Assembly (NCBI GenBank): GCA_911728435.2
Contig: OU452200.1
Span: 39,385,715 to 39,449,714 of the forward strand
Direction: 5' to 3'
Length of the DNA: 64,000 nucleotides
DNA from: Apoderus coryli
Lineage: Eukaryota > Arthropoda > Insecta > Coleoptera > Attelabidae
Shown here: in pieces, positions 1-64,000 of the stretch
How positions within the stretch are numbered: position 1 is the stretch's first letter
Layout of the letters: each line of letters begins with the position of its first letter
Translations under genes and position numbers: made by a program
Notes under the pieces: model-generated
What the model was told of the DNA's origin: nothing
Seen by the model: only the letters and a program-made list of their open reading frames with translations
The model's database searches: none

Positions 1-840
1 GACACCCTGTATCTCAGAAACAAAGAGTCTACGGATATGGTTATATAAGATTTTCATCTTAAAAAATTATATTCTATAAGTTGTTAAAGTCCTGCTATAA
101 AAACCTGATTCAACCAGTATATATTAAATTTTTTCGCACTTACCTATTTACACCCTGTATGTAGGTAATCTAAAATAATTACTTTTCTTGTTACAGAGGT
201 TTTCTCATAGGCCATTCAAAAATTTGGCATGCATTTTGTATTAATGTCGAATCAGAATATGTCAATACAAAAAATACTAAACCACACCAGCGTAAATTAC
301 GCTGATCAAATGTACCTAGGAATAAGGTCGAAATTAAATTACTGAATATAAAATATTAATTGAATGACGTAAATAGTGAAAATCAATCTAAGTAAGATTT
401 ACATTTTAAGGCCACAAACTTGCTCCCTAACTTAATAGAAACTATGTTACAAAAAATTAATGATGGACCGAACTTGACCGCAGCCAAATTGTTTTTCGGA
501 ATTTCACAACACCAATTTTCAGTTTCGTTTCAACCCCTTGGAAAAATCACAGTTACTTCAGCTTAACTTTGTACACGTTGAGTCAAATTAGATGCACCCT
601 TATGGAAACTCCCTTTATTCGTAGTAGAGTTAGTGTCAGTGGTGTAAACAGAATTTCGATATATCTAACCCTTTGGTCGCTATAGAAGGCTTTTCTAGGT
701 TTTAGTCAAATTCTTTGATGGCTCATAATTTTCTTGATAATAAAGATAATTGATTTTTGAAAAAACCTTCTTATGACAGTTTTCAATGTGTAATAATCTG
801 GTGTAGTTTATTTTTAGACAGGGTGATACATTTTTAAAAA
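1..840. other. AT-rich non-coding stretch
   Basis: No gene is visible. The word CACCCTGTAT occurs at 3-12 and 151-160; it is the reverse complement of ATACAGGGTG, which ends several repeats in this window. The window therefore opens in, or at the edge of, a dispersed repeat whose other copies lie near 16850, 46740-47030 and 63480. Confidence 0.6.
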
Positions 841-842
841 TA

Positions 843-1146
843 TATATAGAGTGAGTATAAAGTGCGGAAACCCCTGTATATTTCCGAAAATAATTGTTAT
901 TTTGAAAAAAGGTTAAAAGAAAAGTTATTTGGTATAATTTTTGGCACAACCAACCTTCAATTTTTATAGCATTAACAGCTTTGTTGATATGGCAACCAAC
1001 TTTGTTTTTTTTTAAACGACATGGTATATTTTTCTTTTCATTTTTAGGTAGACCATTTATTTCTGGATACGACAACAATTTTTATAGGGTTTCATTAGAA
1101 AATAATTGAGAAAAGGGGTTTTCACACTTTATACTCACCCTGTATA
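843..1146. mobile_element. MITE with ~31-bp TIRs ending in ACAGGGTG-like words
   Basis: The left end (GAGTGAGTATAAAGTGCGG at 849-867, then AAACCCC) and the reverse complement of the right end (GGGTGAGTATAAAGTGTG, then AAAACCCC) match over about 30 bp, so this is a ~300-bp inverted-repeat element. The right end is the CACCCTGTATA word that recurs through the window. A long open frame on the minus strand here is AT-rich and matches nothing known. A flanking duplication was not settled. Confidence 0.65.
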
Positions 1147-1560
1147 GTATCTAAGTTGACTACATAAGGATATATTCGGCTTTGTAATAAAAAGTAGCCT
1201 TCCTAGTAACATCAAATTTGGCAGATGTGAAATACAAAATTCTAAATTATTCCTTTCCTTTAACGAATCTACTGCCTGTTTTTCACCACAATTTCGAATT
1301 AGTCACATCCTGCAGCAGCCAACTGTTATACCATCTTTAGAGGAAAAAGTAGTCTTATCATGCGCGAGACGTCAGTCCCAAATTTTTATTTACGACACGA
1401 CCACCTGTAATATCCGCAGGTGAGTGTGGGACTCGAACTTGGGAAGGTGTCCCTGCTAATACCCACTAAAACCTCTCCGGGGAAAGGAGCTATCTAATCG
1501 CCGATTTCTGGAACGATGACTTCTATTCCTCCAGGAGCTCCTGAAGGTCTATCTATCGAC
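1147..1560. other. No gene recognised; possible LINE 3' UTR on the minus strand
   Basis: The sequence lies downstream, on the minus strand, of a jockey-like reverse transcriptase end. From about 1310 it is richer in GC than the flanks, which would suit that LINE's 3' end, but no tail or target duplication was identified. Confidence 0.35.
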
Positions 1561-1730
1561 AGATTTCTCGTCTCGTCTGCTGCTATATGTGTCTGCTAGT
1601 AGTTTGGAACTTCTGACGTTTTTTCCGCATGGATTGTGTCTGTTTGCACGCCGCTAGAATTGACGTTGTCTTCACCCTATAGAGCCTAGGGTCATAGTTG
1701 GCATCTTGGCCTCTTGAACCTTGCTTGTTC

Positions 1731-1950
1731 CTAGGGGTCGTAGTCCACTGCTGCTCGCAGAAGTGGATTCTGATGTTGATCTGCCTTTTCAAAGACCGAT
1801 GTTGCTTGCTGTGCGAGATATTCCGTCAAGGAGTTGATATCTAAATCCCTACGAAGTCGGTCGTTCCTCATGAACCAGCATAGTGCGTCTAGTGCTATTC
1901 TGATACTAAGACCGTTCCACTTATACACCACTATATTCGTCAAAAAATTC
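1731..1950 (-). pseudogene. Jockey-clade LINE reverse transcriptase, C-terminal end
   Basis: The minus strand reads WFMRNDRLRRDL, then a segment ending QHQNPLLRAAVDYDP and a stop. This follows the C-terminal pattern of jockey-group non-LTR retrotransposon proteins: R-N-x-x-L-x-R-D-L, about 25 residues, then H-x-N-P-L-L. Only about 70 residues remain and nothing of the RT core is present. The frame next to it (1583-1792) carries further coding-like text, suggesting a frameshift. It is a dead fragment; the clade is inferred from this short pattern. Confidence 0.55.
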
Positions 1951-2199
1951 TTCCTACAACAGACTCGCGCACAACTCTCCTTAGAAAGTTTTTTAAAGTG
2001 ACTTCTCAGTTCTCTTCCGTCGTTAAAATGAAATATATTAAGTGGTGTGGTAAGAAGTCTGCATTAAGTCACCAAATAATCAACAAAGTTTACATATTTT
2101 GTCTTACTTACCAATTGATGGAAACTGATTCAACATTGTTTCTGGTGCTTTGGGCAACTGTGGACCCTACCCCGTTCCCAGTCAATTAATTCTACTTGC

Positions 2200-2560
2200 A
2201 GAAATATAGAATTTTAATTTCAGTTACGAAAATACTTAACGATTAGGTATTTCAACTAAAACGTAATTCGTTTTCAATAAATATTAAATTATAATTACAT
2301 TTTTCGAATATTTATTATCCTGTTTTTATATACGTATGTACGTACTTGAAAATAAATTATTACTGGCAGTAATTTTGTTTTGACATATTCTGCTGAAATA
2401 AATTAAATTATTTTTTGCATACAAAATTATTTGTAATAAAATAAAGCTAAATACTATTCAATTTTAATTAATTTAAAATGTAATTATTTTTTCTGAAGTT
2501 TAGGGAGTTTATTAAAGCTAGGTCTCTATTAAGTTGCACTCAAAAACTTTATAATTTTAC
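2200..2560. other. AT-rich stretch without a gene
   Basis: Low-complexity AT-rich DNA; nothing recognised on either strand. Confidence 0.6.
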
Positions 2561-2689
2561 TTCAGGAGTTGGGTTGAATATACCGTTGCCTGACACTCTT
2601 TGTTCCAACAGCCCTGTGCTATTCAATAGCTTATTTGTTTATCCTAAAACGAAGTCACTATATTTGGAGTCAATCAAAAAACAGAAATT

Positions 2690-2890
2690 GGTTTTCGATT
2701 GCATCTACCGCTTCTTCAGTCGACGAAAATTGTTGGCCACGCAATTTATTCTTGAAGTTTGGCAACAACAAAAAAATCATTCGATGCCAATCTAGGACTT
2801 TACGGCGGTTGACCCATCAATTAGACTTTTGAAGTGTTCAAATGGTCCAATGTTTGATGAGATGTGTGTTGTCCTGATGAAGCATGATCA
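2690..2890 (-). pseudogene. Mariner-like transposase remnant
   Basis: In broken frames the minus strand gives PRLASNDFF, aligning with the S-P-D-L-x-x-N-D-F-F block around the third catalytic aspartate of mariner transposases. TEEAVDAIEN-like text follows, as in the better preserved copies at 21530-21910 and 44109-45303. A degraded equivalent of the second catalytic block (HQDN) lies just upstream at about 2870. Several frameshifts; non-functional. Confidence 0.5.
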
Positions 2891-2899
2891 GTCGACTGA

Positions 2900-3640
2900 T
2901 TGTTTATTTTATTTATTTCACCAAAGACTTCGTGCAAACAAATAGGCCACAGTTTTTCTAAATAATCAGACGCCCATTTGTTTTACACGCCGTTCCCTAT
3001 TTAAATTCTGGGAGTGGCACAGCATCGAATGGGATATTTCACACAAGAATTCCAATTTTACCAAAATTCGAAACGGGTTAGGCTAAGCGCATACTGGAGT
3101 TGCGCGCAAAGCAGAGATGAGAGCAGCGAGCAACGCGACGGAAACACACCAATGTTTTCCTGTTTGAACACGCATACTGTCGGCGATGTAAGCAAGCGTG
3201 TATAGTCGAGCAAACGACGTGATAAAAAATTTGTGTTTTCTCTGATCTCATCTTTGTGCATTTAAAATGAATATTGAGGAATTAATTTGTTGCATTTTTG
3301 TAAAAAAATGCTCTGTGGGGCCAAAAACTGCAAGTCGTTCTGTTTTCTGTAGGATCGAAAGGATTTTGGTTAGAATTTATCAATTTTTCCAATAACTAAT
3401 GTTCGATTCCCTCCAAAATATAATCGGAAGTGGTAATTCTTCTCTTCGTATATGACTGTCAACTATTATTAGTCTTTCGAATGTGGCAGGTTTTAGTAGC
3501 CTTCTTTGTTCATTAAAAACATACCAAGACTAAGACTCTTCAAATATTAATTAAATCATTGAATTACGATGTAAAAGCGACTACTGAACTCCTCAATTTG
3601 TGCACCAAAACTCATTCATCGTCGCTTGACTTTATTCAAG
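2900..3640. other. No gene recognised
   Basis: Between 3010 and 3260 the GC content rises and both strands have open frames of about 65 codons, but neither resembles a known protein or has convincing splice sites. The rest is AT-rich. Confidence 0.5.
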
Positions 3641-4014
3641 ACCTAAGTAACTATTCTTAATGACCAACATCACGCATGTCGTTTGGCATGCATATAGCCC
3701 TTCATATTGTCATTGTGCCTAAATTTCATAACCCATCAGGCAACGAACAGGTTTCAATTTTAATGCTTTTCTTTGGTATAGGACGCTATCATGTAAGCCC
3801 TAAGAAACTATTCTAAATGACGAATTCCCCGCATGTCGTTTGGCATGCAGATGGCCCTTCCTAATATCATTGTCTTGCTAAATTTGACAACTTATCAGGC
3901 AACGAAAAGGTTTTAATTTTAATGCTTTTCTTTGGTATAGAACGATATCATTTAAGCCCTAAGAAATTATTCTTTATGACGAATGCCTCGCATGTCGTTT
4001 GGCATGCATATAGC
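3641..4014 (+). repeat. ~158-bp tandem satellite, about 2.4 units
   Basis: Units begin at about 3644, 3801 and 3960 with TAAGNAAnTATTCT. Each contains GCATGTCGTTTGGCATGC, an imperfect inverted repeat. Units are diverged by about 10-15% by eye. Another 1.2 units lie at about 22565-22755, so this is a dispersed short satellite array and not a single local duplication. Confidence 0.85.
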
Positions 4015-4290
4015 CCTCATTTGCTCACTGCTCCATTATGCGTTTAGCATTAATCGGCACCCTCTTAAATAAATCCATGGTTCAGATGCGCAGTTCAGGA
4101 TAACACCATACATACCTTTAAAAACGTCAAACTGTGAGAAGTGTATATTATCAATTCTTTGTTCATTATTCAGTAAAACTGGTAGGAAATAGGAGCATTG
4201 AATCTGACAGCATGTTATCATTTGTAACATAAAAGCTTAGGCTCAAAAATAACTATCTTTAATCTACCATGACTTCATTCAATCTGGCAG

Positions 4291-4643
4291 GTGTCTGCTG
4301 GCCTTGACCTACTATGACTCCGCCGCCATGAGGCCGGAATCATACGACATGGCCCTATTCGGTATGGTGTGGTTGCTGCGCGTACGCAGCGAAATGAAAC
4401 GGTGTGCGAAATGCCGACGGCAAGCGGAATCACACGAAGCCGAATTGTTGAGACGAAGAACGCATGGAGAGGGACTGCATTCTGTAACTGCTGCCGCTAG
4501 TACATCAACAGTACTGACATTGGATACTGTGGGGGGTAGTGGGGGTGGTGTGATGCCCAGTGAGGCACCAGTGGGGGAAGTGTTAGTGAGGGGTGTGCCG
4601 ACGACTTTTTGTGAAGTGCACGGATTTAATCCGGTGAAAAAAG
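4291..4643 (+). CDS. Internal exon of an unrecognised host gene
   Basis: A 353-nt open stretch, clearly GC-richer than its surroundings, starts after a good acceptor (AATCTGGCAG at 4281-4290) and ends at a strong donor (AAG then GTAAGC, from 4644). The frame starts with one base of a split codon and leaves one base at the donor, so both introns interrupt codons. The product begins CLLALTYYDSAAMRPESYD, then a short hydrophobic run (MALFGMVWLL), a basic Cys-containing segment (RSEMKRCAKCRRQAE), a low-complexity Ala/Ser/Thr/Gly linker, and FCEVHGFNPVKKG. The hydrophobic run followed by basic residues suggests the cytosolic edge of a membrane segment. I do not recognise the family, and no neighbouring exon is visible here. 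Confidence 0.7.
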
Positions 4644-5378
4644 GTAAGCGATCTAGTACCACTAGAGCAAAAATTTTATTTAGTGAAATCCAATCCACTA
4701 ATGAAATTTTCACTCATTTATTAATTATTAGACTCACGATAAGAAATAATTTTGTCATAATAATTGTGGGAGTATTTTGAATGACTCTTCCACATATGAC
4801 TTTAAGCAAATCGCACGATCTTGGTGGCCAATTCACGTCACCATGTGAGTGGTAAACATAGAAATGTCATCTAATTTCAATGTTTGTCTTCATAACATAA
4901 AGGTCAATATTTACCTTTTTAATGACAGAAGGAGTGCATGTAAACAAACGTCAGTGGCGTAGTATAATTCTTTTGAAATCGTGGTTGCAGTTTACAATAA
5001 TAAATACATACCTACGCAGGAACTGTAGCATTTTTTTCAAATATAATTTAATAAATAATAGATGTCTGGGATTAAAAGGAAACACTTTCTATATTATGAA
5101 AATATTTATTATTAAAAATGCAAAGGTATATAATTATGAATTTGATTTTACATTTACTAATTATAAGAAACCACATTTCAAATGAATCGTTTTCTTTCCT
5201 ATACCTGAGAAACTGAATCTGTTTCCACTAAGTTTAGACAAGATAAAAGTTATTATGAAACCAACAAACAAAACTATTTGGATGGTTCTCAAATAAAACT
5301 TCGACGGTTCTCAAATTATTGCAATTGATTAGATTCTTTAATGATTACGTATGGCAACAATACAATTATTGATATAGG

Positions 5379-5478
5379 GTTTCAGAGGAACTTGCTGTTA
5401 ATGTGTCACTTTTTGATATGTCCATGATCTCCACATTATGCTGGGTCAGGCTGAAAAAAAAAATAGCACAAATTTTAA
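5379..5478 (+). other. Exon-like segment VSEELAV, first of a pair
   Basis: After an AG (ATTGATATAG) an open frame reads VSEELAVNVSLFDM and continues to a stop near 5490. The segment at 5555-5632 encodes a related peptide, and the nucleotide differences within VSEELAV fall at third codon positions. The copy at about 40556 in the second dispersed repeat has an early stop. It may be an exon or a captured gene fragment; no parent gene recognised. Confidence 0.4.
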
Positions 5479-5554
5479 TTTATTGTTGCGATGACCAGTA
5501 TGTATGTGATTAGAATAGGTTTGCATATATTTTTCTTCCTCAACTTCGGACGCA

Positions 5555-5632
5555 GAGTTTCTGAAGAACTGGCTGTAACTGTCATACTTTTTGCCACCTC
5601 AGCTGTAGACGCTAATCCCAGGATAAAATGAG
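5555..5632 (+). other. Exon-like segment VSEELAV, second of a pair
   Basis: A pyrimidine-rich tract and GGACGCAG acceptor precede a frame reading VSEELAVTVILFATSAVDA and ending at TGA (5630-5632). Compared with the segment at 5379-5478, four of the seven VSEELAV codons differ only by silent changes, which is what selection on a protein leaves. If real this would be a terminal exon. The gene is unknown. Confidence 0.4.
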
Positions 5633-5696
5633 GCTCACAAATTACAACAACAGGTTAAATAACGCCTTGTTATTTATTGTTAAATATTTTTAAAAA

Positions 5697-5735
5697 AACA
5701 ACGTTTCGGCAACGTACATCTGTTGCCTTCTTCAG
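5697..5735 (-). ncRNA. Hammerhead-ribozyme-like core, stem I missing
   Basis: On the minus strand CTGAAGA (fits CUGANGA) is followed by a 6-bp stem II (GGCAAC/GTTGCC), then GAAA and CGTTGTT, which allows a tiny stem III and a GUU site. The sequences outside do not pair as stem I. Probably a decayed relative of the ribozymes elsewhere in the window. Confidence 0.45.
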
Positions 5736-6443
5736 GTAATTTACATACAAAAATCGTCTAGTGGACAACTAGTGTTTTCTAAATATTCTAATGTCTCTTT
5801 GGGCGAAATGTTGTCAGCAAACATAAGAACTTTTAGTGATCGTTTCAAATCTTAAACCAAGCGAAGTACACCACACCCTTCTAACGGCTTGATCATAGGG
5901 AAACCTACAAGAATTATTTTACTATTATTAACTAGTATAAACTGTGAGAGCCCTTATTCACTCTAATCTCCAACGAAAACGAGTAAAAGTTCGTACGTAT
6001 CTCCTCCGAAGAAAAACAATTGTAAAATATGTCATGTGTTTTTACATACAGTTAAATATTGAGAATGTGCGGTAGGCTACTTTTGGTGAGGCTCCTTTGT
6101 ATAGTAGATTTAAACAACTCATGTTAACTGCTATCGCTGCAAAATCGCAAAATCTACGCCATTGTAGTTACTTGTGATACGTAACTTTACTCGGAAAATC
6201 ACTCGACATGCAAACTAAGCACTTTTTTCTCCCCATTATTTAAAGGAAAACCAGTTTTACACACTACAAATGCAGTAAAGTGTAAAATTCACTTAATTCG
6301 GTTTATAAAACTGTACGTAGCACTACTCGCACCCCACATGTCAACGTGAAGTGTAAATAATAAACAAATCCCTCCGCGGGGTTGTCGCACATTTATAGCC
6401 GTAGAACTGTATTTTTGTGAATCATATTATATTTGATTGATTT

Positions 6444-6925
6444 CCTGACGTTAAATATTTATGAACATAGCCGAATACAAAAAGAAATATTATAAATATT
6501 GTATAGTTCTGCAATGTAAGAACACTGTGACCAACCCTAATAAAAATTTACACTGGGATGTTAAATACGAGTTCTGATTCTATGAATAAAACGAACAATT
6601 TGCAACATTGTTAGATTTTATTAGTAAAAAAGTAAGGGTTATGTAGGCTACAAACATTTTTGTGCGGCACAACGTCATGGTGATTTGTCATCAGTGAATA
6701 ATAACCAACAGGTTAGATACATGCCGCCAAAACAACATGGAATCTTTGGACCCTTTGTTAGCATTATTCAACAAACATAATAGGTATCACCTCTAATCAG
6801 TGAACATTCGTTCTTGTGCCTTGTGAGAACATATAAGTGCCATCGACTTCTCTCTAACGTTGTCAATACTTTTAGATTAGGACTTCTTCATTTGATACAA
6901 CTAGAAGAACAGCATTCAATGATTT
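6444..6925. other. No gene recognised
   Basis: AT-rich sequence between the dispersed repeat and the hairpin element; nothing supported. Confidence 0.6.
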
Positions 6926-6930
6926 ATTAT

Positions 6931-7160
6931 ACAGGGTGAGTCACCCTAGATGCGATGGTCTACATTGGCAAACCCATTCAGATTTTCAAAATTCTTTCAA
7001 CGTCTTACATTCTAAAAAAAAAACTAGTTTTACGTTTTGAGTTTTTCAAGATCTATTTACATCTTGAAAAACTCAAAACGTAAAACTAGTTTTTTTTTTA
7101 GAATGTAAGACGTTGAAAGAATTTTGAAAATCTGAATAGGTTTGCCACTATTTAATTCTT
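6931..7160. repeat. Repeat with an 86-bp-arm near-perfect hairpin
   Basis: It starts with ATACAGGGTGAGTCACC, shared with 8799. Arms 6967-7052 and 7061-7146 are reverse complements over 86 bp with one difference, including matching runs of ten A and ten T, around an 8-nt loop (CTATTTAC). Near-identity means a recent event or gene conversion. A transcript would form one long duplex. Confidence 0.9.
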
Positions 7161-7506
7161 CGATTTTGTTTTAATAGTGTAATGTTTGCAATTAATAGAG
7201 ACTTACCGGGCAGCAAGTCAGTATTACTGCCAACGCTATTTTGACATGTACGCATGCGCACTTAGAGACTTAAATAGTGCCGTCCTTAATAAAATACTGA
7301 CTGCCAGTATTTATGCGAAATAGTGACCGTCGTTATTTCAGATATTGGACAGAGATAAACTAATCAAATTAGGTATTTGTCTTTTTCTTTAATTTCAGAA
7401 TCGTAAATGTTTGTTAATTTGTTGGTTAGTTTACAACCAAATCAGTTCGTAATTCAATTAGTAGTAGTTCAGTGAAAAAATACATAGTCTCTGGTACTGT
7501 GTGTTA

Positions 7507-7745
7507 ATGATGGAGAAGAAATATAGTTTTAAAAGACTAAGATTTAATTACGAAGATGACGTAGCCCTACGAAAAGAATTCATCAGTATAAACCCTATTA
7601 TAAATGCCCAGGTTTGGGAATTGATTCAACAACATTTAATGCAGTTATCAGGAAAAAACTTTCTTATTAAAACTTAAAGGCACACTTAATGAAATTAGTA
7701 GAGGATTTTTTAAAAAAAGCTGCTGTTTTGAGTTTCTGGTAAGAT
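7507..7745 (+). pseudogene. Myb/SANT-like DNA-binding ORF remnant
   Basis: From ATG 7507-7509 the frame gives MMEKKYSFKRLRFNYEDDVA, then KEFISINPIINAQVWELIQQ and SGKNF, resembling the N-terminal Myb/SANT-like domain of repeated insect proteins (basic start, Arg-Phe-x-x-Glu-Asp-Asp, Trp about 25 residues later, x-G-K-x-F). A stop cuts it at 7674-7676. In the next frame the text continues (LKAHLMKLVEDFLKKAAVL) to a possible donor CTG then GTAAGA at 7740. A one-base deletion thus separates the halves. It probably belongs to a DNA transposon; the rest was not found. Confidence 0.45.
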
Positions 7746-8486
7746 TGATCTTTACAATTGATAATCGGTAAATACTTACCCGGAGATGATCCAATCAGCA
7801 AATTGTTTTTTTTTCAAAAAATGCATAAATATGGCATTTAAAATTTACCTTGAACTCCTTTGCAAATTATGTAATAATTTTGTTCTATAGGGCTTGTTTT
7901 ATGACGGAGTAAACTTTTTTAGATTTGCAGGATCTCGACGGATTTTATTAAAAGAGCATCTGCAGTGGCAGCTGTTAAATCCTGCTAGTACGAGCAATAT
8001 AATACTCTGAACAACTTGTTTCCATATTTCCAAAACCAAGGACAATATCTAGAATTGGCCTTATTTGCGAACTCGTAGTAAACCGAGTTTAAAGGTCAGA
8101 GTATCTTAAGGAATGTGACTCATCAAGCTGAATGACTGTGCAAAAAATCCAACTCTGTATTCCTTCAAATACCGAATAGAGTATGAGGGTGTCTTCACCA
8201 TAATTGTCCCAACTCCTTCAAAACTAACTTTATGCTACACCTCATTTATCCATCATATACAAAACAAGCAAGTTCTGCTCCATACAAACCCTTTTGTACG
8301 GTGAAATCGTATGGTCTCTATAACAGAAGTACGCAGAAATACTCAAGCACCCTTTAACAACAACACTCAGAAGTCGTAACTGGCGTAAAGTTTGTCTACG
8401 GATTAATGGAATGCACGTGAGAGCAGAAATTATTTCCCCCTTTGATATACCTACTGTCTACTGTTATTGTTATACAGGTGTATATA
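7746..8486. other. No gene recognised
   Basis: Nothing supported on either strand. The stretch may be the remainder of the element that carried the Myb/SANT-like ORF. Confidence 0.5.
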
Positions 8487-8488
8487 TA

Positions 8489-8621
8489 CAGTGCGTTCAT
8501 TTTAAAACTTAACACGATTTTCAGACAAGGGATTATATATTAAATTAAAATGAACGTGTTTTTGCCGATAGTCATGTCTGCTTAAAATGACGAGGTGTCA
8601 ATTATTAAAATGAATGCACTG
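8489..8621. mobile_element. 133-bp Tc1/mariner-type MITE
   Basis: The ends CAGTGCGTTCATTTTAA and TTAAAATGAATGCACTG are inverted with a single mismatch and are flanked by TA on both sides, the Tc1/mariner target duplication. No coding capacity. A decayed relative lies at about 14225-14310 and a possible end at about 12340. Confidence 0.85.
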
Positions 8622-8798
8622 TATAATAATAATATGGCAAACGGGCATTGTTATATAGGGTCTGACGTGCAAGTGAGGTTATGTTTATAATAAACACATA
8701 GAGAAATGTGGGGGAAAAGCTCGAATAGCTGAGAGGGTAATGAAAGAGGGCGTTAGTATGATGATGTGGTTCAGAGGCGTTTCAAGATATTTCTAATA

Positions 8799-9245
8799 TA
8801 CAGGGTGAGTCACCGTAGACGCGACGGTCTGCTGTGTCGAAATTATTCCGATTTTCAAAATTCTTTCAAATTCTGATTTTGTAGACCTATTAGGACTATA
8901 TTTTAAACTAGGTGCCATTTATACAGGGTATTACATTATCCCGTAGCACATCAAACTTACGTTTCTTTAAATTGAACACCCTATATATTATTTTTGCTTT
9001 CGATTCAGACATCTTATTAAATGATTTTGATATAAGGTTTGTTTGCTCTAAAATGCATACTTAATTAGATATTAATTTTAAAAGTCAAAAAACATGCCAC
9101 ATTATTAGCCATTTTTTATAGATACGCTAATGCGTTCTGCAAAAAGTAGTTATTTCATAAGTTGTACAACATCCTCTAGTAAAATAATTCATTACACATT
9201 GGTTTGAAAAGCTACCCATTATACAGGGTGATGACATTTTGCAAA
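8799..9245 (+). repeat. Dispersed repeat, inverted relative at 53505
   Basis: It begins ATACAGGGTGAGTCACC like the repeat at 6931. The segment 9030-9245 (GATATAAGGTTTGTTTGCTC through GGGTGATGACATTTTGCAAA) matches the reverse complement of 53508-53735 at roughly 80-85%. Non-coding. Confidence 0.75.
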
Positions 9246-9604
9246 CCCGTAAAAATCTTGTTTTTTCAAATGGCAATGGTTTTAAAAATAATGCCAGAAT
9301 AGTATATTGTGCAACGAACATGAAATGACCAATGAATATATTTCTCGTACTCGTATGATTTGCAGCACTCGCCTGCGGCTCATGTTGCAAACGATCATAC
9401 TCGTAGGAAATGGTCATTTCATAAGAGTTTCACACTATATATACTTTTCCTACGACTGTTTTAATGCTTTTGAATAAATTAAACATAATAATTTTTAGGC
9501 AAATATTTGTTTTTAGAAACTTACCTATACTCGCCCTGTTGGCGTAAGTCTAAATACGGTGACTTAAAAGTATTAAATTGACCGCGTGGTGTTAAGCTGG
9601 GTAT

Positions 9605-9816
9605 ATTCACTATCGCTATCACTGTTTTTTTGTCTAAGATGCTAATAAACATAACCTATAATAGAAGAAATGGTCTTGTTTAACGAAACAAGACTTAATT
9701 CCGAGAGTTTGTCTGTATATACCCACACAGAGACAAACTCTCGGATTAAGTCTTGTTTGTGTTGGTAATTTTGTATTATGGGATCATTGCCATTACACGC
9801 AGTCGAGATAGTGAAT
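9605..9816. mobile_element. Small foldback element with a 28-bp central hairpin
   Basis: Outer ends ATTCACTATC and GATAGTGAAT are inverted. At the centre, 9686-9714 and 9731-9758 pair over 28 bp with one bulged T around a 16-nt loop (GTATATACCCACACAG). The size and shape recall a pre-miRNA, but a MITE is the simpler reading. Confidence 0.55.
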
Positions 9817-9859
9817 TGTTGATCACTAGGCATAATACCAAAATAAATTAGATGTCGCC

Positions 9860-10556
9860 AAACACATACTCTTACATAACCTATAATATTTTATGCAGTA
9901 TGCAGTTGACCAAGTAGAGATATCCCTATTAATTTTAGCTGTACCTGTATAAGACTTTATTTTCATTACAGTAAACTGCCACATGAGTTTGAAGCTGATT
10001 TTTAATCAACGCGACGAATACGTGCTGTATCAGAGGATTAACAAAATGTTGTGTAACTAATTATTTTTGACACATTTCAACTATTATTGTAGTGCCGTTT
10101 ATGGACCTTGTTTGTTCGGCACTGGCAACAAATTCAAAACTGTTGTGTGCGTCGGTGGAATATGAAAATGAAATTGTGTGGTTCACGATGAAAGAACGCA
10201 GACTCTTTCAATCGAATCAATCAAATTCATTTGCATATAGCGAAAATTATACAATTTCATTGCAAATGAGCTTAACAATAATAGCAAACAGTAACCAATA
10301 TATACTCATACCGATTTGTATTGAATGATCTTAATTAAATTCCTTGTCAATTTTCACCATCAATCTTATAATAATAATAATAAAGGATTTTTGTTGCATA
10401 TTTAACAAACAAGTAGATTATTTTTTTTATATATACGCAATTGGGCGATATTCAGTACGGTGCTATGCACATTTATGCATATAACCGTCTGTTCAGTTAA
10501 CCCATTGTTAATAAATACAAAAGAAAAATCACACTCACTAAACATTACAGTCAAAT
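9860..10556. other. No gene recognised
   Basis: AT-rich sequence. The open frame at 10092-10328 has no recognisable domain or splice context. Confidence 0.5.
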
Positions 10557-10609
10557 AAAATAAATACTAAGAATTGCTTGTTACATAAAGCAACAAGACT
10601 TTAAGTTAT

Positions 10610-10713
10610 GTTGGAAATTTGTTTCACACTACCATGCTTTCACCAGACGGCCGTTTCGTCGATCCACGACTCATCAGTGGTGATCGACAGGCAGTGTGCC
10701 CCAAATTTCCAAC
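10610..10713 (-). ncRNA. Type I hammerhead ribozyme, copy A
   Basis: On the minus strand: CTGATGA (10677-10671), a 4-bp stem II with loop TGGAT, GAAA (10657-10654), a tiny self-complementary stem III (CGGCCG), then GTC (10648-10646). Stem I is long and two-part: an inner TCACCA/TGGTGA helix next to the core, an internal loop, an outer 9-bp helix (CACACTGCC/GGTAGTGTG with one G-U pair), then GTTGGAAATTTG/CAAATTTCCAAC. All core nucleotides are canonical. Cleavage is predicted after the C of GTC. A tiny stem III is known from the hammerheads of Penelope-like elements and retrozymes, where dimers can form. Confidence 0.88.
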
Positions 10714-10988
10714 ATTTACAAAGAGCTTATACTAGCACGAGAATTGATTGAGAGAGAGATGGTTTTGGCGACATCTAGCGTGAACAGGCAATATGCCGGG
10801 TGAAACACCTGCTAGGGTATTCGGGCGCATCTAGTGTTCGCAAATAGGATATAATGGAGTTGTTACTTCTTGTCCGGCCATCGTTTGTAAACTGTGTTTC
10901 ACCCGGTATATTACCTGTTCACGCTAGATGTCACCAAAACCATATCTCTCTCAATCAGTTCTCGTGCTAGTATAAGCTCTTTGTAAAT

Positions 10989-11092
10989 GTTGGAAATTTG
11001 GGTCACACTGCCTGCCGATCACCACTGATGAGTCGTGGATCAACGAAACGGCCGTCTGGTGAAAGCATGGTAGTGTGAAACAAATTTCCAAC
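10989..11092 (+). ncRNA. Type I hammerhead ribozyme, copy B
   Basis: Same fold as copy A on the opposite strand: CTGATGA at 11025-11031, GAAA at 11045-11048, stem III CGGCCG, GTC at 11054-11056, inner stem I TCACCA/TGGTGA, outer CACACTGCC/GGTAGTGTG, and the GTTGGAAATTTG helix. Stem II has one C-A mismatch (GTCG with CAAC), which may weaken it. Confidence 0.82.
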
Positions 11093-11603
11093 ATAACTTA
11101 AAGTCTTGTTGCTTTATATGTAACAAGCAATTCTTAAATAAAGCCTCCCTGCTAGGGGATTCGGGCGCATCTAGTGTTGGCAATAGGATATAATGGAGTT
11201 GTTACTTCTTGTCCGGCCATCGTTTGTAAACTGTGTTTCACCCGGTATATTGCCTGTTCACGCTAGATGTCGCCAAAACCATCTCTCTCTCAAAATAAAT
11301 ACTTTTAGCATACAATCTATATAAGATATCTTCAGAATTATACTTATTAATTAAGCTTGATATGTCATTCCACCTCATTATGAAAAAAAAAAAGAAATCA
11401 AGATCGTAAGATTCTATTAAATTTTCTTTTAAACACACATTTTGAAAAAGTATTCCTTAAATCATTGGTCCAAGAATTCACGCATTTAGAGACGGTATAA
11501 GAATAAGACCTCTTGAATATTTCTGTTTTGTGAATAGGTATAGGTATTTAGTGAATTAGGAAAACGAATGTTGATATTATGGATGTCTGTTCGAAATTTT
11601 ATT

Positions 11604-12045
11604 TTATTGTAAAGGCGTTTTATTCAGAAGAATAGAGAAATATCTCACCGATATGTGAAGATTTCGCCTTCCTTGCATATTTATCCAATTAGCTGGGGTC
11701 AATGTGTGGCTGATTCGATCAAACTTTAGTATTCCGAATATGAGCCTCAGGCAAGAGTTCTGCAATTTCTGGATGCGGCCCTTGTCAGCTACTGTCAAGC
11801 ATGGATCGTATATTGTATCACAAAAATTTAAATGGGATAGTACTAGAGTTTCACATAACAATATTTTAAGTTTTGAAGGTAGACAATGCCTATTTTGAAA
11901 TAAAAGCCTCAAATTTAAGTAAGCTTTTTGTAAAGAGTTACTTACGTGCGCTGTGAATCGTAATTCATCATCCAGTATTAGACCAAGATTTCTCACTTTC
12001 TTCCGGAATTCTACAACAGAACCATCTTAATTGGTAAATTGTTGA
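11604..12045 (-). pseudogene. LINE reverse transcriptase C-terminal half (L2/Crack/Daphne-like)
   Basis: The minus strand reads RNLGLILDDELRFTAHV, then SLVLSHLNFCDTIYDPCL-like text (here ETLVLSHLNFCDTIYDPCL) and RIQKLQNSCLRLIFG. These are the post-catalytic segments of the RT seen intact at 48038-49192. The coding text reaches back to about 12045 through an in-frame stop. Fingers, palm and 3' tail are missing. Dead copy of the same LINE group. Confidence 0.8.
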
Positions 12046-12478
12046 AAAATTTGCTTCAGTTTTAATACTTGATTAATTTTGTTCCAAATAATTAATATTA
12101 ATTATTATATACCTATTTTAAAACGCAAATTGCGTGTAGATAATATTGAATGTAATTATTTACACCAGTTCAATTTTGAATAAAACTTTATTTGACTCTA
12201 TATGATGCCTATTGGTCGTATTTTAATGAAATTTTACAGAGAACTCTTATTTGATATCAAATTTCCCGCAACCAAAATTTTCAAAAAGCGGTGTTTTTTG
12301 TAAATATTTAATGTGTGCTCTACCGTAAACTACTATATCTACAGTGCTTTCATTTTTACTTGCCACCCAAAATAACTCTAAATAACGCGCATCTATAAAG
12401 TAGGCACGATGTTGAACAAAAACACGTTGATTTTGCTTTTGAGGCGAACGTGAAAACCACTTTTATATGAATATTTTA
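12046..12478. other. No gene recognised
   Basis: AT-rich spacer between two LINE fragments. ACAGTGCTTTCATTTTTA at about 12340 resembles the end of the 133-bp MITE at 8489. Confidence 0.45.
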
Positions 12479-13012
12479 TTGATCATTCGTCCCTGAAATA
12501 CAGATCCTCAGTCAGGGATCTGGGAGTTTACCTGAACACCTCCTTGAATTATATCGATCACATCAGATATTCGACTTCCATGTCGCTCAAAATGTTGGGT
12601 TGGCAGATTTTAATAATGTCAATACTATTAGAACCTTGTTCACGACGATCGTTAGACCGTATTTGGAGTATTCTTCGGCGAATTGGGCCCCCTCATACGA
12701 TTGTCGTATTGCCCAGGTCGAGAAAGTTCAGCGGTTATTCCTTAAGTACGCTCACTTCAAGCTTGGTCGTCCGCGACCTACTGATTGTGTGATTGAATAC
12801 GGTGCTTTGATGGATGAGCTGAGGCTCACACGTTGAGCGATCGCAGGGTCGTCAGAGTTCGAACAATTTTGTATTAGCTGTTAAACAATTTGGTATCGTC
12901 TTCCTATTTGTTGTCCAATATTAATTTAGACGTAACGTCCAGGAATAATAGAGCCTCTCGGCTTTTCCAAATGAACTTTGTCGGTGATTAAATAAATAAA
13001 TAAATGTCAATC
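12479..13012 (+). pseudogene. Non-LTR retrotransposon 3' end with (TAAA)n tail
   Basis: Fragments in two frames read SVRDLGVYLN, then RTLFTTIVRPYLEYSSANWA and QVEKVQRLFLKYAHFKL, the C-terminal thumb-side segments of jockey/I-type RTs. The coding part ends at about 12834. A short 3' UTR runs to a TAAATAAATAAATA tail at 12996-13010. The 5' part is absent and there is a frameshift near 12600, so this is a typical 5'-truncated dead copy. Confidence 0.75.
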
Positions 13013-13127
13013 CATTGACAAAATTTGGAGATATGATTAGTTATTTTAAATGGAATAAACTGTATTTTGAGTTCTTAATCGGTAATGCTTTTTATTCTGA
13101 ATTCAAATATACAAAGTGTCGTTTTAA

Positions 13128-13303
13128 GAAAAATCAAGTTTGGTCTGCTGCGCGTTTGTGAACTACCCTGTATAATTGAAGACATTTTAGGGTTGTACAT
13201 CTCTTCAGTGCCTAAAAGTTTTGCAAAGGATTTTTTTGTCTATCGCTGATAGATCTTGAGATATCTTCCGCCCACACACTAATGGGCCACTCTGTATATT
13301 AAT
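13128..13303 (+). repeat. Dispersed non-coding repeat, second copy at 45625
   Basis: GGGTTGTACATCTCTTCAGT through CGCCCACACACTAATGGGCC is nearly the same as 45637-45737. It ends in CACTCTGTATAT, another variant of the CCCTGTATA word. Confidence 0.75.
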
Positions 13304-13454
13304 GCTTTACTGAAGTTATGTTTCGTACCTAGTTTTCGAAAAATATGCATTTTTCGCAGCTGTAGCAGGCTATTTATGACAGTGCTGATTTGTTTTTATC
13401 AAAGATATGAATACAACTAACTAAAAATAAAACTAAAATAAATAGCAACTAAAG

Positions 13455-13645
13455 AAACTATTCAAAATGGTCCCCATTTTCATTTACACATAATTTATAT
13501 TTTTTTATGAAATTGTCCAGGGTTCTTCTCAATACTTCTGGTTGGATAGTAAGCATATTTATTTCTTGCTCTATTTTTTATTGAATTTGTTGAATATTTT
13601 CAGGAAAGTCCATATTAACTTTAGATTTTAAATATCCCCATGAAA
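13455..13645 (-). pseudogene. Mariner/Tc1-type transposase C-terminus
   Basis: The minus strand reads GYLKSKVNMDFPENIQQIQ, one stop, KIEQEINMLTIQPEVLRR, then KYKLCVNENGDHFE and a stop. That is the usual C-terminus of this transposase group: G-Y-L-K after the third catalytic residue, a helical segment, and a Cys...Asn-Gly-x-His-Phe end. Only the last ~60 residues survive. Confidence 0.65.
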
Positions 13646-13834
13646 AAGTGTCCATTGACATACGTAATTTCTGGCACCATAATCTGACGACTAAAAAATA
13701 CTACAACTTTGCTAATTTAAACTATACTGTGTGATCAGAATTAACGGAGATAGTTATTGAGTAAAATGTATGTGATCACCCTGTAGATTAAAGTAGTATA
13801 CAAAAAGGGGAAAATTATTAAATGCTTAATTAGA

Positions 13835-14115
13835 CCCGTACTTTTTGTCATATTTCCCGCGATATCTGTCTACACGCCCGAGATGTTCTATAGTTTTCAG
13901 GTCATCAGTATCTTCTGGCTGAGTTTTATAAACTTCAGCTTTTAAGTACCCTCAAAGAAAGAAGTCCAGTGGTGTTAAATCTGAAGATCATGGCGACCAT
14001 TCTTGGGCATCTCTCCTTCCAATACATGTCCAAGGAAACGTTTTATTCAGCCATTGCCTAACCCCATCTTGTCGGAAATGCAATTTCAGTCTAAGGTTTC
14101 CGTCTTCGTCGGTCT
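13835..14115 (-). pseudogene. Mariner/Tc1-type transposase remnant
   Basis: FRQDGVRQWLNKTFPWTCIG is followed by RRDAQEWSP, a stop, SSDLTPLDFFL, a stop, and GYLKAEVYKTQPEDTDDLKT. The QDG block and S-D-L-T-P-L-D-F-F block carry the second and third catalytic residues. Two in-frame stops make it inactive. It lies in the same orientation as the 13455-13645 fragment but repeats part of it (G-Y-L-K), so these are two separate insertions. Confidence 0.72.
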
Positions 14116-14224
14116 GGTTTTCTAGCCACTAAGTGATTAATGTTCTTCTATGAAAATATGATTATCTCGTCCCCCAGAATTCCTGTCTACTCATTGATCT
14201 TCTCTATGTAAAATAATTATGTTT

Positions 14225-14310
14225 GTTCGACGTGTTTTTGCCAAAATTGTGTCCATTTCAGATGACGAGGTACTGTGGATACGACAAGTTTTGAAATGAA
14301 GGCACTGTAT
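14225..14310. repeat. Decayed relative of the 133-bp MITE
   Basis: CGTGTTTTTGCCAAAA, GACGAGGT and AAGGCACTGTATA follow the order of words in the MITE at 8489-8621. One end is lost. Confidence 0.45.
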
Positions 14311-14637
14311 ATTTATATTAGCGGATGAAAAAAATGACAGTGTAAAACTCTATATAAAAAATTGGAAACTAATAACATGTTGTGTCATATAACTTTTCCA
14401 TAAAGCTGAATTTATAAACTTTTCGTTGCCGTTTGCCATTTAAATTTCCTGTTTGCTGTTGGTTATAGACCTAAAAACATAATTTATAAAGTTAAATTCA
14501 AAACCATGTGGTTTGCTCGACCAAAAAAGTTACGAACATGGCTGTATCCAAAATAAAAATACAGAATTTTGGTTTTTCCTGATTATCTCAAATACTATAA
14601 AAGATAATGCATATCTTAAGTCAGATAATAAAATCGT

Positions 14638-16790
14638 GCGGAGTTTGCTAGTCCCCCATCGGGCGTCTCCCCAGGTGGCGGATAGGGGAAAGTCTCCCAA
14701 ATATGGGTGGTACTGGGGAAATTACATACCCGGGGCGGACCAAAACTAGCATGATGAAGGGCAGCAGCGATCATCATTACCAACCCGTGACAATAAGGAA
14801 TTGATCCTGAAATTGGCTCTATCATTGGGCGAAGCTGAAGCAGCTAGAGGGCTGTGGTACTGCGATGCGGAAAGCAAATGGGAAACTACCGCATTTTTCT
14901 CCCCAGGACGTCCTTTGTCCAAAATACTTTTTCATGTCAGGAAACAAAAACAATTCTGCTAAGAATCCCCCGGCTTGACATGAGGACGGCTATTAATCGA
15001 ATGGTACATGGAACGTGAGATCTGTCTTTGGTATTGGAAAACTTGACAATGCCATAAAAGAAATGCAATGACTCAATATCGACATCCTCGGAATCGGCGA
15101 AAGTAGCTGGCCGAACAGTGGAATGTGTGATAAGCAGGGAACAGTTTTCTATTACTCTGGAAATTCAGACTAAACCCATCTAAATGGAGTAGGATTTTTA
15201 ATTACTGAAGACGTAAAGAGATCCGTACGAAATGTTGTTGCCTATTCAGACAGAATCATCCTCTTACAAATACCTACTACAAACTACCTTCCAGACGGTT
15301 ATACACATGGCGATCCCCACAAGACAATCACAATCAAATAGTCAGAAATCAGATCGACTTCATTATGATAAATCACAGATACCAGAATAGTATCACGCGT
15401 GTGGCAGCATATCCGGGAGCTGATGTTGGATCTGAGCATAACCCTATAATAGCTAATTTTAAACTCTACCTTAAAATAACAAGGAAAAGAACAGATCCTC
15501 GAAAATACGATGTTCAGAAGCTTAACAAAACGGCATCAAGGAGAACATGAGACTAAAACTGAACCGATGTCGCCAAAAACATCTCTTTGTCAGACTGGCT
15601 CAAGTCTACCTTTGTGCCCATCCTTAAAAAAAGTGCCCCCAGAAACTGTGAAGTGTACAGGCTGATAAGTCTAATGAGTCATGCTCTTAAAGTCTTTCTC
15701 CGAGTTATCCATGCCCGAATATATAGTAAGTGCGAAGCAATGAGCGGAGAAACTCAGTTTCGTTTCATTAAGGGGTTAGGCAGATGTTATGATCAGAGGC
15801 GAGATGTGTTTATTTGCTTCATAGACTATCAAAAAGCTTTTGATCACGTTAAACACGATCTTCTTTTAGCAAGGCTGCAAGATATTGACATAGATTCTAA
15901 GGATATCCGTGTGATCCAGCGTCTTTACTTACAACAGACTCTTACCAACAGCGATACATTCTGTATATCCAAAGGGGTTCGCCAGGAATGCATTCTGTCA
16001 CCAATATTTATGTTGAAAAGATATTTGAGCTGGCTCTTCAAGAAGATAAAAAAGGAATTAAGGTCAATGGAATCCCGATTAATAATATTAGGTATGCAGA
16101 TGATTCTGCCCTACTAGCGCATTCACCCGAAAATCTTCAACAGCTTGTAGACAGAGTAAACCAAGTCGGTAAACAGTTCGGACTGACAGTCAACCCATCT
16201 AAAACAAAAGTGAAGGCCATTACTCGACAACCTGTCAACTATGCGATCAGAGTTGACGGAAGAAGCTTAGATTAAGTGTCGCGTTTTGTTTATCTGGGTG
16301 CCACCCTTAACCAAAAATGGGATTGTAATGAGGAGGTCAAAATACGAATTGGACAAGCTAAGATTACATTTATGAAGCTGAAAAATTTAATGCTTGCCCG
16401 TACTCTCCCAATGGCGCTACGTCTTCGGGTTGTCAAGTGCTACGTGTGGCCTGTCCGCCTGTAGTATGGTACAGAGACATGATCGATAAAGGTCACGACC
16501 CTGAGCCGTATAGAGGCATTTGAAATGTGGACCCTTCGCAGACTCCTCCGCATTCCATGGACTGCGCGCAAAACCAACGAAGAGGTGTTGAGGATGGCTG
16601 AAGTCCAGAGAGAGTTGCTTGGAATCATCAAGGTACGAATGAAATCTTATCTTGGTCATATTCTGAGAGTCAAGATAGAAGGTAGAAAGCAACACTCGTG
16701 GCTTCGAAACATAAGGGACTGGTGTGGAGTAAGAGATGCCGCCACACTATTCCGTCAAGCATAAGATGGCACCCTTCAAATGACATCAGT
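14638..16790 (+). mobile_element. RTE-clade LINE, degraded
   Basis: A GC-richer 5' leader (14638-14990) precedes an AP-endonuclease start, GTWNVRS, at about 15005. The endonuclease ends with DVGSEHNPIIANFKL near 15420-15455. The RT follows at 15587: FVPILKKSAPRNCEVYRLIS (finger), CFIDYQKAFDHVKHD (first catalytic Asp), GVRQECILSP, then in another frame IRYADDSALLA (catalytic Asp pair), VYLGATLN, and a thumb to about 16764. Stops, frameshifts and a missing stretch between endonuclease and RT make it dead. The domain order and the G-T-W-N-V-R start point to RTE (inference on clade). Confidence 0.85.
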
Positions 16791-16799
16791 ATACAATTA

Positions 16800-17650
16800 A
16801 GGATCGCCAACGTGCGCGTACGCACAAGACACAACTAGAAGAATAAAATTCTCTAAAACTTTCCTAATTTAACCGACCTTGTAGCTCTAACCGTTTCCAA
16901 GATAACAATGCATGTAAGCCAAATTTGGGACACAATGTATAGGGGCCATCAATATGTGTATATTATTGATATCGCGGCACAATAAATATAATTTTAAGCC
17001 ACATTGCATCAATTGCCACAACCCATTATTGTCATTTCAAATACAAACTTTGTATATAGAAGAATATTTCGGATTTATACATATCAACTCCATAATTCTC
17101 TTTGAAAACTCCTCAAAAGCCTCAAAAAACTTTTAACTTCAGCTGTCAACTCAATACAGGCAACTTTCACAAGTGAGAACAAAAGCTCTTGGTATCCAGT
17201 TTGTTTATTCTACACCACGCTTTATATACACATATAGAGAGTTTACGATATTTTTCCGTTCAACTCCATAAAACTTCAAAAACCTCTAATACGTGTTTTA
17301 GAAAAGAGTTTTAAATGGGTGATGAAAGCGTTCAGTGATTTCAATTTTAAGAGCGCGGTCGTGGTTCTTATAAAAGTTAAAGAGTTAATAGACAGAGACT
17401 TTTAGAGTATAAAATTTTTAAAACTTTTCTTTCTATCCAGGAGCATTCGATTGTAAAGAGAAATGCATTTTCTTATAACGCGAATCTACTTGTTCAGTTT
17501 ATAGAGACATATATTTGTATGTAAGAGACGTGATCATTTCTCAATTGCATTAAATTAAGGCTGTTTAATCAGTCCCTAAACGGGAAGGCTGGCACCTTAC
17601 GGTTAGGAAACCTTTTTTCTGTAGACTCTGACGCTCTCGCGGCAATTGCA
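16800..17650. other. No gene; part of a dispersed repeat
   Basis: 16845-16940 (CTAATTTAACCGACCTTGTA ... GATAACAATG) matches 46808-46860, and loosely 63478-63510. The rest is AT-rich and unassigned. Confidence 0.5.
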
Positions 17651-17654
17651 TTCC

Positions 17655-17795
17655 AAAATAGTATATTACGTAATAAGTGTTGTAAAAAGCATTTTACGCA
17701 CGAATGGAAAAGTTACGTTAGTTAGTGCGTAATTCTATGAATGCGTAATTGCATTACAACACGTATTACGTACTATACTTTACCTACGACCTACT
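17655..17795. repeat. ~140-bp inverted repeat
   Basis: ATAGTATATTACGTAATAAGTGTTGTAA at the left (given here in two parts: ATAGTATATTACGTAATA, AGTGTTGTAA) mirrors the right end TTACAACACG then TATTACGTACTATA. A small foldback MITE is likely. TTTACCTACGACC next to it also occurs inverted at about 19538, on the far side of the recombinase gene. Confidence 0.55.
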
Positions 17796-17799
17796 TATT

Positions 17800-18320
17800 C
17801 ACACAACATCATTTAGTTCTAGTTTTCCATCTGAACTGGTAACAATATCAATAACTTAATGATTTAAGAACGTGATAACATCAACGAGACGGTATTTATT
17901 GTAATAATTCTAGAGTATAATTATTTAAATTTACAAATGTTATTTTTTATTATATTATTTATTCTTATTATAATAATTATTTATAGTTACAGAACAATTA
18001 TTGACGACAAAAGGTGTATCTTTTGTTTTGCTTGTTGAAGCATAAGTAAGATTTACATTATTAGTTGCCTCAATGAAATTTTCATTAATACTATTTGTAC
18101 TATTACCTAGTACTTGCGATTGCAGATGATATTTTAGACGAATTGTTAGATTGATTATTGAGGGAATTATATTAGGGTACGTTCGTATTTATGTTTAGAA
18201 AAAATAAGCATCCTATGTCAACAATCTATGGGAATATTTCGTGTTATTATGAATATATATTTAAAAAAAAAGGACATGTTTGACATTGAAAATTCTTGGA
18301 AAGAAAGCGATCTGCCACCC
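17800..18320. other. No gene recognised
   Basis: AT-rich sequence downstream of the recombinase pseudogene; nothing supported. Confidence 0.5.
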
Positions 18321-18329
18321 ATGCATTCT

Positions 18330-19309
18330 AGAATTGCGTAATCTGTAAGCTTGCCAGTGGCGGGTTCGATTTTGTTACATTATCCACATACCCTTCAGCT
18401 ACGGCTGATGACTGCTACCCGCCGTGTCTTTTTAAATCTAATAAGTCACCACCTGCGTCAACAAGAATAGTCGCGGACGACCGTCGAAAACAGTGTTCTG
18501 TGTGCTTCTGGTAGTCCCAGATATATGGCTATTTGTTTTGGAATCTTTCCTAACTTGTTAATACCAGCAGACTGTTTGGTACATTTTCCGTTTATATTGT
18601 TTAGAAAAAAAGGTAAATTTGGAGCTGTATGTACTGCAGAGCGAAAGTTTATATATTTTTTAACCTTGGGGTAAAAATATTCTGACACCACAAAAGAACG
18701 GTGCCGTTTAGTTTTTGAATCCGGAATATTAATAATTAGATTCTTCACTGTGTCTTGAATATCTGACGGTTTTATATTACGCAATTTTTGTTTCCTGCAT
18801 GCACCGCTTATACCAATTATAAGAGCAACCTAAAAGGCGATTTGAAATAAATTTACACATCTAACAGTATATTGAGCTCAATATATTACCTTAATAAACA
18901 AATATTTATCATCTGGTGCGTTTTCTAGAAAATCGTTTATATTCTTGCTTGTTAAAATCATGGATTTTTTGGATTTAAAGCCGTCCAATTTTCTCTTCAG
19001 GAGAGTTTGTAATTTGGAGTACTTTGCAATATCGACATTGTGATTCATATTAATTGTGGCCTTTAACATTGAGTAAAATGACCAATGTGAGGAAGGCTTC
19101 ATCGTTTTTGATAGTTCTTGGAAATATGCCATCATTACATTCTCGGAAAATGATTTAACGTCGTTTTTTAATCTCCATTCCATGAATCTTTGGTAAGTAA
19201 ATTTGTATCGATATTCAGATTTTGCCGGTAACAAGTTGTTTTTAGCAGCTTCTGCAATTTCGCTAATATTGGGTGGAGTTAAATTTTCTATTTCACTGTC
19301 ACTCGACAT
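18330..19309 (-). pseudogene. Crypton-like tyrosine recombinase with a 60-bp intron, broken
   Basis: Exon 1 (19309-18890) starts MSSDSEIENLTPPNISEIAE and contains YQRFMEW and AYFQELSK, the core-binding region of this repeated arthropod family. It ends FIK at AAG then GTAATA. Exon 2 starts at 18829 after TTTTAG with VALIIGISGACRKQKLRN, restoring the catalytic fold. NLPFFLNNINGKCTKQSAGI follows. Near 18513 a small deletion shifts the frame; the shifted frame gives HCFRRSSATILVDAGGDL (the H-x-x-R box), LKRHGG, a stop where Trp is expected, and AEGYVDN with the likely tyrosine nucleophile. Such enzymes cut and rejoin DNA through a covalent tyrosine link. Inactive as it stands. Calling it Crypton-like is from the family pattern; a domesticated host copy is less likely. 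Confidence 0.8.
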
Positions 19310-19597
19310 TTTTTATGTAATCAAACTAATTTCACTTTATAATATTACACTCACATTCAAATTTGATTTAAGATTATGTCAGTTTTTGAATAAGTTTGTT
19401 TGTATTGACCGTTGCTAAGCGGTTGCTAGGAAAACTGTACGATTTTTTTACCAAGCTGTGCGATTTTTTTACTGTACGTAATAGGAATCTTACATTGATC
19501 GGAGACGGTGTGTTTTTAAGTATTTACAGTAGTGGTCGTAGGTAAACCTACTATCACACATTTAGTTAAAATACAGATTAAATATTATTGTTTTGTA

Positions 19598-19639
19598 TCC
19601 TCTGACGGCGGGAACAGATTGGTTCCCGAAACGTTAGGA
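19598..19639 (+). ncRNA. Hammerhead-ribozyme-like motif, one core base changed
   Basis: Stem I TCCT/AGGA, then CTGACGG (the last A of CUGANGA is G), stem II GGGAAC/GTTCCC, GAAA, and GTT. The A-to-G change should impair cleavage. Probably a decayed copy of a hammerhead different from the 10.6-kb family. Confidence 0.45.
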
Positions 19640-20400
19640 CTCCATAAAGATTAGTTTTTCGTCTGGAGACAAATTTACATTTTTTCAATCACGTTGTGGC
19701 TTTTATTCCTCATCCGAAAGGATTATTTTTGCTAGCTTAAGATTTAGAATTGACGAAATACCCAAATTATTATTAAACTAATAGAGGCAGACACTTTCTA
19801 TTTTATTAAATCTAGATGATCACTATTAATACAGAATCACAGATTCAATGTTATGAAGATCGCCCCAAGTGTGAAAAAGCAACTCCGAAATTTCCATTTA
19901 AGTTTTCAATTAAGTTGAAATTTCTTCATGCATGAACCGTTAGGCAGAGCAAGTAATATTGGTAGCACTAGCCAGCGGCTCTAACGTTAACGCCATTTTG
20001 CTGAAAAGGTGTTGTGTACTGTGTGCCTGTTGGGGTATGTATTAAGGCGATCGCTCGAAATGCAGCAGATTCAATATCGTTGCACTCGAGGCAATTTTCC
20101 TGATTGGTCGATACCTATTATCAGAGTGTGATTGCATATTGCGTATATTATTTTGAAGGAGGTAATGCAATTAGATAGATATATTTTTTGGGTTTTAGAT
20201 GTGTCTTGGATAAATTAAAGCAAATCATGTACACTGTTTTTCAAAAGTCTCGAAATAGGCTAGAATATTTGAATACCTCGCAGATCGGGTTGGTGTACGT
20301 ACCTTTATTGTAAAGGACTATGCCGCAGGTTTTGCTAAAGCAATTTGAATTATTTATAGTTTCTTATCGAAGCATAATGGATTTCCAAATTCCTGGATAC
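19640..20400. other. No gene recognised
   Basis: Non-coding; no repeat partner found in the window. Confidence 0.5.
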
Positions 20401-20404
20401 TGTT

Positions 20405-20518
20405 AAGGATGAACGATGAACCCTACCCTAAAGGTGAAAAACAAGAAACTACCGCCCTATTATGCCGCATATGCAGTCTAATTCTGCAAGTGTTTGGCGA
20501 TCGTTTTGCATGGGATTT
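20405..20518 (+). other. Coding-like fragment of unknown origin
   Basis: The frame reads DEPYPKGEKQETTALLCRIC then SLILQVFGDRFAWDFV before a stop. Its amino-acid make-up looks like real protein rather than random translation. I could not identify it. It may be the 5' part of the LINE that follows or a processed gene scrap. Confidence 0.3.
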
Positions 20519-20629
20519 TGTATAATCATGTTGTGTTTTTGCAAAGGAAGTTCCACTAATACCAATTCTGCCACTTTAACCCAACTTTTGCTGGAAAGTT
20601 TGGATAAGCCTTTGGCCTCGGAATTATGC

Positions 20630-21290
20630 TTCAAACACTGTCAGAAGTTGGTTTATCTATTCAAGTTTTAACATTGTTTTCTTCTTATTTTCCTGCATGT
20701 GGCTTGTATGTGGAGTACCGTGGTTTCAGGTCATTTTTCGTGCAACATCTGCAGTGCCCCAGGGAACAGTGTTAGATTGTTAATGATGTGAAATATCGCT
20801 CCTTACTCTTCGCTGATGATTTTAAAGTTATTCATTAATTACCTCAAATTTTGACTGTCTTCAATTGCAAAATGATTTGAGTGTCTTGCTAGACTGGTGC
20901 GCTCTAGGTAAACTGAAATCGATCTTAACTAGAGTGAGTTAACTTTTGCTCGTAGCATCAATCCAATAGGATTTGGTATAACATTGACTCTGTTCCGCTT
21001 AGAGCGCTCTATCAGATTAGAGATATGGGGGTGGTTTTTGACGCCAAACTTTTACTGGGCATATTTTTGTTTTGTTTTTTTAATGACACTAACGAAAACC
21101 AACAGTCTGGGTTTCATTATGCAAAATTCAAAGCATTCTGTGTCACCTAACACCAGTATTTTACTACTTTTGTTCGATGCAAGTTAGAATATGAGGTGGG
21201 GGTCAGTTATGCATTGCACTTGAATAGAAATAATTCAACAAAGAGTTATGTGTGATTTAAGTGTGATGGGGTGTATGCAATCATGGGATT
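20630..21290 (+). pseudogene. LINE reverse transcriptase fragment (jockey/I-like)
   Basis: Pieces in shifting frames follow RT order: GLYVEYRGFRSF before the PQG block, a degraded PQG block, RSLLFADDFKV (the catalytic Asp pair), LSVLLDWCALGKLK-like text, RDMGVVFDAKL, and FVRCKLEYEV. The order and spacing are right for an RT palm and thumb, but every block is separated by stops. A scrap at 39169-39330 has a similar start. Confidence 0.7.
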
Positions 21291-21462
21291 CCCCCATGAT
21301 GGGATTTTTGGCCGTTTTAATTTAGTTTAGCTCTTGATAAACGTATAGAGGGTAGGATGCGTCATTTGTAAATGGCGTTATAGTGACTCCAATGTCTTAC
21401 TCTCAGTACTCCACGTAACAACGTACTGGTTGTGGCGAGTGATTTGATACAGTTTTGAATAC

Positions 21463-22020
21463 TATGAGGGTTGCCTATTATATTTCGGGATTAGAGAACA
21501 AAAACAAATATTAATCATCGAAAATCAATTTATTGTTTTTCAAAATATTCCCCATGAAGATCTATACACTTTTGCATGCGTTTGAACCAATTATCGAAGC
21601 ACTTTTGCCACTCTGATTGAGGTATCTCCAAAACATGCATTCTGAATGCAGCAACCGCTTCTTCAGGTGTCAAAAAACGTTGATCTCTCAGTTTATTTTT
21701 AACGTACGGGAATAAAAAGAAGTCATTCGGTGTCAAGTCAGGACTATACGGCAGATGACTCATCAAATCGATGTTTTGGGTGCTCAAAAATGCAGTTGGT
21801 TGAGCCGATGTGTGAGAGCTCGCATTGTCGTGGTGAAGAGTGATCCGTCTTGGCGGTTGGTTTTCCTGATTTCTTGGAAGACAACTGGCAAACAAATGGG
21901 TTTGTACCACTCAGAATTGACTATTCTGCGTTGTTCTAGTGGTACGGTTGCGACACGTCCAGTTTTTCCGAAAAAACAGGCGACCATTTGCTTGGAAGTG
22001 CTTCGTGCGCGAATAATGTT
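21463..22020 (-). pseudogene. Mariner (DD34D) element, 3' part, 5'-truncated
   Basis: The frame 21910-21530 holds the second catalytic block (LHHDNASSHTS), then YSPDLTPNDFFLFPYVKNKL with the third Asp, and a natural C-terminus (CIDLHGEYFEKQ and stop). The right-hand TIR (GAGGGTTGCCTATTATATTT) lies at 21466-21485. The part encoding the helix-turn-helix and first Asp is lost at about 22020, where similarity to the full copy at 44109-45303 stops. Confidence 0.88.
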
Positions 22021-22111
22021 TGTTTAAACTGATAAAATAGATTGTATATTGTTTTTCGGAGTCGTTTAGGCGGTTTGGCCTCTCCTCACTTCGACCTTCG
22101 ATCTTTTGTGA

Positions 22112-22461
22112 ATGACTCTAATCTATGAATTGCCCAGCTGTCCCACACTTTTCATAAAGTTGATGATTTCTCTGGGGGCTAAATTCCTTGCCTCGTCGGG
22201 TGTTAGGGTCACCCCTCCAAGGTGTTTTAGCCTTTTGCAGAAAAGTGCCATGCATTCGCAGAGCACGTGTTCTGTTGTCTCTGTTGCGTCTTCGCAAAAC
22301 CGACAAGTGTCGTCCTCGGTTAGGCCCATCTTTTTGAGATGGTACTTCACTGGGTGGTGTCCCGTCAAAAGGCCTGTAATTCGCATTAAGTCGCTTCTCT
22401 CCAGTTGGATAAGCTTCCCTGCGTAACTGATAAAATAACTCCCGACTATGGAAAAGTGCAA
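22112..22461 (-). pseudogene. LINE polyprotein end with Cys-rich motif
   Basis: The frame reads LMRITGLLTGHHPVKYHLKK, then MGLTEDDTCRFCEDATETTE and HVLCECMALFCKRLKHLG. The order L-T-G-H-x3-x-x-H-L, C-R-x-C, E-T-x-x-H-x-L-x-x-C is the segment that follows the RNase H region in R1/jockey/LOA-type LINEs. Only this end survives, abutting the truncated mariner. The clade cannot be fixed from this. Confidence 0.72.
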
Positions 22462-22564
22462 AAGATATTTGACGTTTTGACGATTTTCGTAACCTTAATA
22501 CTTAATATTTTATACAAAAATACGGATTCAATCTACAGTTTTTTTTTATTGTCACAAAAAATTA

Positions 22565-22755
22565 ATTAATAATATCATTGTCCTACCTAAATTGCAGAAC
22601 CCATCAAGCAAGGCACAGGTTTCAACTTTAATGACTTTGTTTGGTATAGGGCGATCATTCAAGCCCTCAGAAACTTTCGCTAATGACCCACACCAGGCAT
22701 GTAGTCTTTGCCCTTCATAATATCATTGTCCTGCCTAGATTTCACAACCCAGACC
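22565..22755 (+). repeat. Second locus of the ~158-bp satellite
   Basis: ATATCATTGTCC, AACCCATCAAGCAA, GGTTTCAACTTTAATG and TTTGGTATAGGGCG follow the units at 3641-4014. About 1.2 units are present, the GCATG...CATGC core partly lost. Confidence 0.75.
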
Positions 22756-22759
22756 TTTT

Positions 22760-23270
22760 CCACATAAAATAACTTTATTCCTGTTGTCAAATAAATGTGT
22801 GTCATATTTTCATAGCTTTGTTTTTCACAAATCATCTTCAGTTTATCAATTTGTCAGATAAAATGCGACCCACACAAGTTTAAACAAGATTTTTTTCCGT
22901 GCCTCTTACACGCGGCTCAATATTCCCTCTCGCAGATCCACATTCACAGCTGTAAAGAAGAGAAAATAGTTTAAATCTGGTCTATATCAGCGCATTTATG
23001 TAATCACTTCCCATTAACAGATGAGCGCTTTTGCGGGTGTTGGTTTTACCGATTCCCAATTGACGACTTGATTGGATGTGACCCAGTTATTTGATTTTTA
23101 TTCGCTTATTTGCTTTCTCTCATTCAACTGCGAATCAAACAAAAGCGTATTTTGTCTCATTTTGTTATATGTAATTTGTATTTTGATGAGAGGAAAGCGT
23201 AAACGAAGTCCTATTGGAAAGAATAAGGCTTTTGTAAATTGGAGTATTTATATCGTTTGAATTAAAGTCG
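22760..23270. other. No gene recognised
   Basis: AT-rich; the frame at 23072-23260 has no domain or splice support. Confidence 0.5.
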
Positions 23271-23764
23271 ATATAGTCCGGTCAATTTAGACATTCGAAG
23301 TTACCTAAATTCCCACCAAGCTGAAAATCAGTAGGATTGTTTAAAATATTATTAAAAATAAAATTTGAAAGTTTCCCATCTTTCTCCTCTATGGAAAAAA
23401 TTTTATTTAAGGCCAAAACAATTGAGTTTTTCGCGATTTTCAGCAAAACGGTAAGTTTTATCATAAAAGTACATTAGACAAAAATTGTAGATCATAAAAT
23501 CTATAAAAATAGATCAATACTTTTTTTTCGTACAAGTCACCGTTTTTGAGATATAACGATTCAAAAAGTTGTAATCGTCATAATATGCACACCTTTCCAC
23601 GCCACCTATGAGGTAGTGTACTTAGCGCGTTTTTTTTAACGTGGTTTCCCCAGTAGGCTTATTCCACGGGTCAGTTGTGATCCTGTTTAATTTAAAACTA
23701 TTGCAAAATAATGGATATTAGCAGAGATTGAAAAGATAAAAGCAATTGAAGTTAAAAAAAAGTA

Positions 23765-24115
23765 GTGAAATTTACTCGTCTGAGTCACAACTTTCAAATT
23801 CTTGTTCTTGTTCGTCTTGTTCTTCTTCATCTTCATCCTGCGTACATGTAAACTGCGTTAATAGCGATGTATCGCATGTCGCCTCGTTGGAATCAAACGG
23901 CGATTCAATATTAGAGCACGACCGGCCTTGATAACAAAACAGTCCGATTTTTGCAACCACATTTAGCACTGCACCCCTTTTTACATTTGCAAAAAATTGT
24001 GTTCAGCAGTTTTTCCGGCGCAGGTGGAAGTAGAGTTTGGACTGGTTCTAATGAATTGTTGACCAACTTCCAACCCCAGTCTGTAGGGTCTAGCTGATTA
24101 TCAAGCCACACTTGA
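23765..24115 (-). pseudogene. C-terminus of a Cys-rich transposon-associated protein
   Basis: The minus strand reads DPTDWGWKLVNNSLEPVQ, LLPPAPEKLLNTIFCKCKKG, then CSAKCGCK. In the next frame it continues GLFCYQGRSCSNIESPF and ends in a very acidic tail (CTQDEDEEEQDEQEQEFES and stop). The layout G-W...L-P-P-A-P-x-x-L-L-x-x-I-x-C-x-C followed by a Cys/Lys cluster is a C-terminus I associate with multi-copy arthropod proteins of unknown function. One frameshift at an A-run near 23950 separates the halves. The Cys cluster suggests metal binding; the role is unknown. Confidence 0.6.
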
Positions 24116-24384
24116 CCTTGGTACTATACCCGAAAAAGATGTTGATGAGCAGCAACTGAGGTTGGAGGAAGACAAGCTAATTGTACTTGTTTTTTACTTT
24201 TGGTTTTTTAACAAAACATGCATATCTATATTTATCTAAGCAGGTAGTTTTTTTAGGAGTTCCGTACATAGGAAAAAGAAAGCGAATGCCGTTAGTGATA
24301 ATTTCTTGTCGAGTTGAATTACTATTTTTAAAAACACACACATTGAACTAATTTTTCAAACACGCTAAGTACACTACGTTATAG

Positions 24385-25513
24385 CCCAGTAAACACACAT
24401 ACATACATTTTTAAACGTAAAATCAACGTGTCATTGGTTGATTAAACGTTACGCTTAAAGATTAACCGTTTGATTTTGGTACAAAATAACACCGTTTTAA
24501 TTCAACGTTTTTAATACGAACATTTCTGACCAAAATCTAACTTCAGAAAACTTTTAGGTTAATATGACGTTATTTTGAATATTAAATTTATTATAGTATA
24601 ATACGTTTTTTTTAACATACTTTCTAACATAATGTCTAACCATATTCAGCTATTCACACGTTTTTCTAACGTTTTAATAGTATATTAATAGGTCTAATAA
24701 AATTAACGTTTTTTATACGTTAAAACCAACGCATAATAAATTAATCTTAAGTAATAGAAACAAAAAACGTCTTGTGGTATTTTCCTAACGAAAATATAAC
24801 AGTCATTATCTTTATGTTAAAATAACGTACTAAGCGGATCGCATGTTTGCGGTTTTTAACGTTTCTCGAAACCAATAAAACGTGTAGGAACAAAACTTTT
24901 ACTAGTGTACTCAACTTTCCAAATTCGACAGGGTAAGTGACTGTCACTGTCAGAACCAATACGATGGTTTCCCACCTTTTAAAAAACGCCGATTTATTAA
25001 CAGTGAGAAAAACGTGTTAGAAAAAACCTACCTACATTGATCATTTTTAATAGTGTAAAAACGTATTTTTAATACGTTATTTTTATTAATAAAAATGTGG
25101 TTTGTTAAATCGCGGTGAGGAATCCTTTTGGTTCTGACGGTCACTTGATTCGATATTCGAAATACCTATTTTTTTGCATTAAACTAAACGAATGTAATGT
25201 CTTAAAAATACAAGTACACGTTTTTTCAATGTTCTTTAGAAAAGTTGTTTAAAAATAAATATCTAACAATAAAATTCGTGTATATATCGTTTATTTTCTA
25301 CGTGTATCCGATGTATTCTGAAAACGTTTTAAAAATATTATTATCAACGTGGTTTTGACGTGTTTTGAACACCACACAAAGTTGTTATTTATTCACTAAT
25401 ATAAAACGATTTTCTTTACACGATGTATGTAACGTTTAATAAAAACACGATTTTAATTAAACGTTATTAGTAAATTTGAACGTTTTTTTTTTTACGTACG
25501 TGTGTTTATTGGG
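24385..25513. mobile_element. Nested 1.13-kb TIR element rich in ACGTT
   Basis: The ends CCCAGTAAACACAC and GTGTGTTTATTGGG are inverted and flanked by AG (24383-24384, 25514-25515). The uninterrupted target is recoverable from the other TIR as ATAGGTGG. The interior is AT-rich and unusually full of AACGT/ACGTT words on both strands, with no open frame of note. A non-autonomous element. Confidence 0.72.
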
Positions 25514-25859
25514 AGGTGGCGCGGAAACGTGTGCATATTATGACGATTATAACTTTTTGAATCGTTATATCTCAAAAACGGTGGCTCGTAGGAAAAAAAG
25601 TATTGATACATTTTTTGTAGATAATTTTATGATCTACAATTTTTGTCTGAAGTATTTTTATGAGAAAACTTACCGTTTTGCTGAAAATCGCGAAAAACTC
25701 ATTTTTTTTTACCTTTGACCTTGAATAAATTTTTTTCCATACAGGACAAATTTTGTTTTTAATCATATTTTTAACAATCTTACTGATTTTCAGCTTGATG
25801 GGAATTTAGGTAGCTGTACTCTTATTTTTTATCTAAATTGACCGGACTAATAGATATTG

Positions 25860-26890
25860 CTTGGTAATCTGGAAGAGATTGTTGAAGTGTGGAGGCTTCA
25901 ATTGAAAAAACAACAGTAGGAATGCACAAAACGTCAGGTAGATTTTTTAAATATTGTTTAGGGATAGGTATCGAATACAAATAGTTTGAGGTGTTATGGG
26001 CTATCTTGCTTTGAATGAATAAAAATATTCTGTACTAGAGGGGACAAGAAAACCCAATGTTGGAGCGTGTACTTTTAATTCTATAACACCGCATTTGCAT
26101 TAGATTTCAATTCTTACTATTATTAATTATTACATATTATTATGTAGTAGAAGTTCATGTAAATTAACTTAAAAGTGGAGTAATTTGCTGAGGAGCTGAC
26201 TAGCTGCTACTGATTTCTTCAAATTAGGAACATGTCTCCAATAATAATGACTATGAACGCAAATAACAAAACACTATAACAAATAATAACCCTTAAAAAA
26301 ACACATACATGTATCATCTCTATATCTCTAATCTAACAATTTCATTTTCAAAACACTCCCAACAGCGTTTCGCTTTGTTTGATTTAAAATAATTATTCAA
26401 GGAAAATTTCATTAATTCAAACTCCTGTGTAAAATACTGCTCTTATCCGATTGTTTCCTTCAAATGTAATTCAATCTTTTACTATAGAAATTTTCCAAAG
26501 AGCGTTACAGAAGAATGGACGTATGTATATAATATACCTCTGGCTATGTAGGATGTATTTATATACATAGAGGATTCCAAAAATGGAGCAGAAAGTAAAT
26601 TTGATTTATATTCTTGCACATCATCAAACGCTAAAGCGGTGGATTGTTATTGGATGACGTGCCAAGAAACAGAGTTTAAAATAAACGTCATAAATACATA
26701 ATAAACTGTTTTCGTCGATTTAGCTAGGATTATATTTGATGAAATCCTAACACGACACACGACACGTGACTGTGTAGATAAGGGATTATTGTAAAATACA
26801 AAACATTTGTCTTTACGAAAAAAAGGGTTCTTTTATGAAATCATTATAAAACATTAAGATTCTTGTTGAGTGTTTTGCAAGGACAAAAAT
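25860..26890. other. No gene recognised
   Basis: About 1 kb of AT-rich sequence between two TIR elements. Nothing supported. Confidence 0.55.
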
Positions 26891-26936
26891 AACAAACAGG
26901 GGGGCTTTATTTGAAATCGGTGCAACTTTGCGTGTA

Positions 26937-26956
26937 CGCAAATGACGTCATTTGCG
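26937..26956. repeat. Perfect 20-bp palindrome
   Basis: CGCAAATGACGTCATTTGCG is its own reverse complement and lies 38 bp inside the left end of the TIR element. It contains TGACGTCA, the CRE-type site. It could bind a transposase or host factor (inference). Confidence 0.85.
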
Positions 26957-27743
26957 ATTACAAAATGGTGCACGGCTTATTTGAAATGCACTGCGAACGA
27001 TATGAATTTACACCACTCGCAACTTTTGCGCATGGGGGTATACCGATCGCAAGTCAACTTTCGTACACGCAATGCATGACAAGACGTCAGTTTATTTTTG
27101 ACATTTCACATCAAATAAATTTTAATTTTGGTTATCGCGTGGTGGATCTTTTAATAATTTTGTTAGTTTAAAAGTTCTGAGTTATTTCAGGTGGTTTATG
27201 TTTTAAATATGAATTTTAAAAATTTAATTGATAATAATGTATTGCCAGGTCTTGAAGTGGCGGGATGTTAATTGGAATGAGTTTTTCAGTAAAATAATGA
27301 AAATATTAATCTGTATAAGGTATTCGATAAGAGAGTCTGTTGAAGTTTCCTTTGTAGTAGGATTTCTTGATACAACTGAAAAACTTTCATTTCGTATGTC
27401 GAGAAAATGTTACTTAAATTTATTGTGTATATAATTTGAAGATAATCTAATGCTAGGAAGTCAGGAAGTAAAAAAAGTCACATTCTCAACAGTTTATTTT
27501 TAGCTATATATATGTATATTAAATTATACACAATGATAATAATAAATATGTACATAATTACACGTTGCCTGAAATTCGTGAGGGGCACATTCCACTACTA
27601 CGAATCATGGTACATGTACCATGAATATGAATAAGTACCTACCTCCAGTCTGCATGTGCGTTTTGTATTTGTACTTACAAAACCTAAAAGCAAGATTTCC
27701 ACAAACACCCGTATTATTAAGTAAATCAATAAATAAATGCCCA

Positions 27744-27878
27744 ACCTCTAGAGTAACTTCTGTTGCAGTTATATAATATGATTTCTTCTCCATTATGACA
27801 TTTATTCTTACTACAGGAAGCATAGTCCACTTATCTGTTTTCCTGTGTTCTCCAAGCTGTAAAATCTTCAAAAGTTCT
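27744..27878 (-). pseudogene. Zinc-finger-like N-terminal remnant (MULE/FLYWCH-type family?)
   Basis: The frame gives RTFEDFTAWRTQENR, a stop, then VDYASCSKNKCHNGEEIILY and NCNRSYSRG. The order T-F-x-D-F-x-x-W ... C ... Y-x-C-N-R-S resembles the domain found in repeated arthropod proteins associated with MULE transposases. One in-frame stop; the rest is not visible. The family link is moderate. Confidence 0.45.
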
Positions 27879-28347
27879 AAAATGTAAAACAGATTGTAAT
27901 CTTTGCTATAACCATAACCAAAGATTAATGTACATTAATCTTTGCCATAACCAACGCTGGAACCAAAGTTTATCCAATATATAAATATAGACTTTGCTAA
28001 AATTAAACACAAAATATTAAATAACAAATGTCTGTATATCTATACAGCAATGGTATTTCTGTTTAGAACAAACTCGACACAGTTCGAATATTAGCAATGA
28101 AAACTGCTCTTTTAAGCAAAACAAACAATAATATGATTATGATGAAAATCGTGTACAAATTTGCAAAATTGTTTAGTATATTGGTATAGCGCCAAACAAC
28201 AAACAAAAATAATAAATCAATGCTTTACAATAAATTCACAGATTAGGGAGTATTAAATAAATTACTAATAAAAACAATCCCGAAAACTAATATTAATTTA
28301 AAAAATTCTAACCTTAAAACATCAAACCAATAACAAATATATGTCAT

Positions 28348-28396
28348 CGAAAACATAGAATAAGAAAGCTACGTAGTTTTCTTATTCTATGTCGAA
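28348..28396. repeat. 15-bp-arm palindrome with CTACGTAG centre
   Basis: ACATAGAATAAGAAA and TTTCTTATTCTATGT flank GCTACGTAGT, itself palindromic. It lies within the right half of the GGGGGG-ended element. Confidence 0.75.
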
Positions 28397-28689
28397 ATTT
28401 CATAAAATCCAAACACTTGATTGGTTGATCTCTACAAAGATAACTGGCAACGTAGCGAGTGAGTGCATCCTTTGCGTGCACGCAAGTAGGGATGCACACG
28501 TTTAATCGCAATTTCAAATAAAGCTATTCGCCCAAAACAAGTTGCGCATACGAACAAATTAACGCAACTTTGCATGCACGTAAATATTTGCGATCGATTC
28601 AAATAAAGCCCCCCAGGACGAAAAACAATTTTCTGTCCGGCAAAGTTCCCATAATATAGACAAAATAAACTGTTGCCCTCGAAGCACGA

Positions 28690-30465
28690 ATAGCTCTCCA
28701 TATTTAAGTGTAAAAGTAATAATTTTATGACCTTGTTGTCATTTATCTAAATTTAATAAATTTTTGTTTTGTTTTAGACATCAGATATTTTGTTTAAGTA
28801 TCGGGTTTTGTTCATTTTTCTTCTCTTTGGAGGCACTATTTATTTATACGTACATATTTCATATTTCAGTTCTTGTACGCAAAATAATTGATTTTTTTTA
28901 GTTTTATTATAAAATTTATTTTGCCCCCTTTTCTACTATTTACGAACGCCTATGTAAACAAAATTGTTATACTGCATGTTGTAGGTTATCTTATATCAAA
29001 GCCATATATAAGTAGCCAATGTTTCTGTTATATTTGGAAAAACATTTTTTTTTCGTTTTTGACCTTTTTTGAATGCCTGTGTGAACCAGCTCATTTATAT
29101 AAAACATTTTTTAGCTTAATTAATTAAATTAAAATGTAAATTTTTTTATATTTAACGAGATGAATTGGTGTTAAAAATACACGACAAAAATTAATGTTCC
29201 ATAGGCGTCCGTGAAAATTCTATAGAAGGGTCAGAAAAAATTTGTATCCATGATAACTCAAAAACCACTTAACGGATTTTAACCACATTTGGTACGAAAA
29301 TACTACAGGATATTTATAGGTGGTGATTAACATTGAGCGTAGGCAAGGGGTTTTAAAGAGGGGTCAAAAATTTAAAAAATCATAGTTCTTAAACTTATCC
29401 AAAATATTGAATAATTTTTTATAGTTGTGATAAAATATAACCTAAAAAATGTTACATAAAAGAATTAGTTCACACAGGCGTTCGAAAATAGTCTTAAAAA
29501 AGGGTCAAAAACGAAAAAAAATGTTTCCCAAATATACCAGAAAAATTGGCTAATTATATATAGCTTTCATATAAGATAACCTAAAAAATGCAGCATAAAA
29601 TTTTTATTTACAAAGGCGTTCGTAAATAGTAAAAACAGGGTAAAATAAAAAAAAATTAAAATGTAAAAAATTTTATATTTAACTAGAATTGGTGTTAAAA
29701 ATACACGACAAAAATTAATGTTCCATAGGCGTCCGTGAAAATTCTATAAAAGGGTCAGAAAAAATTTGTATCCATGATAACTCAAAAACCACTTAACGGA
29801 TAACCTACAACATGCAGCATAACAATTTTGTTTACATAGGCGTTCGTAAATAGTAGAAAAGGGGGCTAAATAAATTTTATAATAAAACTAAAAAAAATTA
29901 ATTAATTTGCGTTCAAGAACTTGGCCTAGACAGATCTAGGCCAGTATTTTATTAGCAGATATTTTATATTTCAGAAAATATAAAATATCTGCGTATAAAT
30001 AGTGCCTCGAAAGAGAAGAAAAAGGCACAAAACCCGATACTTAAAAAAAAATAGCTGATGTCTAAAACAAAACAAAGATTTATTAAATTTAGATAAATAT
30101 TTTAGGTTATATTCAATTAAATGCATAAAAAATTAAGGAGTATTTCGGATAAGTTTAAGAACTAGGATTTTTTTTTAATTTTTAAACCCTCTTTTAAACC
30201 CCTTGCCTACGCTAAATGTTTCCCAAAATCTAATCAGCTCCTTGCTATGTTCAATAGTATTTCTGTACCAAATTTGGTTAAAATCTGTTAAGCGGTATTT
30301 GCGTTTTCGTGGATACAGACAGACAGACATTTTTTTAAAACTACTTATTTATGTATAAAATTACCAAAAACAAGTATTTCCGGTGAAATTAAAAATTTCT
30401 TTTTTTCATGAAACTAATAGTCTCCATATTATATATATTACATAATATATGATATGGAGAGCTAA
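28690..30465. mobile_element. Inverted composite repeat, edges CTCTCCATAT / ATATGGAGAG
   Basis: 28745-29116 and 29796-30100 are inverted copies of each other. The block 29138-29276 recurs directly at 29661-29799. 29430-29650 is an inverted, diverged version of 28900-29116. A related copy lies at 50372-51350. The text (AACTCAAAAACCACTTAACG, CAGACAGACAG) is like the UTRs of insect retroelements. No ORF. The structure suggests repeated self-insertion or a foldback family. Confidence 0.7.
29937..29992. repeat. Two adjacent short palindromes
   Basis: GGCCTAGA/TCTAGGCC around CA, then a 17-bp-arm hairpin starting GCAGATATTTTATATTT with a 4-nt loop. Together they form a private insertion in the right arm of the composite repeat; the matching left arm lacks it. 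Confidence 0.75.
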
Positions 30466-30469
30466 TAAT

Positions 30470-30975
30470 GCACATAAATTATTTATTTATTTGTTCTATT
30501 GCAATTATTACAATCATTAATCACCGGTTGAACTTATTTCGATGGTAAATGGGCAACATTACTTCTTGTGTTAATACCAGAGATTTCACCTTTCGTTTTA
30601 AAAATCATATTAGCTACTTCAAATTTACTATTAAGAGATTCTTCAATGTATCCTTTAGCACAGTTGCCGACTTCCATCCACCATGCTTCTTTAAACTAGT
30701 CCAATCTGCGCCAGACTTAACCAATATTGACGCAGGGTATCGGCGAAAACTGATGAATTCCTACCATTCGTTTGCAGCCAGACAAGTACAAAAAAAATAG
30801 TGGCCAAAATTTAATTTTAATAAAAAAAAAGACTTTTTTTCAGATATTCTTAATAATAATCTTTTACCACAATTATCAATCACGTTTTGCAATCAAAATT
30901 GTTGTCAATGGTTGATATCTGCTCGATAATGTTCGTTTTAGCTCGTGAACTGTTGTAGGATTATTGCTGTACACT
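30470..30975. other. No gene recognised
   Basis: The 83-codon frame at 30549-30800 has no recognisable domain. Confidence 0.5.
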
Positions 30976-30980
30976 TTCGA

Positions 30981-31290
30981 TTTCAGAAAAACCTAAAGGC
31001 GTCAATTCGCACGATCTAGGTGGCCAATTTACTCCTTCTCTACGAGAAATAATGCGATTTTAGAACTTTTCTTGCCAAATATCCATTGTTTCTCTTGCTG
31101 TGTGACAAGTGGCACCATTCTGTTGAAACCACATATTCCCTACGTCTGAATCATCAATTTTCCGCCACAAAAAGCTTCGGATCATCTTCTTGTAGCGATT
31201 TCCACTTTCGTTTTCAATAAAATATGGTCCGATGATTCCTCTGGACCACAAACCACACGAAACCGTAACATTTTGTGGATTTAGTGGTTG
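30981..31290 (-). pseudogene. Mariner/Tc1-type transposase middle fragment
   Basis: The minus strand reads VWSRGIIGPYFIENESGNR, then MWFQQNGATCHTARETMDIW, a stop, and REGVNWPPRSCELTPL. The usual catalytic Asp of FQQDGAxCHTA is Asn here, an inactivating change on top of the stop. It is in opposite orientation to the remnant at 33085-33222. Confidence 0.78.
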
Positions 31291-31299
31291 CTTGTTGAC

Positions 31300-31848
31300 C
31301 CATTCAGCTGGAAATTATACTCAGAGAAATTTGATTCTTTTCGAACTCTATTTTCCGCAAACTACCAGTTTCGTGGCCTTTTTCTTTAACGAGGCAAATA
31401 ACCCTTGGCTATCTCTACTGAAACTTCCTCTCCTAGTATACGGTTGTGATTATTACCTCTTTTTAGCATCAAGTTTATCCAGGGGACATAGCTGACGCAC
31501 AAGTTTTAAATGAAATGTTCTATTTTCATATCTAAGATCAGCTCTTTTGCAATAATTCAAGATGTATGTCGAAATTGACATTTTCAGATCCAGAAATAAC
31601 CATATTCCAATAAGGAACCATTTATTAATGCTTTTTTGTAGGTGTCGTTGTAAATCATGATCAGTTCCTGTATAAAAATAAGTCCTAACTTTTTTTCTTT
31701 TAGTCAGCTGAAACTATTCAGCACTTTCATAAAAGTGCCACTTTTAGCATGATTTGTGACTTTATTCTCTTTCATTCAATTCAATTATCCAATAAAACCA
31801 ATTAAGCGAAAATATCAGGAAAAGGCAGTTTTTGCCTCAATATATATA
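31300..31848. other. No gene recognised
   Basis: The region may include further upstream remnants of the neighbouring transposase; nothing firm. Confidence 0.45.
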
Positions 31849-32397
31849 TACAGTGTGGACGAAAAGTCACACATGAATTTCAAGGAAAGTACGTCTACGT
31901 AACGTACGCACACACTCCACAAAAAATTGGTAGATTAGCTATAAAATTCACCCAAATTCAACCATTTACAAAATGGCACTAGTCATAGTTGTCATATTTA
32001 TTACTTTTCTTTGATATTTGCATCATTGTCAGATTTAGTTTAAGCTAATATAAAATATCAAATATATTTAACTGCAATAATATAGTTTTGTAAAAATAGA
32101 GCTTGGCTAATTTGTTTGTGGTTAATTAGGCATTTGCACTTGTGTCGGGTGTGTAAATAGATTTCGGATTGATCAATTGATTTCGGTATTACGCGAATAA
32201 TGAGGTAAACTTTTTCAAATAAAGTGTGGCATCCGCGATTATTGTAATTTTTCTTGATTGTTGCCAGATTTTCTATGAATTGAATTGAATGAAATATAAA
32301 TATTTGTTAAAGTAATCTATTGCAGAGAGAAGCATCAAGTATAGTAGGAAAATAAAATCACGTCTACTCCACAAAAAGTTAAATATATGTTCAAATC

Positions 32398-32450
32398 ATT
32401 ACCATAATGTCAAACATGTTTCGAGATTCATCTCATCGTCAGTGACAAAA
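32398..32450 (-). ncRNA. Hammerhead-ribozyme-like motif in MITE left arm
   Basis: Minus strand: stem I TGTCA/TGACA (5 bp), CTGACGA (32442-32436), stem II GAGAT/ATCTC with loop GA, GAAA (32422-32419), a two-pair stem III, and GTT as cleavage triplet. All core positions fit CUGANGA/GAAA. GUU is a weaker site than GUC. Confidence 0.65.
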
Positions 32451-32676
32451 AAATCACAGAAGTTCTCATAATAAGCTTAATTCAAACATCTATACATCTA
32501 AAAGATATTCCAATAATAGAAATTAATTCACAATCATACATGAAAGAGTGACTTACCAATTAGTGAAAAAAATTTTTTTTGTTAAAAAACATTATATAAC
32601 TAAAATAAAAATCAATTAAAATTTAGGTCATGAATTTTGAATTGCATTGAAGCTTATTATGACTTGTGTGATTTTT

Positions 32677-32720
32677 TGTCACTGCGATGAGATGAATCTC
32701 GAAACATGTTTGACATTATG
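32677..32720 (+). ncRNA. Hammerhead-like motif in MITE right arm, core damaged
   Basis: Same text as the left arm but the core reads CTGCGA: one A is missing from CUGANGA. Stem I (TGTCA/TGACA), stem II and GAAA are kept. Expected inactive. Confidence 0.5.
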
Positions 32721-33084
32721 GTAATGATTTGAACATGTATATAACTTTTTGCGGAGTAGACGTGATTTTATTTTCCTAAGAAATATAAATAATATGCAAT
32801 TTTTTCAACAATCAAAATATTTTAGCAAAAATAAAATAAACTTGGTTTGTATTTAGTTAAGCATCTGCACATGTGTTGGGTATAAATATATTTCAGATTA
32901 ATCACGCTATTGCGCGAATGATGATGATGGATGTTGGCGATTAATATATTTTAGACTTGTTTGGCTTTGGTGGAGATCTACACGGCCTAGAACTCGTTTT
33001 GGCTGAGGACTAGAGTGAGTAAGAGCTATCATGTTTTATTATAGTTCAAAAAAAAGTGCGTCAATATTTCTGCGTCGAAGGATT

Positions 33085-33222
33085 GGGCGAGGTGGCCTGC
33101 TAGGTCGCCCTAAGGACTTTTTTGTTTTGGGTTATCTAAAATACAGAGTGCATGTGAATAAGACGAACAGTATCGCAAATTCAAAAAACAGAATCACGTA
33201 CGAACTTCAGGAAAAAGTGACC
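33085..33222 (+). pseudogene. Transposase C-terminal remnant
   Basis: GRGGLLGRPKDFFVLGYLKY then RVHVNKTNSIANSKNRITYE. This aligns with the D-F-F-L-W-G-Y-L-K segment and following helix of Tc1/mariner-type transposases; the S-P-D-L-T-P stretch just before the third catalytic residue is deleted. It is in the right place and strand for the surrounding TIR element. Confidence 0.7.
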
Positions 33223-33299
33223 TCTGCAAAAAATCCTTCAAATTTTATCGAATTCATGCGTGACTTTTCGTCCACACTGTTCTATATCGACTAACTACA

Positions 33300-33870
33300 G
33301 ATCCAATGTCTATATCGTTGCTTGCCTATATAGGCTGGATGGGAAATTAAAAGCACGCTTGAGAATTGAACATCATCAATGAAAATATAGGGTTTTTGCT
33401 ATTTGCCAGAAAAGGAATTGAGATCGAAAAAGAGAATTTATATTAGATAAAGGAATTTTTTTTATCAGTTATATTTATTTCCCACAAGGATTGTTAAGGG
33501 AATGATGTTGAAATTAGAATCCACTCAGTTTATTTTGGATAATAGAAAATTATTTCGATTTAATTCTCTTGTCGCGCTGTTTTTTCTTGCTATTTCATTC
33601 CACTCAATAAGACCACTTTTAGTTTCCGAAAAGGATTGCCTTTGAAAAATCAGTGATCCTTCTAATTCGATTTTATTAATCCAGTGGTTAGTACAAGAGA
33701 TGTTTAGTTATTTATAAAATATCCCGCCAGAAGTTGTCGACCCAGACGTTGTGAAAATTGTGTCTTGGATCTGCTTATGCTCTGATACTTTTACTTGAAC
33801 TTATTTTTGGACTAGCGTTTTAAGTCCCTCCCATGCAGGTGATTATTACTGGGAAACAAGACTTTCTCAG
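33300..33870. other. No gene recognised
   Basis: AT-rich; possible further RT scraps on the minus strand towards 33800, not firm. Confidence 0.45.
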
Positions 33871-33879
33871 AAAAATTTG

Positions 33880-33998
33880 TTCTGCTGTTGTTACATCCAA
33901 AACCTTCTAGATGCCGGGCATGAGGTCGATAGGTCTATAATTTTGAACATGATCAATCTCATCAGCATTCACTCGCTAACGAGTATGACTAACTCCAA
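33880..33998 (-). pseudogene. RT finger-domain scrap
   Basis: The minus strand reads HVQNYRPIDLMPGI, a stop, KVLD. The N-Y-R-P-I-x-L-x-P block is the start of LINE RT domains. It abuts the 3' end of the next LINE, so it is a separate insertion or a rearranged piece. Confidence 0.5.
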
Positions 33999-35245
33999 CT
34001 CAGGGATGATTTCTGTTGTGAACTATAAGATGGCTAAACAGACCGATCCTCAAGCCGCAAATTTTCTCACAAAATTGACACATCCACACACTACCATGTA
34101 TTGGCTCTTGTAGATGCGCTGCCTCATCTATGCATTCTCTCTCCTTTCGATGTTGTCTCTTTACATCCTCATGTCGTAGACGCTGCTCTTTAAAAACTTT
34201 ATGACCCTCATAAATGGTACGCCCCATCTCGGGCGGACGTTCGCGATCTGTTCTTAGTTGTTATTCACATCTAAGCCACACTTCTTCATGTTGGTCTTAA
34301 GATCCTCTTTTGCTGCCCTTCCTGATGGTGCTTAAGGTCGGCTTAAGCTGTGAATGAAGGATTCTCTTTGAAAGGCGTGTCATTCGCATGCGGATTACGT
34401 GGCCAGTCAGCTTCCTCCAGAACGCTGATGTTTGTTCGTCGGTCCTGCCATTTAATTCCAAAAATTCTCGACATCTCCAGGGTTTTTAAATGCCTCCGAT
34501 AAGTGGTCCAAGAGTTACAGCTGTACGTAAGGGTACGAACTACAATAGCATTAGACACTCGCAACTTAGTTCATATGTCGATGTTATGCGCTTGCTCATC
34601 TTAAACGATGCTGAATTTCATCATCGATATTGGCGGTCGCCGCGAGAATGCTGCCGAGGTAAGAGAAACTCTCGATGTTCTGAAGTCTGTCTCCGTTAAC
34701 TCGAATTAGTCCACAGTGTTTGGTGCAGGCTGGTAGAGAATCTGTGTATTCTTTATATTCAGTTCAGGCTCAATACTCCTGTGCGCGCATTTAGTATATA
34801 TTGAAGATTCTCTTCTGTATCAGCTAGGAAAACATTGTCATCCGCGTATTGAAGCTCAATGACTGATGTGAAAACGATCTTCGTCCCAGCTAGCAGTCTA
34901 CGAAGGTTGAAGAGTCCGTCGCCATCAAATTTGTATACGAACGCTATTCCACCCGGCAGTTCATCCTTAACAAGTTGAATGATCGTTCCTACAAATATCG
35001 AAAACAAAATCGACCCTGCTTTATTCCAGTTGTTATTGGAAAGAGTTCTCTCGGTCCGCTGCTGTTGAGAATGCTGCTTTCATTTTATCGTGAAGGAGTC
35101 GTAGTATCTTGATGAATTTCTGGGGACATCCGTTGAGTTCCAATATCGTCCACAGAGCCCCACGGTTAACAGAAACGAACGCCTTGACAAGGTCTATAAA
35201 ACCCATGTATAGAGGACCATTTTGTTTCCGTGCCATGGGAAATAA
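33999..35245 (-). mobile_element. LINE with C-terminal C2H2 finger, degraded
   Basis: In minus-strand order: MGFIDLVKAFVSVNRGALW (first catalytic region), GCPQKFIKILRLLHDKMKAA, a disrupted QGC block, KFDGDGLFNLRRLLAGTK, ELQYADDNVFLADTEENLQ (catalytic pair), TYSCNSWTTYRRHLK, then SRIFGIKWQDRRTNISVLEE. A tail MCQFCEKICGLRIGLFSH with a final H forms a C2H2-like finger. This domain series is typical of one widespread animal LINE lineage that ends in a C2H2 finger. Multiple stops and frameshifts. Confidence 0.8.
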
Positions 35246-35329
35246 AGAAATAACAATGGATAACCAATGAAAATAACAAAAATTAACAATAACACTAATA
35301 ATAACATAACAGAAACAACAACATTATAA

Positions 35330-35650
35330 ATGTTCAAAATGACCCCCATTAAACCATATTTTTTATCCTTCCCCACAAGTAAAATTCTAACACTGTCTAG
35401 TCCGGGGATCTAGGTGGCCACAAAAATAGGCTACCCCTTCCAATTCAGCGATTTCGATAAACGTCTTCTAAAAGGATTTGCAAATTAGTTCTTAAAAAAT
35501 GGAGATACGATTCTCCATTCAGATGGCCATCAATTATAAATGGTCCAATAATTCTGCCGTGTACGATTCCACACCACATGTTTACACTCCATCTACTTTG
35601 ATGGTCAACTTCCCGCATCCAATGAGGATTTGTTTGTGACCAATGATGCG
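35330..35650 (-). pseudogene. Transposase remnant, middle and C-terminal
   Basis: NPHWMREVDHQSRWSVNMWC, then GIVHGRIIGPFIIDGHLNG, stops, and a degraded P-P-R-S-P-D-L-like segment. The W-x-V-N-x-W-x-G-I-x-x-x-x-I-I-G-P block is the transposase region before the second catalytic Asp. This lineage differs from the mariner copies at 21.5 and 44 kb. Confidence 0.68.
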
Positions 35651-35659
35651 TATTGTAAA

Positions 35660-36585
35660 TTAATTAATTTTTCATTATTTTTATTTGTTAAACTATCAGT
35701 TTAATAAAGTTTAAAACTATTTCTTTATTTCCCATTGCATTTTTGATCACGGAAAATTAAAGATACATGATTTTTCAACGAATTTTGGTGAACAACATTC
35801 TTTTGGTCATAACTCTGAAACGAATAAAGATTCTGATGTGCGGTTTTGGACTTTTTTGTTGCAAATTCAATTTACTTTTGATTTTTGATAAAATATTACT
35901 ATCAGTCCATTTAAGTTTTTAAAGAAAAATCAAAAAAACCTTATGCGTTGCAAAAAACAATTATGATTTGAAATATTATTTTTTTTCATCAGCAAGGCTT
36001 CAGTTCCCAAACAAAAATTAGATTGATAAAATCGGCTAAGTTATCGACATTATCTTATTTTTCGTCCTTCCCTGCTGCCTTTATTTCAAGCCGCACAATA
36101 AAAAGTGATACACCAAAAAATGCCCAATGTCAGTAGCTTTACTGTGGTAGTATTGTTTTTTTAACTTATATTGCGAAATTTTCAATAAAAATGCATTTTT
36201 CGCATTACTGTATCTATTACGGCCCCTAGCGGTATAGTTGGGACTAAAAAACTATTTCCAGGGATTTCCCATGGTCGATTTCCTTAAAAGAATTTTGTCC
36301 CCATTGTCCTACAACTATTATTTCCTGAGATATGCTACCTGTCCACCCTTAATGGAATACCCGGTATTTGCCTGGCATTAAATATCATGTCGACTGTACA
36401 CCTGTTGCGTCTAAAACCACATTTTTTTTAAATACAAGAAATCCCTTGCGGGATTTCCCAGTCGTCTCGTGATAGTCTTATCTATTACAAAAGTCATTGA
36501 GGGTTGTAAAAAAAAATTAAAAAAAAATAAAAAAAAAAAAAAATTTCAAAGAAAATAAAAATTAAAAAATAAATCCAAAAAAAGT
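35660..36585. other. No gene; non-coding repeat-like sequence
   Basis: A short hairpin AAATCCCTTGCGGGATTT lies at 36444-36461, and 36500-36580 is A-rich low complexity that may be the tail side of the neighbouring SINE. Nothing coding. Confidence 0.5.
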
Positions 36586-36587
36586 AT

Positions 36588-36775
36588 TGGCAGAGCTGGG
36601 ATTCGAACCCGTAACCTTTCGCATGCGAAGCAATTTCAATTTTCAATTTCAAACATTTATTTAATTAATCAAACGATAATACAAAACAGTTACAAGCATA
36701 TGTGTATCTTAAAAACTAAATATATATACAATATTTACAAAACGTGAGAACGCTGTACCAATGACGCCACAGAAA
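36588..36775 (-). mobile_element. tRNA-derived SINE or tRNA pseudogene split by an insertion
   Basis: On the minus strand TGGCGTCATTGGTACAGCG (A-box region and D arm) sits at about 36763-36745. After ~100 bp of unrelated AT-rich DNA with a TTGAAATTGAAAATTGAAAT tail, GCATGCGAAAGG and GGGTTCGAATCCC (exact B box) and AGCTCTGCCA follow. The anticodon-loop context GCATGCG would suit Ala-UGC, but the acceptor 5' strand does not pair. A Pol III-derived element interrupted by a LINE-tail-like piece is the best reading. Confidence 0.62.
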
Positions 36776-36835
36776 CCTGATAACAAATATTGTATTTTAA
36801 TTTTAATAATATGGGTTCCAACTAAAAATACAAAA

Positions 36836-37085
36836 ACATTCTTGAGTTACCCCGTAGAACACATGTTTAACCAGCCTGTGCAATAATTTCATAAACCAAT
36901 TTAAAAAACTAAAAAAATCTGAAAATTTGTCTATCTAATGCGTTCTACCGTGCCTAAAAATATTGAAAATAAATAGAAACATTTTTGAGTTACCCCGTAG
37001 ATCACATGTTTAATTACCCTGTGCAATAATTTCATAACTAATCTAAAAAACTAAAAAAATATGAAATTTTTTCTATCTACCGTAG
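36836..37085 (+). repeat. ~142-bp tandem duplication
   Basis: GAGTTACCCCGTAGAACACA at 36843 and GAGTTACCCCGTAGATCACA at 36986 start two diverged units that stay similar for about 105 bp. Confidence 0.85.
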
Positions 37086-37990
37086 TTGAAAAGTAGCCTA
37101 TTTAAAAGTTTCGAAAATAAAATTGCCATTTAAACTGCACTGTGGTTACTTGTTTCGGCGTAACTTTAGTTATGGTGGCTATAAATTGGGCCTTTTTTAC
37201 AGGTTTTCGACGACAAAGACAGCACTATCAGATTTTATTAGGATTAAAAATAAATATGGATTGGACAAATTTCTACAGGACATTTACAATAATGAAATAG
37301 AACCAAAGAAATATTGGGGAAGTTCGCTTTCGTCTAGTAATTTCTTCTACAGTTATCATTGGTTTCATTCCTAAATATTGTCCACATGAAGCAAAGCAAA
37401 ATTGGCGAAAGTCGTAAAGCTTTCGTCCACTAATTTCTGTACCGTTATCCTTGGTTTTGGTGGTCTTGCCTTATGTAGAACGGTTTCTAAATGAGTAATG
37501 CATTAAGCATTTACCATTTTCAGTAGATCTGTTTTATATGGAGACCGACTTTCACGAGTGAAGAGTATCTACATTTATAGTCTTTCTGGGATGTATAGAC
37601 ATCTGCTTCACTGACAATTATATGAAATGATTAAAATGTTCACGTACCTTTCGGAATGTAGTTCGTAGATTTGCATAAATCCTATTCAAAAAATGACATG
37701 ACAAATAATGTTTCTCTTTGTTAGGAGCTAGAAATTATTCGCAATTCCTATTCATATATCTAACTGCGAGAGTATTACCTCGATATGTGTGTTCCCTAAT
37801 AGTCTAACTATGCCACTTAATCACATTGTGGGATATAAATGGGACCCAAAAGAGCACATCACACTAAATGGAGCTTCAATAATGTTGAAATCCAGAGAGG
37901 GTCGTGTGCCAAATGTCGTCTGGAGAATTATTATCCAATTAACAAATTAATATGGATAAGGCTTACCTATTCTATTACCTAATTAAAAAT
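37086..37990. other. No gene recognised
   Basis: The 83-codon frame at 37123-37374 has no recognisable domain. Nothing else. Confidence 0.5.
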
Positions 37991-38136
37991 ATCTCTTATA
38001 CACGGAGGTGCGTTAAATATCCATAATTACGGACCATGGGTCCCTGTGACCCATAATTTTTTTTATTTATTTATACCATAATGTAATAATCCAAACACTA
38101 GTTAGAACTTGAAATCGTTTTTTAATCATTTTCTAA

Positions 38137-38510
38137 ATAAAATAATACAAAAAAAAACATATATTTAATATGTTTGGCACCTAAATAAATGAATACAAAA
38201 ATAATAATACCACTTTAGAAATATAAATTGCTAAAAGCAAAAACTGGTCCTAACTATTCGTCAAAAAACATTTCCTTAGATTGCAAAAACACATGTAACT
38301 TTAAAAATATATCAAATACACCTTTTTTTTTTTAAGTAAAATAGTACAAAAAAGAACATATCTAATGTGTTTGGCACCTAAATAAATGAATCCGAAAATA
38401 ATAAAACAACTCTAGATATATAAATTGCTAAAAACAAAAACTGGTCCTAATTAGTCGTCAAAAAACATTTCCTTAGATTGCATAAACACATGTAACTTTA
38501 AAAAAAATAT
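38137..38510 (+). repeat. Tandem duplication within the piggyBac-like element
   Basis: Two copies of a ~180-bp block (38137-38313 and 38334-38510), sharing ATGTGTTTGGCACCTAAATA-like text and GTCGTCAAAAAACATTTCCT-like text, about 90% identical by eye. Confidence 0.85.
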
Positions 38511-38564
38511 ATAGGTGTAAAAAAACACTTATTTCAGCTTGACAACTTATGCTGAGTAGTTATT

Positions 38565-38804
38565 TCATACTTTATTTGCACATTGTAGGCAAATGGGGCT
38601 TTTACATTTTTGGCATCTGCTTTGTGTCTTTCTGTCTTTTCCTGATAGGCAGAAGTGGCACCTCTTTCTCTTAGAACATTCTACTTCTTGAGCCACATTA
38701 CCATCTCTCGCTGCTTCAAAATTATCATCAGTTACCTTAATCTTCTTCATTCTATCCATTGTACACAAGCACGGACGTTGGGTCCTCGGGACCCGATTTA
38801 GCAA
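38565..38804 (-). pseudogene. piggyBac-like transposase C-terminal Cys-rich domain
   Basis: Residues KRKRCHFCLSGKDRKTQSR, CQKCKSPICLQC and a stop make the paired C-x2-C cross-brace finger that ends piggyBac transposases and binds the element's terminal sequences. Preceded only by about 45 residues; the DDE core is absent. Confidence 0.78.
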
Positions 38805-39168
38805 AATAAAAGCCCGAGAAAAAAATCAATACCATATCACAGCACATCTCCTAGTAGAAGGCTAGACGGCCGGCGGACGGGAACCCCCACATACCCACCA
38901 CGAAATCGCGAATTATAGGGCGGCTCGGGTCCATGGGACCCGACCTCCGTGTTTAAGGGATATGTATAAAATACGATGTTTTATTTGGATTTTGTAGTTC
39001 CTACGTCGAAATTGTTGAGCTGTTGGAGCTTGGGTCAAGTTATGTGGAGAGTGGATGATGGGAAGGAATTAAAAATTACCCCCCAATTGCGATCCAGTTT
39101 AACTAGGGCAAATGTTTTGAAATTGTTTGCATAGAATTATATTTGAGCATGTTAAGCGCCTTATTTGT

Positions 39169-39330
39169 ATAGTTCAACACGGATTTGTCAGGCTTGACGA
39201 TGGATCGTATCCAGTATATTGCGTCTCGCGGTTTTAGGTATGTGAATGTCCGCGCTACGTCCGGGATTCCGCAGGGTCCTGTATTGCGCCCTATTTGGTT
39301 TATTATAGTTAATTATACTTGGTGTCATTG
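39169..39330 (+). pseudogene. RT scrap with a PQG block
   Basis: The frame reads YIASRGFRYVNVRATSGIPQ then GPVLRPIWF. T-S-G-I-P-Q-G is the RT palm block between the two catalytic aspartate regions. It resembles the equivalent piece of the LINE at 20630-21290. Only about 50 residues. Confidence 0.6.
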
Positions 39331-40037
39331 GTAACCTTTATAAAAATTGATTGGAACCAAAAAGGCCTTCAATTAAAAGAATCAACAAAAAACTTACTGA
39401 AATTTTAACGTCGATTATTATAAAAAACTTTATAAAATTTCACTAGTTCAGAATGAAAATAAAATGGGCTTAGTCTTTATACTGGTATACTTTAAAACAA
39501 AAACTAGAAAATAAGTCGAAAAACAAATTAAAATATTTAATCTAACTTTATACAATTGGAAATCACATCTGAACAGAACTCAAGCTAAAACGAATCTAAA
39601 CTCCAAAATCTGATTGTATTTCCAAAAACGTTTCACAAACATCAGAAGTAGGTACTATCTACTGAAAATAGCCAATAAGACGCAAGGGCATTTTTACAAT
39701 ATACCCCTAACAGGGTGAGAGTTTCAGAAATAAAATACATTTTTATGTCGACTGTAATAATGATTGTTGATTGCTAAGATGTCTTATGTTGGAGATTTTT
39801 CAGAAGATCAACAAGACACTACCGTTTGTAAAGTCAGGAACAATACGATTATATAATGACTCCTCAATCTCCAGAAGAGCTAACTGGATGAAAACCCATG
39901 TTAATGTTTTCTACGCCCTTTATATATGTATTCTTTGATATGGGAAACCTTGTTAACTCCCCAACTACCTATGCATATATAAGAATAGTCTGATATTTAA
40001 TTTACATGAAGGTATTTCCTCAGAAAAATAAACAAAT
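39331..40037. other. No gene recognised
   Basis: AT-rich spacer between an RT scrap and the dispersed repeat. Confidence 0.5.
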
Positions 40038-41946
40038 ATAGAAATGTCATCTAATTTCAATGTTTGTCTTCATAACATAAAGGTCAATATTTACCTTTTT
40101 AATGACAGAAAGAGTGCATGTAAACAAATGTCAGTGGCGTAGTATAATTCTTTTGAAATCGTGGTTGCAGTTTTCAATAATAAATACATACATACCTGTA
40201 GCATTGTTTCAAATATAATTTATTAAATAATAGATGTCTAGGATTAAAAGGAAATACTTTCTATATTATGAAAATATTTATTATTAAATGGAAAGGTATA
40301 TATAATTTAGAATTTTTGTTTTAACATTTACTAATTATAAGAAACCACATTTGAAATGAATCGATTATCTTTCCTAGACCTGAGAAACTGAATCTGTTTC
40401 TACTAAGTTTAGACAAGATAAAAATGATTATCAAACCAACACAAAAAAAACTATTTGGACGGTTCTCAAATAAAACTTCGACGGTTCTCAAATTATTGCA
40501 ATTGATTAGATTCTTTAATGATTACGTACTAAAAAAATACAATTATTAATAGGGTTTCAGAGGAACTTGCTGTTAATGTGTCACTTTTTGAAATGTCCTT
40601 GATCTCCACATTATGCTGAGTCAGGCTGAAAAAAAAAACACATATTTTACTTCATTGTTGCGGTAACCAGTATGTATGTGATTAGAATAGTTTTGCACAT
40701 ACTTTTCTTCCTCAACTCAAATTGTAATATTTCTAATCGCACAAAAATATTAACTTACTGAACATGGCGAACAGGAATGGTTGTGTGCGATATGCATGTT
40801 TATTTTCCAAATATTCTAAGAGAAGTACACCACTCTCTTCTAACGGCTTGATCACTGGGAAACCTACAAGAATTATTCTACTATACTAGAAATAAAACAT
40901 GAATAAGTGCTATGAATAGAATATATAGGATCATAGTGCCCACTTGCACCCCATCCCATAGCTTCTCTTTATCGTAAGGTACTTACTTAAAGGTCTGTGC
41001 ATATCATCATACATGTAACGTTTCCGACCCTTTCAGACACGATCGTTTCAGTTCCAGCAAGCAGTTTGTCTCTATAATAATAATTGTAAGTATACTTATA
41101 GTAATCTTTATTTATTTGTCTTATGCGTAATACAGTTTCTTATTGATATTATATAATATTTTGTATCTTCACTCAAACTTAATGAATTTGCCAAATGGAT
41201 ATAGTTTTAATTCTCTCCTGAGGATGCTAACATTGTTAGCGAAACGCGCGTCGAGATTTAAAAGAAGTGTTTTGGTGAAGTGGTAAAACGATTGTCAGTT
41301 TAAATGGATATAAATTTAAAAACAATTTTGCCATAATTTTTCCGGATATGTAGATGTATATTTTGTATGTAGCAGAAAAAGACCCAATTTGGGACCCCAA
41401 AAACACTGCAATTTCAATAGCAAACAACAGTACGAAAGTTAACTTTCTCTGATACTCCGGCTTCCAGCAAAATATTTTGATATGCTACGTACTATTAATT
41501 GAGAAATTATGAAATATAAAGCATTTCATGAATTTACAATTATTGTTGTTTATTATATTACTGTTTATTTTGCAACTAGGTGTATAGTATATTTAAACAA
41601 CTTATGTTAAATGCTATCGCTGCAAAATCCCAAAATCTACGCCATTGTACTTACTTGTGACACGTAACCTCCGTCGGAAAATCACTCGACATGCAAACTA
41701 AGCACTTTTTTCTCCCCATTATTTAAAGGAAAACTAGTTTTACACACTACAAATGCAGTAAAGTGGAAGAGTCTCGTAAAATTCACTTAATTCGGGTTAT
41801 AAAACTGTACGTAGCACTACTCGCACTCCACACGTCAACGTGAAATGTAAATAATAACAAATCCCTCCGCGGGGTTGTCACACATTTATATCCGTAGAAC
41901 TGTATTGTGTGTGTGAGTCATATTATATTTGTTTGATTTCTTGACA
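40038..41946 (+). repeat. Dispersed repeat, copy 2
   Basis: Counterpart of 4859-6443 (about 90% identity in the shared blocks). It lacks the second VSEELAV segment and has its own middle portion at 40895-41575, which contains a hammerhead motif. The first VSEELAV frame is stopped here (TGA where copy 1 has TGG). Confidence 0.8.
41205..41263 (+). ncRNA. Type I hammerhead ribozyme candidate, different sequence family
   Basis: CTGAGGA (41218-41224) fits CUGANGA. Stem II is GCTAAC/GTTAGC with loop ATT, then GAAA (41241-41244), a tiny CG-rich stem III, and GTC (41250-41252). Inner stem I CTCT-type pairing (TCTC/GAGA) adjoins the core, then an internal loop, then an outer helix TTTTA/TAAAA. All core bases are canonical. 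Confidence 0.75.
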
Positions 41947-41949
41947 TAA

Positions 41950-43084
41950 ATCAACAGGGGTAGATACAAAATATAGTTGAATGAATGCGCCACAGTTTAT
42001 CGTGGAGATTCTAAAACCCGCCAATGTTATATTTAAATCCTTTAGATTAAACCGTTTATACCCTGGAAACGTGTCAACACGCTTGAATGTATAAAACTGC
42101 AGATAAGTACTTCGAAATCTACTATACCTACTAAAGCCAAACGGTTTGCCTTATAATCAAGTGGTCGAAGCCGCGACGACGTTAACCTCTCAAAACATAG
42201 TGATGTGCTTACGTTAGAATAGAAGCACGGACTCTAATTTAATCGCTTGTTCTTATAATTAATGTAGTTGCATAGAGTTTCGTTAGGTTGGTGAAACGAG
42301 GAGTTTGTATAGATAGTTACTTGTTGGAACTGGCGGCTCGTAAGTGCTGGAGTTATTTAATGCTACAAGCAGGTATATGTGTAAGGAAGGTGTTTTACAA
42401 AGTGTTAACAGTTTTTCCATGTAAAGTTAATTTATATTTACCTATTTGGGGTTCACGAGCAGCTTTTGTGTATGTTATATATTTGAATATACAGTGTACG
42501 TCAAAGACGATGGCCTCTTAGAACTTTCTAGAGAATGGAAAGTATTATTATATCTCTGTAACTTTGAGTACTGCTATTTGATGCCGGGAACTAGCTTTTT
42601 AACATATTTTTATTGTCTTATTACTGTTGCCCCATCTTTGAAATTTCAAATGAAACTCCATATTTATTAGTGGATTTTGAGGATATTTCTTTAACATGCC
42701 CTATAGCCGAGGTAATGAGTAGTGAGTTTTAATCCGAGCGACTCTACTCTTTGCAGTATTCAGAAACACTTGAATATTATTTGAAAAGGCCTGTACTCTT
42801 AAATAGGCTACACCGGAGTAGCCAACTTCAGATGCGTCGCTAAAAGCAATCGACTGAAAAGTTTATGTACAACACCCGTATAATAAAAAAAATGATTTTA
42901 AAATTAACTTTAGTTATTCAACATTTGAATTTGTCTGAAAATTATCAAAATATTTTGGGCGTACCTGGTATATAAGCATTCAACACACAACGTTTGTTAC
43001 GAACGAGAAATACACTTTGCTGTGGTCTAAACATATTCACGTACCCAGTAGGTACAATACAATTTTATTTTTTAGCATCTATTG
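41950..43084. other. No gene recognised
   Basis: Includes ACAGTGTACGTCAAAGACGA at 42491, which looks like a Tc1-type end with no partner found. The overlapping frames at 42288-42670 have no domain. Confidence 0.45.
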
Positions 43085-43280
43085 CACAGTTAAAATAATA
43101 GACAGTTACTTCACCTCGTGTCGGCACGTCTGATGTAGGTGAGTTCAAAGCAATTCGCCGCGCTTATAATTATAGTACAATATAGTAGTGGGCCAGAAAT
43201 GAGCTGCCGTTTTCAGTGTCTAGTGACGCTTCTTGTCTATAGTTAATATTCGATGTCTATTGGTTGTTAGAGAACTAGAG
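43085..43280 (-). repeat. Uninterrupted copy of the repeat broken at 59.3-61.7 kb
   Basis: Its reverse complement matches 59335-59425 joined to about 61585-61690, with nothing between. It is thus a pre-insertion copy for the 2.1-kb nested element there. Shared words include CACCTCGTGTCGGCACGT, CAATTCGCCGCGCTTATA and CTATAGTTAATATTCGATG. Confidence 0.85.
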
Positions 43281-43553
43281 TTGCGTAGACACAGGACTGC
43301 CCAAAAATAATCTCCACGGAAGCACAAATTGAGAAGAAAAGATTTTCCAGACGTTCGAAATTGAATCAGATCAGATGCCAATCAACCTTGGAAACCCACA
43401 GTTGTTGCATTATGTATTTCGCATGCATTAATATAGATGCAAGAAGGGGATCAAAAATGCGAGAAATATCTGAAAGAATTTGTCTCTTGATATAAGGAGG
43501 TCTCCATTGCAACCCAAGGATCTTTATAAACTGACATCAATCCGTATCAAAAT

Positions 43554-44085
43554 TTAAGGCTGACTGAAGGCCTTTAAAATCAACAGAGGTAAGTAGGTTA
43601 GGCTATTACTCGCGCACTTTCTAAGGTGAAACTGACTCTTTTCTAGGAATTGTATAAGCTCGGCTTGCAAGGCGATAGCTTCATTGACAATATATGACAC
43701 CCAGTGACCAGTGACGGTGTCATCGACATAAATGTCATTAAAAATAACATGTGATGCTCTTGGAAAATTATTTTGCTTTATACTGCCCAACTCTTGGAGC
43801 GTTTTAATAGCGAGATAAGGAGAGCTAACAACTCCCAATGTTACGGTATTCTTGCAGAATTTCGCTTTTGGAGAATCGCCAAAGAATTTCGACGGTTAGG
43901 ATTGACTTTAATGTTAGGGAACATCTGTTTGATTATGTAGACGAAATTTTAAGGGAATTTTTGAGATATCTTGTAGCTTGGGTTCAGCAAGTTATATATC
44001 GTTGGAGGTTATTGCGCTTGCATCGAAAACCACCCTTAGCTTTGTAGAACCACTGTCAGGTTTTATGACGCAATGGTGCGGTAAA
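43554..44085 (-). pseudogene. BEL/Pao LTR-retrotransposon reverse transcriptase fragment
   Basis: In minus-strand order: YLPHHCVIKPDS, KLRVVFDASA (RT start region), LQDISKIPLKFR, a decayed stretch, then GVVSSPYLAIKTLQ and NDIYVDDTVTG with the catalytic Y-V-D-D, and QFLEKSQFHLRKCASN. The spacing and the R-V-V-F-D-A-S-A and Y-V-D-D blocks are those of BEL/Pao. Frameshifts; no protease, integrase or LTR seen. The mariner at 44109 lies directly beside it. Confidence 0.82.
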
Positions 44086-44108
44086 TAATAGACCGAGGAA
44101 GATGTATA

Positions 44109-45303
44109 CGAGGGTTGCCTTTTATATTTCGAGAACAAAAACAGATATTAATCATCGAAAATCACTTTATTGTTTTTCAAAATATTCCCCATGAAGATCT
44201 ATACACTTTTGCATGCGTTTGAACCAATTGTCGAAGCACTTTTGACACTATGATTGAGGTATCTCCAAAACATGCATTCTGAATGCAGCAACCGCTTCTT
44301 CAGGTGTCGAAAAACGTTGACCTCTCAGTTTGTTTTTACGTACGGGAATAAAAAGAAGTCATTCGGTGCCAAGTCAGGACTATACGGCGAACGACTCATC
44401 AAATCGATGTTTTAGGTGCTCAAAAATGCAGTTGTTTGAGCCGATGTGTGAGAGCTCGCATTGTCTTGTTGAAGAGTGATCCGTCTTCGGCGGTTGGTTT
44501 TCCTGATTTCTTGGAAGACAACTGGCAAACAAATGGTTGTTTACCACTCAGAATTGACTGTTCTGCGTTGTTCTAGTGGTACGGTTGCGACATGTCCAAA
44601 ACAGGAGACCATTTGCTTGGAAGTGCTTCATGCGCAAACAAGTTTTGTTGGATTTGGCTCATCTTGAAATACCCATACAGTCGACTGCTGTTTACTTTCG
44701 GGCTCATACGCGTAAATCCACGATTGATGATCTGTCACGATGTCATAGACGTGTTTGAAATTGTGTGGGATCCTATGTGAACAAATTTTTTTGACAGTCA
44801 AATGTTTATGCAATATTGAATGTATGCTGGTCCCACTAATGCCTAGGGTTGTCTCAATCTCTTGATAGGTCACATGACGATCTTGCAATATCAGTTCGCG
44901 CACAGCATCAATGGTTTTCGGAACAACAACTGATTTTGGACTACCTTCACGAAATTCGTCTTGGAGTGAACTACGACCACGATTGAATTCACCATACCAT
45001 CGATAAACACTGGTCATTGATGGAGCTTCATCGCCAAAAATTGAATTTAGTTCATCCATGCACTGTTGCTGAGTTAATTCACGTCGAAAGTTGTAAAAAA
45101 TAATCGCACGAAAATGTTCACGATTTAATTCAATTTTTGGGCCGAGATGAATCTTTTAAGTTACTGTAAACAACACAAATGGCGCTCGTATATCAAAACG
45201 TTCTGAGTACGTATAACCTCAAAAATGTCCAACTTTACGATAGAGCTGTCAGTTGCCAGATTGCAACGCCAGGGTTTCCAAATCCCGAAATATAAAAGGG
45301 GGG
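44109..45303 (-). mobile_element. DD34D mariner element, near full length, decayed
   Basis: TA flanks both ends and the TIRs (CGAGGGTTGCCTTTTATATT at 44109, CCCCCTTTTATATTTCGGG inverted at 45303) agree over most of their length. The transposase is antisense: KIELNREHFRAIIFYNFRRE, an HTH (MTSVYRWYGEFNRGR; VTYQEIETTLGISGTSIH), DHQSWIYAYEPESKQQS with the first Asp, then frameshifted text with the HDNASSHTS-type block and S-P-D-L-x-P-N-D-F-F. About 1.2 kb, close to the usual 1.3 kb. Several frameshifts; dead. Confidence 0.88.
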
Positions 45304-45379
45304 TAGAAGGAATTATTGACATGAAATTATTTTGGAAATAATCGGACATGAGATCTGAGTATGCCTTATATAATGTAGG

Positions 45380-45745
45380 GTTGTTTTTTTGAAGGCGATT
45401 TTTTAATAAAAGGAATCGTCGTTGAGCTTGGATTCACAATTACTTTCCCTTTAGGGAAAGTATTGTGAAAGCGCTGAGGTCCCCTGAGATTAAGACCATT
45501 TTCAGATGGAGTCTGTCTGTTTGTGTGTCTGTGTTCTTCCACGATAGCGCCCAAACGCTTCAACCAATTAAGTTAAATTTTGGTACTTATATGAGTTTGG
45601 AGGAATCCTATAGGATGTATAATTGAAAACATTTTTGGGTTGTACATATCTACAGTGCCTAAAAGTTTTGTAAAGGATTTTTTTGTCTATCGCTTATAGA
45701 TCTTGAGATATCTTCCGCCCACACACTTATAGGCCAACCTGTATG
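45380..45745 (+). repeat. Dispersed non-coding repeat
   Basis: CTGTCTGTTTGTGTGTCTGT and a CAATTAAGTTAAATTTTGGT segment look like a retroelement UTR. 45637-45737 matches 13170-13290. It ends near CAACCTGTATGAC. Confidence 0.65.
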
Positions 45746-45749
45746 ACGA

Positions 45750-48030
45750 CCAAATATGGTACGCCAATGGAAGACATACAGTTCGCGGGAATTTTCATGT
45801 ATAATATGAAGAGTTGTAACAAGAATGCATGAGTTCCGTAAATAATTGAGTTAATCTTTCTGCATAATATAAATTGCACAAAGAGTAATTAGGGTTTAAA
45901 ATGAGTTTGCCTTTCTAGTGTGAATGCGACCGAACTACATTTTAAATTAAAAATTCCACTCGTGTTCCAAATCCTCTCTGGCGATGTTGGCCTAGTATTT
46001 TACGTTTGTCTTTTTATTAGAGGTGTCTGTTTTGAATATGCAGTGAGACCAAATTTGTTTAATTTGTGTGGATAACCAAGTGTTTTAATAAAGAATTATC
46101 AAGCGTTCGGTAAATAAGAGATGGAATAACAACTCTTGAGTCAAATTAACAGCTTTAAAAAGGGTTTTGACTATAGATGTTTAAATGAGCGGTGGAAATT
46201 TGCATCGTTAAATTATTCTATCATATTTTTTTCCAAGTACGGACCTGAAAATGTGTTTAAGAGTAAATTGGAAATATTTTCATCATTTTAAGAGCTGTTT
46301 TTCTTGCATTTTTTACATTTAATAGTTTTTAGATGTATTACTTAATATTAGGTAAATTATTTTTAAAATCGGTCTAGTTTTAACAATTTTTTATTGCTTT
46401 ATGTTGGTATTGGTGATTTAAATGAACAAAGAAATAAGTCAGTTCGGTACTAAGGAAAAATTTTGATGATAGTTATTTTCATAACAAAACGTCCACAGAC
46501 ATGCCTGACTGATATAACAAACACGTTAAGAAAATAAAATATAAGATTCAGGTCCGTATTTAAAAAAAACAAACTTGATGGTAGTTGCTGAAAGACGAAA
46601 CGTCGGTGGTTAAATATAAAGTAAGTCAGAATCTTGTAGAGAAATTTAAGCTAAACAACTTTCTAACTTAAATCGTATCCCGGAAATAAATAGTTTTAAA
46701 ACTATTCGACAAAATCTACTTCGGCGTTTTTCACAAATCACCCTGTATATCAGAAACTAAGAAGAATTTGACAACGGATCCTGAATAGGGATCAAAAAAC
46801 GCAACTTTTCTCTAATTTAACCGACCTCGTACCTCTTAAGGTTTCTGAGATAACAATAGTGGTATCACTTAAAACGGACACCCTGTATATCGTAGGTTTT
46901 TCGTAGCATTTTAAAGACCACAAAACTGAGTAACTTTTGTCTAGTTTCACCTCGAATTTAACCAATTTTCTATCTTGTACAGTTTAAGACTATATCCCTA
47001 TGAATTAGTAGGCTCCCTGTATGTGGATTTCGCAACATAACCCTGCAGTTAATTTGTTAGGATTTCTCGCCAAACCTGGAATGAAATTAAAGCTATTTAA
47101 GCCTGAGGTTATATTTGTAAATGTATATTTTGTTTTTACGACTACGGTACAACTACTGTAATTACGTAATTTAGTCGATGGTTAGGATAAACTTATAATT
47201 AACGTTGCCCATATCAGTTTTTTTTTTTTTTGAATTTTCGGTTTTTGTTCTTATTTAATGGTTTTGTTGTTTACTTTGCATTAATTTCATTAGGTGAAAA
47301 AATTGTATTTATTTTGCTAGAATCATTTTTGCTACCTAACGATTATCATCTCTCTACACAGTAAAAAATATCCAGTGGTAATTAACATAAATAATGTTAG
47401 TGAATTTGACCAACGTAAATTTTAACACTATGGGGTAAAAGATGTTAATATGATATTGCTAGTACAAAATATATACTTTTTTAAAATAAATTTTACATTT
47501 TGGGTGTAAAACGTCATTCAATACATGTAAGCCAATTTTCCACTACACATTTACGTCAAAAATTAAGTCAGTTTAATAAAGAACAAATTCGCCAAATGAT
47601 TTATATGTACTGATGTGCGTTTCGCGTTGAAATATTTTAAATTACTTTTTGGCGACTGTTGATGTTAACAATTTAAACTCAGATTATTTCTATTATTACT
47701 CATACATGTTTATGCATGTAAGCTTTTCTAAATGTGGTAAGAGCAACCGAGCTTTTGAAGTTCCAAAGAACTTTTTACCACGAAAAACACATTGCATGTA
47801 AAAGTTGCAAAACTTTGATTTGAATCATACTTATATTTATTAGAACTTTTCTGATGTAGCTTTTAAACTTTATCTAGCAATATTTTCCATTTGACAAAAG
47901 ATATATTTGTCATCTATATAGTGAAACTTTAAATGTACCTATATATTCATTTAAATAGTTACGTTACCGTACATTGAATTGTTTGAAAGTTGGGGAATAA
48001 GTTTTAGACAATTTTATTATAGAGTTGATA
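45750..48030. other. No gene; contains several CCCTGTAT-type repeat ends
   Basis: ACCCTGTATATC at 46741 and 46883 and CCCTGTATG at 47021 mark pieces of one dispersed family (compare 1-60, 16845-16940, 63478-63510). CTGAAAGACGAAACGTC at 46588 looks like a hammerhead remnant lacking stem II. No coding region. Confidence 0.55.
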
Positions 48031-48032
48031 GC

Positions 48033-49476
48033 AAAATTTGGACATTGTTGATGACATAATTCGTGCGACGGACCAGGGCAAGAGCACGGTGCTTGTTCTG
48101 TTGGATTATTCTAAGGCATTTGACACAATTGATCATGAGACGCTTCTATCCGTTTTGAAATTTGTTGGGTTTTCTGAACAGTCAATCAGATTCTTTCACA
48201 GCTATTTGCAAAACAGGTTTCAATTTGTTCAAACAAGTAATGGGGAATCTTCAAAGGAAAGACTGACGTGTGGAGTTCCACAAGGCTCAATACTTTCACC
48301 TTTATTGTTTAACATTTACACATGCTACATAGGGTCAAGTCTAAAGCATTGCAAGGAGCATATATATGCGGATGACCGGCAAATTTACTACAGCTTTACT
48401 TATGACGACTATTATCTGGCTAATCAAGATATTAACGAGGATATTAACAGAATTGTGGAGCTATCTCAAAAGCACATGATCAATGCCTCTAAGTCTGACG
48501 TTCTTGTCTTTGGTAAAAACAGGCGCTTGTTGGAGTTGCAACTGAATATCAAAGTAAATCACTCAAGTTTAAAGTTCTCAACTTCAACAAGAAATCTTGG
48601 CTTGGAATTGGATGTCGAATTGCGGTTTAAGAAGCATGTGAGCATCAATATCCAGAGAGCATATTCGTCATTAAAGATGTTATATCCCCATAGGCATCTA
48701 CTATCACAACCTTTGAAAAAAAAACTTACCGATAGTTTAGTCTTAAGCTACTTTAACTTCTGTGATGTTGTGTATGGACCGTGCCTAGATTGTTCTGATA
48801 AAGACAGAATTCAAAAGGTTCAGAAATCATGCCTTAGATTCGTGTATGGAATTAGAAAATTTGAGCCCGTTTCGCACAAGTTGAGGGAGGCTATGTGGCT
48901 GAGCATGCAGGATCGAAGAAAGCTACATTCGCTAGTTTTATTTCATAATATAATAAATAACCATCGTCCTCCATACCTCTCTAATAAAATTAAATATAGG
49001 ACTGATATTCATACGTTGAACTTACGTTTTCGCGGACTTATTTCGCCCCCGCCTCACAAAACTTCATTATTCAAGAGATCATTTTCTTACCAAATTTATA
49101 TGCTATACAATAACATACCTGAGGACTTCAAAAAGTTAGGGGTTACAGCTTTTAAGTTTAAATACAGGAATCGACTTATGGATTTCAAATAGATTTTTTG
49201 TTTAATTTTTCTTTTCAGATTTTTTGTGGAAAGTAGTAAACTTTGATTGTAGTAAAAGGCATGACTAAGGAGTGCAGTTATTGGTCGGACGTATTAGAAA
49301 TTTAGTTCTAAAGTTATGAATTTTGGGATTGAGCTTAGAACTTTTTTAAATTGTTTTCAACTCCATTTTGCATATCAATTCAGTATTATGTTATGTATTT
49401 ATGATATTCTGACTTAATCTGTACGTTGTTATGATTTGAATGCAAATAAATGTATTATTATTATTATTATTATACT
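48033..49476 (+). mobile_element. 5'-truncated L2/Crack/Daphne-like LINE with intact RT C-terminal ORF
   Basis: The open frame 48038-49192 (384 codons) begins inside the RT: LDYSKAFDTIDHETLL (first catalytic Asp), GVPQGSILSPLLFNIYTCY, HIYADDRQIYYSF (catalytic pair), then thumb segments TRNLGLELDVELRF, DSLVLSYFNFCDVVYGPCL, RPPYLSNKIKYRT and LRFRGLISPPPHK. There is no stop before the natural C-terminus. A 3' UTR of ~260 bp ends in (ATT)n at 49454-49474. Endonuclease and finger regions are lost by 5' truncation, so it cannot move itself. The clade is from motif pattern and tail type. Confidence 0.85.
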
Positions 49477-49479
49477 GTT

Positions 49480-50370
49480 AGTTTTTTATGTGAGCTATTA
49501 AACGATATTAAAAATTCCCTAAAATCCCTTAACAGGAATTTAACTCTTTTCTTTTTTTATTATTGACTTAAAATTTACAGTTTTCCATATACATACAGGT
49601 ACTAATTTTTATCATAATTGTTGTTAAGACAGACAACCAATGTATTACATTGTTTGGCTGCACTCAGGCCTTTTCAACATGACATGATTTCTGTAATTGT
49701 GCTTCATATTGAATAAAGATTATTATTATTATTTTGGTTATTAATTGTTAACACCCGAGAGAGATCGATATATTGTGATATACCAAATCCCATTTATTTT
49801 TAAGAGACTATCAAAATACCTTATTAAAAAATAACAACTTTGACATGTATCACTTTTTCGGGCCGCCCTGTATACTTGCCATGTTTTGCAAAATGGAGCC
49901 CTGTTATTTCTACATACTACCCCATACCACGGTATATTTTCACACTGTCCCTTCTATACATACAAGCATAATCCAGATGCAATAAATAAATATAAACCAA
50001 TTTGGTGTAAATTTGTCGTACTAAACATAATTTCCCGTGCTGCCATAATGCCAAAACCATATAGTTTATTCAACGTATTATCGGAAAGTGCTTGGTGCTT
50101 CGCAGTTGTACAAATGTGGAAATTTATGTATTTTGGTAACGCTTTGTCAGCCAGGACGGCCGTTACCGTAAATACAATTAAACCTATTCGGGAATCGCGA
50201 CCTCAAAGCGTAAATACTTTTCAACCAACCCATTTCATGGCCGACCAACCACAAAATAGTTTAATTTGGCACACCGAATTGTGCGTTTGTGTGGAATAGT
50301 TTTTCAATGAAAAATATGGAAAAATATATTATGACTTGCAGTTTTTATTTTTCATGTTTTATTTGGCAAA
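49480..50370. other. Unassigned; contains a 137-codon open frame
   Basis: The frame 49886-50299 (+) is the longest unexplained one here, but its composition shows no domain, signal or repeat I recognise. GGCCGCCCTGTATAC at 49861 is another end-word of the dispersed family. Probably chance. Confidence 0.4.
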
Positions 50371-50870
50371 TTATTGATTTTTTTTAGTTTTATTATAAAA
50401 TTTATTTTGCCCCTTTTTCTACTATTTACGAACCCCTATGTAAACAAAATTGTTATGCTGCATGTAGTATCTTATATCAAAGCTATATATAAGTAGCCAA
50501 TTTTTCTGTTATATTTGGAAAAACATTTTTTTTTCGTTTTTGACCCTTTTTCGAACGCCTGTGTGAACCAGTTCATTTATGTAACATTTTTTAGCTTATA
50601 TTCTATCACCGCTACGAAAAATTATTCCGTATTCCGAATAAGTTTAGGAAGTATATATGTTTTTATTTTGACCCCTTGAACACTATTTACGAACGCCTAT
50701 GAAAACGAGTTATTTATAACACATTTTTTAGGTTATATTCTATCAAAGGTCTAAATAACTAGTCAATATTTCTGCTATGTTTAAGAAATTCGTTTTTTCT
50801 TACCTTTTTACTCCATTTTACACTTTCTTCGAATGTCAATGTGGTTTAATTGTTTAAGTTAAATATTTTA

Positions 50871-51038
50871 AGAATTGCTTGTTACATAAAGCAACAAGAC
50901 TTTAAGTTATGTTGGAAATTTGTTTCACACTATCATGCTTTCACCAGACGGCCGTTTCGTCGATCCACGACTCATCAGTGGTGATCGGCAGGCAGTGTGA
51001 CCCAAATTTCCAACATTTACAAAGATCTTATACTAGCA
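50871..51038 (-). mobile_element. Solo 168-bp hammerhead repeat unit
   Basis: From AGAATTGCTTGTTACATAAA to TACTAGCA it matches 10569-10737 at about 97%. Only one arm is present, without the loop or inner-arm sequence, so this is a monomer whose extent can be compared with the foldback element. Confidence 0.85.
50911..51014 (-). ncRNA. Type I hammerhead ribozyme, copy C
   Basis: Same fold as copy A with all core bases canonical: CTGATGA (50978-50972), stem II GTCG/CGAC, GAAA (50958-50955), CGGCCG, GTC (50949-50947). Differences from copy A lie in the stem I loops and pairs (CTGCCGATC instead of CTGTCGATC; ATGATAG instead of ATGGTAG), leaving the fold intact. Confidence 0.88.
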
Positions 51039-51359
51039 AAGAGGTACGTTTTTTTAAAATATTTTTTACCCCATTTTACACTATTTTCGACAATGTGGTC
51101 TAATATTTTATGTTCAATATTTTAGGTTATTCAATTAAATGCGCAAAAAATTATGCAGTATTTCGGATAAGTTTAAGAACTATGAATTTTTTTTAATTTT
51201 TTAACCCTCTTTTAAACCCCTTGCCTACGCTCAATGTTTCCCAAAACACAGACATTTTGTCAAAATTACTTATTTATGTATAAAATGACTAAAAAAAAGT
51301 ATTTTCAGTGAAATTAAAAAAAAAATTCATGAAACTAATACTCTCCATATAGACATAGA

Positions 51360-51640
51360 TATGTTAGTGGACAAAGCGAGATCATTTGAAGATGTATACC
51401 ATACAAGGTGAGATCATTTTGGAAAGACGAGATCCGATTTCGGATCTCTCCTTTTTCTCCGTGTATATAGGGTTTATTTGACTCAGTGGGTTGTATGGGT
51501 AGCTCGATTTTGCTATGGATCTCGTCTTGACCATTATTATCCCGACATATACAAATTTAGTTCATCCAGGTGACGGTACTGTGCTTGGATATACACACAG
51601 TGTGCAAGACGAGATCCGGAAATTTGGCAACGCAGCGAGC
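51360..51640. repeat. Cluster of GAGATC / GACGAGATCC words
   Basis: GAGATC occurs at 51381, 51409 and 51428, GGATCTCGTC at 51517, and GACGAGATCC again at 51609, on both strands. It includes GATCCGATTTCGGATC-like inverted text. Possibly the ends of small inverted elements. Confidence 0.4.
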
Positions 51641-51699
51641 GATAAGTTTGTTAGCTCTATATTTTGAATAATAAAATAGTACAGCACGAGCCGCGATTT

Positions 51700-52300
51700 T
51701 ACAGATGATTTTATGTATCATGGTGTAGACTCGATACGAAATATTATTTATATATTAAGAAATATTTTAAATTTAATAGCTTCTAATTATTTTTATAATT
51801 TTTATTCTAGTAGTTGAAATAATCTCATTTATAGAAAGAACAAAAAAGGAGCAATCCGTTCATTTCATAAATTCATGTTGGATATTTTGTGCTATGGAGA
51901 AAAAACTAATTGCCGGAAGATGTACTTAATTATTTATTTGGGGTGAGAAGTAGTAATATCAGAAGTGTAGATCAGATAGAAGTATTTTGCAACATATCCT
52001 ATATCGGGTGTTCCAACGATAAGGGTTTTTATCAATTATAGACAAACTACTTTGTGGAACATTCCGAAAATCTCGTGCAGTACTTACGTAGACATGGCCA
52101 ATTCGACTAAAATATTGTCAAGCATCTAGCACTTCCGGTTATACCGGAAGTGGATGTCAACTTCCTTATTTTAAACACGACCCTGTATAAATTATATATT
52201 CTTTTGATTCTACTTGTAATTCTAAAAATACTTCATAATATATTATACGTACTTATGTCACAGTATAATAAATAATACAGTATTCTGTCTTTCACGTTTG
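51700..52300. other. No gene recognised
   Basis: AT-rich; ends GACCCTGTATAA at 52184. Contains CACTTCCGGTTATACCGGAAGTG, a 22-bp inverted repeat (given in two parts: CACTTCCGGT, ACCGGAAGTG) at about 52131. Confidence 0.5.
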
Positions 52301-52538
52301 CAAGCCGTCCTGCGCATATCGTCGCGCATGCCGCCATTATCGGTTACAACGTCAAAATAATCGCATTGACGTAGATAGATACAGTTCACTACTGTGTTCA
52401 ATATATAGTTCATTGTCGGCGTGTACGAGATAAATAAATATTGTGTTTAAATCTAAATCTGTGTTTTGTGTTTTTGGTATAGTGTTCGTGAGAATTAAAA
52501 GGATTTTATTTTTATTAACGTGTCTTGGGATTCATACA
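52301..52538 (+). promoter_or_regulatory. Likely promoter and 5' UTR of the THAP gene
   Basis: A short CpG-containing stretch (GCATATCGTCGCGCATGCCG) stands out of the AT-rich surroundings just upstream of the first exon. No clear TATA box or initiator was fixed. Confidence 0.35.
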
Positions 52539-52639
52539 ATGAATAATCACGGAGGACATGTGTGTGTTGCAAAATGTTGTCCCAATAAGCGGTACACTTG
52601 CTCTAAACATTTTTTTCGCTTCCCCAAAGATCCTGTTAG
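52539..52639 (+). CDS. First exon of a THAP-domain protein
   Basis: From ATG the frame reads MNNHGGHVCVAKCCPNKRYT then CSKHFFRFPKDPVR and meets a consensus donor (GTTAG then GTGAGT). C-x-x-x-C followed about 12 residues later by F-x-R-F-P-K-D-P is the start of the THAP zinc finger (C2CH), a DNA-binding fold found in host regulators and in P-element-type transposases. The intron leaves two bases of a codon. The following exon with the conserved Trp and C-x2-H was not found, so the gene may continue past nested repeats or be a broken transposon. Upstream codons in the same frame lack support. Confidence 0.62.
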
Positions 52640-53504
52640 GTGAGTAATAAGTAAAAATTAAGATAAATACTAGATAATTTTACGTTTATAACAACTATTT
52701 GTATAACCGTAAAATTTATATTACGAAATGACAGTATCTAATATGTTTTTAAACTAAATACAAGTGAAACATAAACACAAGTTGTCGCGTGGCTAGTTGT
52801 TATTTTATTGACAATATCATTATAAAGTTTCAAGAAGTTTTTGCCAAAATTTGCCTTTAAAGTTGCAGTTGTTGTAATTTGTGAATTAAACTACCCGTTT
52901 AACTCACTACAACGATATTCATAATAAACCACGAAAATTGAAATAAACGCGATTTATTAATAAAGAAAAATAACAAACTAAATACAAAACTGAAACGATT
53001 TTAACTGACCAATATAATATAGAAATTGAAAACTAATCAAAAATTTGACAATCTTAATTCTTTTTTGACAATAACAACTTTTTCCAATAGTTATTATTAT
53101 TATTGTTATTAAAAATCACCCAATCATGTCGACATTTAACTGATAACACCACTCAAGGTTGTTTTCAATCACTATGACACACCACAAATATTTCTGAAAT
53201 TGACAGCGATATTATTATGTACTTAAATATTTTTACAAAAATAAAAATACAGTACTGTGGTTAGAAACCAAAAACTATAATTATTCTTAGTCAGGACCTG
53301 TTTTGTAACCCAAAATGGCGGCATCTTACGTCACACTTTTTTTCAAAGTGCGAACGTGGAGACGGAATGCTGTACTTATTAATGCTGTGCTTATGTCCAG
53401 CCGTTTTGGAAATATGTGAAATTTTATGTCAAATATGACGTTTGCCGATTAAAAAATGATAACAATTTTTTATTTTACGGAAACTTTATTAATTTAATTT
53501 ATTG
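52640..53504. other. Intron-like AT-rich stretch
   Basis: No second exon identified. CAAAATGGCGGCATCTTACG at 53312 is a short GC-richer patch. Confidence 0.45.
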
Positions 53505-53735
53505 ATGGGTTTGCAAAATGTCATCACTCTGTATAATGGGTAGCTTTTCGAACCAATGTGGGATATATTATTTTACTACAGGATGTTGGAAATCTTATGA
53601 AACACCTACTATTTGCAAAATGCATTGGCGTAACTATAAAAAATGGCTTATAATGCGGCATGTTTTTTGACTTTTAAAATTAATATCTAGTTAACTATGC
53701 ATTTTAGAGCAAACAAACCTTATATCAAAATCTCA
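53505..53735 (-). repeat. Inverted relative of the repeat at 8799-9245
   Basis: Starts GGGTTTGCAAAATGTCATCA and runs through AGAGCAAACAAACCTTATAT, matching the reverse complement of 9030-9245. Confidence 0.75.
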
Positions 53736-53739
53736 CAGC

Positions 53740-54348
53740 CACAGATCCATCCGTATGGTTTTTTTCGCAAATATTTGTATTAAATAATATATTTTGTAGT
53801 TCTCCCTTTCAACACAAAAAACCTAATAATATCTCTAATTCAGAAATATATATCAAGCAAATCTATCGCAAATCATTACACCTACATCACATATAACATT
53901 TTCAGATAGATAATATCCGAATATATATAATCCATGTCCATATTCGATAGTGTCCCAGGTCGACAGGCTTGATCCCCATAAATCAGCACAGATGCATCAA
54001 CTGAATTCAGAGTGAGGGTAGAAATAGTGTTTTGTTACTCATTTTGCACAACACGAGTTCAGGAAAGATAAATGTCCAGGCAGTTATGGCAGACGACGAC
54101 AGTAACAAACTGTGTAAGCTCTGTTGGTAATCATCGCTGTCTGTATTTATGGTTACAATCATTTTTCATCAATTTTCAATGCAATCGATATCCATAGTAT
54201 GCACGCATTGTTGGCGTTAGCTAAAGTGTGGTTAAATTTACTAATTGACTGGAAACTGTAAATACAGTTTAGGTAGCCGTTAAAAACACGAATAAATTTG
54301 GTTGAAAAATAAGTTATAGGCCATTTGATTAGCTACAAGGTATTTCCT
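53740..54348. other. No gene recognised
   Basis: Minus strand 54005-53930 shows a short coding-like stretch after an acceptor-like site, not enough to call. Confidence 0.45.
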
Positions 54349-54936
54349 CAAATATAATAATAATAAATCGTCTTTATTTGGAAGAAATTTACAAACAAGG
54401 CGAAGTTTAGCAATATGCTATTCCAAGCACTTACCCTAATTTGCAAATTACACAGACATGACAATTCACTTCTACACTACTTAGGTAGGTACTTTAATTT
54501 GTTTCGATTAACAACAAGAATACGACAACGAGACAATAAACAACAATAACAATATGCTGCAAAAGAGAAAAAAAGATATAAATTAGCATTATTATGATTA
54601 TAAAAGAGAAAATATATAATTATGATAAAAATCATCATTATTAACATTAATAATGTATAAATACATATAGCTAATCTTAGGATATAAGACAAAACACACA
54701 CATAAATGAAATATTAAATATTACACAGGCCAACACACATTTTGGTGCCTGCGATTTTTTAACTGTTCCTGAGTAATTTTTGGATGCAGAATGTAAAAAG
54801 GTTCTCAGATTTTGTCTATCAGATCTAGTTTTTGAGATTTTTTAAAAAATTGTGTATATAATTTACGTTATAACTGTTATAATATATAATATTACTATTG
54901 ACAGTTAAAAAAAACAAAGACACATGGATTTAAGTA

Positions 54937-54942
54937 TTTATT
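54937..54942 (-). terminator. Polyadenylation signal AATAAA of the 566-aa ORF
   Basis: AATAAA on the minus strand, 34 bp beyond the TAG/TGA-side end of the ORF and well inside the element's left end. Fits a short transcript with its own 3' processing. Confidence 0.6.
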
Positions 54943-54975
54943 GCAAAAACTTAATTTACATAATTACATTAGTCA

Positions 54976-56676
54976 CTAATCACATAAAAATTTTCTTTTA
55001 TACGATTTTCTAGAATGGAGTTTACTAGGGCAGTCTCGCTGAAGGCTCCAGCAGTAGTCCGCCATCATGTGGCTATCCCATCGTCCTTGATAACGATCTT
55101 CCATAGTTTTAATATCCTGGTGGAATCTTTCCCCCTGTTCTTCACTACAATCACCTAAGTTTTCTGGAAAACGATCTAGGTGGCTGTGGAGGTAGTGAAC
55201 TTTTATACTCATGTTACAGCCGAGAATATTAAAATTTGAAAGCATAGTTTCCACTAATTCTACGTAATTGTCTGCTTTATGATTGCCAAGAAAATTTTGT
55301 ACTACTTGAACAAATGAACTCCAAGCGTTAGATTCAGTCTCGTTCATTGATGTGGTGAATTGTGGATCTTTAACAAGTTGCCTTATTTGAGGACCATCAA
55401 ATATACCAGCTTTTAGTTTTTCCGTGCTAATGCCAGGAAATTTACGTGACAAATACCCAAAACAATTTCCATCTCGATTTAAGGCCTTCACAAATTGCTT
55501 CATTAGGCCTAGCTTGATATGCAAGGGCGGAAGTAAGATTTTTTCTCTTGAAACCAAAGGTTCGTTGATCACGTTTTGTATTCCTTGAATCATGACATCT
55601 CTTGAAGGCCAATTTTTGTTAACCCAGTGCTCATTTTTAGCTCTGCTGTCCCAAAGGCACAAAAAACAAGGATATTTTGTATAACCACTCTGCTGTCCAA
55701 GGAGGAAGTTAATCATTTTTAAATCAACACAAATTGACCACTGATGTTCTTCGTATTTAATTTTTCTCAAAACTAATGCTATTGTTTCATATTCTTCCTT
55801 CATGGTAGTAGAATGACCAATAGGAATTGAGCCATATTTGTTACCGTTATGTAAAAGAACACATTTTAAACTACGTTTTGAACTGTCAATAAAAAGGCGC
55901 CAATCATCTAGAGTGTATTCAGGCAAACCCATTTTTTCTAAGAGCCCTTTTATATTGTTACAGAATACCAAGTCATTTTCCTGAGTGAAAAAAGGCAGCA
56001 GATCCTTATCTCTTTTACGATAAAATGTAATATTAGTACCTCGACAAAGTAGATTTTTTTCTTTTAATCTGGATGCAAGTAATTCAGCGGATTCCTTTGA
56101 GAGATTCAGGTCTCTTATAAGATCGTTTAGTTCTTCTTGATTGAAACACTGCGGAGTTGCTAAATCTGCTTCAAAATCGCTGTCGTTTTCTGATTGAATT
56201 CTTTTAACTTCGTCAGACGTTGATGTTTCTGTATCATCTTCTGTCAGTTTGGGTAGACTGCTGAATGATGGAACGGGTATTTCTTCCGAATGCACTACAG
56301 GCCTTCTTGCAGAATCTAGATCAGGATATGTCCATTTGTGTCTATTGTTTCTATTTATGCCTTTAATATTAACGAGACAAAAATAGCAGTCGTCATGATG
56401 GTTCCGCGGTTCTCTCCAAACCATTGGTACACCAAACTTTAGGCACTTCCTCTTTCCAGTTGTCCACTGTCGCAAATGTTCAACACATGTTTTACATATG
56501 AAATGTGGGGCCCAAGATTTATCTTGATCTCCTAAATGAACGCCAAAATAGGCAAGATAAGCTCTTTTCACAAAGTCAGAAATCCTTTTTCTGCTCTCTT
56601 TCAAAGTGTATTCACCACACACATAACAAAAAACATCGGGATGATTTGCACAGGTACGTCTGCTTGTGGATGCCAT
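54976..56676 (-). CDS. Intact 566-aa putative transposase, multi-copy arthropod family
   Basis: Single open frame from ATG 56676 with an AATAAA signal 34 bp past the stop. Residues 9-64 have C17-x2-C20 and C61-x2-C64, and C97-x2-C100 follows: an N-terminal metal-binding region, likely for DNA. Residues 130-175 are acidic and disordered. The C-terminal 350 residues look like an RNase H-type nuclease: LFIDSSKRSLK (D264), ICVDLKMINFLLGQQSG (D318), CFLCLWDSR (C337, C340), LPPLHIKLGLMKQF (H386), and SEEQGERFHQDI (E513/E516). These are candidate catalytic and zinc residues, not shown ones. I know similar sequences as multi-copy unnamed arthropod proteins. No stop or frameshift although its host LINE is decayed: recent activity or selection. 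Confidence 0.8.
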   Translation of the reverse strand: MASTSRRTCANHPDVFCYVCGEYTLKESRKRISDFVKRAYLAYFGVHLGDQDKSWAPHFICKTCVEHLRQWTTGKRKCLKFGVPMVWREPRNHHDDCYFCLVNIKGINRNNRHKWTYPDLDSARRPVVHSEEIPVPSFSSLPKLTEDDTETSTSDEVKRIQSENDSDFEADLATPQCFNQEELNDLIRDLNLSKESAELLASRLKEKNLLCRGTNITFYRKRDKDLLPFFTQENDLVFCNNIKGLLEKMGLPEYTLDDWRLFIDSSKRSLKCVLLHNGNKYGSIPIGHSTTMKEEYETIALVLRKIKYEEHQWSICVDLKMINFLLGQQSGYTKYPCFLCLWDSRAKNEHWVNKNWPSRDVMIQGIQNVINEPLVSREKILLPPLHIKLGLMKQFVKALNRDGNCFGYLSRKFPGISTEKLKAGIFDGPQIRQLVKDPQFTTSMNETESNAWSSFVQVVQNFLGNHKADNYVELVETMLSNFNILGCNMSIKVHYLHSHLDRFPENLGDCSEEQGERFHQDIKTMEDRYQGRWDSHMMADYCWSLQRDCPSKLHSRKSYKRKFLCD

Positions 56677-57300
56677 TGTTTCAGTTTAGTGTCTTGATAC
56701 TACAAAACGACCAAAATTTACACAAAATGATAGCACAACTTTACTTGGGAAAACTCAGTAATATACTAAATCAAGTACAGCCAAGCAGGTATAGAAGGAT
56801 CGGGTCATAGGCAATTACAGGTATAAAAATAAGTAAGAGCATTGTATTGAGTAGTTCCTAGTATAGGAACATTGGGTCAGGGACAATTCCAGGTATCCAT
56901 TTGGCTAATTAGATTCTGGGAAATTCCTATTTTGACGATTAAGTACATATTTATCTCTTTATTTGTTGTCCTTTATCAGAAAAAAATATATCATTTAACC
57001 TGTAACGTGTATCTCAAAAACTAGAGCTGATAGAAAAAATCTGGTGGCATTTTTGGAATCAGCACATTAAAAACATCTAAAATCAGATGTTAGATTTCTG
57101 GCACCAAATTTTTTTTTTCATTTTGTTGGCCTGTGTTATTAATAGCCTGAAAGGCTACTGACGTTTGCTCGACAACATATTTCTTATTTTTATTCTGAAT
57201 GAGTTTAAACTGGATTGTACATGTTGAGAAATACAAGAGTTATACAATTTTACCGCGTGATAAGTAAAACATTTCTTAAACATGGTTGTTCTATTATATA

Positions 57301-58404
57301 CTATATATATTGTATATGTAGCAGATTTCTTGATCTTACATTAACGCTGTGAATGGATGAACGCGGGCTCAGCTTATCAAACAGTACTTTCGGTATTTTT
57401 GTTTTAATAATTTTAAATAATAAAGAGCAAAAACTGAGTTCCAGTCTTTCAGACATTTTTAGCCAATTAAGTTCTTTAATCTTATGTGATATGTGATCAT
57501 ATTTTCTCAAGCAAAAAACAAACCGGCAGCAGAAGTTCTGTACCCTCTGTATTCTGGCTTGATTTTGTTTATCGAGGTAAGGTCCGTAAACAGTATCGGC
57601 GTAACTAAGCTTGGAGAGAACCAACGAGTCGGACAGCATTTTTTTTAGAGAAGGCGTGAAATGATGTCCGTATGAAAACAACAACTTTAACGTTCGAAAA
57701 CATTTCTTTAATAAATATTTAACATGTAGGTTAAATTTCAAATCGGGATCAAACACCACACCCAAGTTTTTCCCATTGGAAACCAGATTCAATGGGACAT
57801 CACCTATCTTAATACACCCATCTGGTATTAGAGCACGCAAGGTTTTATTACCAAAAAGTATAACATGACACTTCTCTCGATTAAGTTTTAAATTATGTTT
57901 TGCTGATAGGCTTTGTAGGGATTGAAGATCCATATTTATATTTTTAATAGTTACACCAGTATTTGTTTTATTAAAGTATAAATAAACCTGCGTGTCATCT
58001 GCAAAGGCATTGACTTTATAAAATTTTGTAAATGTAAGAATATCTGCCGTGTACAATAGGAAAAGAAGCGGCCCCAAAATTGATCCCTGAGGAACTCCAG
58101 AACTCACATTTTTTAAGGATGACCGATTGCCAGTTACGTATACACGTTGAGTCCGATTAGATAGATAAAATTGAATAAACTGCATAGCACCAACAGAAAA
58201 GCCATAAAACTTCAATTTGGCAGACAACAAAGTATGACTTATAGTATCAAAAGCCTTCGAGAAATCTAAAGTTACAAGACACCTCAGTAGTTTATCATCA
58301 ATTCCTCTAACAATGTCATCCGTCAGTTGGTTAAGAGCCGTGGAAGTACTGAATCCTGAGCGAAACCCAGCTTGACAATCCGGAAGATTTTTGTGAGAAT
58401 CCAC
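57301..58404 (-). pseudogene. LINE reverse transcriptase ORF, 367 codons
   Basis: CQAGFRSGFSTSTALNQLTD (start of palm), LVTLDFSKAFDTISHTLL (first catalytic Asp), SSGVPQGSILGPLLFLLYTA, NAFADDTQVYLYF (catalytic pair F-A-D-D), KNLGVVFDPDLKFNLHV and DSLVLSKLSYADTVYGPYL. Uninterrupted over the RT but lacking endonuclease and finger, and shifted out of frame at its 3' end. Distinct sublineage from the copies at 48 and 60 kb (FADD against YADD). Confidence 0.85.
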
Positions 58405-58549
58405 ATACCGAACAATCTGCCAGTAAATTTAGTTATAACTGACGCTATTTTGACTTTTGCATCAGGAAATGCTGAATCGAAATATTTACAGTTTTTACAC
58501 GAATAGTTGCTTTGTGAATTGTATGCTAATTCCTGTTTCTATTTTTCAG

Positions 58550-58686
58550 ATATACAAGAATTCTATGAGTTGACATTACTTGACGAAAACAAATCAATTC
58601 AGGAAAAAACTGCGGAAACACTTAGAATAGCGAGCAAATGGGAAAACAGCGATGAACCCATTATACCCAGCTTTACGAATAATGAT
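58550..58686 (+). CDS. dlg1: Discs large (dlg1) exon following the L27 domain
   Basis: The acceptor TATTTTTCAG and donor GTAAGTG bound a 137-nt exon starting with two bases of a split Asp codon: (D)IQEFYELTLLDENKSIQ, then EKTAETLRIASKWENS and DEPIIPSFTNND. The segment D-I-Q-E-F-Y-E-x-T-L-L-D directly follows the L27 domain in Dlg1/SAP97 of animals. Dlg1 is a membrane-linked MAGUK scaffold with L27, three PDZ, SH3 and guanylate-kinase domains that sets cell polarity and septate junctions. The L27 and PDZ exons lie outside the window, so the introns on both sides are long and filled with transposons. Phase 1 acceptor, phase 0 donor. The surrounding LINE stops 125 bp short of it. Confidence 0.87.
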
Positions 58687-58689
58687 GTA

Positions 58690-59330
58690 AGTGATTTTTA
58701 TTTTACGTAGAATATAATTTGATATTTCTTTACGTTTTATACGTATTCGTTTAAAAATAACTTAAGTATGAGTCTCCAACGCAAAGCGCAAATATAGAGA
58801 CGCGTGCGCGATCAACACGACGCAAGTGCGTCACCAGCAAGACGTATTGATGAGGAAATTGGAACGTAATATTTATAAATTTGCAAGTATCGTTCGTTTA
58901 AATGTTTTTAAAATATATGAGTGATGCAGACAAAGAAATAGCATTGCTTAATGCATTTATAACCAACATATAAAATTGCTCAAACGCATGCTAATCATAA
59001 ATGCGAATATTTTGAAATAGTTAACTATCTAACAAGTGCGGAAAGTACTACTTTTCCGCAAACGACGATATTACTGTGTTTTGATTACTAGGCGATGATT
59101 GAAACAAAAGCTTTGACCAAAAAATGAATCAACCGATTATTTGACTCGATACCACATACTTCATGACATTTAACAAATAATTTCATTTTATATACAATTG
59201 CATTAAACTTTAAATAGATTTCATCTAATTCAACATTATCCCGATAATAAAACTGAGAAATGAAAGAGATACGGGTTGCTGATGTGTTAGTCGCCCACAC
59301 CACAGTTTTATTATTCGGTGCCCACACCAT
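58690..59330. other. Intron sequence of dlg1, no gene
   Basis: Includes a small hairpin GCGGAAAGTACTACTTTTCCGC-type (given in parts: GCGGAAAGTA, ACTTTTCCGC) at 59039. Nothing coding supported. Confidence 0.55.
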
Positions 59331-59567
59331 CGAATATTAACTATAGATAAGAAGATTCAGTAGACGCTGAAAACGGCATCGACTCGTCGCATGCCCAGCC
59401 ACATTTCTGGCCCGCTAGTATATATACTATATCTATACAATGTGTCGACGGATAGAGTTTGGAAGAAGAAAAACTTTTTTATTTGTAGATTTAGAAGAAA
59501 AAGTAATTCTTTATAAAACGTCTGCTTGTGTCGAAACTACAATTTCAAATACCAAATTTACGATTAC

Positions 59568-59568
59568 T

Positions 59569-59616
<48 letters not shown>
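59568..59616. repeat. (AT)n microsatellite
   Basis: About 24 uninterrupted AT repeats at the junction of MITE and LINE. Confidence 0.95.
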
Positions 59617-59620
<4 letters not shown>

Positions 59621-61300
59621 AGTTGAAAGATTATTATAATCGTCACCTTTTTGTTAATTTTGAAAGTTTTTTCAGTTTCACTCTTGTAGATGAATTTGTG
59701 ATTCAAAAATATTTGTATGAAATAAGATCAAGAGCGGTAGGGCCAGATGAAATTGATAGAAATATGTTACTTATGTGTTGTCCGTATATCCTGCCTTATT
59801 TTACTAACATTATTAATTCGTGTCTACTTGAAAATGTTTTTCCAGATCCTTGAAAAATATCGAAGGTGTATCCTCTACCAAAAGGGGTGGATGTGAAGGA
59901 TTTCAATGAGCTACGGCCGATTTCAATTCTATCGCCAATGTCGAAAGTTTTGTAAAAAATAATGTTCAGACAAATTTACGAGTTTACCTTAAAACATAAT
60001 ATACCTTTGAGACAGTCTGGTTTTAGGAAGGGATATAGCTGCACTACAGCATTACTTGATATTGTTGATGATATAATTCGTGACATCGATTTTGGTAGGA
60101 CGGTTGCTCTCTTAATGCGAGATTACTCTAAGGCTTTCGATAAAATAAAATCACTCCTCATATCTATCTTAAAATTTTCGGGTTCTCTAACTCAGCACTA
60201 ACATTAATGACAAGTTACATTAACAACAGATCTCAATTTGTTGAGACTGAAAACGGTAAATCAGAATTAGGCAGTCTTTTATCTGGGGTACCTCAGGGCT
60301 CGGTCTTAGCACCCCTTATTTTTTGTCTTTACACATCTAATATATACAAATGTTTACAGTATTCGCAGAATTACGAATATGCTGCTGACCGACAAATTAA
60401 ATTTTCTTTTGATTTCAACAACCTTGATATGGCTTTACAATTGTTCAATACCGATATAGCACGCTTAGTGGAAAATTCAAAAAAACACCAAAGGTTAATA
60501 AATCCATCTAAATCAGTTTTATTGGTTTTTGGCAAACATAAAGAAATAGCGGAGCAATTATTTAAGGTAAATGTGGATAATAATACAATTTCATGTAAAA
60601 AATCTGGGAAGAGTTTAGGATTGGAAATTGATACTGATCTGAGATTTACTCAGCATATTACTACAAACTTAAACAAAGCTTACGCTAATCTGAAGATCCA
60701 CATCGTCATGTTTTGCCGAATTTTATGAAGATTATGCTTACGGATTCATTGGTATTAAATTACTTTAATTATTGCGATGTTGTTTATGGGCCTTGTCTGA
60801 ATAGTTTTGATAAAAACAGAATACAACGTATTCAAAAATGTTGTCTAAGATATATTTATGGTATCCGTAAGTACGAGCTTGTCTCTCACAAACTTAAGGC
60901 TGCTCACTGGCTGAATATGGAGAATAGGAGAAAGTTGCACTTAGCTTGTTTGTTTTTTTCGATAATATTGTTAAGAAGACCTCCGTATTTGTACAATAAA
61001 ACTGGTTTTAGGTCTGATGTGCATACGCTAAATTTAAGATTCAAAGGACTCCTAACTCCTCCTCCTCATCGAAGTGCAATTTTCCTGAGATCATTTACTT
61101 ATAATATTTATGCTGTCTATAACAATTTGCCTGCACATTTAAAAACATTGAGTTCTGCGCGTTTCGGGAACTCTTATCGGAGTCTACTTTTATTGTTATA
61201 AATAGTTTTAAGTATCACCTATTAACCTGTGTAAAATTGTGTAATTATATAAAAGAAAGGAAAGGACCGCATTTTATTTATTTTATTATTTTATTTTTTT
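59617..61300 (+). mobile_element. L2/Crack/Daphne-like LINE nested in the MITE, degraded
   Basis: In order over several frames: IRSRAVGPDEIDRNML (RT start), a broken L-R-P-I-S-I-L-S-P-M-S-K block, RQSGFRKGYSCTTALLDIVD, LMRDYSKAFDKI, LLSGVPQGSVLAPLIFCLYT, YEYAADRQIKFSF (catalytic pair changed to A-A-D), KSLGLEIDTDLRFTQHI, TDSLVLNYFNYCDVVYGPCL, and LNLRFKGLLTPPPHR. Closest to the copy at 48-49.5 kb. Frameshifts near 59850, 60200 and 60710 and the altered catalytic block make it dead. Confidence 0.85.
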
Positions 61301-61699
61301 TTTTTCTTAAACATATGCTGCTGACTGTCTGGTTTATGTAATAAATCATGATTTTGAAAATATTTTCCTAAAATTAAAAAAAAACAAAAAAAAGCAAAAT
61401 CATTTAAAATGTTATTTTTGATATACCCTGTATAGTAGTCGTAAATTTGGTATTTGAAATTGTAGTTTCGACACAAGCAGACGTTTTTATAAAGAATGAC
61501 TTTTTCTTCTATATATTTACAAATAAAAAAGTTTTTCCTCTTCCAAACTCTATCCGTGGACACATTGTATATACTATAAGATACTATACTATAACTATAA
61601 GCGCGGCGAATTGCTTTATCAACATGAACAACAAACGTGCCGACACGAGGTGAAGTAACTGTATATTATTTTAACCTGTGCCCACACTGTGCAGTGTTC

Positions 61700-62630
61700 G
61701 AAATAATTCATTTTATTTTCTCTCGTGTAAATTGAGTTCATTTTGAAAACCCAACAGTAAATTTGATTACGGTCAGTTGTTTGTGTTTATGTGTGTTTAT
61801 AATTGTGATTTGCATTCATTTGGTAAAAGTTTTAATGAACCTGTAGTGCCCGGACTGCAGCTGATGTTTCTGCCTTAAAATAGAATTAAATTGACACATA
61901 CTCGTATATAGAGAGAGAGAAAATGTGTATGTTGCTTTTTTTCTTAATGTTCTACTAACCTTTAGTTTAGTTTTAATTTTTGGATCGGATAGTGTCGTGT
62001 CAAAGTCATTTATTTATATCCATTTCGATAAACTAGTTGGTGTTTGATTTTGAGGGTTTAATTAATCTCTAGATTGTCTCAAAGATGGAGAAGTCCTCCA
62101 ATAGAACTCTAATTGTCCCTTTTCCCATTTTCAGTGTCCTTCCATCATATTATGGCCCAAAGATGGGTCCCAGACCGCAGAACAAAGTGTTGGCCTCTTC
62201 TTTTCAAAGTTTCTATTATCTTTACCTATGCCTTCGCACACCCAAGTTAGATGCCAGATGATTTGGGGACGTAACTGTTGATGAAAAATGATAAAACCAT
62301 TAGTATATATGGGTCCAGGCTCCCTCTTCTTCTTATGGAGCGGATTTTTCTGTTTTTTTTTATTAAAGAGACCACAAATAAATTAAGAAAAAAATATTCT
62401 GTAATTGCATTATTTAAGTCAAAATTTAAATTCTAATCCCCCTAAAAATTGACATTTTTAACTATTGTGAACATGGAAATTACATGGTTCCTATCAAATT
62501 TAGGAAATAAAATTAAACGTTGCCAGATTGTAATCATAATCAACACGTTGGTCGTCAAGGCACGATGCTTTAGACGCCCTAAGATTTAGATATGTAAATT
62601 TGTTAAAAGTTTTATCACAAATTATATTCT
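61700..62630. other. No gene recognised
   Basis: AT-rich dlg1-side intron or intergenic DNA; a GA-rich run at 61908-61921. Nothing coding supported. Confidence 0.5.
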
Positions 62631-62639
62631 TCTTATAAC

Positions 62640-63243
62640 AAAACAGAGGCTGACGAAGCAAATTCTTTGAAACAAAAACTACAAATATTTGAAACTATGA
62701 TATTATTCGTTTTGCAAACAAAAATTTTGAAGTGTACTGATGCTCTTTCGAGACTACTGTAAAATAATCAGCAAAACCTTGAACAGGCCTCAAAAATGTT
62801 TAATACTGCTCTCGATAATACGAAAACGCTTAGAAATAATTTTGAATTTATTGATAAGCGAATCAAGTAGTTTGGCTGCGTAATGGGAAATAAAGGCGGA
62901 GTTTTTACAAAATAACTAGGCCTAAACGATTTTTTGATGAAAAGAAAAATCATTTTCAAGTAGAATCAAATGAAGACTGGTTCAAAATTAAAGTTTTTTA
63001 TACAATGTTAGATATTATAATATCTCAGTTAAAAAATAGAACGTCCGGGATAAGTGAAATTTGCAAAACTTTTTGTGGATTATCTGCAGATAATGCTGAT
63101 GCTGAATTGTATCGGATGAGTCAGGAATTGTACGTCAAATATTCCGATGACATTTCCGATACGATATCGTATCAACTTGTTTCATTTAGGAATTGTTTTA
63201 GCGGTGATTTATGTAAGATAAAATCAATTAAAAAATGTCTATA
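62640..63243 (+). pseudogene. hAT-type (ZMYM1/DUF4371-like) transposase C-terminal remnant
   Basis: Frames read EADEANSLKQKLQIFETMIL, FVLQTKILKCTDALSRLL, a stop, NFEFIDKRIK, a stop, then after a shift KRFFDEKKNHFQ-type text (here RPKRFFDEKKNHFQ) and KVFYTMLDIIISQLKNRTSG up to the stop at 63243. The helical Q-x-F-E-x-M/L ... Y-x-M-L-D-x-x-I-x-x-L layout is the insertion and C-terminal part of ZMYM1-like hAT transposases. At least two stops and a frameshift. Confidence 0.7.
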
Positions 63244-63371
63244 ATATGGCACTTTCAAAATCAACACATTTTACCCTTTCGTTTTGCAGCTGCTACCATG
63301 AACTTTGTTTTTTCAAATGCAGGCCTAAATTTTCATTTGTCGCTAACTTTAAAATAAAGTATAACTCAAGT

Positions 63372-63412
63372 ACGGTTTCTGACGTTTCGATTCGATAGTA
63401 GTCATCATCAAT
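63372..63412 (-). ncRNA. Degenerate hammerhead-like motif
   Basis: Minus strand TTGATGA, GACT/AATC (one mismatch), then GAAA and CGTC. The first core C is T and stem I is not evident. Very likely inactive; kept because the motif is shared with better copies. Confidence 0.35.
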
Positions 63413-63419
63413 GATTTTT

Positions 63420-63878
63420 CCTTAATACAGACCTGCATTATTTTTTGCTTAGATAAAATACGAAATGTGTGAACTTTTGTCTAATTTAACTAACTCTCTA
63501 TCTTGCATAGTTTAAGAAATGGCATGTATATTTTTTTGTTTTTATATTTTAAATTGTGCTTTGGTTAAGTTTGTTTGATTTTTTAATAAACGTATAAATA
63601 TTGGTACTTTGTTTTTCAATGGGTGTGGCGGTAAGAGGGTGGGCCCGGAAATTCCTTGGAACACAGGCCCGCAACGGCATCACTACGCCCCTGGACACAC
63701 TGTATAACAAATACTCATATTTCAAGAAACAGTGTCAGTGTTATATCTTAGAGAAGTCATATTTCTTGTTTAGAATAAAAGGTCATTGAAATTATTTGCT
63801 AACATCAACTATATATTACAAAATAAATATTTTTACATGGTAAAATTCAGTACAGTTTTTTTTTTTTGAGCATCAACA
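63420..63878. other. No gene; 3' flank of the cuticle gene
   Basis: TGTCTAATTTAACTAACTCT and TATCTTGCATAGTTTAAG near 63478-63515 match the dispersed repeat at 46940-46990. GGACACACTGTATAAC at 63692 is another end-word. Confidence 0.5.
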
Positions 63879-63879
63879 T

Positions 63880-64000
63880 TTAGTGAAGAACTGATGTGGA
63901 GTAGGCTAATGGAGATGCATATTTAGCTACTGGAGCTCCATATGCGATTGGACCAGCGGCGAATCGAGCTACTGGCGCAGAATAAGCTACTGGAGCAGAG
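63880..64000 (-). CDS. Cuticle protein, C-terminal end (partial)
   Basis: The minus strand reads SAPVAYSAPVARFAAGPIAY, GAPVAKYASPLAYSTSVLH and TAA (63882-63880). Repeated A-P-V-A-Y/K motifs rich in Ala, Pro, Val and Tyr are typical of insect structural cuticle proteins of the low-complexity type, secreted by the epidermis into the exoskeleton. Only the last 39 codons are in the window; the start and signal peptide lie beyond the right edge. Opposite in strand to dlg1; it may sit inside a dlg1 intron. Higher GC than its surroundings. Confidence 0.85.
   Translation of the reverse strand, partial: SAPVAYSAPVARFAAGPIAYGAPVAKYASPLAYSTSVLH

Follow-up and report, generated by a model that had tools for sequence, protein, structure and literature searches.

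Layout of the insertion and related features

The window, i.e., the whole stretch of 64,000 nucleotides that was analysed, carries at 10569–11291 an insertion with two inverted type I hammerhead ribozymes and a 12-bp target site duplication (TSD). The duplication had been noted in the original prediction and is present as AAAATAAATACT; its two copies occupy 10557–10568 and 11292–11303, so that the element coordinates predicted earlier are exact. The features of this element, together with two related insertions in the window, are listed below (families A and B, the unit and its end sites P1 and P2 are defined in later sections; RT, reverse transcription or reverse transcriptase).

9649..9888, no strand: related family-B insertion (9664–9873) with its TSDs; E-values of 4e-19 and 6e-17 to unit B
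10557..10568, no strand: left 12-bp target site duplication, AAAATAAATACT
10569..10808, minus strand: first cDNA arm, RNA-sense on the minus strand, about 0.71 unit
10640..10683, minus strand: type I hammerhead, RF00163, 33.8 bits
10808..10809, no strand: head-to-head inner junction of the two arms, with a possible 1-nt overlap
10809..11291, plus strand: second cDNA arm, about 1.43 units, with its 3′ (RT start) end at 11291, i.e., at P2
11019..11062, plus strand: type I hammerhead, RF00163, 31.6 bits
11292..11303, no strand: right copy of the target site duplication, AAAATAAATACT
50867..51038, minus strand: solo 5′-truncated family A copy of 172 nt with a P1 end; hammerhead at 50941–50984

The 3′ (RT start) end of the first arm lies at 10569, which is P1, and its 5′ end at 10808; the AA at 11292–11293 may derive either from the RNA or from the target. 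The inverted arms 10585–10808 and 10894–11117 are 96% complementary. A direct repeat inside the element (10809–10954 vs. 11149–11293) has a period of about 340, indicating a unit of about 340 nt with one hammerhead, not of about 170 nt. The circular RNA of about 170 nt that had been predicted is thus not borne out; with a unit of about 333–340 nt, the expected circle measures about 337 nt. No frame of at least 120 aa overlaps the element and no LTR layout is found; the RT plus GIY-YIG endonuclease frame that goes with membership among the Penelope-like elements is likewise absent from it.

The family-B insertion at 9664–9873 has the same organization, i.e., a minus arm (9667–9716) ending at P1, a plus arm (9731–9876) ending at P2 and a 15-bp TSD, ACATAACCTATAATA; it lacks a hammerhead because of the position of its inner junction. 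The interval 9649–9888 also gives a sub-threshold match to mir-282. For the solo copy at 50867–51038 there is no convincing TSD, the best match being one of 9 nt that lies off the boundary. Elsewhere in the window, 15566–15592 matches the P2-side motif (27 nt, 89%), and a strong hairpin at 6993–7120, with several microRNA-model matches below gathering scores, is probably another small inverted-repeat element. An open 569-aa frame at 54976–56685 has 2,149 relatives at 1e-3, the closest named one being from the firefly Pyrocoelia pectoralis (81%), and matches no Pfam family. Judged by this firefly relative and by the mobile genes of the window, the genome is insect-like.

Hammerhead ribozymes

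The Rfam covariance check suggested with the original prediction was run over the window, where RF00163 (Hammerhead_1) matches both copies over the full model, with whole-window E-values of 1.2e-4 (33.8 bits, minus strand) and 6.7e-4 (31.6 bits, plus strand). Both scores lie slightly under the 34-bit gathering score, and a search at gathering returned 0 matches. The core elements CUGAUGA, GAAA and GUC are kept in both copies, in agreement with the earlier description of two inverted, intact-looking type I hammerheads; at 11042, stem II of the plus copy contains a C-A mismatch. Cleavage is predicted between 10646 and 10645 in the minus copy and after 11056 in the plus copy, and both are putative self-cleaving ribozymes. 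The two-part stem I described earlier is also supported. Single energy predictions for the unit circles of family A (locus L010) and family B (locus L059) both contain an extended stem I despite their differing outer sequence, which favours stem I pairing.

Conservation was examined across 106 hammerhead parts of full length, taken from a set of 41 loci, in which copies from the same locus are non-independent. In the 14 core columns the minor base has a mean frequency of 0.003, vs. 0.024 in 129 outer columns; a core diverging as fast as its surroundings, which the original prediction had named as a refutation, is not what is seen. Inner stem I is more variable (0.036). The core is intact in 103 of the 106 copies, and core plus stem II are exact in 85. 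Exact hammerhead patterns gave 0 matches in the collections viral_contigs and genome_contigs.

Genomic copies and families

A 32-base core pattern with one base free occurs at 2,020 places in the 428-Mb genome of 129 contigs (1,008 on one strand vs. 1,012 on the other) and at 0 places for the reversed control, which excludes chance. When the element was queried as 10569–11292 against the genome, with the best 40 of 2,433 candidates scored, at least 296 matches were obtained, falling by grouping into about 40 loci. Among the first 100 places of the core pattern, read by eye, all 14 pairs of opposite-strand hammerhead neighbours within 1 kb run minus-then-plus.

At least two families are present, both with units of about 333–340 nt carrying one hammerhead each. 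Units of family A, to which the window element belongs, measure 336–345 nt and those of family B 333 nt (measured in L059), arrays reach up to 10 units, and the GC contents of the two units are 42% and 46%. Across 20 loci taken in genome order, A and B share the hammerhead and a motif upstream of P2 and are otherwise different. Arms measure between a few nt and 10 units, and the inner junction changes from locus to locus; the foldback, first taken for a fixed element, is instead what two cDNAs joined head-to-head leave behind at insertion, and it varies accordingly.

The window element represents a single insertion of a family A retrozyme of the animal non-LTR type, with a unit of about 337–340 nt. 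It has an intact type I core, tandem units in the range of about 150–450 bp, neither LTR nor coding sequence, and a TSD longer than 4 bp. The excerpted account of metazoan non-LTR retrozymes (Cervera and de la Peña 2020, PMC7229834) likewise gives type I hammerheads, tandem units of 170–400 nt, no protein, low GC and TSDs longer than 4 bp. The earlier proposal of a small, non-autonomous family of retroelements was right; the family had also been called possibly not yet named, whereas the class, the retrozymes, already has a name. Plant LTR retrozymes (PMC4918200), as described in PMC7761336, are also non-coding and share the hammerhead and the circular RNA (the circle being presumed here), but differ in having type III hammerheads, LTRs, PBS/PPT and 4-bp TSDs.

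Fixed outer ends P1 and P2

Each locus was mapped onto the unit, with position 1 being the first base 3′ of the cleavage site. On this scale P1 lies about 80 nt and P2 about 237 nt past the cleavage site, at a spacing of about 156 nt. The 60 mapped loci comprise 41 of family A (39 found by similarity, the element and the solo copy) and, in genome order, 8 of A and 11 of B; L051, an apparent duplicate of L050, was excluded from the end tally. By machine call, 88 of 98 outward RNA-3′ ends in these loci fall at P1 or P2, the two windows covering together 31 of the 340 (A) or 333 (B) unit positions and having been set after seeing the data. Of the 31 loci with both ends defined, 30 pair P1 with P2, and tail-to-tail loci number 0 of 60. 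The outer ends at P1 and P2 have dissimilar sequences and do not form inverted repeats, i.e., they do not have the terminal inverted repeats of a foldback element.

The paired form, i.e., head-to-head arms with offset ends and a TSD, accounts for 30 of the 60 loci by machine call, and it denotes a Penelope-like layout, not membership. The 41-locus A set holds 23 P1/P2 loci, 1 P2/P2 locus, 5 with one P end plus another outward end, 11 with one P end only and 1 with none. In genome order, the 8 A loci are 7 P1-only and 1 with P2 and another end (P1/P2 none by machine call), most of the P1-only loci lacking a clear TSD by eye, and the 11 B loci are 7 P1/P2, 2 P1-only and 2 undefined. The paired form is not universal; it makes up 7 of 19 loci by machine call in the genome-order sample, whereas the similarity-chosen set favours long, young copies. 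In four loci called one-ended (L022, L027, L033 and L062), a few nt of the other end adjoin the TSD by eye, which in L062 is a short inverted P2 remnant.

The 5′ ends of the segments are spread over the unit. Six of 67 fall at unit positions 1–8 vs. 1.6 expected, in a window chosen after looking, which gives a weak hint of run-off at cut RNA.

Target sites

An exact TSD of 12–14 nt is found at 22 of the 41 loci vs. 7 of 1,640 mismatched flank pairs. Ends, TSDs and overlaps were then read in 31 hand-picked loci, i.e., two-ended loci with a TSD of at least 8 nt plus the short-remnant loci, a set that does not include the P1/P2 loci L012, L016, L018 and L047. Leaving out L041 and L046 (misoriented by the script) and L052 (TSD of 8 nt only) gives 28 oriented loci. 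The TSD measures 12 or 13 nt in 23 of these, with an A+T content of 88%. ATT or AAT, read by eye, occurs in 27 of the 28 TSDs without a strict TTTT/AA, and targeting of TTTT/AA as the only rule was rejected.

Beyond the element end, the mean overlap of target and RNA in the 28 loci is 2.9 nt at P1, vs. 0.8 nt with the TSD letters shuffled, and 2.0 nt at P2, vs. 0.5 nt (observed value reached in 0 of 2,000 shuffles each). This above-chance overlap at both ends fits priming by short pairing at both.

Arm identity and the RNA template

In the hammerhead parts of the 41-locus set, where copies of a locus are again non-independent, the mean difference between the two opposite arms of a locus is 0.55% (median 0, 52 pairs) and that between same-arm copies 0.51% (103 pairs), vs. 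2.6% between loci (5,410 pairs). Copies are closer inside than outside the locus in 16 of 17 two-armed loci, L019 being the exception. The two hammerhead arms of the window element are 1.8% apart vs. 2.5% to other loci, which is little less. Two loci, L010 and L045, contain six complete units each, three per strand, with at most 1 mismatch per pair; other arrays among 12 are less uniform, their units differing at as many as 6 of 337 nt (L032) or being of unequal length (L027, L030). The near-identity of units on both strands indicates that in young loci both cDNAs came from one RNA sequence. Unlike the uniform L010 and L045, the ten-unit array L018 (G000:C5:3507600-3514200) is made of mixed variants, for which several templates or later exchange are possible readings.

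Long arms run past several hammerhead sites, up to 10.4 units in L018, which fits a circular template; a homogeneous multimeric RNA explains identical units equally well. Taken with the fixed mixed ends, the near-identical arms suggest that both nicked strands probably served as primers for RT of a single RNA, circular or multimeric, with two different starts.

Head-to-head Penelope-like elements in the genome

Among the best 150 of 1,260 candidates for the GIY-YIG endonuclease, all 18 pairs of neighbours within 5 kb run minus-then-plus by eye. Four Penelope-like pairs (L068–L071), fetched because they were head-to-head, are head-to-head palindromes, and a 12-nt repeat stands at the ends of each, with no control computed for it. 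A tail of about 36 nt occurs at one end only in L068, L070 and L071, and L069 has a left arm with a different end point. The 728-aa protein encoded by L070 combines RVT_1 and GIY-YIG; at 973–5854 of this locus (G000:C1:11605000-11611900), two open 728-aa Penelope frames stand head-to-head in a 4.8-kb palindrome, 99.6% identical. A search of the Penelope ORF against solved structures found no sequence relative at 1e-3.

The 3′ part of L070 contains a minimal hammerhead motif whose cut would fall, by eye, about 49 nt upstream of one end and about 85 nt upstream of the other, distances comparable with the ~80 nt of retrozyme P1. RF00163 gave no match in L068–L071 at E up to 1; the minimal CTGAGGA/GAAA/GTC motif there was found by pattern and eye. 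Retrozyme units share with the four loci short matches only, of 14–19 nt and with E of 0.02 or worse.

Head-to-head inverted terminal copies, an optional one-end tail, two internal RT starts, both-strand extension (proposed for the retrozyme), AT-rich targets, short TSDs and a hammerhead near the start are common to the retrozyme insertions and to Penelope-like elements, as described for Poseidon of Anolis (PMC11167929) and rotifer Penelope (PMC3846280). Three differences are to be noted. First, Penelope-like elements encode RT and GIY-YIG endonuclease, whereas the retrozyme does not. Second, the Penelope tail is 30–40 nt as published and about 36 nt in the fetched family, vs. the retrozyme P1–P2 spacing of about 156 nt. 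Third, rotifer Penelope has TSDs of 8–10 bp vs. 12–13 in the retrozymes here, according to the excerpt of PMC3846280, which also reports inverted pseudo-LTRs and a tail. With these pseudo-LTRs as precedent, the inverted ribozymes called unusual in the original prediction are indeed inverted, but an arrangement of this kind is not without parallel.

A purified Penelope protein is reported to cut both strands and to extend each of them, with a preference for AT-rich DNA; its RT begins within the RNA, the tail sitting between two internal start sites (PMC11167929). The same study found no difference between the strands in start site and no requirement for hammerhead cleavage in vitro; these observations lend no support to a strict P1/P2 pairing and count as counter-evidence. 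In the excerpted text of PMC7229834, LINEs or Penelope are proposed as movers of animal retrozymes, with Penelope a strong candidate. The layout, 12-nt duplications and offset ends of the resident Penelope-like elements, together with the published two-strand extension, lend structural support to this retrozyme–Penelope link.

Proposed mechanism and alternatives

The unit, the fixed and mostly mixed ends, the TSDs, the variable junctions, the near-identical arms and the Penelope-like layout are seen directly in the sequence. On this basis we think it likely that the retrozyme is copied from both nicked target strands by a Penelope-type enzyme, with starts at P1 and P2. Tandem transcripts would cut themselves at the hammerhead, and the ~337-nt monomers would be closed, presumably into circles rather than serving as a homogeneous multimer. 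A Penelope-type RT/endonuclease, the putative mover, would load the circle and nick both strands of an AT-rich target about 12–13 nt apart. Each nicked strand would prime RT on the same RNA, one at P1 and the other at P2, aided by pairing over a few nt, and each cDNA would extend for part of a turn to several turns before the cDNA ends are joined head-to-head. The expected outcome would be inverted hammerheads, fixed outer ends, a variable middle and a 12–13-nt TSD. To a more specific form, a routine two-strand event in which a Penelope RT dimer works on one ~337-nt circle, its protomers starting at P1 and P2 and producing head-to-head concatemers, we give even chances.

Twin priming leaves TSDs and inverted 5′ parts as well, so that both are also expected if the retrozyme is moved by LINE (L1-type) machinery and its inversion stems from ordinary twin priming, with the second strand happening to prime within the RNA. 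The window site reads TTTT/AT at the P2 side with a 2-nt A overlap, and the window has RT frames, matching RVT_1 only in Pfam, whose LINE type is an assignment by judgement; both observations suit LINE machinery. However, in ordinary twin priming only the 3′ end is fixed and the inner start is scattered, whereas the retrozyme has two fixed starts, which are mixed in 30 of 31 loci, and the tight TSD length (12–13 nt in 23 of 28) equals the 12 nt at the four Penelope-like loci. LINE machinery is thus an improbable mover, and ordinary one-off twin priming was rejected, since both ends proved fixed.

Self-priming has been proposed for rotifer Penelope elements in the excerpt of PMC3846280, and RT self-priming or strand switching on its own cDNA, not second-strand priming, could make the inverted arm. 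Either route would yield a head-to-head layout with near-identical arms; self-priming leaves unexplained, however, the second fixed outer end at a different RNA site and the above-chance target/RNA overlap at both ends, and we consider it very unlikely. A transposase-driven DNA foldback element that merely carries the hammerheads along would account for inverted arms with a TSD and for fixed outer ends, but its probability is minimal given that neither outer end is an inverted repeat of the other, that arms can be as short as a few nt or as long as 10 units with inner junctions differing by locus, and that units of one locus share private sequence.

Significance

Retrozymes and the Penelope layout are each already known separately. 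In the excerpted text of PMC7229834, neither paired head-to-head insertions with two fixed ends nor a demonstrated mobilising enzyme is described, Penelope being a candidate only, and a search of the open-access literature, covering titles and the starts of abstracts, found no report of paired, mixed-ended retrozyme insertions. PMC7229834 proposes either LINEs or Penelope as the mover of animal retrozymes, and the paired mixed ends bear on this question as a structural fingerprint common to the resident Penelope-like elements and to the behaviour of Penelope protein in vitro. The analysis also names two short RNA sites, P1 and P2, as testable and makes within-locus arm identity a natural assay for circular templates. 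If the routine two-strand event is real, P1 and P2 would together act as a bipartite loading signal through which a circle without coding capacity becomes a substrate for Penelope, and rolling-circle reverse transcription would be directly recorded in the genomic copies.
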